Notes under the pieces: model-generated
Databases searched by the model: none
What the model saw: the letters and a program-made list of their open reading frames with translations, nothing else
Told to the model about the DNA's origin: nothing
Program-made: the position numbers and the translations under genes
In this document: positions 1 through 45,678 of the stretch, one piece after another
Layout of the letters: each line of letters opens with the position of its first letter
How positions within the stretch are numbered: the stretch's first letter is position 1
Source: Sporichthyaceae bacterium
Lineage (GTDB): Bacteria > Actinomycetota > Actinomycetes > Sporichthyales > Sporichthyaceae
Length of the DNA: 45,678 nucleotides
Direction: 5' to 3'
NCBI GenBank assembly: GCA_036493475.1
Contig: DASXPS010000070.1
Coordinates: forward strand, 1-45,678

Positions 1-1
1 T

Positions 2-241
2 CCGGCAGCGCCCGCCGCTCCGGCCCCGGCCCAGTCCAGCAGCCCGGATCCGATGACCGGATCGATTGCGGGCGGTTCGGGCCCGGACGGGCAGGACGGC
101 GCAGCAGGCAGCGCGATGTCGTCCGGCTCGAGCATCCCGAACGGCGAACAGTCCGGCGCCGCGGCCCCCGCCGCGAACAACGGTGACTCCGGGGCCGACT
201 CCGGCAGCGCGCTCAACCCGGCCGGCGGTTCGCCGCAGTAA
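2..241 (+). CDS. C-terminal end of a low-complexity Ala/Gly/Ser/Pro-rich protein (partial)
   Basis: This frame is open from the left edge of the window and stops at TAA 239-241, so only the last 79 codons are visible. The residues are almost entirely Ala, Gly, Ser, Pro, Asp and Asn, beginning with an Ala/Pro stretch and passing into Gly/Ser/Asn. There is no recognisable domain. Such tails in actinobacteria are usually disordered linkers or wall-spanning ends of secreted or membrane proteins; that is inference. An ATG at 53 is internal to the frame and need not be the start. A strong hairpin follows 30 nt after the stop, which supports this being the real gene end. Confidence 0.6.
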   Translation, partial: PAAPAAPAPAQSSSPDPMTGSIAGGSGPDGQDGAAGSAMSSGSSIPNGEQSGAAAPAANNGDSGADSGSALNPAGGSPQ

Positions 242-270
242 GCGATCGGCCGGATTCCGGCCCGACCTCA

Positions 271-303
271 CGGACTCCGGGTGGCATTGCCACCCGGAGT
301 CCG
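271..303. terminator. Strong hairpin downstream of the first gene
   Basis: Arms 271-286 and 288-303 are perfect reverse complements (16 bp, effective loop about 5 nt). It lies 30 nt after the stop codon at 241. No clear T-tract follows, which is common for actinobacterial terminators. Confidence 0.75.
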
Positions 304-440
304 TCCATGTGCGGGCTTGCAATGAACACCGGATTAAGCTGCCGATATGAGCCCGGCCCGGGACAACGCCATCATCACCTACACCAAGGGCGCCGCTACG
401 ACGGCCAAGCCCACGGCCACGTCCAAGACCAAGGCCTGAG

Positions 441-1736
441 CTGGCCACCGCAGGGGACGACCTCGCGCGGCTGCGCGAGCTCGACCGACGTCTGCTGTGG
501 CATCCGTACGACTCGATGACCGCACCGGGCCCGGTGCAGCCCGTGCTGTCCGCCTCGGGCGCGCGGCTGCAGCTGGCCGACGGCCGGGAGGTCGTCGATG
601 CCATGTCCTCGTGGTGGGCGGCCATCCACGGCTACCGCCACCCGGTGCTCGACGCCGCGGTGCGCGACCAACTCGACCGCGTGGCGCACGTGATGTTCGG
701 TGGGCTGACCCATCCCAGCGCGGTCGGCCTGGCGCAGCGGCTGGTGGCCATTACCCCGGAGGAATTGCAGCACGTGTTCCTCACCGACTCCGGGTCGGTC
801 TCGGTCGAGGTCGCCATCAAGATGGCCATCCAGTACTGGCGGGCTACCGGTCGGCCGCGGCACCGCCTGCTCACGGTGCGCGGCGGCTACCACGGCGACA
901 CCTTCGCCACCATGGCCGTCTGCGACCCGGTCGGCGGCATGCACCACCTGTTCTCCGGCGCACTGCCCGAGCACCTGTTCGCCCCGCGGCCGCCGGACGG
1001 CTTCGACGCCGGGCTGGATGACGCCTGGTTCGCCGCGGTGCAGGCGTTGCTGGCGGAGCACCGCGACGAGGTGGCCGCAGTGATCGTGGAGCCGGTGGTG
1101 CAGGGCGCGGGCGGCATGCGCTTCCACTCCCCGGCCTGTGTGCGGGCGCTGCGCGAGCTGTGCGATGCCGCCGGGGTGTTGCTGATCCTCGACGAAATCG
1201 CCACCGGCTTCGGCCGCACCGGCGCGCTGTTCGCCTGCGAGCACGCCGGGATCAGCCCGGACATCCTGTGCGTGGGCAAGGCGATGACCGGCGGCTACCT
1301 GTCCATGGCCGCCACCCTGTGCACCCCCGAGGTCGCCGCTCGGGTCAGCGCGCCGGAGGCCGGCGGCGCCCTGATGCACGGACCCACCTATATGGCGAAC
1401 CCGCTGGCCGCGGCGGTGGCCTGCGCAAGCATCGACCTATTACTGGGTCAGGACTGGGCCGGCCGGGTCGCGCAGATCAGCGTGGCCCTGGCCGCGGGGC
1501 TGGCCCCGGCCCGGGACCTGCCCGGCGTGGCCGACGTCCGGGTACTCGGCGCGATCGGTGTGATCGAGACCACACGGCCGGTCGATGTGCGGGCCGCAAC
1601 CGCGGCCGCGCTGGAACGCGGGGTGTGGATCCGACCGTTCCGCAACCTGATCTACACGATGCCGCCCTACATCTGCACGCAGACCGAACTGGAGGTCATT
1701 GCCACTGCGCTGGTGGCTGCGGCCGGCACCGCCTGA
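441..1736 (+). CDS. bioA: Adenosylmethionine-8-amino-7-oxononanoate aminotransferase (BioA); start uncertain
   Basis: PLP-dependent transaminase of biotin synthesis: it converts 8-amino-7-oxononanoate to 7,8-diaminopelargonate using S-adenosylmethionine as amino donor. The sequence matches BioA along its whole length: [47 protein letters not shown], the PLP-lysine motif VGKAMTGG (Lys codon 1278-1280) and MPPYI near the C-terminus. The first ATG in frame (516) would remove the motif WHPY encoded at 498-509, whose Tyr corresponds to the conserved Tyr17 of E. coli BioA. The frame is open back to a stop at 348-350 but contains no ATG, GTG or TTG upstream of 516. CTG 441 is the best candidate, with AAGG at 431-434 six nt before it. 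No other bio genes are adjacent. Function is secure; the start is not. Confidence 0.9.
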
Positions 1737-1852
1737 AACACATCCGCCCCGCCGATCGATGAACCCTGTACAGAGGTAACCTGAGAATTCGCAAAGGGGC
1801 GGGCAGGATTGCGTCCGCCCGACCGCGCCACCGGCCTCGGAGACACAGCACC

Positions 1853-3774
<1,922 letters not shown>

Positions 3775-3775
<1 letters not shown>

Positions 3776-4854
3776 TGCCCCCGCGCGACAGTGCCAAAGC
3801 CGGCCCGCCGCCCGGCCTGGCCTACAAGAGCCTGGAACTGGTGCCCAAGACCGACCGGTCGCAGAGCGCCAAGGACTTCAAGTCCGACCAGGAGGTGCGC
3901 TGGTGCCCCGGCTGCGGGGACTACGCGATTCTGGCCGCGGTGCAGGGATTCCTGCCGGAGCTGGGTCTGCGCCGGGAGAACGTCGTGTTCATCTCGGGTA
4001 TCGGCTGCTCCTCGCGGTTCCCCTACTACCTGAACACCTACGGCATGCACTCCATCCACGGGCGTGCGCCGGCCATCGCCACCGGGTTGTGCACCACGCG
4101 TCCGGATCTGTCGGTGTGGGTGGTCACCGGTGACGGCGACGCGCTGAGCATCGGCGGCAACCATCTGATCCACGCGCTGCGCCGCAACGTCAACCTGAAG
4201 ATCCTGCTGTTCAACAACCGGATCTACGGTCTGACGAAGGGTCAGTACTCCCCGACGTCGGAGTTGGGCAAGGTCACCAAGTCCACCCCGCTCGGCTCGC
4301 TGGACAACCCGTTCAACCCGGTCTCGCTGGCGCTGGGCGCGGAGGCCACGTTCGTGGCCCGCACTCTCGACTCCGACCGCAAGCACCTCACCTCGGTGCT
4401 GCGCGCGGCCGCCGAACACTCCGGCACCGCGCTGGTGGAGATCTACCAGAACTGCAACATCTTCAACGACGGCGCCTTCGAGCCGCTGAAGGACCAGGCC
4501 ACCGCGGACCACCACCTGATCCGCCTGGAGCACGGCGCACCGATCCGGTTCGGCGCCAACGGCGAACGAGGAGTGTTCCGCGGCCCGAACGCCTCGCTGC
4601 AGGTTCTCGAGGTCACCGAGGACAACGCCGGTGAGGTGTTGGTGTTCGACGCGCACGCCGACGACCCGGGGTTGGCCTTCCGGTTGTCCCGGCTGACCGA
4701 CCTGACCCTGGACAAGACACCGATCGGGGTGTTCCGCGACGTCACCCGACCGACCTACGACGCCAGCATGACGGCTCAGTTGCGCAGTGCCGCGGCCAAA
4801 CCGTCGGACCTGCAACGATTGCTGCGCGGAACGGACACCTGGACCATCAACTAA
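3775..4854 (+). CDS. korB: 2-oxoacid (2-oxoglutarate):ferredoxin oxidoreductase, beta subunit
   Basis: Thiamine-diphosphate-binding beta subunit, 359 aa. Residues 43-49 read WCPGCGD, the N-terminal Cys pair (Cys44, Cys47) used in the 4Fe-4S cluster. GIGCSSRFPYY follows, then the ThDP/Mg signature starting GDGD near residue 120, with FNNRIYGLTKGQ after it. GGAG precedes the start in the tail of korA, and the ATG overlaps the korA stop. KorA and KorB form the functional heterodimer or tetramer. No ferredoxin gene is adjacent, so the electron acceptor is encoded elsewhere. No hairpin was found directly after the stop. Confidence 0.93.
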
Positions 4855-5095
4855 GTCCTTCGCCCGGACAGCTGCGGATCAACTGCACCCTTGATGGGAC
4901 GTAAGGCTGATTCATTTTTGACGAAGGAACGGTTTCCGCCCGGCTCCGGAACCTGTGGCGCACCCGGGTCCATCTGACCGGTTGCGCGTTGCCGTGCTGC
5001 CCGCCCACCGGGCCCACGCCGCAGCGGGTGCCGGCGACACAGGCTCGTCGGCAGTTTGGCGCATGGGGCGCCTTACAGCAGACGGAGTGGTGTCA

Positions 5096-6133
5096 GTGAT
5101 GGTGAAGCCGGGCATCGGTTGGGCGGCGGGCGTGATCAGCGGCGCGCTGCTCGTGGGCGGTATCACCACCGCCGCGGTCAAGGTGAATGGTTCGGACGCG
5201 GGCTGCGGCAACGGTTCCTCGGCCGCCGCATGCGCCGCTGCCGGTAACGGCAAGGCCGGCGCCGCGGTCACGTACGACAACGCCGCCGCGATCGGCACCC
5301 TGAACAAGAGCCTGGGCACTACGCACACGGCCTTGAACACCTCCACCGGCAAGGCCTCCGACGCGCTCGGCGCGGCCGGCGCCCTGCTGAACAACGTGCC
5401 CGGCCTGTCGGGCACCCCGGTGGCCGGTGTGCAGTCCACGCTGACCTCGCAGGTCAGCGGCGCGCTGCAGACCGCCAACGACCTGCTGGCCTCGGTGCAA
5501 GGCATCCTCAACGGCGGCAACCTGTCCGCCGACGCGCTGACCACCCAGGTCAACTCCGTGAAGACCAAGCTGGCCGGCACGAAGACGACCGTGGACGGCG
5601 CGTTCACCACCGCCCGCAACACCGTCAAGCTGGCCAAGGCGCAGGCCGACGCGACCGGCATCAAGGCGCTGGACACCTTCGACAGCACGCTGCTCACCGT
5701 CCAGGGGCAGTACGACAGCGCGTTCAACACCGCGATGCGCCAGGTCAACAGCGCGCTGAGCGCCGCGCTGAGCGCGATCAACGCCGTGGTGAACGCTGGC
5801 AAGGGCGCGGTCTCCAACCCGACCGGCACCGTGTCCAACCCGACCGGCGCCGTCAACGGCGTCACCGGCGCGGTCACTGGTGTGGTCGGCGGGGCCACCG
5901 GCGTCGTCAGCGGTGTCACCGGCGCGGTGTCCGGCACCGTGAGCGGCGTGACCGGCTCCGCCGGCAAGGTGACCGGGAGCACCGGCGGCCTGGTGCCCAG
6001 CACCGGCGGCCTGCCCATCGACCCGGCCAACCCGGTCGGTGCGGTCACCGGAGCGGTCAGCGGTGTCACCGGCGCGGTCAACGGCCTGACCAGCGGCCTG
6101 CTCGGCAACACCCTGGGTGGCTCCGGTCACTGA
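5096..6133 (+). CDS. Secreted or anchored protein with helical middle and Gly/Val/Thr repeat tail
   Basis: About 345 aa; I recognise no family. The chosen start is GTG 5096 (ATG 5099 is equivalent), because CGGAG at 5083-5087 is correctly spaced; GTG 4955 would add a polar, Arg/His-rich stretch before the signal. An N-terminal hydrophobic segment (GIGWAAGVISGALLVGGI) looks like a signal peptide or membrane anchor. Residues about 60-245 are Ala/Thr/Asn-rich with regularly spaced Leu and Val, likely helical or coiled-coil. From about residue 238 the protein is built from short units such as PTGAVNGVTGAV and GVVSGVTGAV. It contains two Cys near residues 38-48. The gene stands alone and ends before a large terminator. 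A surface or wall-associated structural role is inference. Confidence 0.75.
   Translation: MMVKPGIGWAAGVISGALLVGGITTAAVKVNGSDAGCGNGSSAAACAAAGNGKAGAAVTYDNAAAIGTLNKSLGTTHTALNTSTGKASDALGAAGALLNNVPGLSGTPVAGVQSTLTSQVSGALQTANDLLASVQGILNGGNLSADALTTQVNSVKTKLAGTKTTVDGAFTTARNTVKLAKAQADATGIKALDTFDSTLLTVQGQYDSAFNTAMRQVNSALSAALSAINAVVNAGKGAVSNPTGTVSNPTGAVNGVTGAVTGVVGGATGVVSGVTGAVSGTVSGVTGSAGKVTGSTGGLVPSTGGLPIDPANPVGAVTGAVSGVTGAVNGLTSGLLGNTLGGSGH
5812..6105 (+). repeat. In-frame repeats encoding G-V-T-G-A-V units
   Basis: Degenerate 15-30 nt units coding for Gly-Val-Thr-Gly-Ala-Val and variants. One 23-nt stretch occurs exactly twice, at 5906-5928 and 6056-6078, a spacing of 150 nt (50 codons). Confidence 0.7.
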
Positions 6134-6188
6134 ACTCAAGCCGGTGTGGGGAGCGGGACCGTGTCCCCCCGCTCCCCCCACCACCCCT

Positions 6189-6249
6189 CTCAGACGGCTG
6201 AGGGAAGGCGGGGGATTCTCCCGCTTGCCCCCAGCCGTCTGAGCGTTTT
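6189..6249 (+). terminator. Large rho-independent-type terminator
   Basis: Outer arms 6189-6200 and 6232-6243 are perfect complements (12 bp). An inner GC-rich hairpin lies between them, and the TTTT run 6246-6249 follows. It is 55 nt after the repeat-protein stop and isolates that gene from the hydrolase cluster. Confidence 0.88.
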
Positions 6250-6373
6250 CACCATCGTCCGCCAAGACTTGTCCAGTTACGAGGTCCGCGGCGCCCGCAC
6301 CCGTTGACGGCGTCCGGGGTTGCGTCAGACGCTGGCCGGGGCCAGAAAACCGGACGAAGCGGGACAAACGCCG

Positions 6374-7921
6374 ATGCGATCGCTGACTTCCGCGGTCTGG
6401 ATCTGGCTGTCCGGGCTGTCCATGCTGGTCGCGACCATGTCCGGGGCGATGCTGCCCGCGAACTCCCTGCTGGCCGCGAGCGAGTTGCCCAACACGTTCA
6501 CGGTGGGTCCGTCCATCGCGTGGGGCAACTGCGTCGACGCCGGCCTGCACAAGGCGCACGCCCAGTGCGGGTCCCTGTCCGTCCCGCTGGACTACGCCCA
6601 CCCGAGCGGGCAGCACATCACCATCGCGGTTTCCCGCATCCGCGCCACCGCCCCGGTCGCGAAGCGACAGGGCCCGCTGCTGATCAATCCCGGCGGCCCG
6701 GGCGACTCCGGCCTGACCCAGCCCGCGTACCTGGCGAGCGCGCTGCCCAAGGACGTCGCCGCCGCTTACGACCTGATCGGCTTCGACCCCCGCGGGGTGG
6801 GTCGCTCCCGACCCGCACTGGTGTGCAGCAGGGGCTACCAGAGCGGTGTCCGACCGCGGTACACCCCGCGCTCGGCGCAGGACCCCACGGTGCAAACCTG
6901 GCTGAAGCGGTCCGCGGATTTCGCCCGCGCGTGTGCGAAGAATCAACCGGCGCTGCTTCCGCACCTGACCACGGTGGACGCGGCCAAGGACCTGGACCAG
7001 TTGCGTCAGGCGCTGGGCGCGCGCCGGATCAACTACTACGGCTTTTCCTACGGCACCTATCTGGGCCAGGTCTACGCGACGCTGTTCCCCACCCACACCC
7101 GACGGCTGGTGCTGGACGGCGTGGTGGACCCCAGCGGAGTCTGGTACGGCGCCGAACATGCCCAGGACGTGGCCTTCCAGACCGCAATCGAGCACTTCTT
7201 CGGTTGGGTAGCCGCGCACGACAAGGTGCTGCACCTGGGCGCCACCCAGAAGGCGGTGCAGGCCCGTAACGTCCGGGAGCAGCACGCGCTGGACCGCAAG
7301 CCGGTCGGCGTGATCGGCGGCGACGAGTGGAACGACGTGTTCCTGGACGCCGGATACTTCCAGTCCGACTGGCCGGACATCGCCGCCGCCTGGCGGGACT
7401 GGGACGCGGGCAAACGCGCCCCGTTCCTCGGCCGGTACCGCGACAACCTGGAGGACCAGGACAACGACTACGCGATGTACCTCGGGGTGCAGTGCGTCGA
7501 CGCCCCGTGGCCGCGGGACTTCGCGACCTGGCAGCGCGACGCGCAACGTCTATCCGCGCACGCAGGGTTCGAGACCTGGCCGAACGTCTGGTACGACGCA
7601 CCCTGCCTGACCTGGCCGGTGCCCGCCGGGCGTCCATTGTCGATCAACGGGCTGCTCACCCCCGAGGTGCTGCTGGTCAATTCCACGCTGGACGGCGCCA
7701 CGCCATACCCCGGTGCCCTGGCCGTGCGCCGGTCGTTCCCGCACGCGGCGCTGGTCGCGCAGGTCGGCTCGGTCAGTCACGCGGACAGCCTCAACGGCAA
7801 CTCTTGCGTGGACGCCGCGGTCATCAGCTACCTGCGCACCGGCAAACTGCCGCCGCGCAAGCCCGGCAACGGACCCGACGTCTCCTGCAAGCGCTCCCCG
7901 CTGCCCACCCCAAAGCCCTGA
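6374..7921 (+). CDS. Secreted S33-family alpha/beta hydrolase, tripeptidyl-aminopeptidase type (copy 1)
   Basis: 515 aa, the first of three tandem paralogues. The start is ATG 6374: it is followed directly by a signal peptide (Arg near the N-terminus, hydrophobic core to about residue 35), whereas the TTG 6320 start adds a hydrophilic leader. The alpha/beta-hydrolase core is clear: oxyanion region NPGGPGDSG, DLIGFDPRGVG, nucleophile elbow GFSYGTYLG with Ser about residue 225, a late Asp in STLDGATPY and the catalytic His in SVSHADSL. The last third matches the TAP-like C-terminal domain. Family members remove N-terminal tripeptides or act as proline iminopeptidases outside the cell; the substrate here is unknown. 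Copies 2 and 3 follow 106 nt downstream. Confidence 0.9.
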   Translation: MRSLTSAVWIWLSGLSMLVATMSGAMLPANSLLAASELPNTFTVGPSIAWGNCVDAGLHKAHAQCGSLSVPLDYAHPSGQHITIAVSRIRATAPVAKRQGPLLINPGGPGDSGLTQPAYLASALPKDVAAAYDLIGFDPRGVGRSRPALVCSRGYQSGVRPRYTPRSAQDPTVQTWLKRSADFARACAKNQPALLPHLTTVDAAKDLDQLRQALGARRINYYGFSYGTYLGQVYATLFPTHTRRLVLDGVVDPSGVWYGAEHAQDVAFQTAIEHFFGWVAAHDKVLHLGATQKAVQARNVREQHALDRKPVGVIGGDEWNDVFLDAGYFQSDWPDIAAAWRDWDAGKRAPFLGRYRDNLEDQDNDYAMYLGVQCVDAPWPRDFATWQRDAQRLSAHAGFETWPNVWYDAPCLTWPVPAGRPLSINGLLTPEVLLVNSTLDGATPYPGALAVRRSFPHAALVAQVGSVSHADSLNGNSCVDAAVISYLRTGKLPPRKPGNGPDVSCKRSPLPTPKP

Positions 7922-7973
7922 TAATCCACAGACCGGGTCAGGTCGACCACCGAAGGCCACATCCGGCGATACA

Positions 7974-8001
7974 TTGACGAAATCTGCCGATCGGTAACAG
8001 T
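7974..8001 (+). promoter_or_regulatory. Possible promoter before hydrolase copy 2
   Basis: TTGACG at 7974-7979 and AACAGT at 7996-8001 are separated by 16 nt, in the only sizeable gap inside the hydrolase cluster. Prediction by inspection only. Confidence 0.35.
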
Positions 8002-8027
8002 GCCCGGGGGTTAGTGGAGTGAAGGCA

Positions 8028-9686
8028 ATGCTCTCGCGCGCGACCGCACTGACGGGTGCGGCCGCCCTGGCTCTGGCGGGGCTGACCGCCGCGGGCGGCC
8101 CGGCCCGCGCGGCGGGGCCCGCTGCGCTGCTGCAGTCCTCGATCTCCTGGGGGCCCTGCCAGGACGCGACGCTGATCCAGGCCGGCGCGCAGTGCGGAAC
8201 TCTCGACGTGCCGATCGACTGGACCAACCCGGCGGCCGGCGTCGAGCACCTGGCGCTGTCCAAGGTCGCGGCAACGCACGACCGGCAGGGCGTCATGCTG
8301 GCCAACCCGGGTGGGCCGGGAGCCTCCGGGCTGGAGTTGCCCGCCTACCTGCCGGGGGCCGTCCCGCGGGACATCGGGCACACCTACGACTGGATCGGCT
8401 TTGACCCGCGCGGGGTCGGGGCCAGCACGCCCGCGGTTTCCTGCGACCCGAACTACCTTGACGGCCCGCGACCGGCCTACAAGCCGACCAGCGAGTCGCA
8501 GGAGTCACCGAACGAGAAGACCTGGATCACCAGGACCAAGAACTACACCAAGACCTGCTTGGCGAAGAACGGCGCGCTACTCGCGCACATGCACACCGCC
8601 GACACCATCCGGGACATGGACGCAATCCGCATCGCGCTCGGTGAGCAGAAGCTGAACTACTACGGGTTCTCCTACGGAACCTTCCTCGGCCAGGCCTACG
8701 CCACGCTGCATCCGGCCAACGTCGGACGCATGGTGCTGGACGGCAATGTCCCGCCGGACTACCCCGGCTACGGTGACGGCGGCCGCGCCCAGATGACGGC
8801 TTTCCAGAACGTGATCGGCAAGTTCTTCGGCTGGATCGCCGCGCATGACACCGTCTACCACTTGGGCAGCACGGGGACCGAAGTGAACGCCGCCTATGAC
8901 GCGATCGAGGCGAAGTTGACCGCGTCACCGGTGGGCCAGATCGGTCCGGCGGAGTGGGACGACGTGTTCCTGGTGGCCGGTTACGCCGAGTCGCGCTGGC
9001 CCGGCCTGGCCGCTGCGATGGCCGATTGGGGCAACGGCAACCACGAACTCATCGAGTCGTTGTACGCGCAGACCGACAGCCCGGGCGACGACAACTCCTT
9101 CGCCGCGTTCAACGCGACCTTCTGCACCGACGGCCCGTTCCCCACCGACTACCGCAAGGTGCGCTCGGATGCCTTCTCCATCGCCCGGGTCGCCCCGGTG
9201 CCGTCCTGGGGTGGGTTCTGGTTCTCCGCGCCGTGCACCTGGTGGCCGGTGAAACCCGCTGCCCCGTTGCAGATCGACGGCCGGATGCTCACCGTGCTGG
9301 GCACCCCGATCCTGTTGATCAACGCCACCGAGGACGGGGCCACGCCGTTCGCCGGTGCCCTGGCCGTGCGCCGGGAATTCCCCACCTCGGCGTTGGTCGC
9401 CGAGGTGGGCGCGACCACGCACGCCGGGTCGCTGCAGGGCAACGGTTGCGTGGACAATCACATCGCCGATTACCTGGAGAACGGCACGCTGCCCGGCCGG
9501 GTGCACGGCGACAAGGCGGACGCGACCTGTGCGCGCAAACCGTTGCCGGAACCCTCGGTGTTCAATCGTGCAGTGCCTGCCGAGACCGCTGTGGCGCTGC
9601 CGCCGCTGGCCGACGGCGCGCCACTGATCGGGGTGGACTTCGTGGGTGTCCGCCGCTTTGAGCTGACCTGGAGGACGCAATCGTGA
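8028..9686 (+). CDS. Secreted S33-family alpha/beta hydrolase, tripeptidyl-aminopeptidase type (copy 2)
   Basis: 552 aa from ATG 8028, which has GGAG 8016-8019 eight nt before it; GTG 8019, three codons upstream, is an alternative. A typical Sec signal peptide ends near an ARA motif. Core motifs are NPGGPGASG, DWIGFDPRGVG, elbow GFSYGTFLG (Ser about residue 215), Asp in NATEDGATPF and His in ATTHAGSL. After the TAP-like domain it carries about 45 extra residues not seen in copy 1. The TGA overlaps the GTG of copy 3 (GTGA at 9683-9686), so copies 2 and 3 are translationally coupled. The probable role is extracellular peptide trimming; the substrate is unknown. Confidence 0.9.
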   Translation: MLSRATALTGAAALALAGLTAAGGPARAAGPAALLQSSISWGPCQDATLIQAGAQCGTLDVPIDWTNPAAGVEHLALSKVAATHDRQGVMLANPGGPGASGLELPAYLPGAVPRDIGHTYDWIGFDPRGVGASTPAVSCDPNYLDGPRPAYKPTSESQESPNEKTWITRTKNYTKTCLAKNGALLAHMHTADTIRDMDAIRIALGEQKLNYYGFSYGTFLGQAYATLHPANVGRMVLDGNVPPDYPGYGDGGRAQMTAFQNVIGKFFGWIAAHDTVYHLGSTGTEVNAAYDAIEAKLTASPVGQIGPAEWDDVFLVAGYAESRWPGLAAAMADWGNGNHELIESLYAQTDSPGDDNSFAAFNATFCTDGPFPTDYRKVRSDAFSIARVAPVPSWGGFWFSAPCTWWPVKPAAPLQIDGRMLTVLGTPILLINATEDGATPFAGALAVRREFPTSALVAEVGATTHAGSLQGNGCVDNHIADYLENGTLPGRVHGDKADATCARKPLPEPSVFNRAVPAETAVALPPLADGAPLIGVDFVGVRRFELTWRTQS

Positions 9687-11383
9687 AGCTCGGCAATCGA
9701 GTCGTGGCCCTGAGTTCGGCAGCAGCGTTGAGCCTTGCCGGGCTCGGGCTCGCCACGCTCGGCCCGGGCGGCGTGGCCGGTGCCGCCACCGCACCCGCCC
9801 CCAAGATCTCCTGGAGCACCTGCAGCCAGTCCTCGCTGTCCGCCACCGGTGCCGAGTGCGGGTTCCTGTCCGTGCCGCTGGACTGGGACAAGCCGACCGG
9901 GCAGAAGATCGAGCTCGCGGTGTCCCGGATGAAGGCCACGGTGCCCGCGACCGCGCGCCAGGGCGTCATGCTGGTCAACCCGGGCGGCCCCGGCGGGTCC
10001 GGGCTGGGCCTGTCCACACTGCGCGACGTGATCAAGAACGACGCCGGGAAGAGCTACGACTGGATCGGCTTCGACCCGCGCGGGGTGGGTGCCAGCAAGC
10101 CCGCGATCTCCTGCGATCCGACGATCACCAAGGGCCCGCGGCCGGACTACGTCCCGGACACGCACACCGCGAAGCTGTCCAAGACGGAAACCGTCTGGCT
10201 GGAGCGCTCGAAGAAGTACGCGGCCACCTGCGGCAAGAAGTACCCGGACCTGCTTGCGCACATGAAGACCACCGACACCGTGCGCGACATGGACTACCTC
10301 CGCCAGGCGCTGGGTGAGAAGCAGATCAACTACTACGGCTTCTCTTACGGCACCTACCTCGGTGAGGTCTACGCAACGATGTTCCCCACGCACGTCGACC
10401 ACATGGTGCTCGACGGCAACGTGGACCCGCGCGGTGTCTGGTACACCTCGCAACTCGCCCAGGACCGCGCCTTCCAGGGCGTGGCCGACCACTTCTTCGG
10501 CTGGGTGGCCAAGCACCACGACACCTACAACGTGGGTACCACCACCGCGGCGGTGCAGGCCAACTACAACAAGGTGCTCAAGGCGTTGGAGGCCAAGCCC
10601 AAGGGCACCATCGGCGCCGATGAGTGGACCGACGCCTTCGTGCACGGCATGTACGCGGAGTTCCTGTGGCCGGACACCGCCGACGCGCTGGCCTCCTACA
10701 TCAACGACAAGGGTGACATCGGCGCCGCGCGGGTGGCCTACAACAACTCCCTCGATGCCGACGACAACGGCTTCGCCGTGTACAACGCGGTGAACTGCAC
10801 GGACGCCGCGTGGCCCGGCTCGTACGAGAAGACCTGGCGGCCGGATGCGTTCTCCACCGCGGCCAAGGCGCCGTTCATGACGTGGAGCAACGTCTGGTAC
10901 AACACCTCCTGCCTGTACTGGCCGGCCAAGCCGGGCATCCCGGTCACCGTGGACGGCACGGTCCTGGCCAAGGAGAAGTCCTCCCCCGGCGTGTTGCTGG
11001 TCAACGCCACGTTGGACGGGGCCACCCCGTACACCGACGCGCTGCATGTGCGCGCGCTGTTCCCCAGCGCCCGGCTGATCGCCGAGCAGGGCGCCACCAG
11101 CCACGCAAATTCCCTCGGTGGCAACCCGTGCATCGAGGACCGCATCGCGGACTACCTGGCCAACGGCGCGCTGCCCGCGCGCAAGGCCGGCGACGGTCCG
11201 GACGTGAAGTGCAACCGGATCCCGATGCCGCAGCCGGGCTTCACCAAGTACGGGGCCAGCGCGAACCCCGATCCGCTGGGCAATACGCCTCCGGACCCGA
11301 ACCGCAAGGACAAGCCGGCGCCGCCGGCCACCGATCGCAACGTGGTGGACTCAATCGTCGGCCTGCTGCCCTCGCGTCGGTAA
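9683..11383 (+). CDS. Secreted S33-family alpha/beta hydrolase, tripeptidyl-aminopeptidase type (copy 3)
   Basis: 566 aa. The GTG start has GGAGG at 9670-9674. The signal peptide is followed by an Ala/Pro linker. Core motifs: NPGGPGGSG, DWIGFDPRGVG, elbow GFSYGTYLG (Ser about residue 221), Asp in NATLDGATPY and His in ATSHANSL. The C-terminus has a Pro/Asn/Asp-rich extension of about 50 residues absent from copy 1, perhaps a wall-spanning or disordered tail. It closely resembles copies 1 and 2, so the trio arose by tandem duplication. Cys pairs near the C-terminus (for example NPCIED) are kept in all three and may form a disulfide. Confidence 0.9.
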   Translation: MKLGNRVVALSSAAALSLAGLGLATLGPGGVAGAATAPAPKISWSTCSQSSLSATGAECGFLSVPLDWDKPTGQKIELAVSRMKATVPATARQGVMLVNPGGPGGSGLGLSTLRDVIKNDAGKSYDWIGFDPRGVGASKPAISCDPTITKGPRPDYVPDTHTAKLSKTETVWLERSKKYAATCGKKYPDLLAHMKTTDTVRDMDYLRQALGEKQINYYGFSYGTYLGEVYATMFPTHVDHMVLDGNVDPRGVWYTSQLAQDRAFQGVADHFFGWVAKHHDTYNVGTTTAAVQANYNKVLKALEAKPKGTIGADEWTDAFVHGMYAEFLWPDTADALASYINDKGDIGAARVAYNNSLDADDNGFAVYNAVNCTDAAWPGSYEKTWRPDAFSTAAKAPFMTWSNVWYNTSCLYWPAKPGIPVTVDGTVLAKEKSSPGVLLVNATLDGATPYTDALHVRALFPSARLIAEQGATSHANSLGGNPCIEDRIADYLANGALPARKAGDGPDVKCNRIPMPQPGFTKYGASANPDPLGNTPPDPNRKDKPAPPATDRNVVDSIVGLLPSRR

Positions 11384-11386
11384 GCC

Positions 11387-11671
11387 ATGCGGGGGCGCCT
11401 CTTTCTCGCGCTCGTCGCAGTGCTGGTGCTCTGTGTGCTGTTCTCCCGGGGCGACCGCCGCCGCGGGCATTACCTGGCCGGAAAGGCTCGGCGGTTGCGG
11501 CGGGCTTTCCTCATCGCCACCGCGATCTCCGTGTTGATCGACGCGGTAGCCATCGCCAGCGGCGGCGTGTCCGGTGCCCGCGATGTCTGCATCTTGCTGG
11601 CGACCACCGCGGTTCCCTTCACCTACCTGTACTGGCGCTTCGGCGGTTCCTTCAAGTTCAGGCGAGAATGA
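11387..11671 (+). CDS. Small integral membrane protein, unknown function
   Basis: 94 aa. It starts 3 nt after the stop of hydrolase copy 3, and its TGA overlaps the ATG of the next gene (ATGA), so it lies inside the same transcription unit. Three hydrophobic stretches are visible: residues 4-19, about 41-58 and about 66-84. A strongly basic loop (RGDRRRGHYLAGKARRLRR) separates the first two, which predicts that this loop is cytoplasmic. I recognise no family. Confidence 0.65.
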   Translation: MRGRLFLALVAVLVLCVLFSRGDRRRGHYLAGKARRLRRAFLIATAISVLIDAVAIASGGVSGARDVCILLATTAVPFTYLYWRFGGSFKFRRE

Positions 11672-12837
11672 TCGACGTGGGGGATGCCTACGGTTTCGAC
11701 GATCTCGACCTTTCCGCACTGCACCGCCGGCACAGCATGAAGTGGCGGGCCTACCCGCCGGACGTGCTGCCCGCCTGGGTGGCCGAGATGGACTTCGACA
11801 TCGCGCCGCCGATCGCCGCGGCGGTGCGCGACTCGCTGGCCCGCGGCGGGGACTTCGGCTACGCCGTCGACCTGGTGGCCCCGGAACTGTCCGAGGCCTT
11901 CAGCGGATTCGCCGCGCGCCGCTGGGGCTGGCACGTCGAGCCGGACCGCGTCGTACTGCTGCGCGATGTGATGCGCGGCGTCGAGTTGTGGATCGAAAGG
12001 TTCACCGCGCCCGGCGACGGCGTGGTGATCACCTCGCCGGTCTACTACCCGTTCCTGGAGGGCACCCGAGCGGTACACCGGGAGGTGATCGAGGTACCGA
12101 TGGTGCGCGGCGGCGAACGCTGGGAGTTGGACCTCGACGGGTTGGACGCCGCGTTCCGTCGGCACAAGCTGTTCCTGCTCTGCAACCCGCACAACCCGGT
12201 GGGCCGTGCGTATACCGAGTCAGAACTGCGTGCCCTCGGTGAACTGATTGTCCGTCACAACGTGCGGGTGGTCTCCGACGAGATCCACGCGCCGTTGGTG
12301 TTCGCCCCGCACCGGCACATCCCGTTCGCCGCGCTGTCCGAGCAGATCGCGGCGCGCACGCTGACCCTGCACTCGGCCACCAAGGCCTGGAGCCTGGCCG
12401 GACTGCACGCCGCGGTCGCGGTCTGCGGCAACGCCGAGGACGACGCCTGGCTGCGCGGGCTGAGCTATCGGCACCGCGGCGCGGCGAGCATTCTGGGCAT
12501 CGACGCCGCGGTGGCCGCGTTCTCCGCCGGCGAGGGGTGGCTGGACGCGTTGCTGATCCATTTGACCGCGGCGCGCGACCACCTCGCGGAGGAGTTGCGC
12601 ACCCGGCTGCCGGGGATCGAGTGGTTCCTGCCGGAGGCCACCTACCTGGCCTGGTTGGACGCCAGGGGGCTGAGCCTGGGCCCGAACCCGCAGCAGGTGT
12701 TCCTGACCCGGGGTCGGGTGGCGCTCAACGAGGGCGCCACGTTCGGGCAGACCGGGGACGGCTTCGTGCGACTGAATTTCGGCACGTCGCGGGCGGTGAT
12801 CAGCCGGGTGATCGACAGGATGGTGGCGAGTCTGTGA
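11668..12837 (+). CDS. PLP-dependent aminotransferase class I/II, PatB/MalY type (probable cystathionine beta-lyase)
   Basis: 389 aa, fold-type I PLP enzyme. Features of the PatB/MalY group: the N-terminal HSMKWR and LPAWVAEMDF motifs, the YYPF segment, CNPHNPVGR, SDEIHAPLVF (Asp for the pyridine nitrogen) and the Schiff-base lysine in SATKAWSLAGLH. The group cleaves C-S bonds of cystathionine or other Cys S-conjugates to thiol, pyruvate and ammonia; the exact substrate is inferred. The ATG overlaps the stop of the small membrane protein gene, and its TGA overlaps a P450-like stub at 12834. A 62-nt segment of this gene (12544-12605) has a diverged copy at 13776-13837. Confidence 0.88.
   Translation: MIDVGDAYGFDDLDLSALHRRHSMKWRAYPPDVLPAWVAEMDFDIAPPIAAAVRDSLARGGDFGYAVDLVAPELSEAFSGFAARRWGWHVEPDRVVLLRDVMRGVELWIERFTAPGDGVVITSPVYYPFLEGTRAVHREVIEVPMVRGGERWELDLDGLDAAFRRHKLFLLCNPHNPVGRAYTESELRALGELIVRHNVRVVSDEIHAPLVFAPHRHIPFAALSEQIAARTLTLHSATKAWSLAGLHAAVAVCGNAEDDAWLRGLSYRHRGAASILGIDAAVAAFSAGEGWLDALLIHLTAARDHLAEELRTRLPGIEWFLPEATYLAWLDARGLSLGPNPQQVFLTRGRVALNEGATFGQTGDGFVRLNFGTSRAVISRVIDRMVASL
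12544..12605 (+). repeat. 62-nt segment of the aminotransferase gene duplicated at 13776
   Basis: Parent copy of a direct repeat inside the PatB/MalY-type gene; aligned by eye it differs from 13776-13837 at 5 of 62 positions. Confidence 0.8.
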
Positions 12838-12940
12838 GCGAACCGCTCGTGCTCAACCCGCTCACCCCGGCTTCATCGACGATCCGTACCCGCACTACAC
12901 CGAGCTGATCCGAGAGCCCGCCTTCCGCCGCCCCCCGCCG
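12834..12940 (+). pseudogene. Frameshifted stub resembling a cytochrome P450 N-terminus
   Basis: GTG 12834 overlaps the aminotransferase stop (GTGA) and begins VSEPLVLNPLTP. About 12 codons in, a single missing base near 12875 breaks the frame. In the next frame the sequence continues GFIDDPYPHYTELIREPAF. Together these read like the start of an actinobacterial P450 (NPL.P.F..DPYPHY..LR). No heme-binding region follows; the opposite-strand lipoprotein gene ends at 12950. I interpret it as the relic of a P450 gene once coupled to the aminotransferase. The match is by memory of the family, not by search. Confidence 0.5.
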
Positions 12941-12949
12941 ATCGTCGGG

Positions 12950-13609
12950 TCAGGACTGCGGCAGCTTCAACGTGATGCGAGCGGTGCCGATCGGGAAGTT
13001 CTCCTTGAGCGCGTCCGTCTTGTAGGTCTGGTCCAGCAGTTTCGCGGCCCCGTCGGTGAGGCCGACCTTGGTGCCGTATAGCACCGCGGTGCCGGCCGAC
13101 TTGTCCACCTTCAGCGGCTCCAAAGTGGCGCCGTTGAGGATGAACAACGGGGTGTCGTGTACCACCGACTTGCCGTTGGCCGACACGTCGCCGTAGAGCA
13201 GCGACTGTCCGGCGTCGACCACGAAATCGGTCAGCTCGACCGTGGTCTTGCCGTCGGAGAGGCTGATCCCGCTGCCGTCGTGGAAGATCGTGCTCTCCAC
13301 ATACGGTTCACGGGTGCCGGGGGTGTAGTAGGTCGCGGCGCCGCCGGTGATCGGAAAGGCAAGGGTGCCGCTCTTCAGCGTGGCCTTACCGAGCACGCCC
13401 GGGGTGAGCTTGAGGGACTTCAGACCGTCGAGGAACGACTGGTCGAGGATCACCTCGGTCTTCTCCCCCTGCAGGTTGCTGATGTTGGCCACCGGGCCGG
13501 CGGGCACATCGGCCGCGTTGGCGGTGGAATCGCTGCCGCACGCGCTCAGCGAGAGCGCCACGGTCGCGGCCGCCGCACCCGCGGCGAGGACTTTGATGGT
13601 TGAACGCAT
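12950..13609 (-). CDS. Secreted lipoprotein, unknown function
   Basis: 219 aa. The ATG at 13609 is preferred to an upstream start at 13624 because MRSTIK leads directly into a hydrophobic core and a lipobox ending SLSAC (Cys about residue 24). Lipidation and attachment to the outer face of the membrane are expected. The mature part (about 195 aa) has alternating hydrophobic residues suggesting beta structure, for example SGTLAFPITGG and KTTVELTDFVVDAG. It contains no Cys besides the lipobox one. GGAGG lies upstream of the start. I do not recognise the family. It is monocistronic and convergent with the preceding gene. Confidence 0.82.
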   Translation of the reverse strand: MRSTIKVLAAGAAAATVALSLSACGSDSTANAADVPAGPVANISNLQGEKTEVILDQSFLDGLKSLKLTPGVLGKATLKSGTLAFPITGGAATYYTPGTREPYVESTIFHDGSGISLSDGKTTVELTDFVVDAGQSLLYGDVSANGKSVVHDTPLFILNGATLEPLKVDKSAGTAVLYGTKVGLTDGAAKLLDQTYKTDALKENFPIGTARITLKLPQS

Positions 13610-13775
13610 GAGTGTTTCCTCCACATGGTCGAGTACCTGGGATTCGTGCCCCCAAGGGGGCCGGACGCCTGATGGCAGGTACTCACAGCGGTTCGTGTCC
13701 CAACCGTGACCGGGCCGATGCGCTGCTCACATGACGTCAGAAATCATCGACGGGCGAATCGAGCGACGTCGTGGC

Positions 13776-13837
13776 GATGCGCTGCTGGTCTATTTGACCG
13801 CGGCGCGCGACCACCTGGCGGAGGAGTTGCGCACCCG
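13776..13837 (+). repeat. Orphan 62-nt fragment similar to the PatB/MalY-type gene
   Basis: 57 of 62 bases match 12544-12605 by eye. Translated in the same frame the two differ only Ile to Val and His to Tyr, the pattern expected of a diverged coding paralogue rather than a fresh copy. No further similarity is seen on either side. A long palindrome starts five bases later. Confidence 0.75.
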
Positions 13838-13841
13838 TCCG

Positions 13842-13893
13842 CTCATGGCGTGTGGGGCTATCAACGCCCGCCGATACCCCGACACGCCATGAG
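13842..13893 (-). terminator. Long palindrome after the polyprenyl synthase gene (probable terminator)
   Basis: Perfect 12-bp outer arms 13842-13853 and 13882-13893, extended inward by GGGG/CCCC and TATC/GATA pairs with single-base bulges, around a loop of about 10 nt. It sits 13 nt beyond the stop of the minus-strand polyprenyl synthase gene, the end of the nuo transcription unit. There is no T-tract. A REP-like repeated element is the alternative. Confidence 0.65.
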
Positions 13894-13905
13894 AGGTGCG
13901 GGGGG

Positions 13906-14910
13906 TTAGACGCTGCGGTCCACCACGGCGTCGCAGAGGAACTCCAGGATCGCCCGGGCGGGTACGTCGGGCAGGCGCGCCAACACCCGGCGGGCGTCGT
14001 CCGCCCACGCCCGCACGTCGGCGCGGGCGGCGTCCATGGCCGGGTGTGCGCGCAGCAGGTCCAGCGCCTCGGCGTGCTTGGCGTCGTCGGTCAGGTCGGC
14101 GCGCAGCAGTTCCTGCAGCCGGGCGTCGGCCGGGTCGGTCGACGCCAGCGCGTGCAACACCGGCAACGTCGGCACACCCTCACGCAGGTCGGTGCCCGGC
14201 GTCTTGCCGGACTCCGCCGAGGTGCTGGCCACGTCCAGCAGGTCGTCGGAAAGCTGGAAGGCGATGCCGATGCGCTCACCGAACCGGGTCAACTGGTCGA
14301 CCACCTGCTCCTCGGCGCCGGCCAGCATGGACCCGAACCGGGCGCAGGTGGCGATCAGCGAGCCGGTCTTGTCCGCGACCACCTGCATGTAGTGCTCGAG
14401 CGGGTCGTCGGACTCGCCGGGACCCACGGTCTCCCGGATCTGACCGGTACACAGCCGCTCGAAGGTGCGCGCCTGGATGCGCACGCACTCCGGGCCGAGG
14501 TCGGCCAGCAGGTCCGAGGCGCGGGCGAACAAGAAGTCCCCGGTGAGGATGGCGATGGAGTTGCCCCACCGCGCGTTGGCGCTCTCGGCACCCCGGCGCA
14601 CGGTCGCCTCGTCCATCACGTCGTCGTGGTACAGCGTGCCGAGATGGGTCAGCTCGCAGACCACCGCCGCGGCCGGGATGCCCGGTGCCTGCGGGTTGCC
14701 GAAGTGCGAGGCCAGCAGCACCAGCAGCGGCCGGAACCGCTTGCCGCCCGCCTCGACGAGGTGTCGCGAGGTCTCGGTGACGAATGGGTAATCGGCCTTC
14801 AACGCGTCGATGAGCAGGATCTCGATGGCATCCATGCCCGTTCGCAGGTCCTCGATCAACGCCGGATCGGCAGCTTCGAGTTCGGGGTCCAACCCCAAGC
14901 TGCTCTTCAC
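13906..14910 (-). CDS. Trans-polyprenyl diphosphate synthase (menaquinone side chain)
   Basis: 334 aa from GTG 14910, 22 nt after the nuoN stop, with a G-rich ribosome-binding site about 6 nt upstream. Class I isoprenyl diphosphate synthase with both Asp-rich motifs: first in LYHDDVMDEA, second in QLSDDLLDVAS, plus GGKRFRPLL near the N-terminus. It condenses isopentenyl diphosphate onto an allylic primer. The surrounding quinone-oxidoreductase, menG and menF genes make a heptaprenyl- or longer-chain enzyme for menaquinone the best guess. Chain length cannot be read with confidence from the sequence. It is the last gene of the nuo unit. Confidence 0.9.
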   Translation of the reverse strand: MKSSLGLDPELEAADPALIEDLRTGMDAIEILLIDALKADYPFVTETSRHLVEAGGKRFRPLLVLLASHFGNPQAPGIPAAAVVCELTHLGTLYHDDVMDEATVRRGAESANARWGNSIAILTGDFLFARASDLLADLGPECVRIQARTFERLCTGQIRETVGPGESDDPLEHYMQVVADKTGSLIATCARFGSMLAGAEEQVVDQLTRFGERIGIAFQLSDDLLDVASTSAESGKTPGTDLREGVPTLPVLHALASTDPADARLQELLRADLTDDAKHAEALDLLRAHPAMDAARADVRAWADDARRVLARLPDVPARAILEFLCDAVVDRSV

Positions 14911-14932
14911 GGCGCGCCCCCGAAGATTCGAA

Positions 14933-16501
14933 TCAGTGGACGAAATAAGCGGCGTTGTTGGCCAGGTCCAGCACCGGTTGTGGCGCGACACCCAGGACAA
15001 CGGTAACCGCCACGCCCAGGCCGACCGCCACCGTGGTCATCGGAGAGGGCACCACCACCCGGGGGCCGTCGCTCAGCGGGGCGGAGAAGAACATCAACAC
15101 GATCACCCGGACGTAGAAGAACGCGGCGATCGCGCTGGACAACACTCCGACCACCACCAGCGGGGTGGCGCCGGCCGAGACGGCCGCGGAGAACACCGCG
15201 AACTTCCCGGCAAAACCGCTGGTCAGCGGGATTCCGGCGAACGCCAGCAGGAGTAGCGCGAAGGTGCCCGCCACCACCGGCGAACGCCGGCCCAGCCCGG
15301 CCCACTGGGACAAGTGGGTGGCCTCGCCGCCCGCGTCGCGCACCAGGCCGACGATGGCAAATGCGGCGATCGTGGCGAAGCCGTAGGTGGCCAGGTAGAA
15401 CAGCGTGGCCGACAGGCCCTTCTGGTTGGTCGCGGCCACCCCGACCAGGATGAACCCGGCGTGCGCGATCGAGGAGTAGGCCAGCATGCGCTTGACGTCG
15501 GTCTGCACGATCGCGACCAGCGCACCGAAGATCATGGTGGCGATGGCGACCGCCCAGATCATCGGGTGCCAGTCCCACTTCGCCCCGCCCAGCGCCACGT
15601 AGTAGACGCGCAGCAGCGCACCGAACGCGGAGACCTTGGTGGCCGCGGACATGAAGGCGGTGATCGGGGTGGGCGCACCCTGGTACACGTCCGGGGTCCA
15701 GGCGTGGAACGGCACCGCGCCGACCTTGAACAGCAGGCCGACGCCGAGCAGCGCCATGCCGATCAGCAGCAGCGCGTCGTTGTCCGCACTGCCGGAGACC
15801 GCGGCGTCGATGTCGGACAGGCGCACCGAGCCCGCGTAGCCATAGAGCATGGCCACGCCGTAGAGGAAGAACGCCGAGGAGAAGGCGCCGAGCAAGAAGT
15901 ACTTCATCGCCGCCTCCTGGGAGAGCAGGCGGCGGCGGCGGGCCAGCCCGCACAGCAGGTACAGCGGCAGCGAGAGCACCTCGAGCGCGATGAACATCAG
16001 CAGCAGGTCGTTGGCCGCGGGGAAGACCAGCATGCCGCCGATGGAGAACATCAGCAGCGGGAAGACCTCGGTCTGTACCCAGCCGGTCGCGTCGGACTGT
16101 CGCTCCGCCGCGGAGCCGGGCACGGTGGCGCCCTGCGTGGCGAACGCACCGCCCGGGTCCACCCGCCGCTCGGCCATCAGCAGCACGGCGAGGATGCCGA
16201 GCAGCAGGATCGTGCCCTGCAGGAACAGCGTGGTGCCGTCAATCGCGATCGCGCCGACCGCATCGATGCTTGCGTGCCCGTGCAGCGTGCACACCGCGAT
16301 GAACGCGGCGAGCAGACCGGCCAGGCAGAGAAGCACCTGCAGGAACAGGCGGTTGCGCCGCGGTGCCAGCGCCTCGATCAGCACGCCGACGGTGGCGATT
16401 CCGAACACGATCAGGATCGGCGAGAGCTCGTAGTACTCGATGTGCGGCGCCGGGATCATCGGCGGCAGATTGGGATCACGCGTCAGCGGCAGCAGCATCA
16501 T
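14933..16501 (-). CDS. nuoN: NADH-quinone oxidoreductase subunit N
   Basis: 522-aa polytopic membrane subunit of complex I, one of three antiporter-like proton-pumping subunits. It starts at ATG 16501, overlapping the nuoM stop (ATGA). Family motifs include SLPLYLL, the pump helix FKVGAVPFHAWTPDVYQGAP with its conserved Lys, and VKRMLAYSSIAHAGF. The insert at about residues 110-150 is polar and absent from E. coli NuoN. In the operon it follows nuoM and precedes the polyprenyl synthase gene. Confidence 0.95.
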   Translation of the reverse strand: MMLLPLTRDPNLPPMIPAPHIEYYELSPILIVFGIATVGVLIEALAPRRNRLFLQVLLCLAGLLAAFIAVCTLHGHASIDAVGAIAIDGTTLFLQGTILLLGILAVLLMAERRVDPGGAFATQGATVPGSAAERQSDATGWVQTEVFPLLMFSIGGMLVFPAANDLLLMFIALEVLSLPLYLLCGLARRRRLLSQEAAMKYFLLGAFSSAFFLYGVAMLYGYAGSVRLSDIDAAVSGSADNDALLLIGMALLGVGLLFKVGAVPFHAWTPDVYQGAPTPITAFMSAATKVSAFGALLRVYYVALGGAKWDWHPMIWAVAIATMIFGALVAIVQTDVKRMLAYSSIAHAGFILVGVAATNQKGLSATLFYLATYGFATIAAFAIVGLVRDAGGEATHLSQWAGLGRRSPVVAGTFALLLLAFAGIPLTSGFAGKFAVFSAAVSAGATPLVVVGVLSSAIAAFFYVRVIVLMFFSAPLSDGPRVVVPSPMTTVAVGLGVAVTVVLGVAPQPVLDLANNAAYFVH

Positions 16502-18054
16502 TTGTTGGCTCCAGCAAGTGCCGCATCGTGCGCCGGCGTGGGATCGGATACGGACACGCCGTGCAACGTCCGGTCCACGGTCGGGTTGATGTAGTCCAGC
16601 AACGGCTTCGGGAAGAAGCCGAGCGCCACGATCACCACCATCACCGGGCCGACGACGAGCAGTTCCCACGCGCGTAGGTCCGGGGTGTTCTCCGTCTCCG
16701 GCGTCAGCTCGCCGGTCATCGTGCGTTGGTAGTAGATCAGCACGTACAACGCGGCCAGCACCACCGCGGCCACCGACACCAGACCGGCCGCCGGGTAGCG
16801 GGTGAACGTGCCGACCAGCACCATGAACTCGCTGATGAACGTCGACATGCCGGGCAACGACAGGTTGGCCAGGCCCGCGAACATCAACGAGCCCGCGAGC
16901 AACGGGGCCACCTTCTGGATGCCGCCGTACGCGGAGATCATCCGCGAGCCGCGCCGGGACATCATGAACGAGGCGGCGAAGAACAGCCCCGCGGTGGCGA
17001 ACGCGTGGTTGACCATGTACAGCGTCGAGCCGCCCTGGCCCTGAGAGGTCATCACAAAGATGCCGAGCACGATGAACCCGAAGTGGGACACCGACATGTA
17101 GGCGATCAGCCGCTTCATGTCCGCCTGGCCGATGGCCAGCAGCGCGCCGTAGATGATGCTGATCACCGCGAACACCACGATGGTCGGGGCGAACCAGCGT
17201 GATGCCTCCGGGAACAGCGGCAGGCACAGGTGGATCATCCCGAACACCCCGACCTTGTCGAGGATGCCGGACAACAGCACCGCGTTGCTCGGTGTGGCCT
17301 CCGCCGCCGCGTCCGGCAGCCAGGTGTGGAACGGCCACAGCGGCGCCTTGATGGCGAAGGCGATGAACAGCGCCATGAACATCCAGCGCGCGGTGTGCAG
17401 GCCGAAGTCGTAGCCGATCAGGTTCGGCAGCAGGTAGGCCTTCTCCCCACCCGGTCCGGCGAAGTACAGCCAAATCACGCCGACCAACATGAGCAGGCCG
17501 CCGAGCAGGTTGTAGAGCAGGAACTTGACCGCCGCGTACTGCCGTTGCGGGCCGCCGTAGCGCCCGATAAGGTAGTACATCGGGATCAGCATGGCCTCGA
17601 ACAGCACGTAGAACAGGAACACGTCCAGGGCAGCGAACTGGCCGATGGCCATCGCCTCGAGCACCAGCATCATCGACACGAACAGGCCCGTGCTGCCGCC
17701 ACCGATGGCCGGCTGCGCGTTCTCCCCGACCTCCAGCTCGGTCCAGGAGCCGAGCATCACGATCGGCATCAGTGCCGCGGTGAGCAGCACCATGACCATG
17801 CCGATGCCGTCCACGCCGAGGGCGTAGGAGACACCGAACTGCCGAATCCAGGCGTGGTTCTCCACCAGCTGGTACTGCGGACCCTTGGCGTCGAACTCGA
17901 TGGCCGCCCCGATCGCGAACCCGAGGGTGATCAGTGTGGTGAGCAGACCGATCTGCTTGGCCCGCACGGACGTGCGCTGCGGCACGAACGCGGCGAGCAC
18001 CGCGCCGGCCAGCGGGACGGCGGCCGTGACGGTCAGCCAGGGAAAGTTCGACAC
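16498..18054 (-). CDS. nuoM: NADH-quinone oxidoreductase subunit M
   Basis: 518 aa, second antiporter-like membrane subunit of complex I. GTG 18054 is chosen because AGGAGA lies 5 nt upstream and the first helix (FPWLTVTAAVPLAGAVLAAF) follows at once; the frame stays open for a further 549 nt upstream but only across nuoL. Conserved features include the Glu-bearing helix VLFEAMLIPMYYLIG, the Lys helix AIKAPLWPFHTWLPDAAAEA and MKRLIAYMSVSHFGF. It begins 8 nt after the nuoL stop and overlaps nuoN. Confidence 0.95.
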   Translation of the reverse strand: MSNFPWLTVTAAVPLAGAVLAAFVPQRTSVRAKQIGLLTTLITLGFAIGAAIEFDAKGPQYQLVENHAWIRQFGVSYALGVDGIGMVMVLLTAALMPIVMLGSWTELEVGENAQPAIGGGSTGLFVSMMLVLEAMAIGQFAALDVFLFYVLFEAMLIPMYYLIGRYGGPQRQYAAVKFLLYNLLGGLLMLVGVIWLYFAGPGGEKAYLLPNLIGYDFGLHTARWMFMALFIAFAIKAPLWPFHTWLPDAAAEATPSNAVLLSGILDKVGVFGMIHLCLPLFPEASRWFAPTIVVFAVISIIYGALLAIGQADMKRLIAYMSVSHFGFIVLGIFVMTSQGQGGSTLYMVNHAFATAGLFFAASFMMSRRGSRMISAYGGIQKVAPLLAGSLMFAGLANLSLPGMSTFISEFMVLVGTFTRYPAAGLVSVAAVVLAALYVLIYYQRTMTGELTPETENTPDLRAWELLVVGPVMVVIVALGFFPKPLLDYINPTVDRTLHGVSVSDPTPAHDAALAGANK

Positions 18055-18062
18055 AGTCTCTC

Positions 18063-19964
18063 CTAGAGCCTGACCAGCAGGACCGCGATGATCATCACGG
18101 CCGCACCACCGAACATGGTCAATGCGTACGAGCGCACGAAGCCGGCCTGCAGCCGGCGGACCCGCCCGGCCGATCCGCCGAGCACCGCGGCCAACCCGTT
18201 GACCAGGCCATCCAGACCGCGGTTCTCCCACCAGACCAGGAATCGGGTGGCCCACTGACCGGGCCGCATCACCAACGCCTCGTTGATGGTGTCCTGGTAC
18301 ATGTCCGTGCGCACCGCGGTGACGACCGCCCCGGCCACTGGCGCGGTGCGCGGCACCGGGCGCTGCAGGTACATGACGAACGCGATGGCCAGGCCGACCA
18401 GCACCACCGCGAGGGTGCCGGCCAGGCTGGCCCACTGGGGCATGAACCTTTCTTTCTCGGTGTGCCCGACCACCGGTTCCAGCCACTTCACGATCTCGTT
18501 GTTGATCAGCAGCAGACCGCCCACGGCGGCACCCACGGCCAGCACCAGAATCGGCCCGGTCATCACGACCGGTGACTCGTGCGGGTGATCGTCCTCGTTC
18601 CACCGCTTCTCACCGAAGAACGTCAGGAACATGACCCGGCTCATGTAGAAGGCGGTGACACCCGCGCCGAGCAGCGCACAGACGCCCAGCCCGACGTTGT
18701 CGTTGAACGCCGCCTCGATGATCTTGTCCTTGGACCAGAAGCCCGCGAACGGCGGAATTCCGATGATCGCCAAATAGCCGACACCGAAGCAGGCGTAGGT
18801 GATCGGCATGTACTTGCGCAGGTGGCCGTAGCGACGCATGTCGGTGTTGTCGTTCATCCCGTGCATCACCGAACCGGCGGAGAGGAACAGGCCGGCCTTG
18901 AAGAAGCCGTGGGTGAGCAGGTGGAAGATGGCGAACGCGTAGCCGGCCGGACCCAGCCCGGCGGCCAACACCATGTACCCGATCTGACTCATCGTCGAGG
19001 CGGCCAGCGCCTTCTTGATGTCGTCCTTCGCGGTACCGATCAGCGCACCGAGCAACAGGGTGATCGCGCCGACGATGGCCACGGTGAGCCGGGCGTCGTG
19101 CGAGAGGTTGTAGATCGGCGCGGAGCGCACGATCAGGTACACGCCCGCGGTCACCATGGTGGCCGCGTGGATCAGCGCGGACACCGGGGTGGGACCGGCC
19201 ATGGCATCCAGCAGCCAGGCCTGCAGCGGGAACTGCGCGGACTTACCGACCGCACCGAGCAGCAACATCAGCCCGATCGCGGCGAGGATGCCGCGGCTGG
19301 AGTGCGGCGCCGCGGCGAACACATCGGAGAAGCCGAACGAGCCGTAGTTACGGAACATCAGGAACATCGCGACCATCAGGCCGATGTCCCCGACCCGGTT
19401 CATGATGAACGCCTTCTTGGCCGCGGTGGCGTACTCCGGCACGTGCTGCCAGAACCCGATCAGCAGGTAGGAGGCCAGGCCCACGCCCTCCCAACCGACG
19501 AACAGCAGCAGGTAGGAGTTGGCCAACACCAGCAGCAACATCGCGGCCACGAACAGGTTCATGTACGCGAAGAAGCGCCGTCGCCGGGGGTCGTGCGCCA
19601 GGTAGCCAACCGAGTACACGTGGATCAGGAAGCCGACGAAGGTGATCAGCAGCACGAAGCAGATGGACAGCTGGTCGACCTGGAAGCCCACGTCGAGGTG
19701 CATGCGGCCGGAGTCGATCCAGTTGTAGAAGTGCTGGTTGACCGCGCGGGACTGCGACTCCCGGTCGGTCAGCTTGACGAACTCCAGCAGACCGATCACG
19801 AACGAGCCGAACACGCTGGCGCAGCCGAGCAGGTGGGCCCGGGAGTCACCGCGCTTGCCACAGCAGAGCAGGATCGCCGCGCTGAACAGCGGGAAGGCGA
19901 TCATCAGCCAGGTCGCCGAGAAGATCCCGGTCGCGTTGGTCACCTGCTCACTTGCCAGATTCAT
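18063..19964 (-). CDS. nuoL: NADH-quinone oxidoreductase subunit L
   Basis: 633 aa, the distal antiporter-like proton-pumping subunit of complex I with the long lateral C-terminal helix. Landmarks: [67 protein letters not shown] and HAFFKAGLF-like [15 protein letters not shown]. The length is normal for the family. A 9-nt gap separates it from nuoK upstream. Confidence 0.96.
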
Positions 19965-19973
19965 CGCTCGCCC

Positions 19974-20273
19974 TCAGTACTTCAGCAGGTTCGCGTCGTC
20001 GACCGAGGCCGAGCGTCGGGTCCGGAAGATGGTCACGATGATGGCCAGACCGACCACCACCTCCGCGGCGGCGACCACCATCACGAAGAACGCGATGATC
20101 TGCCCGTCGAGGTTGCCGTAGCGGCGGGAGAAGGTGACGAAGGACAGGTTCGCGGCGTTGAGCATCAGCTCCACGCACATGAACACGATGATCGCGTTGC
20201 GCCGGATCAGCACACCGGCCGCACCGATGGTGAACAGCAGCGCGGACAGGTACAGGTAATTGGCCGGGTTCAC
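19974..20273 (-). CDS. nuoK: NADH-quinone oxidoreductase subunit K
   Basis: 99 aa, three transmembrane helices, normal length. The membrane-embedded Glu residues of the proton channel are visible in [10 protein letters not shown] and [11 protein letters not shown]. The start overlaps the end of nuoJ by 4 nt. It is part of the E-channel region linking quinone reduction to the pumps. Confidence 0.95.
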
Positions 20274-21088
20274 GGCGTGGGACCCTTCCCCAGCTGGGAG
20301 CCGTGGGTGGCGGCCGCCTCGTCGTCGACCTCGGGCAGGTCGGCCTGCGGGGTGCGTGCACCGCGACGGGCCGAGGAGATCGTGCGCACGTCACCGCGGG
20401 CGCGCAGCACCCGGGAGATGGACAGCTCGGACGGGCTGCCGTCGGGCAGCAGCGCGGGGGTGTCCACCGCGTTGTGCCGTGCGTAGACGCCCGGCGGTGG
20501 CATCGGGGTGACGATGCCGCCGTCCTTGAAGCGCTGGACGGACAGTTCCTGTTGGGTGCGCCGGGCACCGATGCGTTCCCGGTGGGTGAGCACCATGGCG
20601 CCGAGCGCGGCGGTGATCAACAGACCGCCGGTCACCTCGAACGCGAACACGTACTTTGTGAAGATCAGCGTGGCCAGACTCTGCACGTTGCCACCGGAGT
20701 TGGCCCGGTCCAACCCCTGGAAGGTGCTGATGGCCGCGTTGCCGAAGCCGGCCAGCACCAGGATGCCGAAGCCGGGCCCGGCCAGCATGGCCGCCCAGCG
20801 TTGCCCGCGGATGGTTTCTATCAGCGAGTCCGAGGAGTCCACGCCGACGACCATGAGCACGAACAGGAACAGCATCATGACCGCACCGGTGTAGACGACC
20901 ACCTGCACCACGGCCAGGAACGGGGCGGACTGCACGGCGAAGAACAGCGCCAGGCAGATCATCACCACGGCCAAAAACAGTGCGGAGTGCACGGCCTTTT
21001 TAGCCCCGACCATGCCCAACGCGGCCAGCACCGCCAAAGGTGCGAGGATCCAGAACAGGAAGGCCTCACCGTTGGAGGTCGAATGCAT
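20270..21088 (-). CDS. nuoJ: NADH-quinone oxidoreductase subunit J
   Basis: 272 aa. The five-helix membrane domain occupies about residues 1-170, with the conserved [19 protein letters not shown] segment. A hydrophilic C-terminal extension of about 100 residues follows and contains a Pro-rich stretch ([13 protein letters not shown]) of the kind common in actinobacterial NuoJ. The ATG shares one base with the nuoI stop. Confidence 0.94.
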
Positions 21089-21651
21089 CAGCTCTCACCG
21101 GCCTTGCGCAGCGCCGGGTCGGCCGCGGTGATCTTGCCCGCGTAGTAGTCCTGATCGGTGGTGCCGGGGTACATCGGGTGCGGGGCGGGGGCCATGCCGG
21201 GCAGCAGCGGGCCGAGCAGTTCGGCCTTGGTGAAGATCAGCCGCTCCCGCGAGGAGTCCGCCAACTCGAACTCGTGCGTCATGGTCAGCGCGCGGGTGGG
21301 GCAGGCCTCGATGCACAGGCCGCAGAAGATGCAACGCAGGTAGTTGATCTGGTACACCCGCCCGTACCGCTCGCCCGGAGAGAACCGCTCGCCGGCCGTG
21401 TCGTCGTTGTCCGCACCCTCCACGTAGATGGCGTCGGCCGGGCAGGCCCAGGCACACAGCTCGCAACCGATGCACTTCTCCAGCCCGTCCGGGTGCCGGT
21501 TGAGCTGGTGGCGACCGTGAGACCGTTCGGCAATGGGAGGTCCGCCCTCCTGGCCCTTCACCTGTTCCGGATAGAACTCCGTGGTCTTCTTCCGGAACAT
21601 GGCCACAAACGTGACCCAGAAGCCGGCCAAGCCATCGGTGAGCTTAGGCAC
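21088..21651 (-). CDS. nuoI: NADH-quinone oxidoreductase subunit I (two 4Fe-4S clusters)
   Basis: 187 aa. GTG 21651 is chosen because AGGAGG lies 6 nt upstream inside the nuoH tail and the protein then opens with the expected amphipathic helix ([10 protein letters not shown]); the longer frame to 21771 is Arg-rich nuoH shadow. Two ferredoxin motifs carry clusters N6a and N6b: [12 protein letters not shown] and [12 protein letters not shown]. It passes electrons from NuoG towards NuoB. It overlaps nuoH by 8 nt. Confidence 0.95.
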
Positions 21652-22951
21652 CTTCGTCCTCCTGACCGATGGTGCGCGTGCTCGCACCGCTGTAGGCCGG
21701 GGCGGCCGGCTGACCGGGCAGCGGCGGCACCGGGAAGCCGCCCGCGTACGGGTCGAACGCCTCTTGGCCACTCTCCTCGACAGGCTGACGCTGGGTCAGC
21801 TCCCAGATCCAGGTGCCCACCAGCACCACCACGATCGCACCGGCCGCGACCAGCACGATGTTGCGCACGTCGTAGCCCTGGTTGCGCACGCCCTGGATGG
21901 TGGCGACCAGCAAAATCCAGGCGACCGATGCCGGGATCAGCACCTTCCAACCGAACTGCATGAACTGGTCGTAGCGCATCCGGGGCAGCGTGCCGCGCAG
22001 CCAGATGAAGAAGAACACGAAGGCCATCAACTTGCCGAGGAACCACAGCACCGGCCACCAGTTCTCGTTGGCGCCGGGCCAGATCGGCCCACCCAGCGGC
22101 CACGGCGCCATCCAACCGCCGAGGAACATGGTCACGGCCAACGCCGAGACGGTGGTCAACGCGATGTACTCGCCGAGGAAGAACAGCGCGAACTTGATCG
22201 AGGAGTACTCGGTGTGGAAGCCACCGACCAGCTCGCCCTCGGCCTCGGGCAGGTCGAACGGCGGGCGGTTGGTCTCACCCACCATCGCGATCACGTAGAC
22301 CACGAACGAGGGCAACAGCGCGACGCCGAACCACAGGTTCTGCTGCGCGGCCACGATCTCCGAGGTGGACATCGAGCCGGAGTAGAGGAACACCGCGACG
22401 AAGGCCATCGACATGGCCAGCTCGTAGGAGATCATCTGCGCGGTGGAACGCAACCCACCGAGCAGCGGATAGGTCGACCCGGACGACCAGCCGGCCAGCA
22501 CGATGCCATAGATGGCCGAGGATGCCGCGGCCAGGATGAACAGCACCGCGATCGGTGAGTCGGTCAGCTGCAGCACCGTGTGATGCCCGCCGATGGAGAC
22601 CTCGGGCCCGATCGGGATCACCGAGAAGGCCAGGAACGCGCCGGTCGCGGAGAGGACCGGAGCCAGCACGAACACCATTTTGTCCGCGTTCTTCGGGATG
22701 ATGTCTTCCTTCAGCATCAACTTGATGCCGTCGGCCAGCGACTGCAACAGGCCCTGCGGACCCACTCGGTTCGGCCCCACGCGCTGCTGCATCCAGGACA
22801 CCGCGCGCCGCTCGAACCAGATGTTGAACAGGGTGATCACCATCAGAAACGCGAAGATGACGAGCACCTTGATCAGCATGATCCACCACACATCGTGGCC
22901 GAACTTGGCCAGATGCGAGCCGTCGGCCCCACCGTGGTTGAACGGCATCAT
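21644..22951 (-). CDS. nuoH: NADH-quinone oxidoreductase subunit H
   Basis: 435 aa, membrane subunit that forms much of the quinone-binding cavity. Signature segments: [47 protein letters not shown] and [11 protein letters not shown]. Two ATG codons open the gene; the first overlaps the nuoG stop (ATGA). The roughly 60-residue hydrophilic C-terminal tail rich in Pro and Ala is longer than in E. coli. Confidence 0.95.
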
Positions 22952-25395
22952 GCGGCACCTCCCGCGTGGATCCGGACCACCGCGCCCGGCCGGGCCCCGA
23001 GGTCGCGCAGCACGGCCGAGCCGGGCGACTTGATCGGCAACCAGACCACCCGGTCCGGCATCTCGGTGATCACCATCGGCAGCCGGATCGTGCCGCGCTC
23101 GGCGGAGACCACCACCAAGGACCGGTCGGCGGCACCGATCTCCGCGGCGGTGCTCGCGGACAGCCGGACCACCGGTTTGCGCGCGGTACGGGCCAGGTGC
23201 GGCTCACCGTCCTGCAGCCGCGCGAGGTCGAGCAGCATGCGCCAACCCGCCAGCACCGCCTCGCCGGCGGCCGGGGTGGGCGTGCTCGGCGCCGGCAGCG
23301 ACGGCGGCACCGGACGCGGCCCGGACCACACGCCCACCGAGGCCAGCTCGGCGGCCGCGTCGGCCGCGTCGCGCAGCCCCAGCGACCGATCCATCTCCTC
23401 CGCGATCGCCTCCAACACCCGCAGGTCGGTCATCGAGGTGGCGCCGCGCAGCGCCTGGGAGAACGGGCGGGCCCGCCCCTCCCAGTTGAGGAACGTGCCC
23501 TCCTTCTCCGCCACCGGCGGAACCGGGAACACCACATCGGCGCGCTCGGTGACCTCGCTGACCCGCATCTCCAGGCTGACCACGAAATCGACGATGCTCA
23601 GTGCGGTCAGCGCGGCGTGCGGATCGGGCAGGTCGTCGGTGTCCACGCCACCGACCACCAGCGCCTTGAGCTCACCGGCCGCGGCCGCGGCCAGGATCCC
23701 GGCGGTGTCCCGACCCACCGCGCGCGGCAGATCGCCCAGACCCCAGGCGCGACCGACCTCGCGCCGGGCGTCCTCGTTGGTGACCGGCCGGCCGCCGGGC
23801 AGCAGGTTGGGGGCGGCACCGGCCTCCAGCGCACCGCGCTCGCCGGCCCGCCGCGGGATCCAGGCGATCGCCGCACCCGTGGTCGAGGACAGCCGGCTGA
23901 CCGCGGACAATGCGCCGGGCAGAGCCGCCAACCGCTCACCGACCGCGATGATCGCGCCCGGTTCCCGCAGCTTGTCGGTCAGCTCCCACTCACCGGCCAG
24001 GATGCGGTCTAGAATCGCCGCCTCGTCGCCGGGCACCGTCGGGATCAGCGTGCCGCCGCACTTGAACAACCCGTTGGTGGTGAACGGGGCGAGGGAGTAC
24101 ACCGGGGATTTGCGCTTCAGATACGCCTTGCGCAGCCGCAGGAAGACACCCGCGGCCTCCTCCTCGGCCTCCAGCCCCACCAGCAGCACGATGGGGGCGT
24201 TCTCCAAGCCGCGGTAGGTCACCGCATCCGGCGTGCTGGTGTTGTCTGATCGGCTTTTACCGTCGCCGATGCCGATGCCGCGCCCGACGACGTGGGCGGC
24301 CAGGAACTCAGCCTCCTCCACCGAGTGCGGCCGACTGCGGAAGTCGATGTCGTTGGTGTCCAGTGCGACCCGGGCGAACTTCGAGTACGCGTAGTTGTCC
24401 TCCAGCGTCATCCGCCCACCGACCAGCACGCCCACCCGACCGCGCTCGGCCTCCAGCCGTTCGGCCACCACGGCCAGTGCCTCCCGCCAGGACGCGGGCA
24501 CCAGGGTGTTGTCGGAGTCGCGGATCAGCGGGGTGGTGATGCGGTCCGGGCGCTGGGCGTAGGCGAACGCGAACCGGCCCTTGTCGCAGTTCCACTCCTC
24601 ATTGACCTCGTGGTCCTCACCGGCCAGTCGGCGCATGACCTTGCCGCGGCGGTGGTCGGTGCGCAGCGCACACCCACCCGAGCAGTGCTCGCACACGCTC
24701 GGGCTGGAGACCAGGTCGAAGGGCCGGGAGCGGAACCGGTAGGCCGCCGAGGTCAGCGCGCCCACCGGGCAGATCTGGATGGTGTTGCCGGAGAAGTAGC
24801 TCTCGAACGGGGCGTCGGTGTAGATGGACACCTGCTGCAACGCGCCGCGCTCGAACATGTCGATGAACGGGTCACCGGCGATCTGCTGGGAGAACCGGGT
24901 GCAGCGCGCGCACAGCACGCAGCGCTCCCGGTCCAGCAGCACCTGCGCGGAGATGGACACCGGCTTGGCGAACGTGCGCTTGACGTCGGCGAACCGCGTT
25001 TCCGCACGTCCGTTGGACAGCGCCTGGTTCTGCAGCGGGCACTCGCCGCCCTTGTCGCACACCGGGCAGTCCAGCGGGTGGTTGATCAGCAGCAGTTCCA
25101 TCACACCCTGCTGCGCCTTGTCTGCGACCGGCGAGGAGAGCTGGGTGAGCACCTCCATGCCCTCGGTGACCGTGATGGTGCAGGAAGCCGCGGGCTTGCG
25201 CTGCCCGGCAACCTCGACCAGGCACTGCCGGCAGGCACCGACCGGATCCAGCAACGGGTGGTCGCAGAACCGCGGGATCTGGATGCCGACCTGCTCGGCC
25301 GCCCGGATCACCAGCGTGCCCTTTTCCACCGTGACCGGGATCCCGTCGATGGTCAGGTTCACCAGGTCGGTGGCCCGGGTTACTTCCACTGTCAT
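22948..25395 (-). CDS. nuoG: NADH-quinone oxidoreductase subunit G
   Basis: 815 aa, the largest peripheral subunit, with the molybdopterin-oxidoreductase fold. N-terminal 2Fe-2S ligands lie in [16 protein letters not shown], the His-Cys cluster in [18 protein letters not shown], a 4Fe-4S motif in [13 protein letters not shown], and a further Cys set in CEHCSGGC. The C-terminal half is Ala-rich and has no visible molybdopterin ligands, as expected for NuoG. It overlaps nuoF and nuoH by 4 nt each. Confidence 0.95.
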
Positions 25396-26687
25396 ACCGA
25401 TGCTCCAGCGAACAAAGTGGCGGCGACCGGGTCGAACGGACAGCCACCGTCGGTCAGGTGCGCAATGAACTCGTCGCGGAAGTACTGCACCGCGGAGGTG
25501 ATCGGGCTGACCGCACCGTCAGCGAGCGCGCAGAACGAGCGGCCCAGGATGTTGTCGCAGATGTCCAGGAGCTGGTCGATCTCCGCTTCGGAACCCCGGC
25601 CGTTCTCCAACCGCTTGAGCATCTGCACCAGCCAGTAGGTGCCCTCCCGGCACGGGGTGCACTTGCCGCAGGACTCATGGGCGTAGAACTCCGTCCAGCG
25701 CAGCACCGAGCGCACCACGCAGGTGGTCTCGTCGAAGCACTGCAACGCCTTGGTGCCGAGCATGGAGCCGGCCGCGCCAATGGCTTCGTAGTCCAGCGGG
25801 ACGTCCAGGTGCGCGTCGGTCAGGATCGGCGTGGACGAGCCCCCGGGGGTCCAGAACTTCAGCTGGTGGCCCGGCCGCATGCCGCCGGACAGGTCGAGTA
25901 ACTGACGCAGCGTCACACCCAACGGGGCCTCGAACTGTCCGGGGTTGGCCACGTGCCCGGACAACGAATAAAGCGTGTAGCCCTTGGACTTCTCCGTGCC
26001 CATGGACTGGAACCAGTCCGCACCGCCGGCCACGATCGAGGGCACCGAGGCGATGGACTCCACGTTGTTGATCACCGTGGGGCAGCCGTACAGACCCGCC
26101 ACCGCGGGGAACGGTGGACGCAGTCGCGGTTGGCCGCGGCGGCCCTCCAGTGAGTCCAGCAGTGCGGTCTCCTCGCCGCAGATGTAGGCACCGGCACCGA
26201 CGTGCACCACGATCTCCAGGTCGTATCCGGTGCCGAACACACCCTTGCCGGCATAGCCGCGCGCGTAGGCGTCGGCCACCGCCTGCTGCATGCGACGGAT
26301 GACGTGCAGCACCTCACCGCGCACATAGATGAACGCGTGCGAGGCGCGGATTGCGTAGGACGCGATGATCACGCCCTCCAGCAGCACGTGTGGGTTGGCC
26401 ATCATCAACGGGATGTCCTTGCACGTGCCCGGCTCGGACTCGTCGGCGTTGACCACCAGGTAGTGCGGCTTGTTGTCGTTCTGCGGGATGAAGCTCCACT
26501 TCATGCCGGTGGGGAAGCCCGCACCGCCGCGGCCGCGCAGACCGGACTCCTTGACCAGCGCGATCAGCGCGTCCGGGTCCATGCTCAGCGCCTTACGGGC
26601 AGCGGAATACCCGCCGTGCCGCTCGTAGCCGCCGATCTTCCAGGAGTCCGGGTCGTCCCAGTGCCGGGAAAGCACAGGAGTGAGCAT
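25392..26687 (-). CDS. nuoF: NADH-quinone oxidoreductase subunit F (FMN and NADH binding)
   Basis: 431 aa. It starts at ATG 26687, since the protein then begins [10 protein letters not shown] like other actinobacterial NuoF; the open frame upstream is nuoE shadow. It binds NADH and FMN and holds cluster N3. Motifs: [42 protein letters not shown] and the cluster motif [12 protein letters not shown]. It lies 4 nt after nuoE and overlaps nuoG. Confidence 0.96.
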
Positions 26688-26691
26688 CGCC

Positions 26692-27354
26692 TCAGTTCCC
26701 CCCGTCGGGCAGCGCGGGCGCGTTGTCACCGCGCTGCTTGGCGTACTCCAACCCGAGCAGCGTCGGCGGGCCCGCGGCGGGACCCTCGTCGGCCCGCCCG
26801 TCCGGGAATCCGGCCAGCACTCGGGAGGCCTCCCGCCAGGTGCACACGGAGCTCGCGCCCCGGGTCGGCGCGGGCGAGTTCCCACTGCGCAGGTCGTCGA
26901 CCAACTGCCGGGCCGAGGCCGGCGTCTGGTTGTCGAAGAACTCCCAGTTGACGGTCATCACCGGCGCGTAGTCGCAGGCCGCGTTGCACTCGATGTGTTC
27001 CAGGGTGACCATGCCGTCCGGCGTGGTCTCGTCGTTGCCGATGCCCAGGTGCGCCTTGAGATCGGCGAAGATCGCGTCGCCGCCCATCACCGCGCACAGG
27101 GTGTTCGTGCAGACCCCGACGTGGTACTGCCCGATCGGGCGGCGCTTGTACATCGTGTAGAAGGTGGCCACCCCGCCCACCTCGGCCACGGTGAGGCCCA
27201 GTTCCTCCGCGCAGATCGCCACGGCCTGCGGGGAGACATAGCCCTCCTCGGCCTGGCACAGGTGCAGCATCGGCAGCAACGCCGAGCGCGGTTCCGGGTA
27301 GCGCGCGATGATCTCGCGCAGCTGCGCGCGGGTCGCGTCGTCGGTCAAGCTCAT
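26692..27354 (-). CDS. nuoE: NADH-quinone oxidoreductase subunit E
   Basis: 220 aa, thioredoxin-fold 2Fe-2S subunit (cluster N1a). Ligands are seen in [11 protein letters not shown] and [14 protein letters not shown] 27354 overlaps the nuoD stop. The C-terminal extension of about 60 residues, beyond the E. coli length, is rich in Ala, Gly and Pro. It works with NuoF and NuoG in the NADH-dehydrogenase module. Confidence 0.95.
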
Positions 27355-28691
27355 CGATCCACCCCACCCATCACCGGGTCGATCGAGGCGACCGCGGCGA
27401 TCACGTCGGCGACCAAGCTGCCCTCGCACATCGCGGCCACCGACTGCAGGTTCACGAACGAGGGATCGCGGAAGTGCACCCGGTACGGGCGGGTGCCGCC
27501 GTCGGACACCAGATGCACGCCGAGCTCCCCGCGCGGGGACTCGATGGCCTGGTAGACCTGACCGGCCGGTACCCGGAAGCCCTCGGTCACCAACTTGAAG
27601 TGGTGAATCAGGGCCTCCATGGATTCGCCCATGATGTGCTTGATGTGCTCGAGTGAGTTGCCCAGCCCGTCGCCGCCCAGTGCCAACTGCGCGGGCCAGG
27701 CGATCTTCTTGTCCTCGACCATCACCGGCTGCCCCTGCGTCTTCTCCAGGCGGTCCAGGCACTGCTCGACGATGCGGATCGACTGGCCCATCTCCTCCAG
27801 CCGGATGATGTAACGGCCCCAGGCATCGCAGCCGTCGTGCGTCTCGATGTCGAACTCGTAGGTCTCGTATCCGCAGTACGGCTGCGACTTGCGCAGGTCG
27901 TGCGGCAGGCCGGTGGCCCGCAGGCAGGGACCGGTGATCCCGAGCGCCATGCACCCGGTCAGGTCCAGGTAGCCGACGCCGACCGTGCGGCCCTGCCAGA
28001 TCGGTTGGCCGTTGAGCAGCCGGACGTAGTCCTTCTTGCGCTTTCCCCACACCTTCACCAGCGCCCGGGCCTTGTCGATCGCGGAGGCCGGGATGTCGTC
28101 GGCCAGGCCACCGGGACGGATGAACGCGTTGTTCATGCGCAGCCCGGAGCACTCCTCGAAGATGTCCAGGATTTCCTCGCGCTCGCGGAAGCCGAACATC
28201 ATCGGGGTGATGGCGCCGATCTCCATGCCGCCGGTGGCGATGGCCACCAGGTGCGAGGAGATGCGGTTGAGCTCCATCAGGAACACCCGCGCGACGCAGG
28301 CCCGCTCGGGGATCGTCTCGGTGATGCCGAGCAACTTCTCCACGGCCAGGCAGTAGGCGGTCTCGTTGAAGAACGGCGAGAGGTAGTCCATCCGGGTCAC
28401 GAACGTGACGCCCTGGGTGAACGTGCGGTACTCGCAGTTCTTCTCGATGCCGGTGTGCAGGTAGCCGATGCCGCACCGAGCCTCGGTCACCGTCTCGCCC
28501 TCGAGTTCGAGGATGAGCCGGAGCACACCGTGGGTGGACGGGTGCTGTGGCCCCATGTTCACCACGATGCGTTCCTCGGGCGACTCGCCGAGGTCGGCGA
28601 CCAGGCCCTCCCAGTCGCCGCCGCTGACGTTGAAGATCCGTCCCTCGGTGGTGTCGGTGGCCGCGGCGTACGCGTCGGTTTGCTCGGTCAT
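27351..28691 (-). CDS. nuoD: NADH-quinone oxidoreductase subunit D
   Basis: 446 aa, 49-kDa-type subunit lining the quinone site. The hallmark [15 protein letters not shown] holds the quinone-contacting His; [11 protein letters not shown] and [16 protein letters not shown] are also present. The start at ATG 28691 shares one base with the nuoC stop. It is encoded separately from nuoC, unlike the fused E. coli NuoCD. Confidence 0.96.
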
Positions 28692-29413
28692 CAGTTGTAG
28701 GACCGCCTCTCGTCCGGCGGGGGAATCTGCGCGCCCTTGTACTCCACCGGGATGCCACCCAGCGGGTAGTCCTTGCGCTGCGGGTGTCCGGGCCAGTCGT
28801 CCGGCATCTCGATCCGGGTCAGCGCCGGGTGGCCGTCGAAGATGATGCCGAAGAAGTCGTAGGTCTCCCGCTCCTGCCAGTCGCAGGTCGGGTAGACCGC
28901 GAACACCGAGGGCAGATGCGGTTTCTCGTCGGGCACCGAGCACTCCAACCGGACGCGCCGGTTGTGGGTGATCGAGGTCAGGTGGTAGACGGCGTGCAGC
29001 TCCCGGCCGGTCTGGTGCGGGTAGTGCACGCCGGACACCGAGGAGAGCAACTCGAAGCGCAGGTCGGGGTCGTCGCGCAAGGCGCGAGCCACCTCGACGA
29101 TGCGCTCGGGCACGACGTGGAAGGTCAGTTCGCCGCGGTCCACCACCACGGCCTCGACCGCCTGATACCAGCCCAGGCCGAGGGGCACCAGGGCGCGCCG
29201 CAGGTGGTCCGCGACCTCGTCGAACTCCCCGCCGTAGGGCGGCACGGTGGACGCGGGCAGGTGCACCTCGCGCACCAGACCCGAGTAACCCGAGGTGTCG
29301 CCGGTACCCCGCACACCGAACATGCCCTGGCGCACATCGACCGTGGTGCCCCCGGCGCCCGGCGGGGTGGGCAGGTTCTCCGGCTGTGTGCCGGCCGGCT
29401 GCTCGACGGTCAT
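28691..29413 (-). CDS. nuoC: NADH-quinone oxidoreductase subunit C
   Basis: 240 aa, 30-kDa-type connecting subunit. The signature region [23 protein letters not shown] and the downstream RKDYPLGG are present. The N-terminal 60 residues are Pro/Gly-rich and specific to actinobacterial forms. It follows nuoB after a 46-nt spacer that carries the motif GAGCGAGCGAAGCGAGCTC. Confidence 0.94.
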
Positions 29414-29459
29414 CGCTCGTCCCTCGCGATGGTGCTCATCATGAGCTCGCTTCGCTCGC

Positions 29460-30014
29460 TCATCGCAGCAGCCCCTTCATCTCCGAGGTGGGCAGCGCGT
29501 CCAGTGCGGCGGCCTCGAGTTCGTTGCGCTCCCGTACGCCGTGCGCACCGAGCTTGGTGTCCCGGATCTGCGCGTGCAGCTTGAGAATCGCGTCCAGCAA
29601 CATCTCCGGGCGCGGCGGGCAGCCGGGCAGGTAGATGTCCACCGGCACGATGTGGTCCACGCCCTGCACCACGGCGTAGTTGTTGAACATGCCGCCGGAC
29701 GACGCACACACGCCCATCGCCAGCACCCACTTGGGGTTGGCCATCTGGTCGTAGACCTGACGCAGGACCGGGGCCATCTTCTGGCTGACCCGGCCGGCCA
29801 CGATCATCAGGTCGGCCTGTCGCGGCGAGGCCCGGAACGCCTCCATGCCGAATCGCGCGATGTCGTAGCGGCCGGTGCCGGTGGCCATCATCTCGATGGC
29901 GCAGCAGGCCAACCCGAACGTCGCGGGCCACAGCGAGCTCTTGCGCATGTACCCGGCCATATCCTCGACCGTGCTGAGCAGGAAGCCGCTGGGGAGTTTC
30001 TCCTCGATCCCCAT
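29460..30014 (-). CDS. nuoB: NADH-quinone oxidoreductase subunit B (cluster N2)
   Basis: 184 aa. It carries the terminal 4Fe-4S cluster N2 that reduces the quinone; ligands are in ACCAIEMM (adjacent Cys pair), [11 protein letters not shown] and LPGCPPRPE. The ATG lies 43 nt after the nuoA stop. N-terminal sequence and length are normal. Confidence 0.96.
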
Positions 30015-30057
30015 GGGGTGAAAGTCCTTGTCCTCTAGGCAGATGTGGGCGGTGCGG

Positions 30058-30423
30058 TCAGTCCCAGTCCAGGCCGCCTCGGCGCCAGACGTACACGAAG
30101 GGCACGAACACCGTCACGATGAACAGCACCATCTCGACCAGGATCGAGATGCCGAAGGAGTCGAAGGTGACCGCCCACGGATAGAGGAAAATGATCTCGA
30201 CGTCGAAGATGATGAACAGCATCGCGGTCAGGAAATACTTGACCGGGAAGCGGCCGCCACCGACCGGCTGCGGGGTCGGCTCGATGCCGCACTCGTAGGC
30301 GTCGAGCTTCGCGCGGTTGTACCGCTTGGGCCCGGTGAGCATGCCCATCACCACCGAGAATGCGGCGAAGCCGAACGCGAGTGCGGCGAGCACGGCGATC
30401 GGGATGTAGACGTTTCCGTGCAT
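30058..30423 (-). CDS. nuoA: NADH-quinone oxidoreductase subunit A
   Basis: 121 aa with three transmembrane helices. The conserved loop YECGIEP and the helix [12 protein letters not shown] are present. It is the first gene of the nuo operon, and its upstream 84 nt probably hold the operon promoter. Confidence 0.95.
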
Positions 30424-30471
30424 CGCACCTGCTCTCTTCTGCTGGTCGGTGGCCCCGGCGAAGGGCGCCCC

Positions 30472-30477
30472 ATCCTA
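30472..30477 (-). promoter_or_regulatory. Possible -10 element of the nuo operon
   Basis: On the minus strand 30477-30472 reads TAGGAT, 49 nt before the nuoA ATG, in the only non-coding gap upstream of nuoA. No good -35 is seen. Weak call. Confidence 0.3.
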
Positions 30478-30507
30478 TGGATCTTGTCCGTTTCCCCCGG
30501 CGCCGGG

Positions 30508-31782
30508 TCAGGCCGCCGGCGTAAGTCTCGACAGGCCGTTGATGAGTCGATCCATGGCGTCACCACCGGTCGGGTCGGTGAGGTTGGCGAGCAGCTTCAA
30601 CATGAAGCGCATCAGCGTCGGGTGCGGCAATCCGTGCCGGGTGGCCAGTTTCATCACGTTGGGGTTCCCGATGGCCTTCACGAACACCCGGCCCAATCGG
30701 TAATAACCGCCGTACGTTTCCTTGAGGATTTGCGGGTAGCCGTGCAGGGTCCGTTCCCTGGCTTCGTCGGTGCGGGCGGACAGCGCTTGCGCGACGACCT
30801 CGGCGGCGATGGTCGCGGACTCCATGGCGTAGGCGATGCCCTCGCCGTTGAACGGGTTCACCATCCCGGCCGCGTCGCCGACCAGCAGCACCCCGCGGGT
30901 GTACTGCGGTGTGCGGTTGAAGCCCATGGGCAGCGCCGCGCCCTGGATCTCCCCGCGCCGGTTCTCCTCCCGGTAGCCCCACTCGGCCGGGGTGGAGTCC
31001 ATCCAGGTGCGCAGCATGGCCTTGTAGTCGGTCCGGCCGAACGCGCTGGAGGTGTTGAGGATGCCCAGGCCCACGTTGCTGGTGCCGTCACCGACCCCGA
31101 AGATCCAGCCGTAGCCGGGCAGCAGGCGCGGGGTGGAGCTGGTGCGGTCCCACAGCTCCAGCCAGGACTCCAGCCAGTCGTCGTCATGGCGCGGGGACTC
31201 GTAGTAGGTGCGCACCGCGACACCCATCGGTCGGTCGTCACGCTTGTGCAGGCCCAGGGCCAGCGACAGCCGGGTGGAATTGCCGTCACAGGCCAGCGTG
31301 ATCGGTGCCCGGAACTCGGTGACGGTGCCGTCCTGCTTGGCCGTCACGCCGATGACCCGGTCGGTCCGGGAGTCCAGGATGGGGCCGGTGACGTTGGTGC
31401 CCTCGTGCAGTCGGGCGCCGGCCTTCTCCGCGTGCCGGGCGAGGATCTCGTCGAAGTCCATCCGGGTGCGGACCAGGCCGTAGTCGGGGAACGCCGACAG
31501 GTCCGGCCAGCGCACCTCCAGCCGGGAGCCGCCGCCGAGGATGCGTAGGCCCTGGTTGCGGATCCAGCCGTCGGATTCCCGGATCGGGACGCCCATGGCC
31601 ACCAGTTGCTTGACCGCGCGCGGGGTCAAGCCGTCACCGCAGACCTTTTCTCTGGGGAACCGGGATTTTTCCAGCAGCAGCACGTCGAGCCCGGCCCGGG
31701 CCAGGTTAAAGGCAGCAGTGGCGCCCGCAGGACCCGCGCCGACGACGATGACGTCGGCGTCCCGGGCGGTCGTATCACCCAT
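30508..31782 (-). CDS. Geranylgeranyl-reductase-family FAD oxidoreductase (possible menaquinone reductase, MenJ-like)
   Basis: 424 aa from ATG 31782; an upstream start at 31809 is less likely because GGCAGG lies just before 31782. The N-terminal FAD-binding motif VVGAGPAGATAAFNLARAG, the CGDGLTPRAV segment and the later LLVGDAAGMVNPFNGEGI are diagnostic of the geranylgeranyl-reductase group. In mycobacteria a member saturates one isoprene unit of menaquinone. Its place between nuoA and menG, with a polyprenyl synthase at the far end of the nuo unit, supports that job here. It has no predicted transmembrane helix. Confidence 0.85.
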   Translation of the reverse strand: MGDTTARDADVIVVGAGPAGATAAFNLARAGLDVLLLEKSRFPREKVCGDGLTPRAVKQLVAMGVPIRESDGWIRNQGLRILGGGSRLEVRWPDLSAFPDYGLVRTRMDFDEILARHAEKAGARLHEGTNVTGPILDSRTDRVIGVTAKQDGTVTEFRAPITLACDGNSTRLSLALGLHKRDDRPMGVAVRTYYESPRHDDDWLESWLELWDRTSSTPRLLPGYGWIFGVGDGTSNVGLGILNTSSAFGRTDYKAMLRTWMDSTPAEWGYREENRRGEIQGAALPMGFNRTPQYTRGVLLVGDAAGMVNPFNGEGIAYAMESATIAAEVVAQALSARTDEARERTLHGYPQILKETYGGYYRLGRVFVKAIGNPNVMKLATRHGLPHPTLMRFMLKLLANLTDPTGGDAMDRLINGLSRLTPAA

Positions 31783-31896
31783 CGGGACCTGCCTTGTGAA
31801 TCGATTCACGAGAACGCGCCACGGGCGAGTCTACGCCCGGCGGAGCGGTGCCCCTGCACCGGCGGCAGGGTGGGCCGGCGGGGGGGCCGGGCGGGT

Positions 31897-32592
31897 TCAG
31901 CCCGCCCGGCGCGCGCGGTGCAGCGCGACGATGCCGCCGGACAGATTGCGCCAGCCCACGCGGTCCCAGCCGCTCCCGGCCAGCAGTGCGGCAAGACCGG
32001 CCTGATCGGGCCAGGCGCGGATGGACTCGGCCAGATAGACGTAGGCGTCCGGGCTGCTGGACACCCGCCGGGCCACCGCGGGCAGCGCCCGCATCAGGTA
32101 CTCGGTGTAGACGGTGCGGAACGGCGCCCACGTGGGCCGGCTGAACTCGCAGACCACCAGCCGCCCGCCGGGCCGGGTGACCCGCAACATCTCGGCGGCG
32201 GCCAGGGCCGGGTCGGCCACATTGCGCAGCCCGAAGGAGATGGCCACCGCGTCGAAGGCACCGTCCGCGAACGGCAACTGCATGGCATCGCCCGCGGTGA
32301 AGTCCAGCTGCGGGCGGCGCTGCTTGCCGACGGCGAGCATGCCCGGCGAGAAATCGCAGCAGATGGTGTGCGCCCCGGCCGCGAGGAACGGCAGCGAGCT
32401 GGTACCGGTGCCGGCTGCCAGGTCGAGCACCCGCTCGCCCGGCCGGACGGCGAGCGCGTCGGTCACCGCACGGCGCCAGCGCCGGTCCTGACCCAGACTC
32501 AGCACGTCATTGGTCAGGTCATAACGCCGCGCTACGCCGTCGAACATGGCGGCCACCTCGGCCGGCTGCTTCTCCAACGTCGCCCTGGTCAC
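31897..32592 (-). CDS. menG: Demethylmenaquinone methyltransferase
   Basis: 231 aa, SAM-dependent class I methyltransferase of the UbiE/MenG family, which performs the last step of menaquinone synthesis. GTG 32592 is chosen since AGGA lies before it and VTRATLEKQ leads into the family N-terminus. Motifs: [23 protein letters not shown]-binding [24 protein letters not shown] and [19 protein letters not shown]. It is divergent from menF with 84 nt between start codons, so the two probably share a regulatory region. Confidence 0.94.
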
Positions 32593-32676
32593 GGGGTCAT
32601 CCTGCCCGAACGGGTGGGTGCGCCCGGACTCCGGCCGGCCGGTTACCCTTCCCCTTGTGATGGCCGAGGGCGAGCG

Positions 32677-33918
32677 TTGAGCACGGCGGCATCGCTGGAG
32701 TCGCTCACCGTGCGTACGGTGGAGTTGACGGCCTCGATGGTCCCCGACCTGATCGCAGTGCTGCCGCCGACCGCCCCGCTGGCCTGGATTCAGCACGGCG
32801 AGGGCTTGGTCGGCTGGGGTGAGGTGGCCCGGTTCACCGTCTCGGGACCGGACCGGTTCCAGCGGGCCGTCGAGTGGTGGCAATCGTTGGGGTTGAGCCC
32901 GGACCTGCACGCCGGGCTCGGCATCCCCGGCAGCGGCCCGGTGGTGTTCGGCAGCTTTGCCTTCGCCGACTCACCGACACCCTCGGTGCTGGTGCTGCCC
33001 CGGGTGCTGCTGGGCCGCCGTGGCGGACGCACCTGGCTCACCACCATCGGCGAGCCGGACGACGTGGTGATCGCGCCCACCCCGCTGCCCCGGCCGCCGG
33101 CCGAGGTGGTGATCGGCGAGGGCGCGTTGTCCGCGGACGCCTGGACCGCGGCGGTGACCGCGGCAGTGCAGCGGATCCGCGACGGTGAGCTGTCCAAGGT
33201 GGTGCTGGCCCGCGACCTGCTCGGGCGGGCCCGCGAGCCGGTCGACGCGCGGTACCTGGTCCGCGACCTGGCCGCCCGCTTTCCGGAGTGCTTCACGTTC
33301 TCGGTGGCCGGTCTGGTCGGCGCGACACCGGAGTTGCTGATCGCCCGCGAGGGCCGCCGGGTCAGCTCGCGGGTGCTCGCGGGCACCGCGTGGCATTCGG
33401 AGGGCGACGGGGTCACCGACGCAGCGGTGGCCGCGCGACTGACCGGGTCGGACAAGGATCGCGAGGAGCACGACTACGCGGCGCGCTCGGCCGCCGAATT
33501 GCTCCGGCCGCTCTGCAGTCGACTGTCGGTGCCGGACGAGCCGATCGTGATGGCGCTGCCCAACGTGACCCACCTGGCAACCGAGGTGACCGGGACCCTG
33601 CACACCGAGATCCCGGCGCTGGAGTTGGCCGGGCGGCTGCATCCGACCGCGGCGGTGTGCGGCACCCCGACGGCGGCGGCCATCCGGCTGATCGGCGACC
33701 TGGAGGGCATGGACCGCGGCCGCTACGCCGGACCGGTGGGCTGGATGGACGTCAACGGCGACGGCGAATGGGGCGTCGCATTGCGCTGCGCCCAGGTGGA
33801 CGGCGCGCGGCTGCGCCTGTTCGCCGGCTGCGGGATCGTGGCCGGCTCGGATCCGACCCTGGAATTGGCCGAGGCCGAAGCGAAGTTCTTGGCGGTACGC
33901 CAGGCCCTGGAGGCCTGA
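32677..33918 (+). CDS. menF: Isochorismate synthase
   Basis: 413 aa, chorismate-binding family enzyme that isomerises chorismate to isochorismate, the entry to menaquinone synthesis. TTG 32677 is chosen: GAGGG at 32666-32670 is six nt upstream and no ATG fits. A 6-codon open frame (MAEGER) ends in TGA overlapping this TTG. Landmarks: [53 protein letters not shown] and [16 protein letters not shown]. The chemistry could also serve siderophore synthesis, but the menG and nuo neighbours favour MenF. Confidence 0.92.
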
Positions 33919-33929
33919 CCCCCTCGCAG

Positions 33930-33971
33930 CGTCCGAAGAAGTGAGGGTGCGCGGACACTGTTCTTCGGACG
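33930..33971. terminator. Bidirectional hairpin between menF and the enoyl-CoA hydratase gene
   Basis: Perfect 11-bp arms 33930-33940 and 33961-33971, extended by GTG/CAC inside. It lies 11 nt after the menF stop and 13 nt from the stop of the convergent gene. Confidence 0.8.
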
Positions 33972-33984
33972 TTGGGCGGAGATT

Positions 33985-34704
33985 TCAACCGGTGGCGGAC
34001 CACAACGCATCCAACATCGCATCGTCCGGCGGGGTGGCACCGAGCGCGGCGACCACGTCGGCATAGATGCGGTGCTTCAGCCGGGCCACCGTGGCGCGGC
34101 TGCGGCCGCCCAACTCGCCGGCAATCGTCATCGCCCGCCCGGCCATCTCCTCCAGCGGCACGGCCTCCTGAATGATCCCCAGCGCCACCGCCTCCGGCGC
34201 GGGCAGTCGGGCGCCGAGCACCATCGTGCGGTGGGCGGCCGCCGGGGTCATTACCGCGGTGAGCAACTCGGTCATACCGGGGGTGAACACCACGCCCATG
34301 TCCACCTCGGGCAGACACAGGAAACCGCGGTCCGCGCGCATCAACCGGACATCGTGGGCCAGCGCCAGCATCACCCCGCCCGCGAACACGTGCCCGCCGA
34401 TCGCGGCCACCGTGGGGAGAGAGAAGGTGAGCACCCGGGCGAACAACTTCTCGGTGGCCACCATCGTCGCTGCGGCCTCGCTCTTGTGCGCGCCCAGCCA
34501 GTCCGTGTCGAAACCGTTGGACCAGATCTTGCCCTCGGCAGTGGTGATGAGCGCGGTCGCGTCGCTTGCCTCGACCTCGTCCAGGCACTTGTGCAGCGCG
34601 GCAACGGACTCGCCGCTGAACCGGCCCTCGGCGGACCCGAGCGACAGCACGGCAACGGTGCCCTGTCTGCTCAACGACGGGGTGGCTGCGACCTGCTCGC
34701 TCAT
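33985..34704 (-). CDS. Enoyl-CoA hydratase/isomerase family protein
   Basis: 239 aa from ATG 34704, since MSEQVAA follows a purine-rich ribosome-binding region; an ATG five codons upstream is less likely. Crotonase fold: SNGFDTDWLG at the first oxyanion loop, HVFAGGVMLALAHD at the second, and LPEVDMGVVFTPGM around the active site. The FDTDWL and PEVDMG pattern is closer to delta3,delta2-enoyl-CoA isomerases than to classical hydratases, and I do not see the usual Glu pair of hydratases. A role in fatty-acid beta-oxidation is probable; the substrate is unknown. It stands alone. Confidence 0.83.
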   Translation of the reverse strand: MSEQVAATPSLSRQGTVAVLSLGSAEGRFSGESVAALHKCLDEVEASDATALITTAEGKIWSNGFDTDWLGAHKSEAAATMVATEKLFARVLTFSLPTVAAIGGHVFAGGVMLALAHDVRLMRADRGFLCLPEVDMGVVFTPGMTELLTAVMTPAAAHRTMVLGARLPAPEAVALGIIQEAVPLEEMAGRAMTIAGELGGRSRATVARLKHRIYADVVAALGATPPDDAMLDALWSATG

Positions 34705-34783
34705 CCGGGTCCTTTCCACGGGATCTGCTGCGGATCAATCTCCCGGGAACCGCGCCGAAAGCCCGCGTTGGGGCCGCGGGCAG

Positions 34784-34816
34784 CAAATCTTCGACACATC
34801 ACGGCGCGACTACGGT
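34784..34816 (+). promoter_or_regulatory. 11-bp direct-repeat promoter (site 1 of 8), before the 52-aa gene
   Basis: CAAATC-ttcga-CACATC at 34784-34800, then a -10 TACGGT at 34811-34816, 16 nt after the start of the second half-site. It fits the shared consensus YAMAYS-N5-CAMAYS. The predicted leader is about 45 nt. Confidence 0.65.
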
Positions 34817-34867
34817 GCGGCCGTATTCGGGTGGTGTGCCCGGATTCGAAGTAAGGGAGCGACAGCC

Positions 34868-35026
34868 ATGGCGCGCATGAACTTCTTCCCCGGCCACGCG
34901 CAGGACGACTGGTGGTGGCGCCGGCGGCATCACCGGCACCATTGGCACCGCCATCACTGGTTCGGGCGTGGCGATGGGGACGACGACCGGGATGGTGGTT
35001 GGCGCGGCGGGGGCGGCGACTGGTAG
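34868..35026 (+). CDS. 52-aa His/Trp/Arg-rich small protein
   Basis: The gene is real by context: AAGGGAG at 34854-34860 is eight nt before ATG 34868, a regulon-type promoter lies upstream and a perfect hairpin follows. Residues 1-14 are ordinary (MARMNFFPGHAQDD); residues 15-31 hold WWW, RRR and seven His in 17 positions; residues 35-52 are Gly/Asp-rich and end in Trp. In all there are 8 His, 7 Trp and 9 Arg. There is no signal peptide and no Cys. The composition suggests binding of metal ions or of an anionic partner (nucleic acid, phosphate, lipid headgroups). The tail of the secreted peptide at 38325 (HWWRHHHRD) has the same flavour. I recognise no family. Confidence 0.72.
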   Translation: MARMNFFPGHAQDDWWWRRRHHRHHWHRHHWFGRGDGDDDRDGGWRGGGGDW

Positions 35027-35044
35027 GTCTGCGCACTGCTACCT

Positions 35045-35082
35045 GCGCGCCCCGGTCGCTTGCATCCCTGACCGGGGCGCGC
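35045..35082. terminator. Hairpin after the His/Trp/Arg-rich gene
   Basis: Perfect 13-bp GC-rich arms 35045-35057 and 35070-35082, 12-nt loop, 18 nt after the stop codon. Confidence 0.8.
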
Positions 35083-35125
35083 CATGTTGCGCATGACAGC
35101 ACGTCAGGCCAAGCCGTGTGCCCGG

Positions 35126-35344
35126 TCAGTCGGGGCGACGCGGTGACGGGACCCCGCGGGTCGGCTGGAAATCGCTGCCGCATCCCGTCGTGGTCGGGCC
35201 GTCGCATTGATCTGTCGGAGTGCGCCCCTGCGCGATTCGTTCGCGGAGAGCACGGGCATGCGTGGGATCCCAGAGTGCGGCCTCGACGTGCGCCCGATCC
35301 CCCTCGCTCATCGGGCGTTCGAAGCGCGCGTTGTGGGTGCTCAC
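35126..35344 (-). CDS. Possible 72-aa hypothetical protein
   Basis: GTG 35344 to TGA. The first 41 residues (for example MSEGDRAHVEAALWDPTHAR) look like a plausible helical protein; the C-terminal 30 are Thr/Pro/Arg-rich. The ribosome-binding site is weak and other frames are also open here, so this may be spurious. If it is not a gene, 35083-35399 is about 300 bases in which I see nothing else. Confidence 0.35.
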   Translation of the reverse strand: MSTHNARFERPMSEGDRAHVEAALWDPTHARALRERIAQGRTPTDQCDGPTTTGCGSDFQPTRGVPSPRRPD

Positions 35345-35399
35345 GGTAGGCGTCCAATCGCTACGGCATGTTCATTCTTACCTTGGTGGTCAAGGTACC

Positions 35400-35427
35400 G
35401 GCGCTCAGCGGGGGGAAGCTGAGCGCC
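35400..35427 (-). terminator. Hairpin after the first COG4705-like gene
   Basis: Perfect 10-bp arms 35400-35409 and 35418-35427 around an 8-nt loop, 22 nt beyond the stop of the minus-strand membrane protein gene. Confidence 0.75.
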
Positions 35428-35448
35428 AGGCACGTTGGAACTCTGTGG

Positions 35449-36717
35449 TCACCCGATCGTCTGGATCAGGTTCTGCAGAGCCGTCTCCTCCGAGTTCAGG
35501 TCCGGGTTCTTGCTGCGCAGCTGATGCAGCACCACGTCGATGCGACCGTCCAGCAGCGTCCAGCCGGCCTTGTCCAGCGGCTTGAGCGTCTTCTCCTGCC
35601 GATCCCACGCGGTCTCCAGGTCGGTGACCCGCTTGGTGGCCGTCGCCTGGTTGCCCGCCTGCAGCAGCGCCAGGTCGTCGGTCGCGATCTGCTGAAACGG
35701 CTCCAATTGCGCCGGGCTGAACCTGGTCGCCGGCCCCGCGTCGGTGGTGTCCGTAGCGATTGGCACCACCGGTGCGGCAGCCGCGGAGGAGCCACCCTCC
35801 TCATCGTCGAGCGGGTTGGCGTGCGGCTGCTGCGATGTGTGGTGCAACAGCGCCGCGGTGAGCAGCGCGACCACGCCATACCCGGCGAGCACCATCCGCT
35901 GCCGAGGCAGCGGGGCGATCGCGACCGGGTGGTCAACCACCACGGCGCCGGCCGGGGTGACGTCGGCCTTACTGAGCGTCAGATAGGACACGGTGGCGCC
36001 GATCAGGCTCAGGAAGATGACACTGGTACCGGCCGTGCCCAGACCGAGGCCCTTCTCCGCGTGCGGCCCCGCGAACCAGTCGCCGAGGTTGGCGCCCAGC
36101 GGACGGGTCAGGATGTAGGCCAGCCAGAACGAGAGCACGGGGTTAGCCCCGCCGCGCCACCCGAGGGTGACCGCGGCGATCAGGCCGGCGGGCAGCAGCA
36201 CCGATATGCCCGGGCCCCAACCGGTGAGTTCCAGCGTCCAGTCGCCAACCGCGGTGCCCAGCGCGAAGGTGACCAGGATGGCCAGCCAATAGAAGCCCTC
36301 GCGGGCCGGGGTGACGATGGAGTGAATGGACAACGTGCGTTCCCGCGCGTACCAGATGCCGAAGACCACGGCGAGCACGATGGCGAAGACCGTGCTGCTG
36401 TCCCGCAACGGCACGCCCTTGTTGTCGGTGAGGATGTCGGTGTAGAGCGTGCCGGTCACACTGATCACCACAACGGTGAACCAGTACACGAACGGCACGT
36501 ACCGGTCGAGCTTGAACTGCATGCCCAGCACTACCGCAAGCACGGCGGTGAACAGCAGTGCGGTGGCGTCGAGACCGACGCCCAGCGTCATGTTGATCCA
36601 GTCCGCAAAGGACTCCCCCACCGTGGTGCACAGGATCTTGATGATCCAGAACCAGACGGTGACCTCGGGAACCTTGTTGAGCCAGAAAGTGCGCTGCGGT
36701 GAGCGCGTCGTCGTCAT
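35449..36717 (-). CDS. COG4705-like polytopic membrane protein with C-terminal soluble domain (paralogue 1)
   Basis: 422 aa. Start ATG 36717: an AAGG lies 8 nt upstream, the protein then begins MTTT like its paralogue at 41136, and the predicted -10 (36730-36725) ends 7 nt before it, so the transcript may be leaderless. About 8-10 hydrophobic helices fill residues 10-300. Repeated motifs typical of this uncharacterised family are KVPEVTVWFWIIKIL, TTVGESFADW, ALGTAVGDW and TRPLGANLGDW, with acidic residues inside helices. After the last helix comes an acidic linker (DDEEGG) and a soluble helical domain of about 110 residues that the second paralogue lacks. Function unknown; transport or sensing of a cation is speculation. 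Confidence 0.82.
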   Translation of the reverse strand: MTTTRSPQRTFWLNKVPEVTVWFWIIKILCTTVGESFADWINMTLGVGLDATALLFTAVLAVVLGMQFKLDRYVPFVYWFTVVVISVTGTLYTDILTDNKGVPLRDSSTVFAIVLAVVFGIWYARERTLSIHSIVTPAREGFYWLAILVTFALGTAVGDWTLELTGWGPGISVLLPAGLIAAVTLGWRGGANPVLSFWLAYILTRPLGANLGDWFAGPHAEKGLGLGTAGTSVIFLSLIGATVSYLTLSKADVTPAGAVVVDHPVAIAPLPRQRMVLAGYGVVALLTAALLHHTSQQPHANPLDDEEGGSSAAAAPVVPIATDTTDAGPATRFSPAQLEPFQQIATDDLALLQAGNQATATKRVTDLETAWDRQEKTLKPLDKAGWTLLDGRIDVVLHQLRSKNPDLNSEETALQNLIQTIG

Positions 36718-36724
36718 GATCATG

Positions 36725-36757
36725 ACCTTGCCCGGGACCGCGTGTGAGGACCGTGTG
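36725..36757 (-). promoter_or_regulatory. 11-bp direct-repeat promoter (site 2 of 8), before COG4705-like paralogue 1
   Basis: On the minus strand: CACACG-gtcct-CACACG (36757-36741), a perfect repeat of the half-site, then CAAGGT (36730-36725) 16 nt after the start of the second half-site. Confidence 0.65.
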
Positions 36758-36813
36758 CTCAATACCGCGCAAACCCTGCCCAAAACGACAACTGACGCAG
36801 CGTTAGCCCGATG

Positions 36814-37746
36814 TTAACCCGCCAGTTCGCGGACCGCGCGAGCCGAGCGCCGCGATCCGGCAGCCCCAAGCCCCGTCGCCGCGGCCATCGCGACCACCGC
36901 GACCGCGAGCGTGCCGACATATCCGGAAGCCGGCGCGCCGGCGGGTCGGCCGTGCAGGACCCAGGGTGCCTGACGGGCGAGCGCGATCCACCAGGTAATC
37001 GTGGCCGCGGTCATCGCCACCATGGCCGTGGTGACGCCGGCGCACAGCCCCGCCTGGAAGCGCAGCAAGCGGTCGGGCAACTCGATCCCGCGCGCCGCGG
37101 CGGACGCCACGGCGGTCCAGGCCACCAGACAGGCCGCGCCGAGCGCGGTCCAGGCCAGGAAATCGACGGCATAGGCGAGGTCGTGGCCGTTTCGCTGACG
37201 TGCGGTCAGGTCAGACGCCCGGGCCAACAGGCCGATCGTGCAGACTCCGGCCGCGACGCTGAGGCCCGTGGCCACCGTGACGCGGCGATGCAGCCTTGGC
37301 CACAGTCCCGAGCGCAACCCGCCCACCAGGCGGGGCACCGCGAGCGTGAGCGCGGAGGCCATCAGCACCGCGGCGCACAGCGCAGACCCCACCAGGACCC
37401 CGAACGCCATGGCGGGCAGTCTGCGGTTCCCCGGGGCGACGGTGTCCGACCAGTGCTCGGCGAACTTCTGCACGGTGCACCCAGCCAGGACGAACAGTGC
37501 CCAGGCCCACAGCACCATCAGCGAGCCGCCGCGGGCCCGCGCGGGCGCGGGCCCATCGCCGACCACCTCCGCGGCGCGGAGGCGTTCGACGCTCGCCGCG
37601 CGCACCACGTTGGCCCGGATCCGCCAAGGGTTGACCCCGGCGGCGCGCATCCCGGCGACGAGATCGGTCAGTTCCTCGCCATACCGCGCGCGCCAGGCTC
37701 GGGGATAGAGCGTGAGCAGAACCCGGTGGGACGCAGGCGTGTTCAT
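36814..37746 (-). CDS. Multi-helix membrane protein coupled to a PadR regulator
   Basis: 310 aa. The N-terminal 65 residues are soluble (LLTLYPRAWRARYGEELTDL), a motif frequent in proteins paired with PadR regulators in actinobacteria. After that come about 6-7 hydrophobic segments between residues 75 and 295. Its ATG overlaps the padR stop (4 nt), so the pair is co-translated. A transport, permease-like or envelope-sensing role is possible but nothing catalytic is visible. No terminator hairpin was found in the 96 nt between its stop and the start of the neighbouring membrane protein gene. Confidence 0.8.
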   Translation of the reverse strand: MNTPASHRVLLTLYPRAWRARYGEELTDLVAGMRAAGVNPWRIRANVVRAASVERLRAAEVVGDGPAPARARGGSLMVLWAWALFVLAGCTVQKFAEHWSDTVAPGNRRLPAMAFGVLVGSALCAAVLMASALTLAVPRLVGGLRSGLWPRLHRRVTVATGLSVAAGVCTIGLLARASDLTARQRNGHDLAYAVDFLAWTALGAACLVAWTAVASAAARGIELPDRLLRFQAGLCAGVTTAMVAMTAATITWWIALARQAPWVLHGRPAGAPASGYVGTLAVAVVAMAAATGLGAAGSRRSARAVRELAG

Positions 37747-38114
37747 CGCGCCGCGCCCAACGCCGGCCGCACCCGGGTCGGCGCCGGCCGGCGGGCCAAA
37801 CGCGCCGCGCCCTCGTCGAGAATTGCTCGCAGTTCGGCCAGCGCGGCCTCGAGTGCGACCGACCCGGCCGGGGTCAACCGATAGGGCCGCCGCCGGTCGC
37901 TCTCCCCCACAGGTTCGATGAGTCCTCGTTCCTCGAGCCGGCCGATCGCGCCGTACAGGGTGCCGGGTCCCAGGGTGACACCGGCGAAGCCCGCGATGTC
38001 CTGCATGAGGGCGTAGCCGTGCTTCTTCCCCGAGGCCAGGCTGGTCAGGATCAGCAGCGGCGGGTCGTTCACTCGACCGGCGAGCGGCGCCGGCTGCGAA
38101 GTCGTTCGTGGCAT
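37743..38114 (-). CDS. PadR-family transcriptional regulator
   Basis: 123 aa. Winged-helix motifs: LLILTSLASGKKHGYALMQDI, GPGTLYGAIGRLEERGLIEP and DRRRPYRLTPAG, followed by a short C-terminal helix for dimerisation. It opens a two-gene operon with the membrane protein downstream. A perfect palindrome sits between its predicted -35 and -10 elements, so negative autoregulation is expected, relieved by a ligand that is not identifiable here. Confidence 0.93.
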   Translation of the reverse strand: MPRTTSQPAPLAGRVNDPPLLILTSLASGKKHGYALMQDIAGFAGVTLGPGTLYGAIGRLEERGLIEPVGESDRRRPYRLTPAGSVALEAALAELRAILDEGAARLARRPAPTRVRPALGAAR

Positions 38115-38120
38115 GCTTCG

Positions 38121-38149
38121 ATTGAACTACGTGCGACGTAGTATCGCAA
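38121..38149 (-). promoter_or_regulatory. padR promoter with palindromic operator in the spacer
   Basis: On the minus strand -35 TTGCGA (38149-38144) and -10 TTCAAT (38126-38121) are separated by 17 nt. The perfect palindrome ACTACGT-gcg-ACGTAGT (38126-38142) fills that spacer. A repressor bound there would block RNA polymerase. The start codon is 7 nt past the -10, so the transcript may be leaderless. Confidence 0.7.
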
Positions 38150-38206
38150 GGCGTACTAGTGACGTGGGCACAAGAGCCGTTGGGTGTTTGTCACATTAAC
38201 GCCGGG

Positions 38207-38239
38207 CAAATGCTCCTCACACGAGCGCCCTGCCACCTT
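38207..38239 (+). promoter_or_regulatory. 11-bp direct-repeat promoter (site 3 of 8), before small secreted peptide 1
   Basis: CAAATG-ctcct-CACACG at 38207-38223, then CACCTT at 38234-38239 (offset 16). This -10 is the weakest of the set. Confidence 0.55.
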
Positions 38240-38324
38240 GGGCCATCTCCCGGGGTGCGCGTCCATGCCGTTGAACGACATTCCGGACGCCCTCACATAT
38301 ACAGGGAGGATTCCCGTCCGCCAG

Positions 38325-38546
38325 ATGAAGCGCTTCCTCGCGGTCAGCTGTTTCGGATTGGCCCTGGTTGGGGTCAGCGGATCCGCCGTCGCCGCTACCG
38401 ACGGCGCACCCGAACCCTCCGGCAACGTGCGCCTGACGCAATGCAACGGCGACTACAACTACGACCCCTCCAACGATCCGGTGCACTGCCACTACGCGCA
38501 TCCGCTGCCCGATCGGCACTGGTGGCGTCACCACCATCGCGACTGA
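38325..38546 (+). CDS. Small secreted Cys/His peptide, family member 1
   Basis: 73 aa: signal peptide MKRFLAVSCFGLALVGVSGSAVAA, then a mature part of about 50 residues. The mature part shares with the peptides at 40530 and 40923 the pattern Q-C-N-[GA]-D-x3-D-x-S-N-D-P-[VI]-H-C-x3-H, with C-x14-C spacing. The tail reads PLPDRHWWRHHHRD. ATG 38325 is the only standard start; GGGAGG at 38304-38309 is 15 nt away, and a GTC codon (38316) sits exactly where the third member has its GTG start. Two Cys predict a disulfide after export, and clustered His and Asp suggest metal binding. Function unknown. Confidence 0.8.
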   Translation: MKRFLAVSCFGLALVGVSGSAVAATDGAPEPSGNVRLTQCNGDYNYDPSNDPVHCHYAHPLPDRHWWRHHHRD

Positions 38547-38554
38547 ACGTCGCC

Positions 38555-38573
38555 GTCACGACCACCTCGTGAC
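38555..38573. terminator. Short hairpin after small peptide 1 (weak)
   Basis: 7-bp perfect arms 38555-38561 and 38567-38573, 5-nt loop, 8 nt after the stop. No T-tract. Confidence 0.35.
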
Positions 38574-38658
38574 CACACGGCCGCACCGATCCCGATCCGG
38601 CGCACTCCATCCAGCCACCGGCGGCGCCTGACTCCCTCCGGGTGAACAAACGTCGACG

Positions 38659-38690
38659 CACATGGTGCTCACATGCCACCCCCTTACTGT
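38659..38690 (+). promoter_or_regulatory. 11-bp direct-repeat promoter (site 4 of 8), before the phosphoesterase-like lipoprotein
   Basis: CACATG-gtgct-CACATG at 38659-38675, both half-sites identical, then -10 TACTGT at 38685-38690 (offset 15). Confidence 0.7.
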
Positions 38691-38737
38691 GGTGAGAGGG
38701 TGCGGCCCGACGGCCGTTGAAGGGGGACCAACCGGGC

Positions 38738-39703
38738 ATGCGCAGCAATACGCGTCAGCGCACGATGATCTGTGTGGCCGTGACCGCGCTCACCGCCGCC
38801 CTGGCCGGCTGCGGGACGGAAGCCGGCGCGCCGGCCGCCCACGCGCCCGGGCCGGCCTCGCAGGGATCCGCCGTCGTCCGGGCCGATGCGCAGCGCAAGG
38901 TCTTGGTGGTCTTCGAGGAGAACGAGACCATTGACCAGATACTCGGTTCCGGCCAGGCACCGTTCCTGACTCAGATGAGCAAGAAGTACGGCGTGGCAAC
39001 CCAACTCGACGCCGGTTATCCGACGCAGTGCCCGTCGCTGGCCGCCTATCTGATCCTGACCAGCGGGGACCAACACGGCGTCTGCGACGACGGACCACCC
39101 GCCAAGCACCAACTGACCGGGGACACCATCTTTCAGCGGGTGACCGACGCCGGGCAGCAGTGGCGGGTGTACGCGGAGTCGATGACGACCAACTGCCAGG
39201 CGAGCAACGGCGGCAGTTACGCCGTGCGGCACACCGCTGCGCCGTACTACCCGGCAATCTCCGCCGACTGCGCGCGCTGGCAAATTCCGATGGGCACGCT
39301 GCAGAACGGCGCGCTGCACAACGACCTGACCGCCGGGACGTTACCCGCCTTCTCCATGGCCATCCCCGACGTATGCCACGACATGCATGGCGGCACGGGG
39401 TGCGGCAAGGACCTGGTGCGGGCCGGCGATGACTGGATGCGGGATTTCACCGCCGCCGTGCAGAAAGCCCCGGACTGGCGCAGCGGCCGGTTGACGGTGA
39501 TCGTCACCTGGGACGAGGGCTCGGCGACCAGCAACCACATCCCGCTGCTGGTGATGTCACCGACGACCACGAAGAGAAGCGTTGCCACCCCCGCGACCCA
39601 GTGCGCGGTGTCCCGAATGATCACCGACCTACTGGCCGTGAACCCGGTCGGTTGCGCGGCCGGGGCGCCCGCGCTCGAGGCGGCATTCGGTTTGTTGCAC
39701 TGA
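38738..39703 (+). CDS. Phosphoesterase-like lipoprotein (acid phosphatase / phospholipase C group)
   Basis: 321 aa. The start is ATG 38738, with GGGGGA upstream. The N-terminus is a lipoprotein signal with lipobox ALAGC (Cys about residue 26). The mature domain resembles secreted phosphoesterases of the PF04185/alkaline-phosphatase superfamily: VVFEENETIDQIL at the start, where the Glu-Asn-based motif binds metal and provides the nucleophile region, then AGYPTQCPSLAAYL, FSMAIPDVCHDMH, and VTWDEGS followed by NHIPLLVMSP, which hold the late Asp and His metal ligands. Several Cys suggest disulfides. Probable role: hydrolysis of phosphomonoesters or phospholipids at the outer membrane face. Substrate not determinable. 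Confidence 0.8.
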   Translation: MRSNTRQRTMICVAVTALTAALAGCGTEAGAPAAHAPGPASQGSAVVRADAQRKVLVVFEENETIDQILGSGQAPFLTQMSKKYGVATQLDAGYPTQCPSLAAYLILTSGDQHGVCDDGPPAKHQLTGDTIFQRVTDAGQQWRVYAESMTTNCQASNGGSYAVRHTAAPYYPAISADCARWQIPMGTLQNGALHNDLTAGTLPAFSMAIPDVCHDMHGGTGCGKDLVRAGDDWMRDFTAAVQKAPDWRSGRLTVIVTWDEGSATSNHIPLLVMSPTTTKRSVATPATQCAVSRMITDLLAVNPVGCAAGAPALEAAFGLLH

Positions 39704-39709
39704 CGTCGT

Positions 39710-39742
39710 TACATCCTCCTCACATCGGGCGCCGGGTACTGT
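39710..39742 (+). promoter_or_regulatory. 11-bp direct-repeat promoter (site 5 of 8), before the PAP2 phosphatase
   Basis: TACATC-ctcct-CACATC at 39710-39726, then -10 TACTGT at 39737-39742 (offset 16). The -10 is identical to that of site 4. It begins 7 nt after the previous stop codon. Confidence 0.7.
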
Positions 39743-39791
39743 TGGCAGGTTCGGCGACGAATGTCGTGGCCGGGGCTTCGGGGGGAGTCCA

Positions 39792-40448
39792 ATGCTGCAA
39801 CTGACCGATGTCCGTGCGACCCGACCGATGGTCGGCTCGGTGCTGGGCGCGGGTGGGGTAATTCTTGCGCTGTGGACGGTCTTTGTCCGGCACTCGCCGG
39901 ATGATCTGGACCGGGACATCTACGACGATCTGCGCGGCCGGGCCGGGTCCGGTACCGCTCGGTTCGCCGAGCGCCTGACCGGCATCGGCGATGGGGCGCC
40001 GCTGGTCGCCGTCCTCTGTGCGCTCGGGATTCTCGCCTTCCTGGCGCTGCGCTCCTGGCGGCCGTTGCTGACCAGCGGCGGCGCGGTGGCCCTCGGTGCG
40101 GTGATCTCCACGGTGGTGAAGCTGCTGGCCGACCGCGCCCGGCCGCCGGCATCGGGCTGGTTGATCGCCGACGCGAGTGGCAACTCCTTCCCGTCCGGGC
40201 ACACCACGGTCACCACCGCCGGCTACCTCGGACTCGCGGTCGGCGTGGCCGCGCTGCTGCGCAGTCAGTGGGCGCGCACCCTCATCGTGGCCACCGGTGC
40301 GGCCTTCGCCGTCGCCATCGGCTGGACCAGGGTCGAGCTCGGCGTGCACTGGCCGACCGACGTGGTGGCAGGCTGGACCGTGGGCATCATTGGGGTCCTG
40401 GTGGCCAACGCGGTCGTGCCGGCGCTGCCGCGAGCAGGCCACCGCTAA
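39792..40448 (+). CDS. PAP2-family membrane phosphatase
   Basis: 218 aa, about five transmembrane helices. The three phosphatase signature motifs are intact and in order: KLLADRARPP (K-x6-RP), PSGHT, and WTRVELGVHWPTD (R-x5-H-x3-D). A GGGGAG lies before ATG 39792. The active site faces the outer leaflet, so the likely substrates are phosphatidic acid, undecaprenyl pyrophosphate or phosphatidylglycerol phosphate; the sequence does not decide. Its TAA (40446-40448) is the first three bases of the next regulon site. Confidence 0.9.
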   Translation: MLQLTDVRATRPMVGSVLGAGGVILALWTVFVRHSPDDLDRDIYDDLRGRAGSGTARFAERLTGIGDGAPLVAVLCALGILAFLALRSWRPLLTSGGAVALGAVISTVVKLLADRARPPASGWLIADASGNSFPSGHTTVTTAGYLGLAVGVAALLRSQWARTLIVATGAAFAVAIGWTRVELGVHWPTDVVAGWTVGIIGVLVANAVVPALPRAGHR

Positions 40449-40478
40449 ATGATCTTCAAATGATCTTCGGCGGATAGT
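40446..40478 (+). promoter_or_regulatory. 11-bp direct-repeat promoter (site 6 of 8), before small secreted peptide 2
   Basis: TAAATG-atctt-CAAATG at 40446-40462, the five spacer bases atctt recurring after the second half-site; -10 GATAGT at 40473-40478 (offset 16). The site overlaps the PAP2 stop codon. Confidence 0.7.
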
Positions 40479-40529
40479 CCCCCCGGGGGATCACCGGGAC
40501 CCACGTCCCCTCGCGCCGTGGAGGACTCC

Positions 40530-40736
40530 ATGCATCCGCTGAACCGCTCTGCCGTCGCCGCCTGCCTCGGGTTGGCCTTCCTGGTGCTGCCGGCCACGGC
40601 TTCACACCCGGCCGTTCCCGTCACGCAATGCAACGCCGACCCCGGCATCGACGCCTCGAACGACCCGGTCCACTGCACCTATCAGCACCCGGTGCCCGAT
40701 CGAAAGTGGCGTTCGGCTCATCATCACCGCTGGTGA
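40530..40736 (+). CDS. Small secreted Cys/His peptide, family member 2
   Basis: 68 aa. ATG 40530 has GGAGG (40520-40524) five nt upstream; GTG 40518 is poorer. The signal peptide spans about residues 1-24 (AACLGLAFLVLPATA). The mature part keeps the family pattern with C-x14-C and ends PVPDRKWRSAHHHRW. Differences from member 1: Ala for Gly in CNAD, PGI before the second Asp, and no His directly after the second Cys. It shares the PDR-[HK]-W tail with member 1 but not with member 3. Exported, probably disulfide-bonded; function unknown. Confidence 0.8.
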   Translation: MHPLNRSAVAACLGLAFLVLPATASHPAVPVTQCNADPGIDASNDPVHCTYQHPVPDRKWRSAHHHRW

Positions 40737-40781
40737 CATTTCGCCGTTGGAATTTGTGTATTTCTCACGTCACCGAGCATT

Positions 40782-40809
40782 TGTGTGAAGAGAAAGTGTG
40801 AGCCATTTA
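40782..40809 (-). promoter_or_regulatory. Reverse-oriented array of three half-site-like 6-mers
   Basis: On the minus strand TAAATG-gctca-CACTTT-ctctt-CACACA, again at 11-bp period. No -10 follows on that strand, so it may be an auxiliary operator for the forward site 40848-40864 lying 39 bp away. The surrounding 40737-40850 is AT-rich for this genome. Confidence 0.4.
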
Positions 40810-40847
40810 CGAAAAAGGCGAAGACTTGTCGTATGGTTAGCGTCCGG

Positions 40848-40880
40848 TAAATGGTCTTCACACGCTCGCTTCTCCATATT
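40848..40880 (+). promoter_or_regulatory. 11-bp direct-repeat promoter (site 7 of 8), before small peptide 3 and COG4705-like paralogue 2
   Basis: TAAATG-gtctt-CACACG at 40848-40864, then -10 CATATT at 40875-40880 (offset 16). It drives the two-gene unit 40923-42083. Confidence 0.7.
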
Positions 40881-40922
40881 GGGAACCTGACCATCATCTC
40901 TCGACAGGGTGGGAGCAGGTTC

Positions 40923-41123
40923 GTGTATTCAATGAAGCGCTCTGTAATTGCGGTCGGCGTCGGTTTGGCTTTCGTCGTGGTCGGTGCCGGCGTCGGCAAC
41001 GCAGCAGTTGTCAGCCCGGCACCGAGCGCGGTGGTGAGCCAGTGCAACGGTGATCCTGGCTTCGATCCGTCCAACGATCCGATCCACTGCCACTCCCAGC
41101 ACCACCATCACTGGCATTTCTAG
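40923..41123 (+). CDS. Small secreted Cys/His peptide, family member 3
   Basis: 66 aa from GTG 40923, which has GGAG (40912-40915) seven nt upstream; ATG 40932, three codons later, would give 63 aa. Signal peptide VIAVGVGLAFVVVGAGVGNAA, then a short Pro/Ala linker and the family core: QCNGD...DPSNDPIHC with C-x14-C, then C-x3-H and a tail HHHHWHF. It lacks the PDR-x-W element of the other two. It is followed 12 nt later by a COG4705-like gene in the same unit, which suggests the peptide and the membrane protein act together. Confidence 0.8.
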   Translation: MYSMKRSVIAVGVGLAFVVVGAGVGNAAVVSPAPSAVVSQCNGDPGFDPSNDPIHCHSQHHHHWHF

Positions 41124-41135
41124 GGAGTGCGGCAA

Positions 41136-42083
41136 ATGACGACGACCGAGGCGGGCAATCGCACCACGACGCCGACTCATTATGTAATGCGGAAGCTGCC
41201 GCACGTGGCGCTGCTGTTCTGGGTTCTGAAGACGGTGGCCGTCACGCTCGGTGAAACGGCCGGCGATTTGTTCGGCATCACCTTCAAGTTGGGCTACGTG
41301 GCGACCGCGGCGGCCTTCGCCGTGTTCTTCGCCATCGTGGTCACACTGCAGGTGCGCGCCCGACGATTCCACGCCGCGTTGTTCTGGTCGGTAATTCTGG
41401 GCACCAGCCTGGTCGGCACTGAGATCTCCGATTTCCTGGACCGTGGGCCCGGCTCCGGCAGCGAGGCGAACGGCGTCGGCTACGGCTGGGGCATGCTGAT
41501 TCTGACCGCGGGTCTGGGCTTGGTCTTTGTGATCTGGCGGACGACCGGGCAGACCTACGACGTGGAGAACATCGCCACGCGCAAGGGCGAAATCCTTTAC
41601 TGGACCGCGATTCTGCTGTCGAACACGTTGGGCACCGCCAGCGGGGACTGGCTATCCGACGACACCGGTCTGGGCTTCCGCAATGCCTTCCTGGTGATCG
41701 CGGCGATCATGGCGGGAATCCTCGCGCTGCACTACCTGACCCGCATCAACGGCGTGGTGTTGTTCTGGATCGCGTTCGTGCTCACCCGCCCCCTCGGTGC
41801 CGCGGGTGGGGACTCGCTGACCAAGCCCACGTCCGAGGGCGGTCTCGGGTGGGGAACGGCCGGCGGCTCGGCCGCGCTGCTCGGCCTGCTGGTGCTGCTC
41901 GTCCTGATTCAAGCGGCGCACGTGCGGCGCAGCCCGCTCGGCTTCGTTCCGTTCCCGCGGCATCGGACCACCGGCGAACTGCAGACGCCGAACGGTGGGG
42001 TCGTGTTGGCGCACGGGCGTCGCTTCGAACATTTGGTCCCCGGCGTCCCGCACCAGCACGAGGAACTGCGGCGAGCGGGCTGA
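41136..42083 (+). CDS. COG4705-like polytopic membrane protein (paralogue 2)
   Basis: 315 aa. ATG 41136 has AGGGAG (41122-41127) eight nt upstream; GTG 41127 is three codons earlier. About eight helices carry the family motifs also seen in the protein at 35449: KLPHVALLFWVLKTV, TLGETAGDLF, NTLGTASGDW and TRPLGAAGGD. The C-terminal 60 residues are soluble and His-containing (FPRHRTTGEL, HGRRFEHLVPGVPHQH), unrelated to the C-terminal domain of paralogue 1. Co-transcribed with small peptide 3. Function unknown. Confidence 0.83.
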   Translation: MTTTEAGNRTTTPTHYVMRKLPHVALLFWVLKTVAVTLGETAGDLFGITFKLGYVATAAAFAVFFAIVVTLQVRARRFHAALFWSVILGTSLVGTEISDFLDRGPGSGSEANGVGYGWGMLILTAGLGLVFVIWRTTGQTYDVENIATRKGEILYWTAILLSNTLGTASGDWLSDDTGLGFRNAFLVIAAIMAGILALHYLTRINGVVLFWIAFVLTRPLGAAGGDSLTKPTSEGGLGWGTAGGSAALLGLLVLLVLIQAAHVRRSPLGFVPFPRHRTTGELQTPNGGVVLAHGRRFEHLVPGVPHQHEELRRAG

Positions 42084-42103
42084 ACCCCGCGGGGCGTACC
42101 GCA

Positions 42104-42139
42104 ACGTCGCCCCGGAAGTTGCCGCAACCGGGGCGACGT
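42104..42139. terminator. Bidirectional hairpin between COG4705-like gene 2 and the histidine kinase gene
   Basis: Perfect 12-bp arms 42104-42115 and 42128-42139, loop 12 nt, located between two convergent genes. Confidence 0.85.
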
Positions 42140-42213
42140 GCCCCCGCCCATGGGGTCAGTGCGGTGACGCACTTCCAGAGTGCGGGGCCCAGGATGTGAG
42201 GACGGTGTGCCCG

Positions 42214-43602
42214 TCACCCGTTCGGCCGGGCCATCGGCAGCGTGACAGTGACCACGGCGCCCGGACCGGGCATCCGGTTGCTCGCCGCGACTGTGCCGCC
42301 GTGCGCGCGCACCACCACCGCGACGATGGCCAAGCCCAACCCCGTGCTGGTGCTCGAGGTGCGCGCGGTCTGCGCGCGACGGAACCGGTCGAAGGCGTGC
42401 GGCAAGAACTCGGGCGGGAAGCCCGGCCCGGTGTCGGAAATCTCCAGGCACACGCTGCCCGCTGCGGCCGGGCGCAATGCCACACTCACCGCCCCACCCG
42501 GCGGGGTGTGGTCCAGGGCGTTGGACAGCAAGTTGTCCACCACCCGGCGCAGGGCCGGTGACTCGCCCTGCACCGGACACCCCGTGGGCAGCACCGCGCG
42601 CAGGTGCACGCCCTGCCGATCCGCGATGCCTTGCCGGCCGGTAACCGCGGCGGCCACCACCTCGCGCAGGTCGACCCGGTCGGACAGGTCGGGCACCAGC
42701 CGTTCCTCGGTGGCCAGCAGCAGCAGGTCCTCGGCGAGGTTGCGCAACCGTTCCACCTCGCTGCGGGTGGTGGCGATCGCCTCGCGCAGTTCCTCCGGGG
42801 TGCGGTGCGGGCGGTCGGCCAGTTCCAGCTCGGCGACCACGATGGCCAACGGGGTGCGCAGTTCGTGGCCGGCGTCGGCGACGAACTCGCGTTGCTGGGC
42901 AAGGGAGTGGTGTAAGCGGTCGAGTAGGTCGTTGAACGTAACGGCCAGGGCGTGCAGTTCGTCGCCGGTGGCCGGCTCGGTGAGGCGTGCCTCGACATCG
43001 CTCGCGCCCAGCGCCGCCGCCTCGGCGCGCATCCGCTCCACCGGGCGCAGAGCGGAAGCGGCAAGGAACCAGGTACCGCCGGCGATCAGCACCAATAGCG
43101 CGGGCAGCGCGACCGCCAGTACCGCCTCGATGCGGTCGCTGGCCTCATCGGTGGTCTCCCGGCCGACCCCGACCACCACGTGCCACACGCCGTCCTTGCG
43201 CGCCACTGTGTCCACCCGCAGTCGCAGTTCCTGACCGTTGACGTCGCGGTCGAGCAGCGCCGGGGTCTCGACGTCGACAATCGGCAGCACCGCCCGCACC
43301 CCGGCGGCCGCGGCTGATGGATCGCTGTACCGCACGCCACCGTCCGGGCCCAGCACCACGGCCAGCCCATCGGTGACCCGCCCGGTGCCCGGCTCGGCCG
43401 CCGCAGCCGGAAGGTCCGGCGACTCGGGTTCGTTGAGCGCCTGCAGGAATGGGGTGGCGCGAGCGGCCAATGTGGTGTCCAAGGTGGAATGCAGGTTGTT
43501 GTTGAGCGCCTGCACCGCGACCACGGCCCACACCCCGAACAGCCCGGTGGCGGCGAGCGTGTAGGTCACCACCAGCCGGGCGCGCAGGCCGCGCAGTTTC
43601 AC
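42214..43602 (-). CDS. Two-component sensor histidine kinase
   Basis: 462 aa. GTG 43602 overlaps the response-regulator stop (GTGA). TM1 lies near residues 11-30, an extracytoplasmic sensor of about 120 residues follows, then TM2 (about 153-180), HAMP, and the kinase core: H-box AGHELRTPLAI, N-box DNLLSNALDHTPPGG, G1 DTGPGFPPEF, F-box FDRFRRA and G2 GLGLAIV. The sensor has no Cys and is rich in Asp and Val. It should phosphorylate the regulator encoded just upstream. The signal is unknown; the regulon composition points to an envelope, metal or phosphate cue. Confidence 0.95.
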   Translation of the reverse strand: MKLRGLRARLVVTYTLAATGLFGVWAVVAVQALNNNLHSTLDTTLAARATPFLQALNEPESPDLPAAAAEPGTGRVTDGLAVVLGPDGGVRYSDPSAAAAGVRAVLPIVDVETPALLDRDVNGQELRLRVDTVARKDGVWHVVVGVGRETTDEASDRIEAVLAVALPALLVLIAGGTWFLAASALRPVERMRAEAAALGASDVEARLTEPATGDELHALAVTFNDLLDRLHHSLAQQREFVADAGHELRTPLAIVVAELELADRPHRTPEELREAIATTRSEVERLRNLAEDLLLLATEERLVPDLSDRVDLREVVAAAVTGRQGIADRQGVHLRAVLPTGCPVQGESPALRRVVDNLLSNALDHTPPGGAVSVALRPAAAGSVCLEISDTGPGFPPEFLPHAFDRFRRAQTARTSSTSTGLGLAIVAVVVRAHGGTVAASNRMPGPGAVVTVTLPMARPNG

Positions 43603-44282
43603 CCGGCGGCCCCGCTCGCGTCCAATCGGTAGCCGCTGCCGCGCAGTGTTTTCAGGTCGGACCGACCGAACGGCTTGTCGATCTTGCGGCGCAGGTAGCC
43701 CACGTATTGGTCGACGATGTTGCTGGCCGGGTCGAAGGCCATGTCCCAGACGTGCTCGAGGATCTGCGTGCGGGACAACACCTCACCCGGTCGGCGCATG
43801 AACAGCTCCAGCACCGCGAACTCCTTCGCGGTGAGCTTGAGGTCCTGACCCGCCCGGCCGGCCTTCTTGGTCACCGGGTCCAGCTGCAGGTCGCCGCAGG
43901 TCAATACAGTCGGGCGGGCGGGCGCGCCGCGGCGCAACAGCGCCTGCACCCGCGCCACCAGCTCGGCGAAGGCGAACGGCTTGAGCAGATAGTCATCGGC
44001 ACCCGCGTTCAACCCGGCCACCCGATCGGCCACCGTGCCGCGGGCAGTGAGCATCAGCACCGGCGACCAACGTCCGGCCTCGCGCAGACGACGACACACC
44101 TCAAATCCGTCCACACCGGGCAACATGCAGTCCAGCAGGACCACGTCGTAGTCGTACTCCGTGGCCATCCAGAGCCCGTCGCCACCATCGTGCGCAATAT
44201 CGACCGCGAAGCCCTCTTCCTCCAGCCCGCGACGGATGACCCCGGCCATCCGGATCGAGTCCTCGACGACGAGCACGCGCAC
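43599..44282 (-). CDS. OmpR/PhoB-family response regulator
   Basis: 227 aa if started at GTG 44282, giving VRVLVVEDS, the usual opening of the family; ATG 44300 adds six residues (MDHAQR) but lacks a ribosome-binding site and would lie upstream of the predicted -10. Receiver domain: acidic pair in VVEDS, phospho-acceptor Asp51 in LLDCMLPG, Thr in LMLTARG and Lys in YLLKPFAF. The winged-helix output domain has LTAKEFAVLELFMRRPGEV, ILEHVWD and VGYLRRKID. It is the best candidate to bind the 11-bp repeats in this region, one of which precedes its own gene. Confidence 0.94.
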   Translation of the reverse strand: MRVLVVEDSIRMAGVIRRGLEEEGFAVDIAHDGGDGLWMATEYDYDVVLLDCMLPGVDGFEVCRRLREAGRWSPVLMLTARGTVADRVAGLNAGADDYLLKPFAFAELVARVQALLRRGAPARPTVLTCGDLQLDPVTKKAGRAGQDLKLTAKEFAVLELFMRRPGEVLSRTQILEHVWDMAFDPASNIVDQYVGYLRRKIDKPFGRSDLKTLRGSGYRLDASGAAG

Positions 44283-44288
44283 CCGCTG

Positions 44289-44321
44289 AGCATGGTCCAT
44301 CCAACATGTGAGCCAGATGTG
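44289..44321 (-). promoter_or_regulatory. 11-bp direct-repeat promoter (site 8 of 8), before the two-component genes
   Basis: On the minus strand CACATC-tggct-CACATG (44321-44305), then CATGCT (44294-44289), 16 nt after the start of the second half-site. GTG 44282 lies 7 nt past this -10, so the message may be leaderless. Suggests autoregulation. Confidence 0.65.
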
Positions 44322-44429
44322 AGGGCACGCGTTGTGACCGGCCGGTTCAGTCTGACGGGTAATCAGATAGACGGGTTCCCGACTGCTCCCCATTGGGTAG
44401 CGATTGGGGCCCTGACCTGCACCGAAAGG

Positions 44430-44459
44430 TTGACCCAAGCAACAACTGATCGGGATAAC
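44430..44459 (+). promoter_or_regulatory. Possible promoter of the GDPD gene
   Basis: TTGACC at 44430-44435 and GATAAC at 44454-44459, spacer 18 nt. This gap (44324-44526) holds nothing else I can identify. Confidence 0.35.
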
Positions 44460-44526
44460 CGCCGGTGCGCCGGCTACGTCGAACCCGGCATGCGTCGGGT
44501 GGGGGCCCGTCGCCGCCTTTGGGGGA

Positions 44527-45636
44527 GTGTTGTTGCTGCGCGTTCGCGTGCGTCGGCTGGTCACCAGCGGCGCCCTGGTCGCCGGGCTGACCGTCTCGGG
44601 TCTGGCGTTGGCCACGGGTGAGGCGGCGGCTGTCTCGAAGAGCAAGATCCAGGTGGTGGCCCACCGCGGTGACAGCAATGACGCCCCGGAGGCCACGTTG
44701 GCCGCATTCGGCGACGCCATCCGCGACGGCGCAGACGCCATCGAGTTCGACATCAAGTTCACCTCCGACGGCGTGCCGGTCGCCATGCACGACCACACGG
44801 TGGACCGCACCACGGACGGCAAACAGTGCGACGGACTGGTCAGCAGCCTGACCTGGGCCGTGCTGCACATGTGCGATGCGGGCAGCTGGTTCGGCCACGC
44901 GTTCTCCGACGAACACGTACCGAGTGTGGACGAGGCGGTCACCTACATCGCCAAGCACTCCAAAACCACCAAAATCTATTTGCACATCAACTTTTCCGGG
45001 CTGACCGAGTCGCAGGCCAAGCGGCTGGTGAAGGTGGTCAAGGACGACCACCTGAACACCTCGCGGACCACCTACGTCGGCGAGAACGAGACCGAGATGA
45101 AGTACCTGAAGAAGGCCGGCGGCCACCGGCTCGGTCGTATGGTGCACACCGCCGCGGACTGGAAGCTGACCAAGTATCCGGTGCTGGTGCCCTACAGCGC
45201 GTACACCTCGGTGGTCAATGCGCACTACATCAAGAAGGCGGTCAAGCGCGGCCAATTGGTGCTGCCGGTGCAGGGGCATCCGCTGACGCTGGCTCAGATC
45301 GTGAACGACGGGGCGAACGGGGTCTACCTCAACAACCTGGAATCGGGACTGGAGTACTTGGGACGGCCCAAGCCCGCACCGGCTCCCAAACCCGCGCCGC
45401 CGGCCCCCAAACCGGCACCGGCACCGAGCACGCCCGCACCGCCGACCACGCTGCCGGCCGACCTGCCCGTCACCCCGCCGGCCGACCCACCCGTCACCCC
45501 GGCGGCCGACCCACCCGTCACGCCACCGGCCGACCCGCCCGTCGACCCGCCCGTCGACCCGCCGGCCGACCCCCCCGTCGACCCGCCGGCCGATCCACCT
45601 GCGACCACGCCGACCGACGGCGGAACGTCGCCCTGA
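44527..45636 (+). CDS. Secreted glycerophosphodiester phosphodiesterase-family protein with Pro/Asp-rich tail
   Basis: 369 aa; the start is uncertain between GTG 44527, TTG 44530/44533 and GTG 44548. Basic N-terminus and hydrophobic core form a signal peptide to about residue 35. The catalytic GDPD fold begins VVAHRGDSNDAPEATLAAF, with metal ligands in AIEFDIKFTSDG and the second His in MHDHTVDRTTDG. The domain ends near residue 277 and is about 240 aa, normal for the family. The remaining 90 residues are Pro-rich: first KPAPAPKPAPP, then PADPPV units, probably crossing the cell wall. It hydrolyses glycerophosphodiesters to glycerol-3-phosphate and an alcohol. It has no regulon-type repeat of its own on the plus strand. 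Confidence 0.88.
   Translation: MLLLRVRVRRLVTSGALVAGLTVSGLALATGEAAAVSKSKIQVVAHRGDSNDAPEATLAAFGDAIRDGADAIEFDIKFTSDGVPVAMHDHTVDRTTDGKQCDGLVSSLTWAVLHMCDAGSWFGHAFSDEHVPSVDEAVTYIAKHSKTTKIYLHINFSGLTESQAKRLVKVVKDDHLNTSRTTYVGENETEMKYLKKAGGHRLGRMVHTAADWKLTKYPVLVPYSAYTSVVNAHYIKKAVKRGQLVLPVQGHPLTLAQIVNDGANGVYLNNLESGLEYLGRPKPAPAPKPAPPAPKPAPAPSTPAPPTTLPADLPVTPPADPPVTPAADPPVTPPADPPVDPPVDPPADPPVDPPADPPATTPTDGGTSP
45451..45606 (+). repeat. In-frame repeats encoding PADPPV and PVDPP units
   Basis: Tandem degenerate units of about 15-30 nt coding for Pro-Ala-Asp-Pro-Pro-Val/Asp, in the tail of the GDPD gene. A low-complexity wall-spanner, not a CRISPR array. Confidence 0.75.
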
Positions 45637-45646
45637 TCCCCCTCGC

Positions 45647-45673
45647 CCGACGTCCGTCACACCCGGACGTCGG
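45647..45673 (+). terminator. Hairpin after the GDPD gene
   Basis: Perfect 10-bp arms 45647-45656 and 45664-45673, 7-nt loop, 10 nt after the stop codon. Confidence 0.82.
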
Positions 45674-45678
45674 TCGGC

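Follow-up and report, generated by a model that had tools for sequence, protein, structure and literature searches.

A family of small, predicted exported Cys/His/Asp peptides shares a tandem-repeat DNA box with an adjacent heavy-metal-like two-component system in a Sporichthyaceae bacterium

A 45,678-nucleotide stretch of DNA of a Sporichthyaceae bacterium (assembly GCA_036493475.1, contig DASXPS010000070.1, positions 1 to 45,678; hereafter, the window) carries three small peptide genes that, with a fourth elsewhere in the same genome, form a family of real, coding ORFs, and the three in the window are probably controlled through a tandem-repeat box by the two-component system encoded beside them. 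Our preferred reading, to which we assign a probability of roughly 0.45, is that the peptides are exported Cys/His/Asp metal sponges, SilE-like in role, within an envelope/metal-stress regulon. An orphan peptide family thereby gains a testable regulatory address, an uncharacterised actinobacterial two-component system gains a defined DNA box and conserved regulon (UppP, DedA, PAP2, DUF347), and a handle is obtained on DUF347, a widespread membrane family for which the sole proposed role that we found is metal transport. Features are listed in Table 1.

Table 1. Peptides, neighbouring genes and predicted boxes, with positions in the window unless stated otherwise.
Feature	Position	Strand	Details
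pep1	38325..38546	+	73-aa predicted exported peptide, C-x14-C core, tail PDRHWWRHHHRD
pep2	40530..40736	+	68-aa predicted exported peptide, C-x14-C core, tail PDRKWRSAHHHRW
pep3	40923..41123	+	63-66 aa predicted exported peptide; start GTG 40923 or ATG 40932; tail HHHHWHF
pep4	L005:8400-8645, contig C135 of the same genome		fourth paralogue, reads QCNADPGFDPSLDPVQC
His/Trp/Arg/Asp-rich ORF	34868..35026	+	52 aa, MARMNFFPGHAQDDWWWRRRHHRHHWHRHHWF..., without signal peptide
DUF347_B membrane protein	35449..36717	-	422 aa from the ATG of MTTTRSPQ; 170 bits
Predicted exported phosphoesterase	38738..39703	+	PF04185, 68.2 bits
PAP2 phosphatase	39792..40448	+	nearest models undecaprenyl-diphosphate phosphatases, below cut-off
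DUF347_A membrane protein	41127..42083	+	PF03988 x4, 159.7 bits
Sensor histidine kinase	42214..43602	-	best model cztS_silS_copS, 227.9 bits, cut-off 292.55
OmpR-type response regulator	43599..44282	-	best model cztR_silR_copR, 255.7 bits, cut-off 279.2
Box GCAAATCTTCGACACATCACGG	34783..34804	+	before His-rich ORF; 15.0 bits
Box GCACACGGTCCTCACACGCGGT	36737..36758	-	before DUF347_B; box start 41 bp ahead of ATG
Box GCAAATGCTCCTCACACGAGCG	38206..38227	+	before pep1
Box GCACATGGTGCTCACATGCCAC	38658..38679	+	before phosphoesterase
Box TTACATCCTCCTCACATCGGGC	39709..39730	+	before PAP2
Box CTAAATGATCTTCAAATGATCT	40445..40466	+	before pep2
Box GTAAATGGTCTTCACACGCTCG	40847..40868	+	before pep3-DUF347_A
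Box GCACACCGTCCTCACATCCTGG	42189..42210	-	in the spacer where the DUF347_A and kinase genes converge; a congener has a box at the same place (L114:11610)
Box TCACATCTGGCTCACATGTTGG	44301..44322	-	before response regulator (predicted autoregulation)

An earlier note on this DNA had described three small peptides with an invariant C-x14-C core. All three ORFs are present, their codon-position base composition is of the coding-DNA type, and the core Q-C-N-[GA]-D-x3-D-x-S-N-D-P-[VI]-H-C-x3-H is common to pep1, pep2 and pep3, the two Cys being separated by 14 residues in each. With pep3 as query, phmmer retrieved the other two window peptides at 1.4e-9 and 1.3e-6 and pep4 at 2.0e-17. The invariance of the core holds for the three window peptides and not for the whole family: because pep4 departs at two positions (Asn to Leu, and His to Gln at the residue just before the second Cys), one core Asn and one core His are not invariant. 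The suggestion that the core is under selection is borne out by substitution patterns pointing to purifying selection, as pN within it is below pS in 6/6 paralogue pairs (pN 0.16-0.24; pS 0.39-0.74). That everything outside the core has diverged was too strong a statement, since the tail motif [LV]PDR[HK]W occurs in both pep1 and pep2 and the signal regions resemble one another. By inspection, the N-termini are hydrophobic with Ala-x-Ala-like sites. The tails of pep1 and pep2 are Trp/Arg/His-rich and cationic, and pep3 is hardly cationic, with a tail that is nearly all His. AlphaFold gave no confident fold (pLDDT 54.9), as expected for a disordered sponge but equally for a thin alignment.

Control by the adjacent two-component system, also proposed earlier, is well supported by a 22-bp tandem direct repeat with an 11-bp period (half-site roughly [TG]CA[CA]A[TC][GC]) found both at the peptides and at the regulator's own promoter. 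When the window was scanned with a matrix trained exclusively on boxes from other genomes, nine sites ranked first at 15.0-25.3 bits, with the next site at 10.4. In a scan of the own genome, all five sites within two mismatches of the pep-type box fell at the regulon, one of them preceding pep4, whose box scores poorly with the independent matrix (equalled in 67/1000 shuffles). No box of its own was found for DUF347_A; pep3 ends 3 bp upstream of this gene, and the two therefore probably form one operon. A minus-strand frame rich in Cys that follows the box at 42189 was set aside, as its composition is not that of coding DNA. The regulator start (GTG 44282) lies 40 bp after its box start, a spacing that orthologues keep identically. 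As predicted sites, the box and the shared regulon are evident from the sequence. The regulator, which presumably binds this DNA, has the receiver and Trans_reg_C domains of the OmpR/PhoB type, and direct repeats with an 11-bp period lie both in its own promoter and at its targets. The box resembles that of M. tuberculosis PhoP, TCACAGC-N4-TCACAGC, in being a tandem direct repeat of 7-bp half-sites with an 11-bp period and a TCACA start (PMC4832192), but differs in half-site sequence and in belonging to a regulator nearer to CopR/SilR-type than to PhoB/PhoP models (NCBIfam). A phosphate-starvation (PhoB/PhoP) reading, prompted by the phosphatases and by the likeness of the repeat to the PhoP box, was rejected, as the PhoB/PhoP models score below CopR/SilR for the regulator.

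The kinase has TIGR01386 and the regulator TIGR01387 as its best match, each below the curated cut-off, and the second-best model for the regulator is CusR. By inspection, His is scarce and Cys absent in the extracytoplasmic part of the kinase, which therefore gives no clear sign of direct metal sensing. Both DUF347 proteins carry four PF03988 repeats above the gathering cut-off of 28.2, the 52-aa ORF at 34868 contains 8 His, and the NCBIfam acid phosphatase model matches the phosphoesterase weakly, far under its cut-off.

In other genomes, the box precedes the start of the regulator's orthologues by 40 bp and also occurs at UppP/BacA, DedA, PAP2 and DUF347 genes. A box at DUF347 is not universal: among 30 DUF347 loci sampled from the class, the majority lack one. 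The best boxes of a congener precede genes for a chromate transporter (PF02417), a plastocyanin/azurin-type copper protein (PF00127) and DUF347_B, at long distances from the chromate gene (209 bp) and the copper gene (283 bp). Lead induces UppP-DUF347 operons in Frankia, and a metal-transporter role has been proposed for DUF347 (PMC4531530). We favor the metal-sponge reading because the kinase and regulator are nearest to heavy-metal models, the ORF with 8 His is preceded by a box, congener boxes lie at chromate and copper genes, and the Frankia operons respond to lead. These observations, with the co-regulation of DUF347, give circumstantial backing to the metal link of the earlier note, whose interpretation as a whole is partly supported. 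The reading is weakened by heavy-metal model scores that lie below curated cut-offs, by the scarcity of metal ligands in the outer part of the kinase, by the long box-to-gene distances in the congener, and by the weak box and the lost core His of pep4.

Under the metal-sponge reading, the kinase would fire and the regulator would bind the tandem 11-bp repeats, switching on its own operon, the two DUF347 proteins, PAP2, the phosphoesterase, the peptides and the 52-aa His-rich protein. Signal-peptide cleavage would yield a mature peptide of about 40 residues, with an Asp/Asn-rich loop closed by one Cys-x14-Cys disulfide and then a His-rich tail; alternatively, the Cys may serve as ligands in the form of two free thiolates. 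At the outer membrane face or in the wall, the peptide would remain disordered until a transition or heavy metal ion is bound. The peptides would buffer metal that the DUF347 proteins export or displace, while the phosphatases free phosphate and recycle the lipid carrier. We infer secretion, metal binding, the kind of metal, the signal and the transport role of DUF347. A wider proposal, which we consider rather unlikely, is that a single heavy-metal-like two-component system governs lineage-invented exported Cys/Asp/His micro-metalloproteins together with DUF347 transporters and lipid-carrier phosphatases, which jointly achieve metal capture and phosphate precipitation at the actinobacterial cell surface, coupling metal detoxification to recycling of the cell-wall lipid carrier.

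SilE and PcoE are periplasmic metal sponges of silver and copper resistance operons, regulated beside the OmpR-type heavy-metal two-component systems SilRS and PcoRS. SilE has been described as a disordered sponge (PMC5008109). Similarly, the peptides reported here are small, putatively exported and predicted to be disordered, have clustered potential metal-ligand residues and are encoded beside an OmpR-type heavy-metal-like system. In contrast to SilE and PcoE, to which no sequence similarity was found (Pfam, NCBIfam, PDB), they occur in an actinobacterial host, combine Cys-x14-Cys with Asp/His rather than His/Met motifs, and are accompanied by DUF347 and phosphatases in a cluster where neither SilCFBA nor a P-type ATPase was seen. 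The Frankia operons likewise co-regulate DUF347 with a lipid-carrier phosphatase, for which metal export and phosphate precipitation were proposed, but the available part of that report mentions no pep-like peptides (PMC4531530).

The regulon kept across genera (UppP/DedA/PAP2/DUF347) could equally be a response to envelope stress or to the state of the undecaprenyl phosphate lipid carrier. The system would then sense damage to the lipid carrier or the cell wall. The peptides, with no metal role, would shield the envelope, bind the wall or act on neighbours as cationic His/Trp/Arg antimicrobials, as the conserved UppP/BacA, DedA and PAP2 genes and the cationic tails of pep1 and pep2 would allow. 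We regard this as unlikely, since the regulators best fit heavy-metal models, copper and chromate genes are among the congener targets and pep3, with its almost pure His tail, is barely cationic.

Other small predicted exported peptides adjoin the kinase in the orthologous systems of Antrihabitans, Skermania and Actinomycetospora. This, and the box common to several of the peptide paralogues and the system that would read them, would suit exported peptides that bind the outer domain of the kinase and set its activity. Such a signalling role, also raised in the earlier note, found no support and is improbable: some orthologous kinases occur without any such peptide nearby, the DTPEPGDTPD peptides of orthologous systems have no box, and no pheromone export or processing gene was noticed in the vicinity. 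A divergent GDPD gene also lies in the cluster. Quite improbable, too, is that the Asp/Asn/Ser loop binds Ca2+ or, with the phosphatases, nucleates metal phosphate on the wall. The spacing of these residues and the phosphoesterase, PAP2 and GDPD genes fit such a role, but Pfam detects no EF-hand or other Ca motif, a His tail would be atypical of a Ca site and PhoB/PhoP does not come first for the regulator in NCBIfam. The suggested resemblance to a Ca loop found no support.

As the earlier note had it, the family is not a recognised one: the peptides match nothing in Pfam, NCBIfam or the PDB, and a mature-part profile searched against 396 genomes of the phylum (G067 among them) matched in the own genome only, so the family appears to be lineage-restricted and orphan. 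Core conservation is seen among the paralogues, with no convincing homologue in another genome at the level of sequence. Relatives were likewise absent from a profile search of genome contigs, from a plasmid search and from the small peptides beside DUF347 at 32 other loci. A congener peptide (L115:9985-10206) scored well with its own sequence in the profile, but with the mature part alone it was equalled by 172/2000 shuffles, and a second congener peptide (L114) was likewise not accepted; the remaining class matches inspected (L025-L028, L032-L036) were unrelated proteins or out-of-frame stretches that look coincidental. A mycobacterial WCPG...NWDxxxCHDxHH protein, chosen out of a 394-genome search, scored with the mature-only profile above all but 2/2000 shuffles, and profile-profile comparison with its family gave a P of 0.001 (score reached by 0/200 column shuffles) at an hhalign probability of just 22%, a marginal link. 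Membership of the peptides in one wider actinobacterial exported family with a common role is very unlikely given this low probability, the selection of the example, the Cys spacing of 17 versus 14 residues and the lack of a match to the mature profile elsewhere in the phylum set. The mycobacterial family is large, its core is Trp/Gly-rich, and the one member scanned had no Pfam match. Similar to the peptides, the mycobacterial family has a signal peptide, two Cys, an Asp-Pro motif, C-H-x-x-H after the second Cys and many paralogues per genome.

Located 5' of the peptide genes is a 22-bp tandem-repeat element, hereafter the box, which consists of two half-sites 11 bp apart (approximately [TG]CA[CA]A[TC][GC]-N4-TCACA[TC][GC]) and also precedes the genes for the phosphoesterase, PAP2, the membrane protein DUF347_B and the OmpR-type response regulator (RR). 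An independent matrix, built from 16 boxes that all came from other genomes and included no window sites, placed nine window sites at 15.0-25.3 bits and the next at 10.4: those of pep1, pep2, pep3, the four genes just named, the 34868 ORF and the spacer beyond the kinase gene. When the 150 bp upstream of each gene were shuffled 1000 times with dinucleotides preserved, the observed scores were reached 0-1 times at every one of these genes. Genome-wide, 26 sites lie within three mismatches of the consensus, eight of them on the window contig (1.07% of the genome). DUF347_A has no box of its own and, because it begins 3 bp after pep3, probably shares the pep3 box.

In flanks fetched for RR orthologues (60-77% identity), a box was found 40 bp 5' of the regulator start codon in several loci (L118, L119, L122, L123 and L126), and the spacing at RR is likewise 40 bp if translation starts at GTG 44282. 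This shared spacing argues strongly that the box is the regulator's own predicted site. Taken with the boxes at pep1-pep3 and their ranking, it lends good support to the inference of the earlier note that the adjacent two-component system controls the peptides, and we put the probability that pep1-pep3 belong to its regulon at about 0.9. Lacking a signal peptide, the 34868 ORF is likely a cytoplasmic His-rich member of the regulon. The spacer box has a counterpart at the matching place 3' of the kinase in a congener (G001), and it is possibly the promoter of an antisense or small RNA. In orthologous loci, genes for UppP/BacA, DedA (VTT), PAP2 and DUF347 also lie behind the box; across L118-L130, the box at UppP/BacA, DedA and PAP2 defines a lipid-carrier recycling regulon.

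Sequence inspection confirmed the three ORFs with the core described previously, and scanning the entire genome (4.27 Mb, 217 contigs) with a pattern added a fourth member, pep4. Queried with pep3, phmmer recovered the other members at 2.0e-17, 1.4e-9 and 1.3e-6. The core as first worded holds in pep1-pep3 but not in pep4 (QCNADPGFDPSLDPVQC-HYTH), which reduces the common positions to Q-C-N-x-D-x3-D-x-S-x-D-P-x-x-C-x3-H. The pep4 box is weak by the independent matrix (67/1000 shuffles as good), yet resembles the pep type. Since pS exceeded pN in all six paralogue pairs (0.39-0.74 against 0.16-0.24; small numbers, at 22 codons each) and codon-position composition was gene-like, the peptides are coding and their core is constrained, as the claim of selection had held.

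The family went unrecognised again, with no match in Pfam, NCBIfam or PDB, and no relative was found in a profile scan of GTDB species contigs or in plasmids. Among 396 phylum genomes, a profile of the mature part matched in the source genome only; a match in the congener, from a search of 394 class genomes, was rejected as a homologue, since 172/2000 shuffles scored as well once the signal peptide was left out of the comparison. The core is thus conserved in four paralogues and was not seen in other genomes, which goes halfway towards one refuting outcome named in the earlier note, a core that related genomes do not conserve. The peptides make up a new family, apparently restricted to its lineage. 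A protein read as mycobacterial-type (L024) was beaten or equalled by only 2/2000 shuffles. Its large, exported family (core WCPGQxWDPxWGxNWDxxxCHD) reaches up to eight copies per genome and is carried by 28 of 60 genomes in the genus. The small proteins of this multi-copy family share WCPG...NWDxxxCHD (L217-L246), and the member scanned had no Pfam match. Profile-profile comparison with the peptides gave a probability of 22% and P 0.001, with 0/200 column-shuffled controls as good; the link is a lead, not a result.

As a type of system, small exported metal-ligand proteins under two-component control are already known; what is new is the peptide family. On the best reading, the peptide would act as an exported metal sponge, made of a Cys-x14-Cys loop that contains Asp/Asn and of a tail rich in His; it would be disordered when empty and would work alongside the DUF347 proteins and phosphatases. 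We rate this whole chain slightly below even odds. AlphaFold gave no fold for the peptide, which is weak evidence for disorder. SilE is the closest counterpart in role, though not in descent (PMC5008109). The best NCBI models are the heavy-metal models cztS_silS_copS for the kinase (227.9 bits) and cztR_silR_copR, followed by CusR, for RR (255.7 bits), all below curated cut-offs. Besides those at DUF347_B (L186:10007) and in the kinase region, the best congener boxes lie 5' of two metal genes, one for a chromate transporter and the other for an exported copper protein of the plastocyanin/azurin type. Three congener sites had at most one mismatch, against about 0.3 expected by chance (a hand estimate). 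The boxes stand 209 and 283 bp ahead of the starts of the two metal genes; on both counts, any individual assignment is tentative. Lead raises three UppP-DUF347 operons in Frankia, where DUF347 has been proposed as a metal transporter (PMC4531530). Two points count against the metal reading: the part of the regulon shared across genera is the lipid-carrier recycling set, which would suit an envelope-stress response, and the outer domain of the kinase, on inspection, has no metal-ligand cluster. The metal and envelope readings can be true together, because the undecaprenyl pyrophosphate phosphatase step is where phosphate chemistry and heavy metals come together; lead resistance (PbrB) is an example.

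Positions of the peptide genes, the spacer box and other small or neighbouring features
Feature	Position	Strand	Remarks
pep1	38325-38546	+	
pep2	40530-40736	+	
pep3	40923-41123	+	start GTG 40923 or ATG 40932
pep4	L005:8400-8645		contig C135
34868 ORF	34868-35026	+	52 aa; His/Trp/Arg/Asp-rich, contains RRRHHRHHWHRHHW, 8 His, 7 Trp; box 85 bp upstream
Spacer box	42189-42210	-	between convergent DUF347_A and kinase; top score by independent matrix
Congener box	L114:11610		3' of kinase
GDPD phosphodiesterase	44527-45636	+	divergent from RR; long Asp-Pro-Pro repeat tail
Small exported Asp/Glu/Pro peptides	L074:5101-5400, L079:6501-6830, L075:2299-2523		DTPEPGDTPD repeats, near kinase; orthologous two-component loci of Antrihabitans, Skermania and Actinomycetospora; upstream box not found
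Cluster of small exported proteins, congener	L115 (G001 C63): 2705-2974, 9694-9963, 9985-10206, 10330-10797		no obvious mutual sequence relation; at least two Cys each
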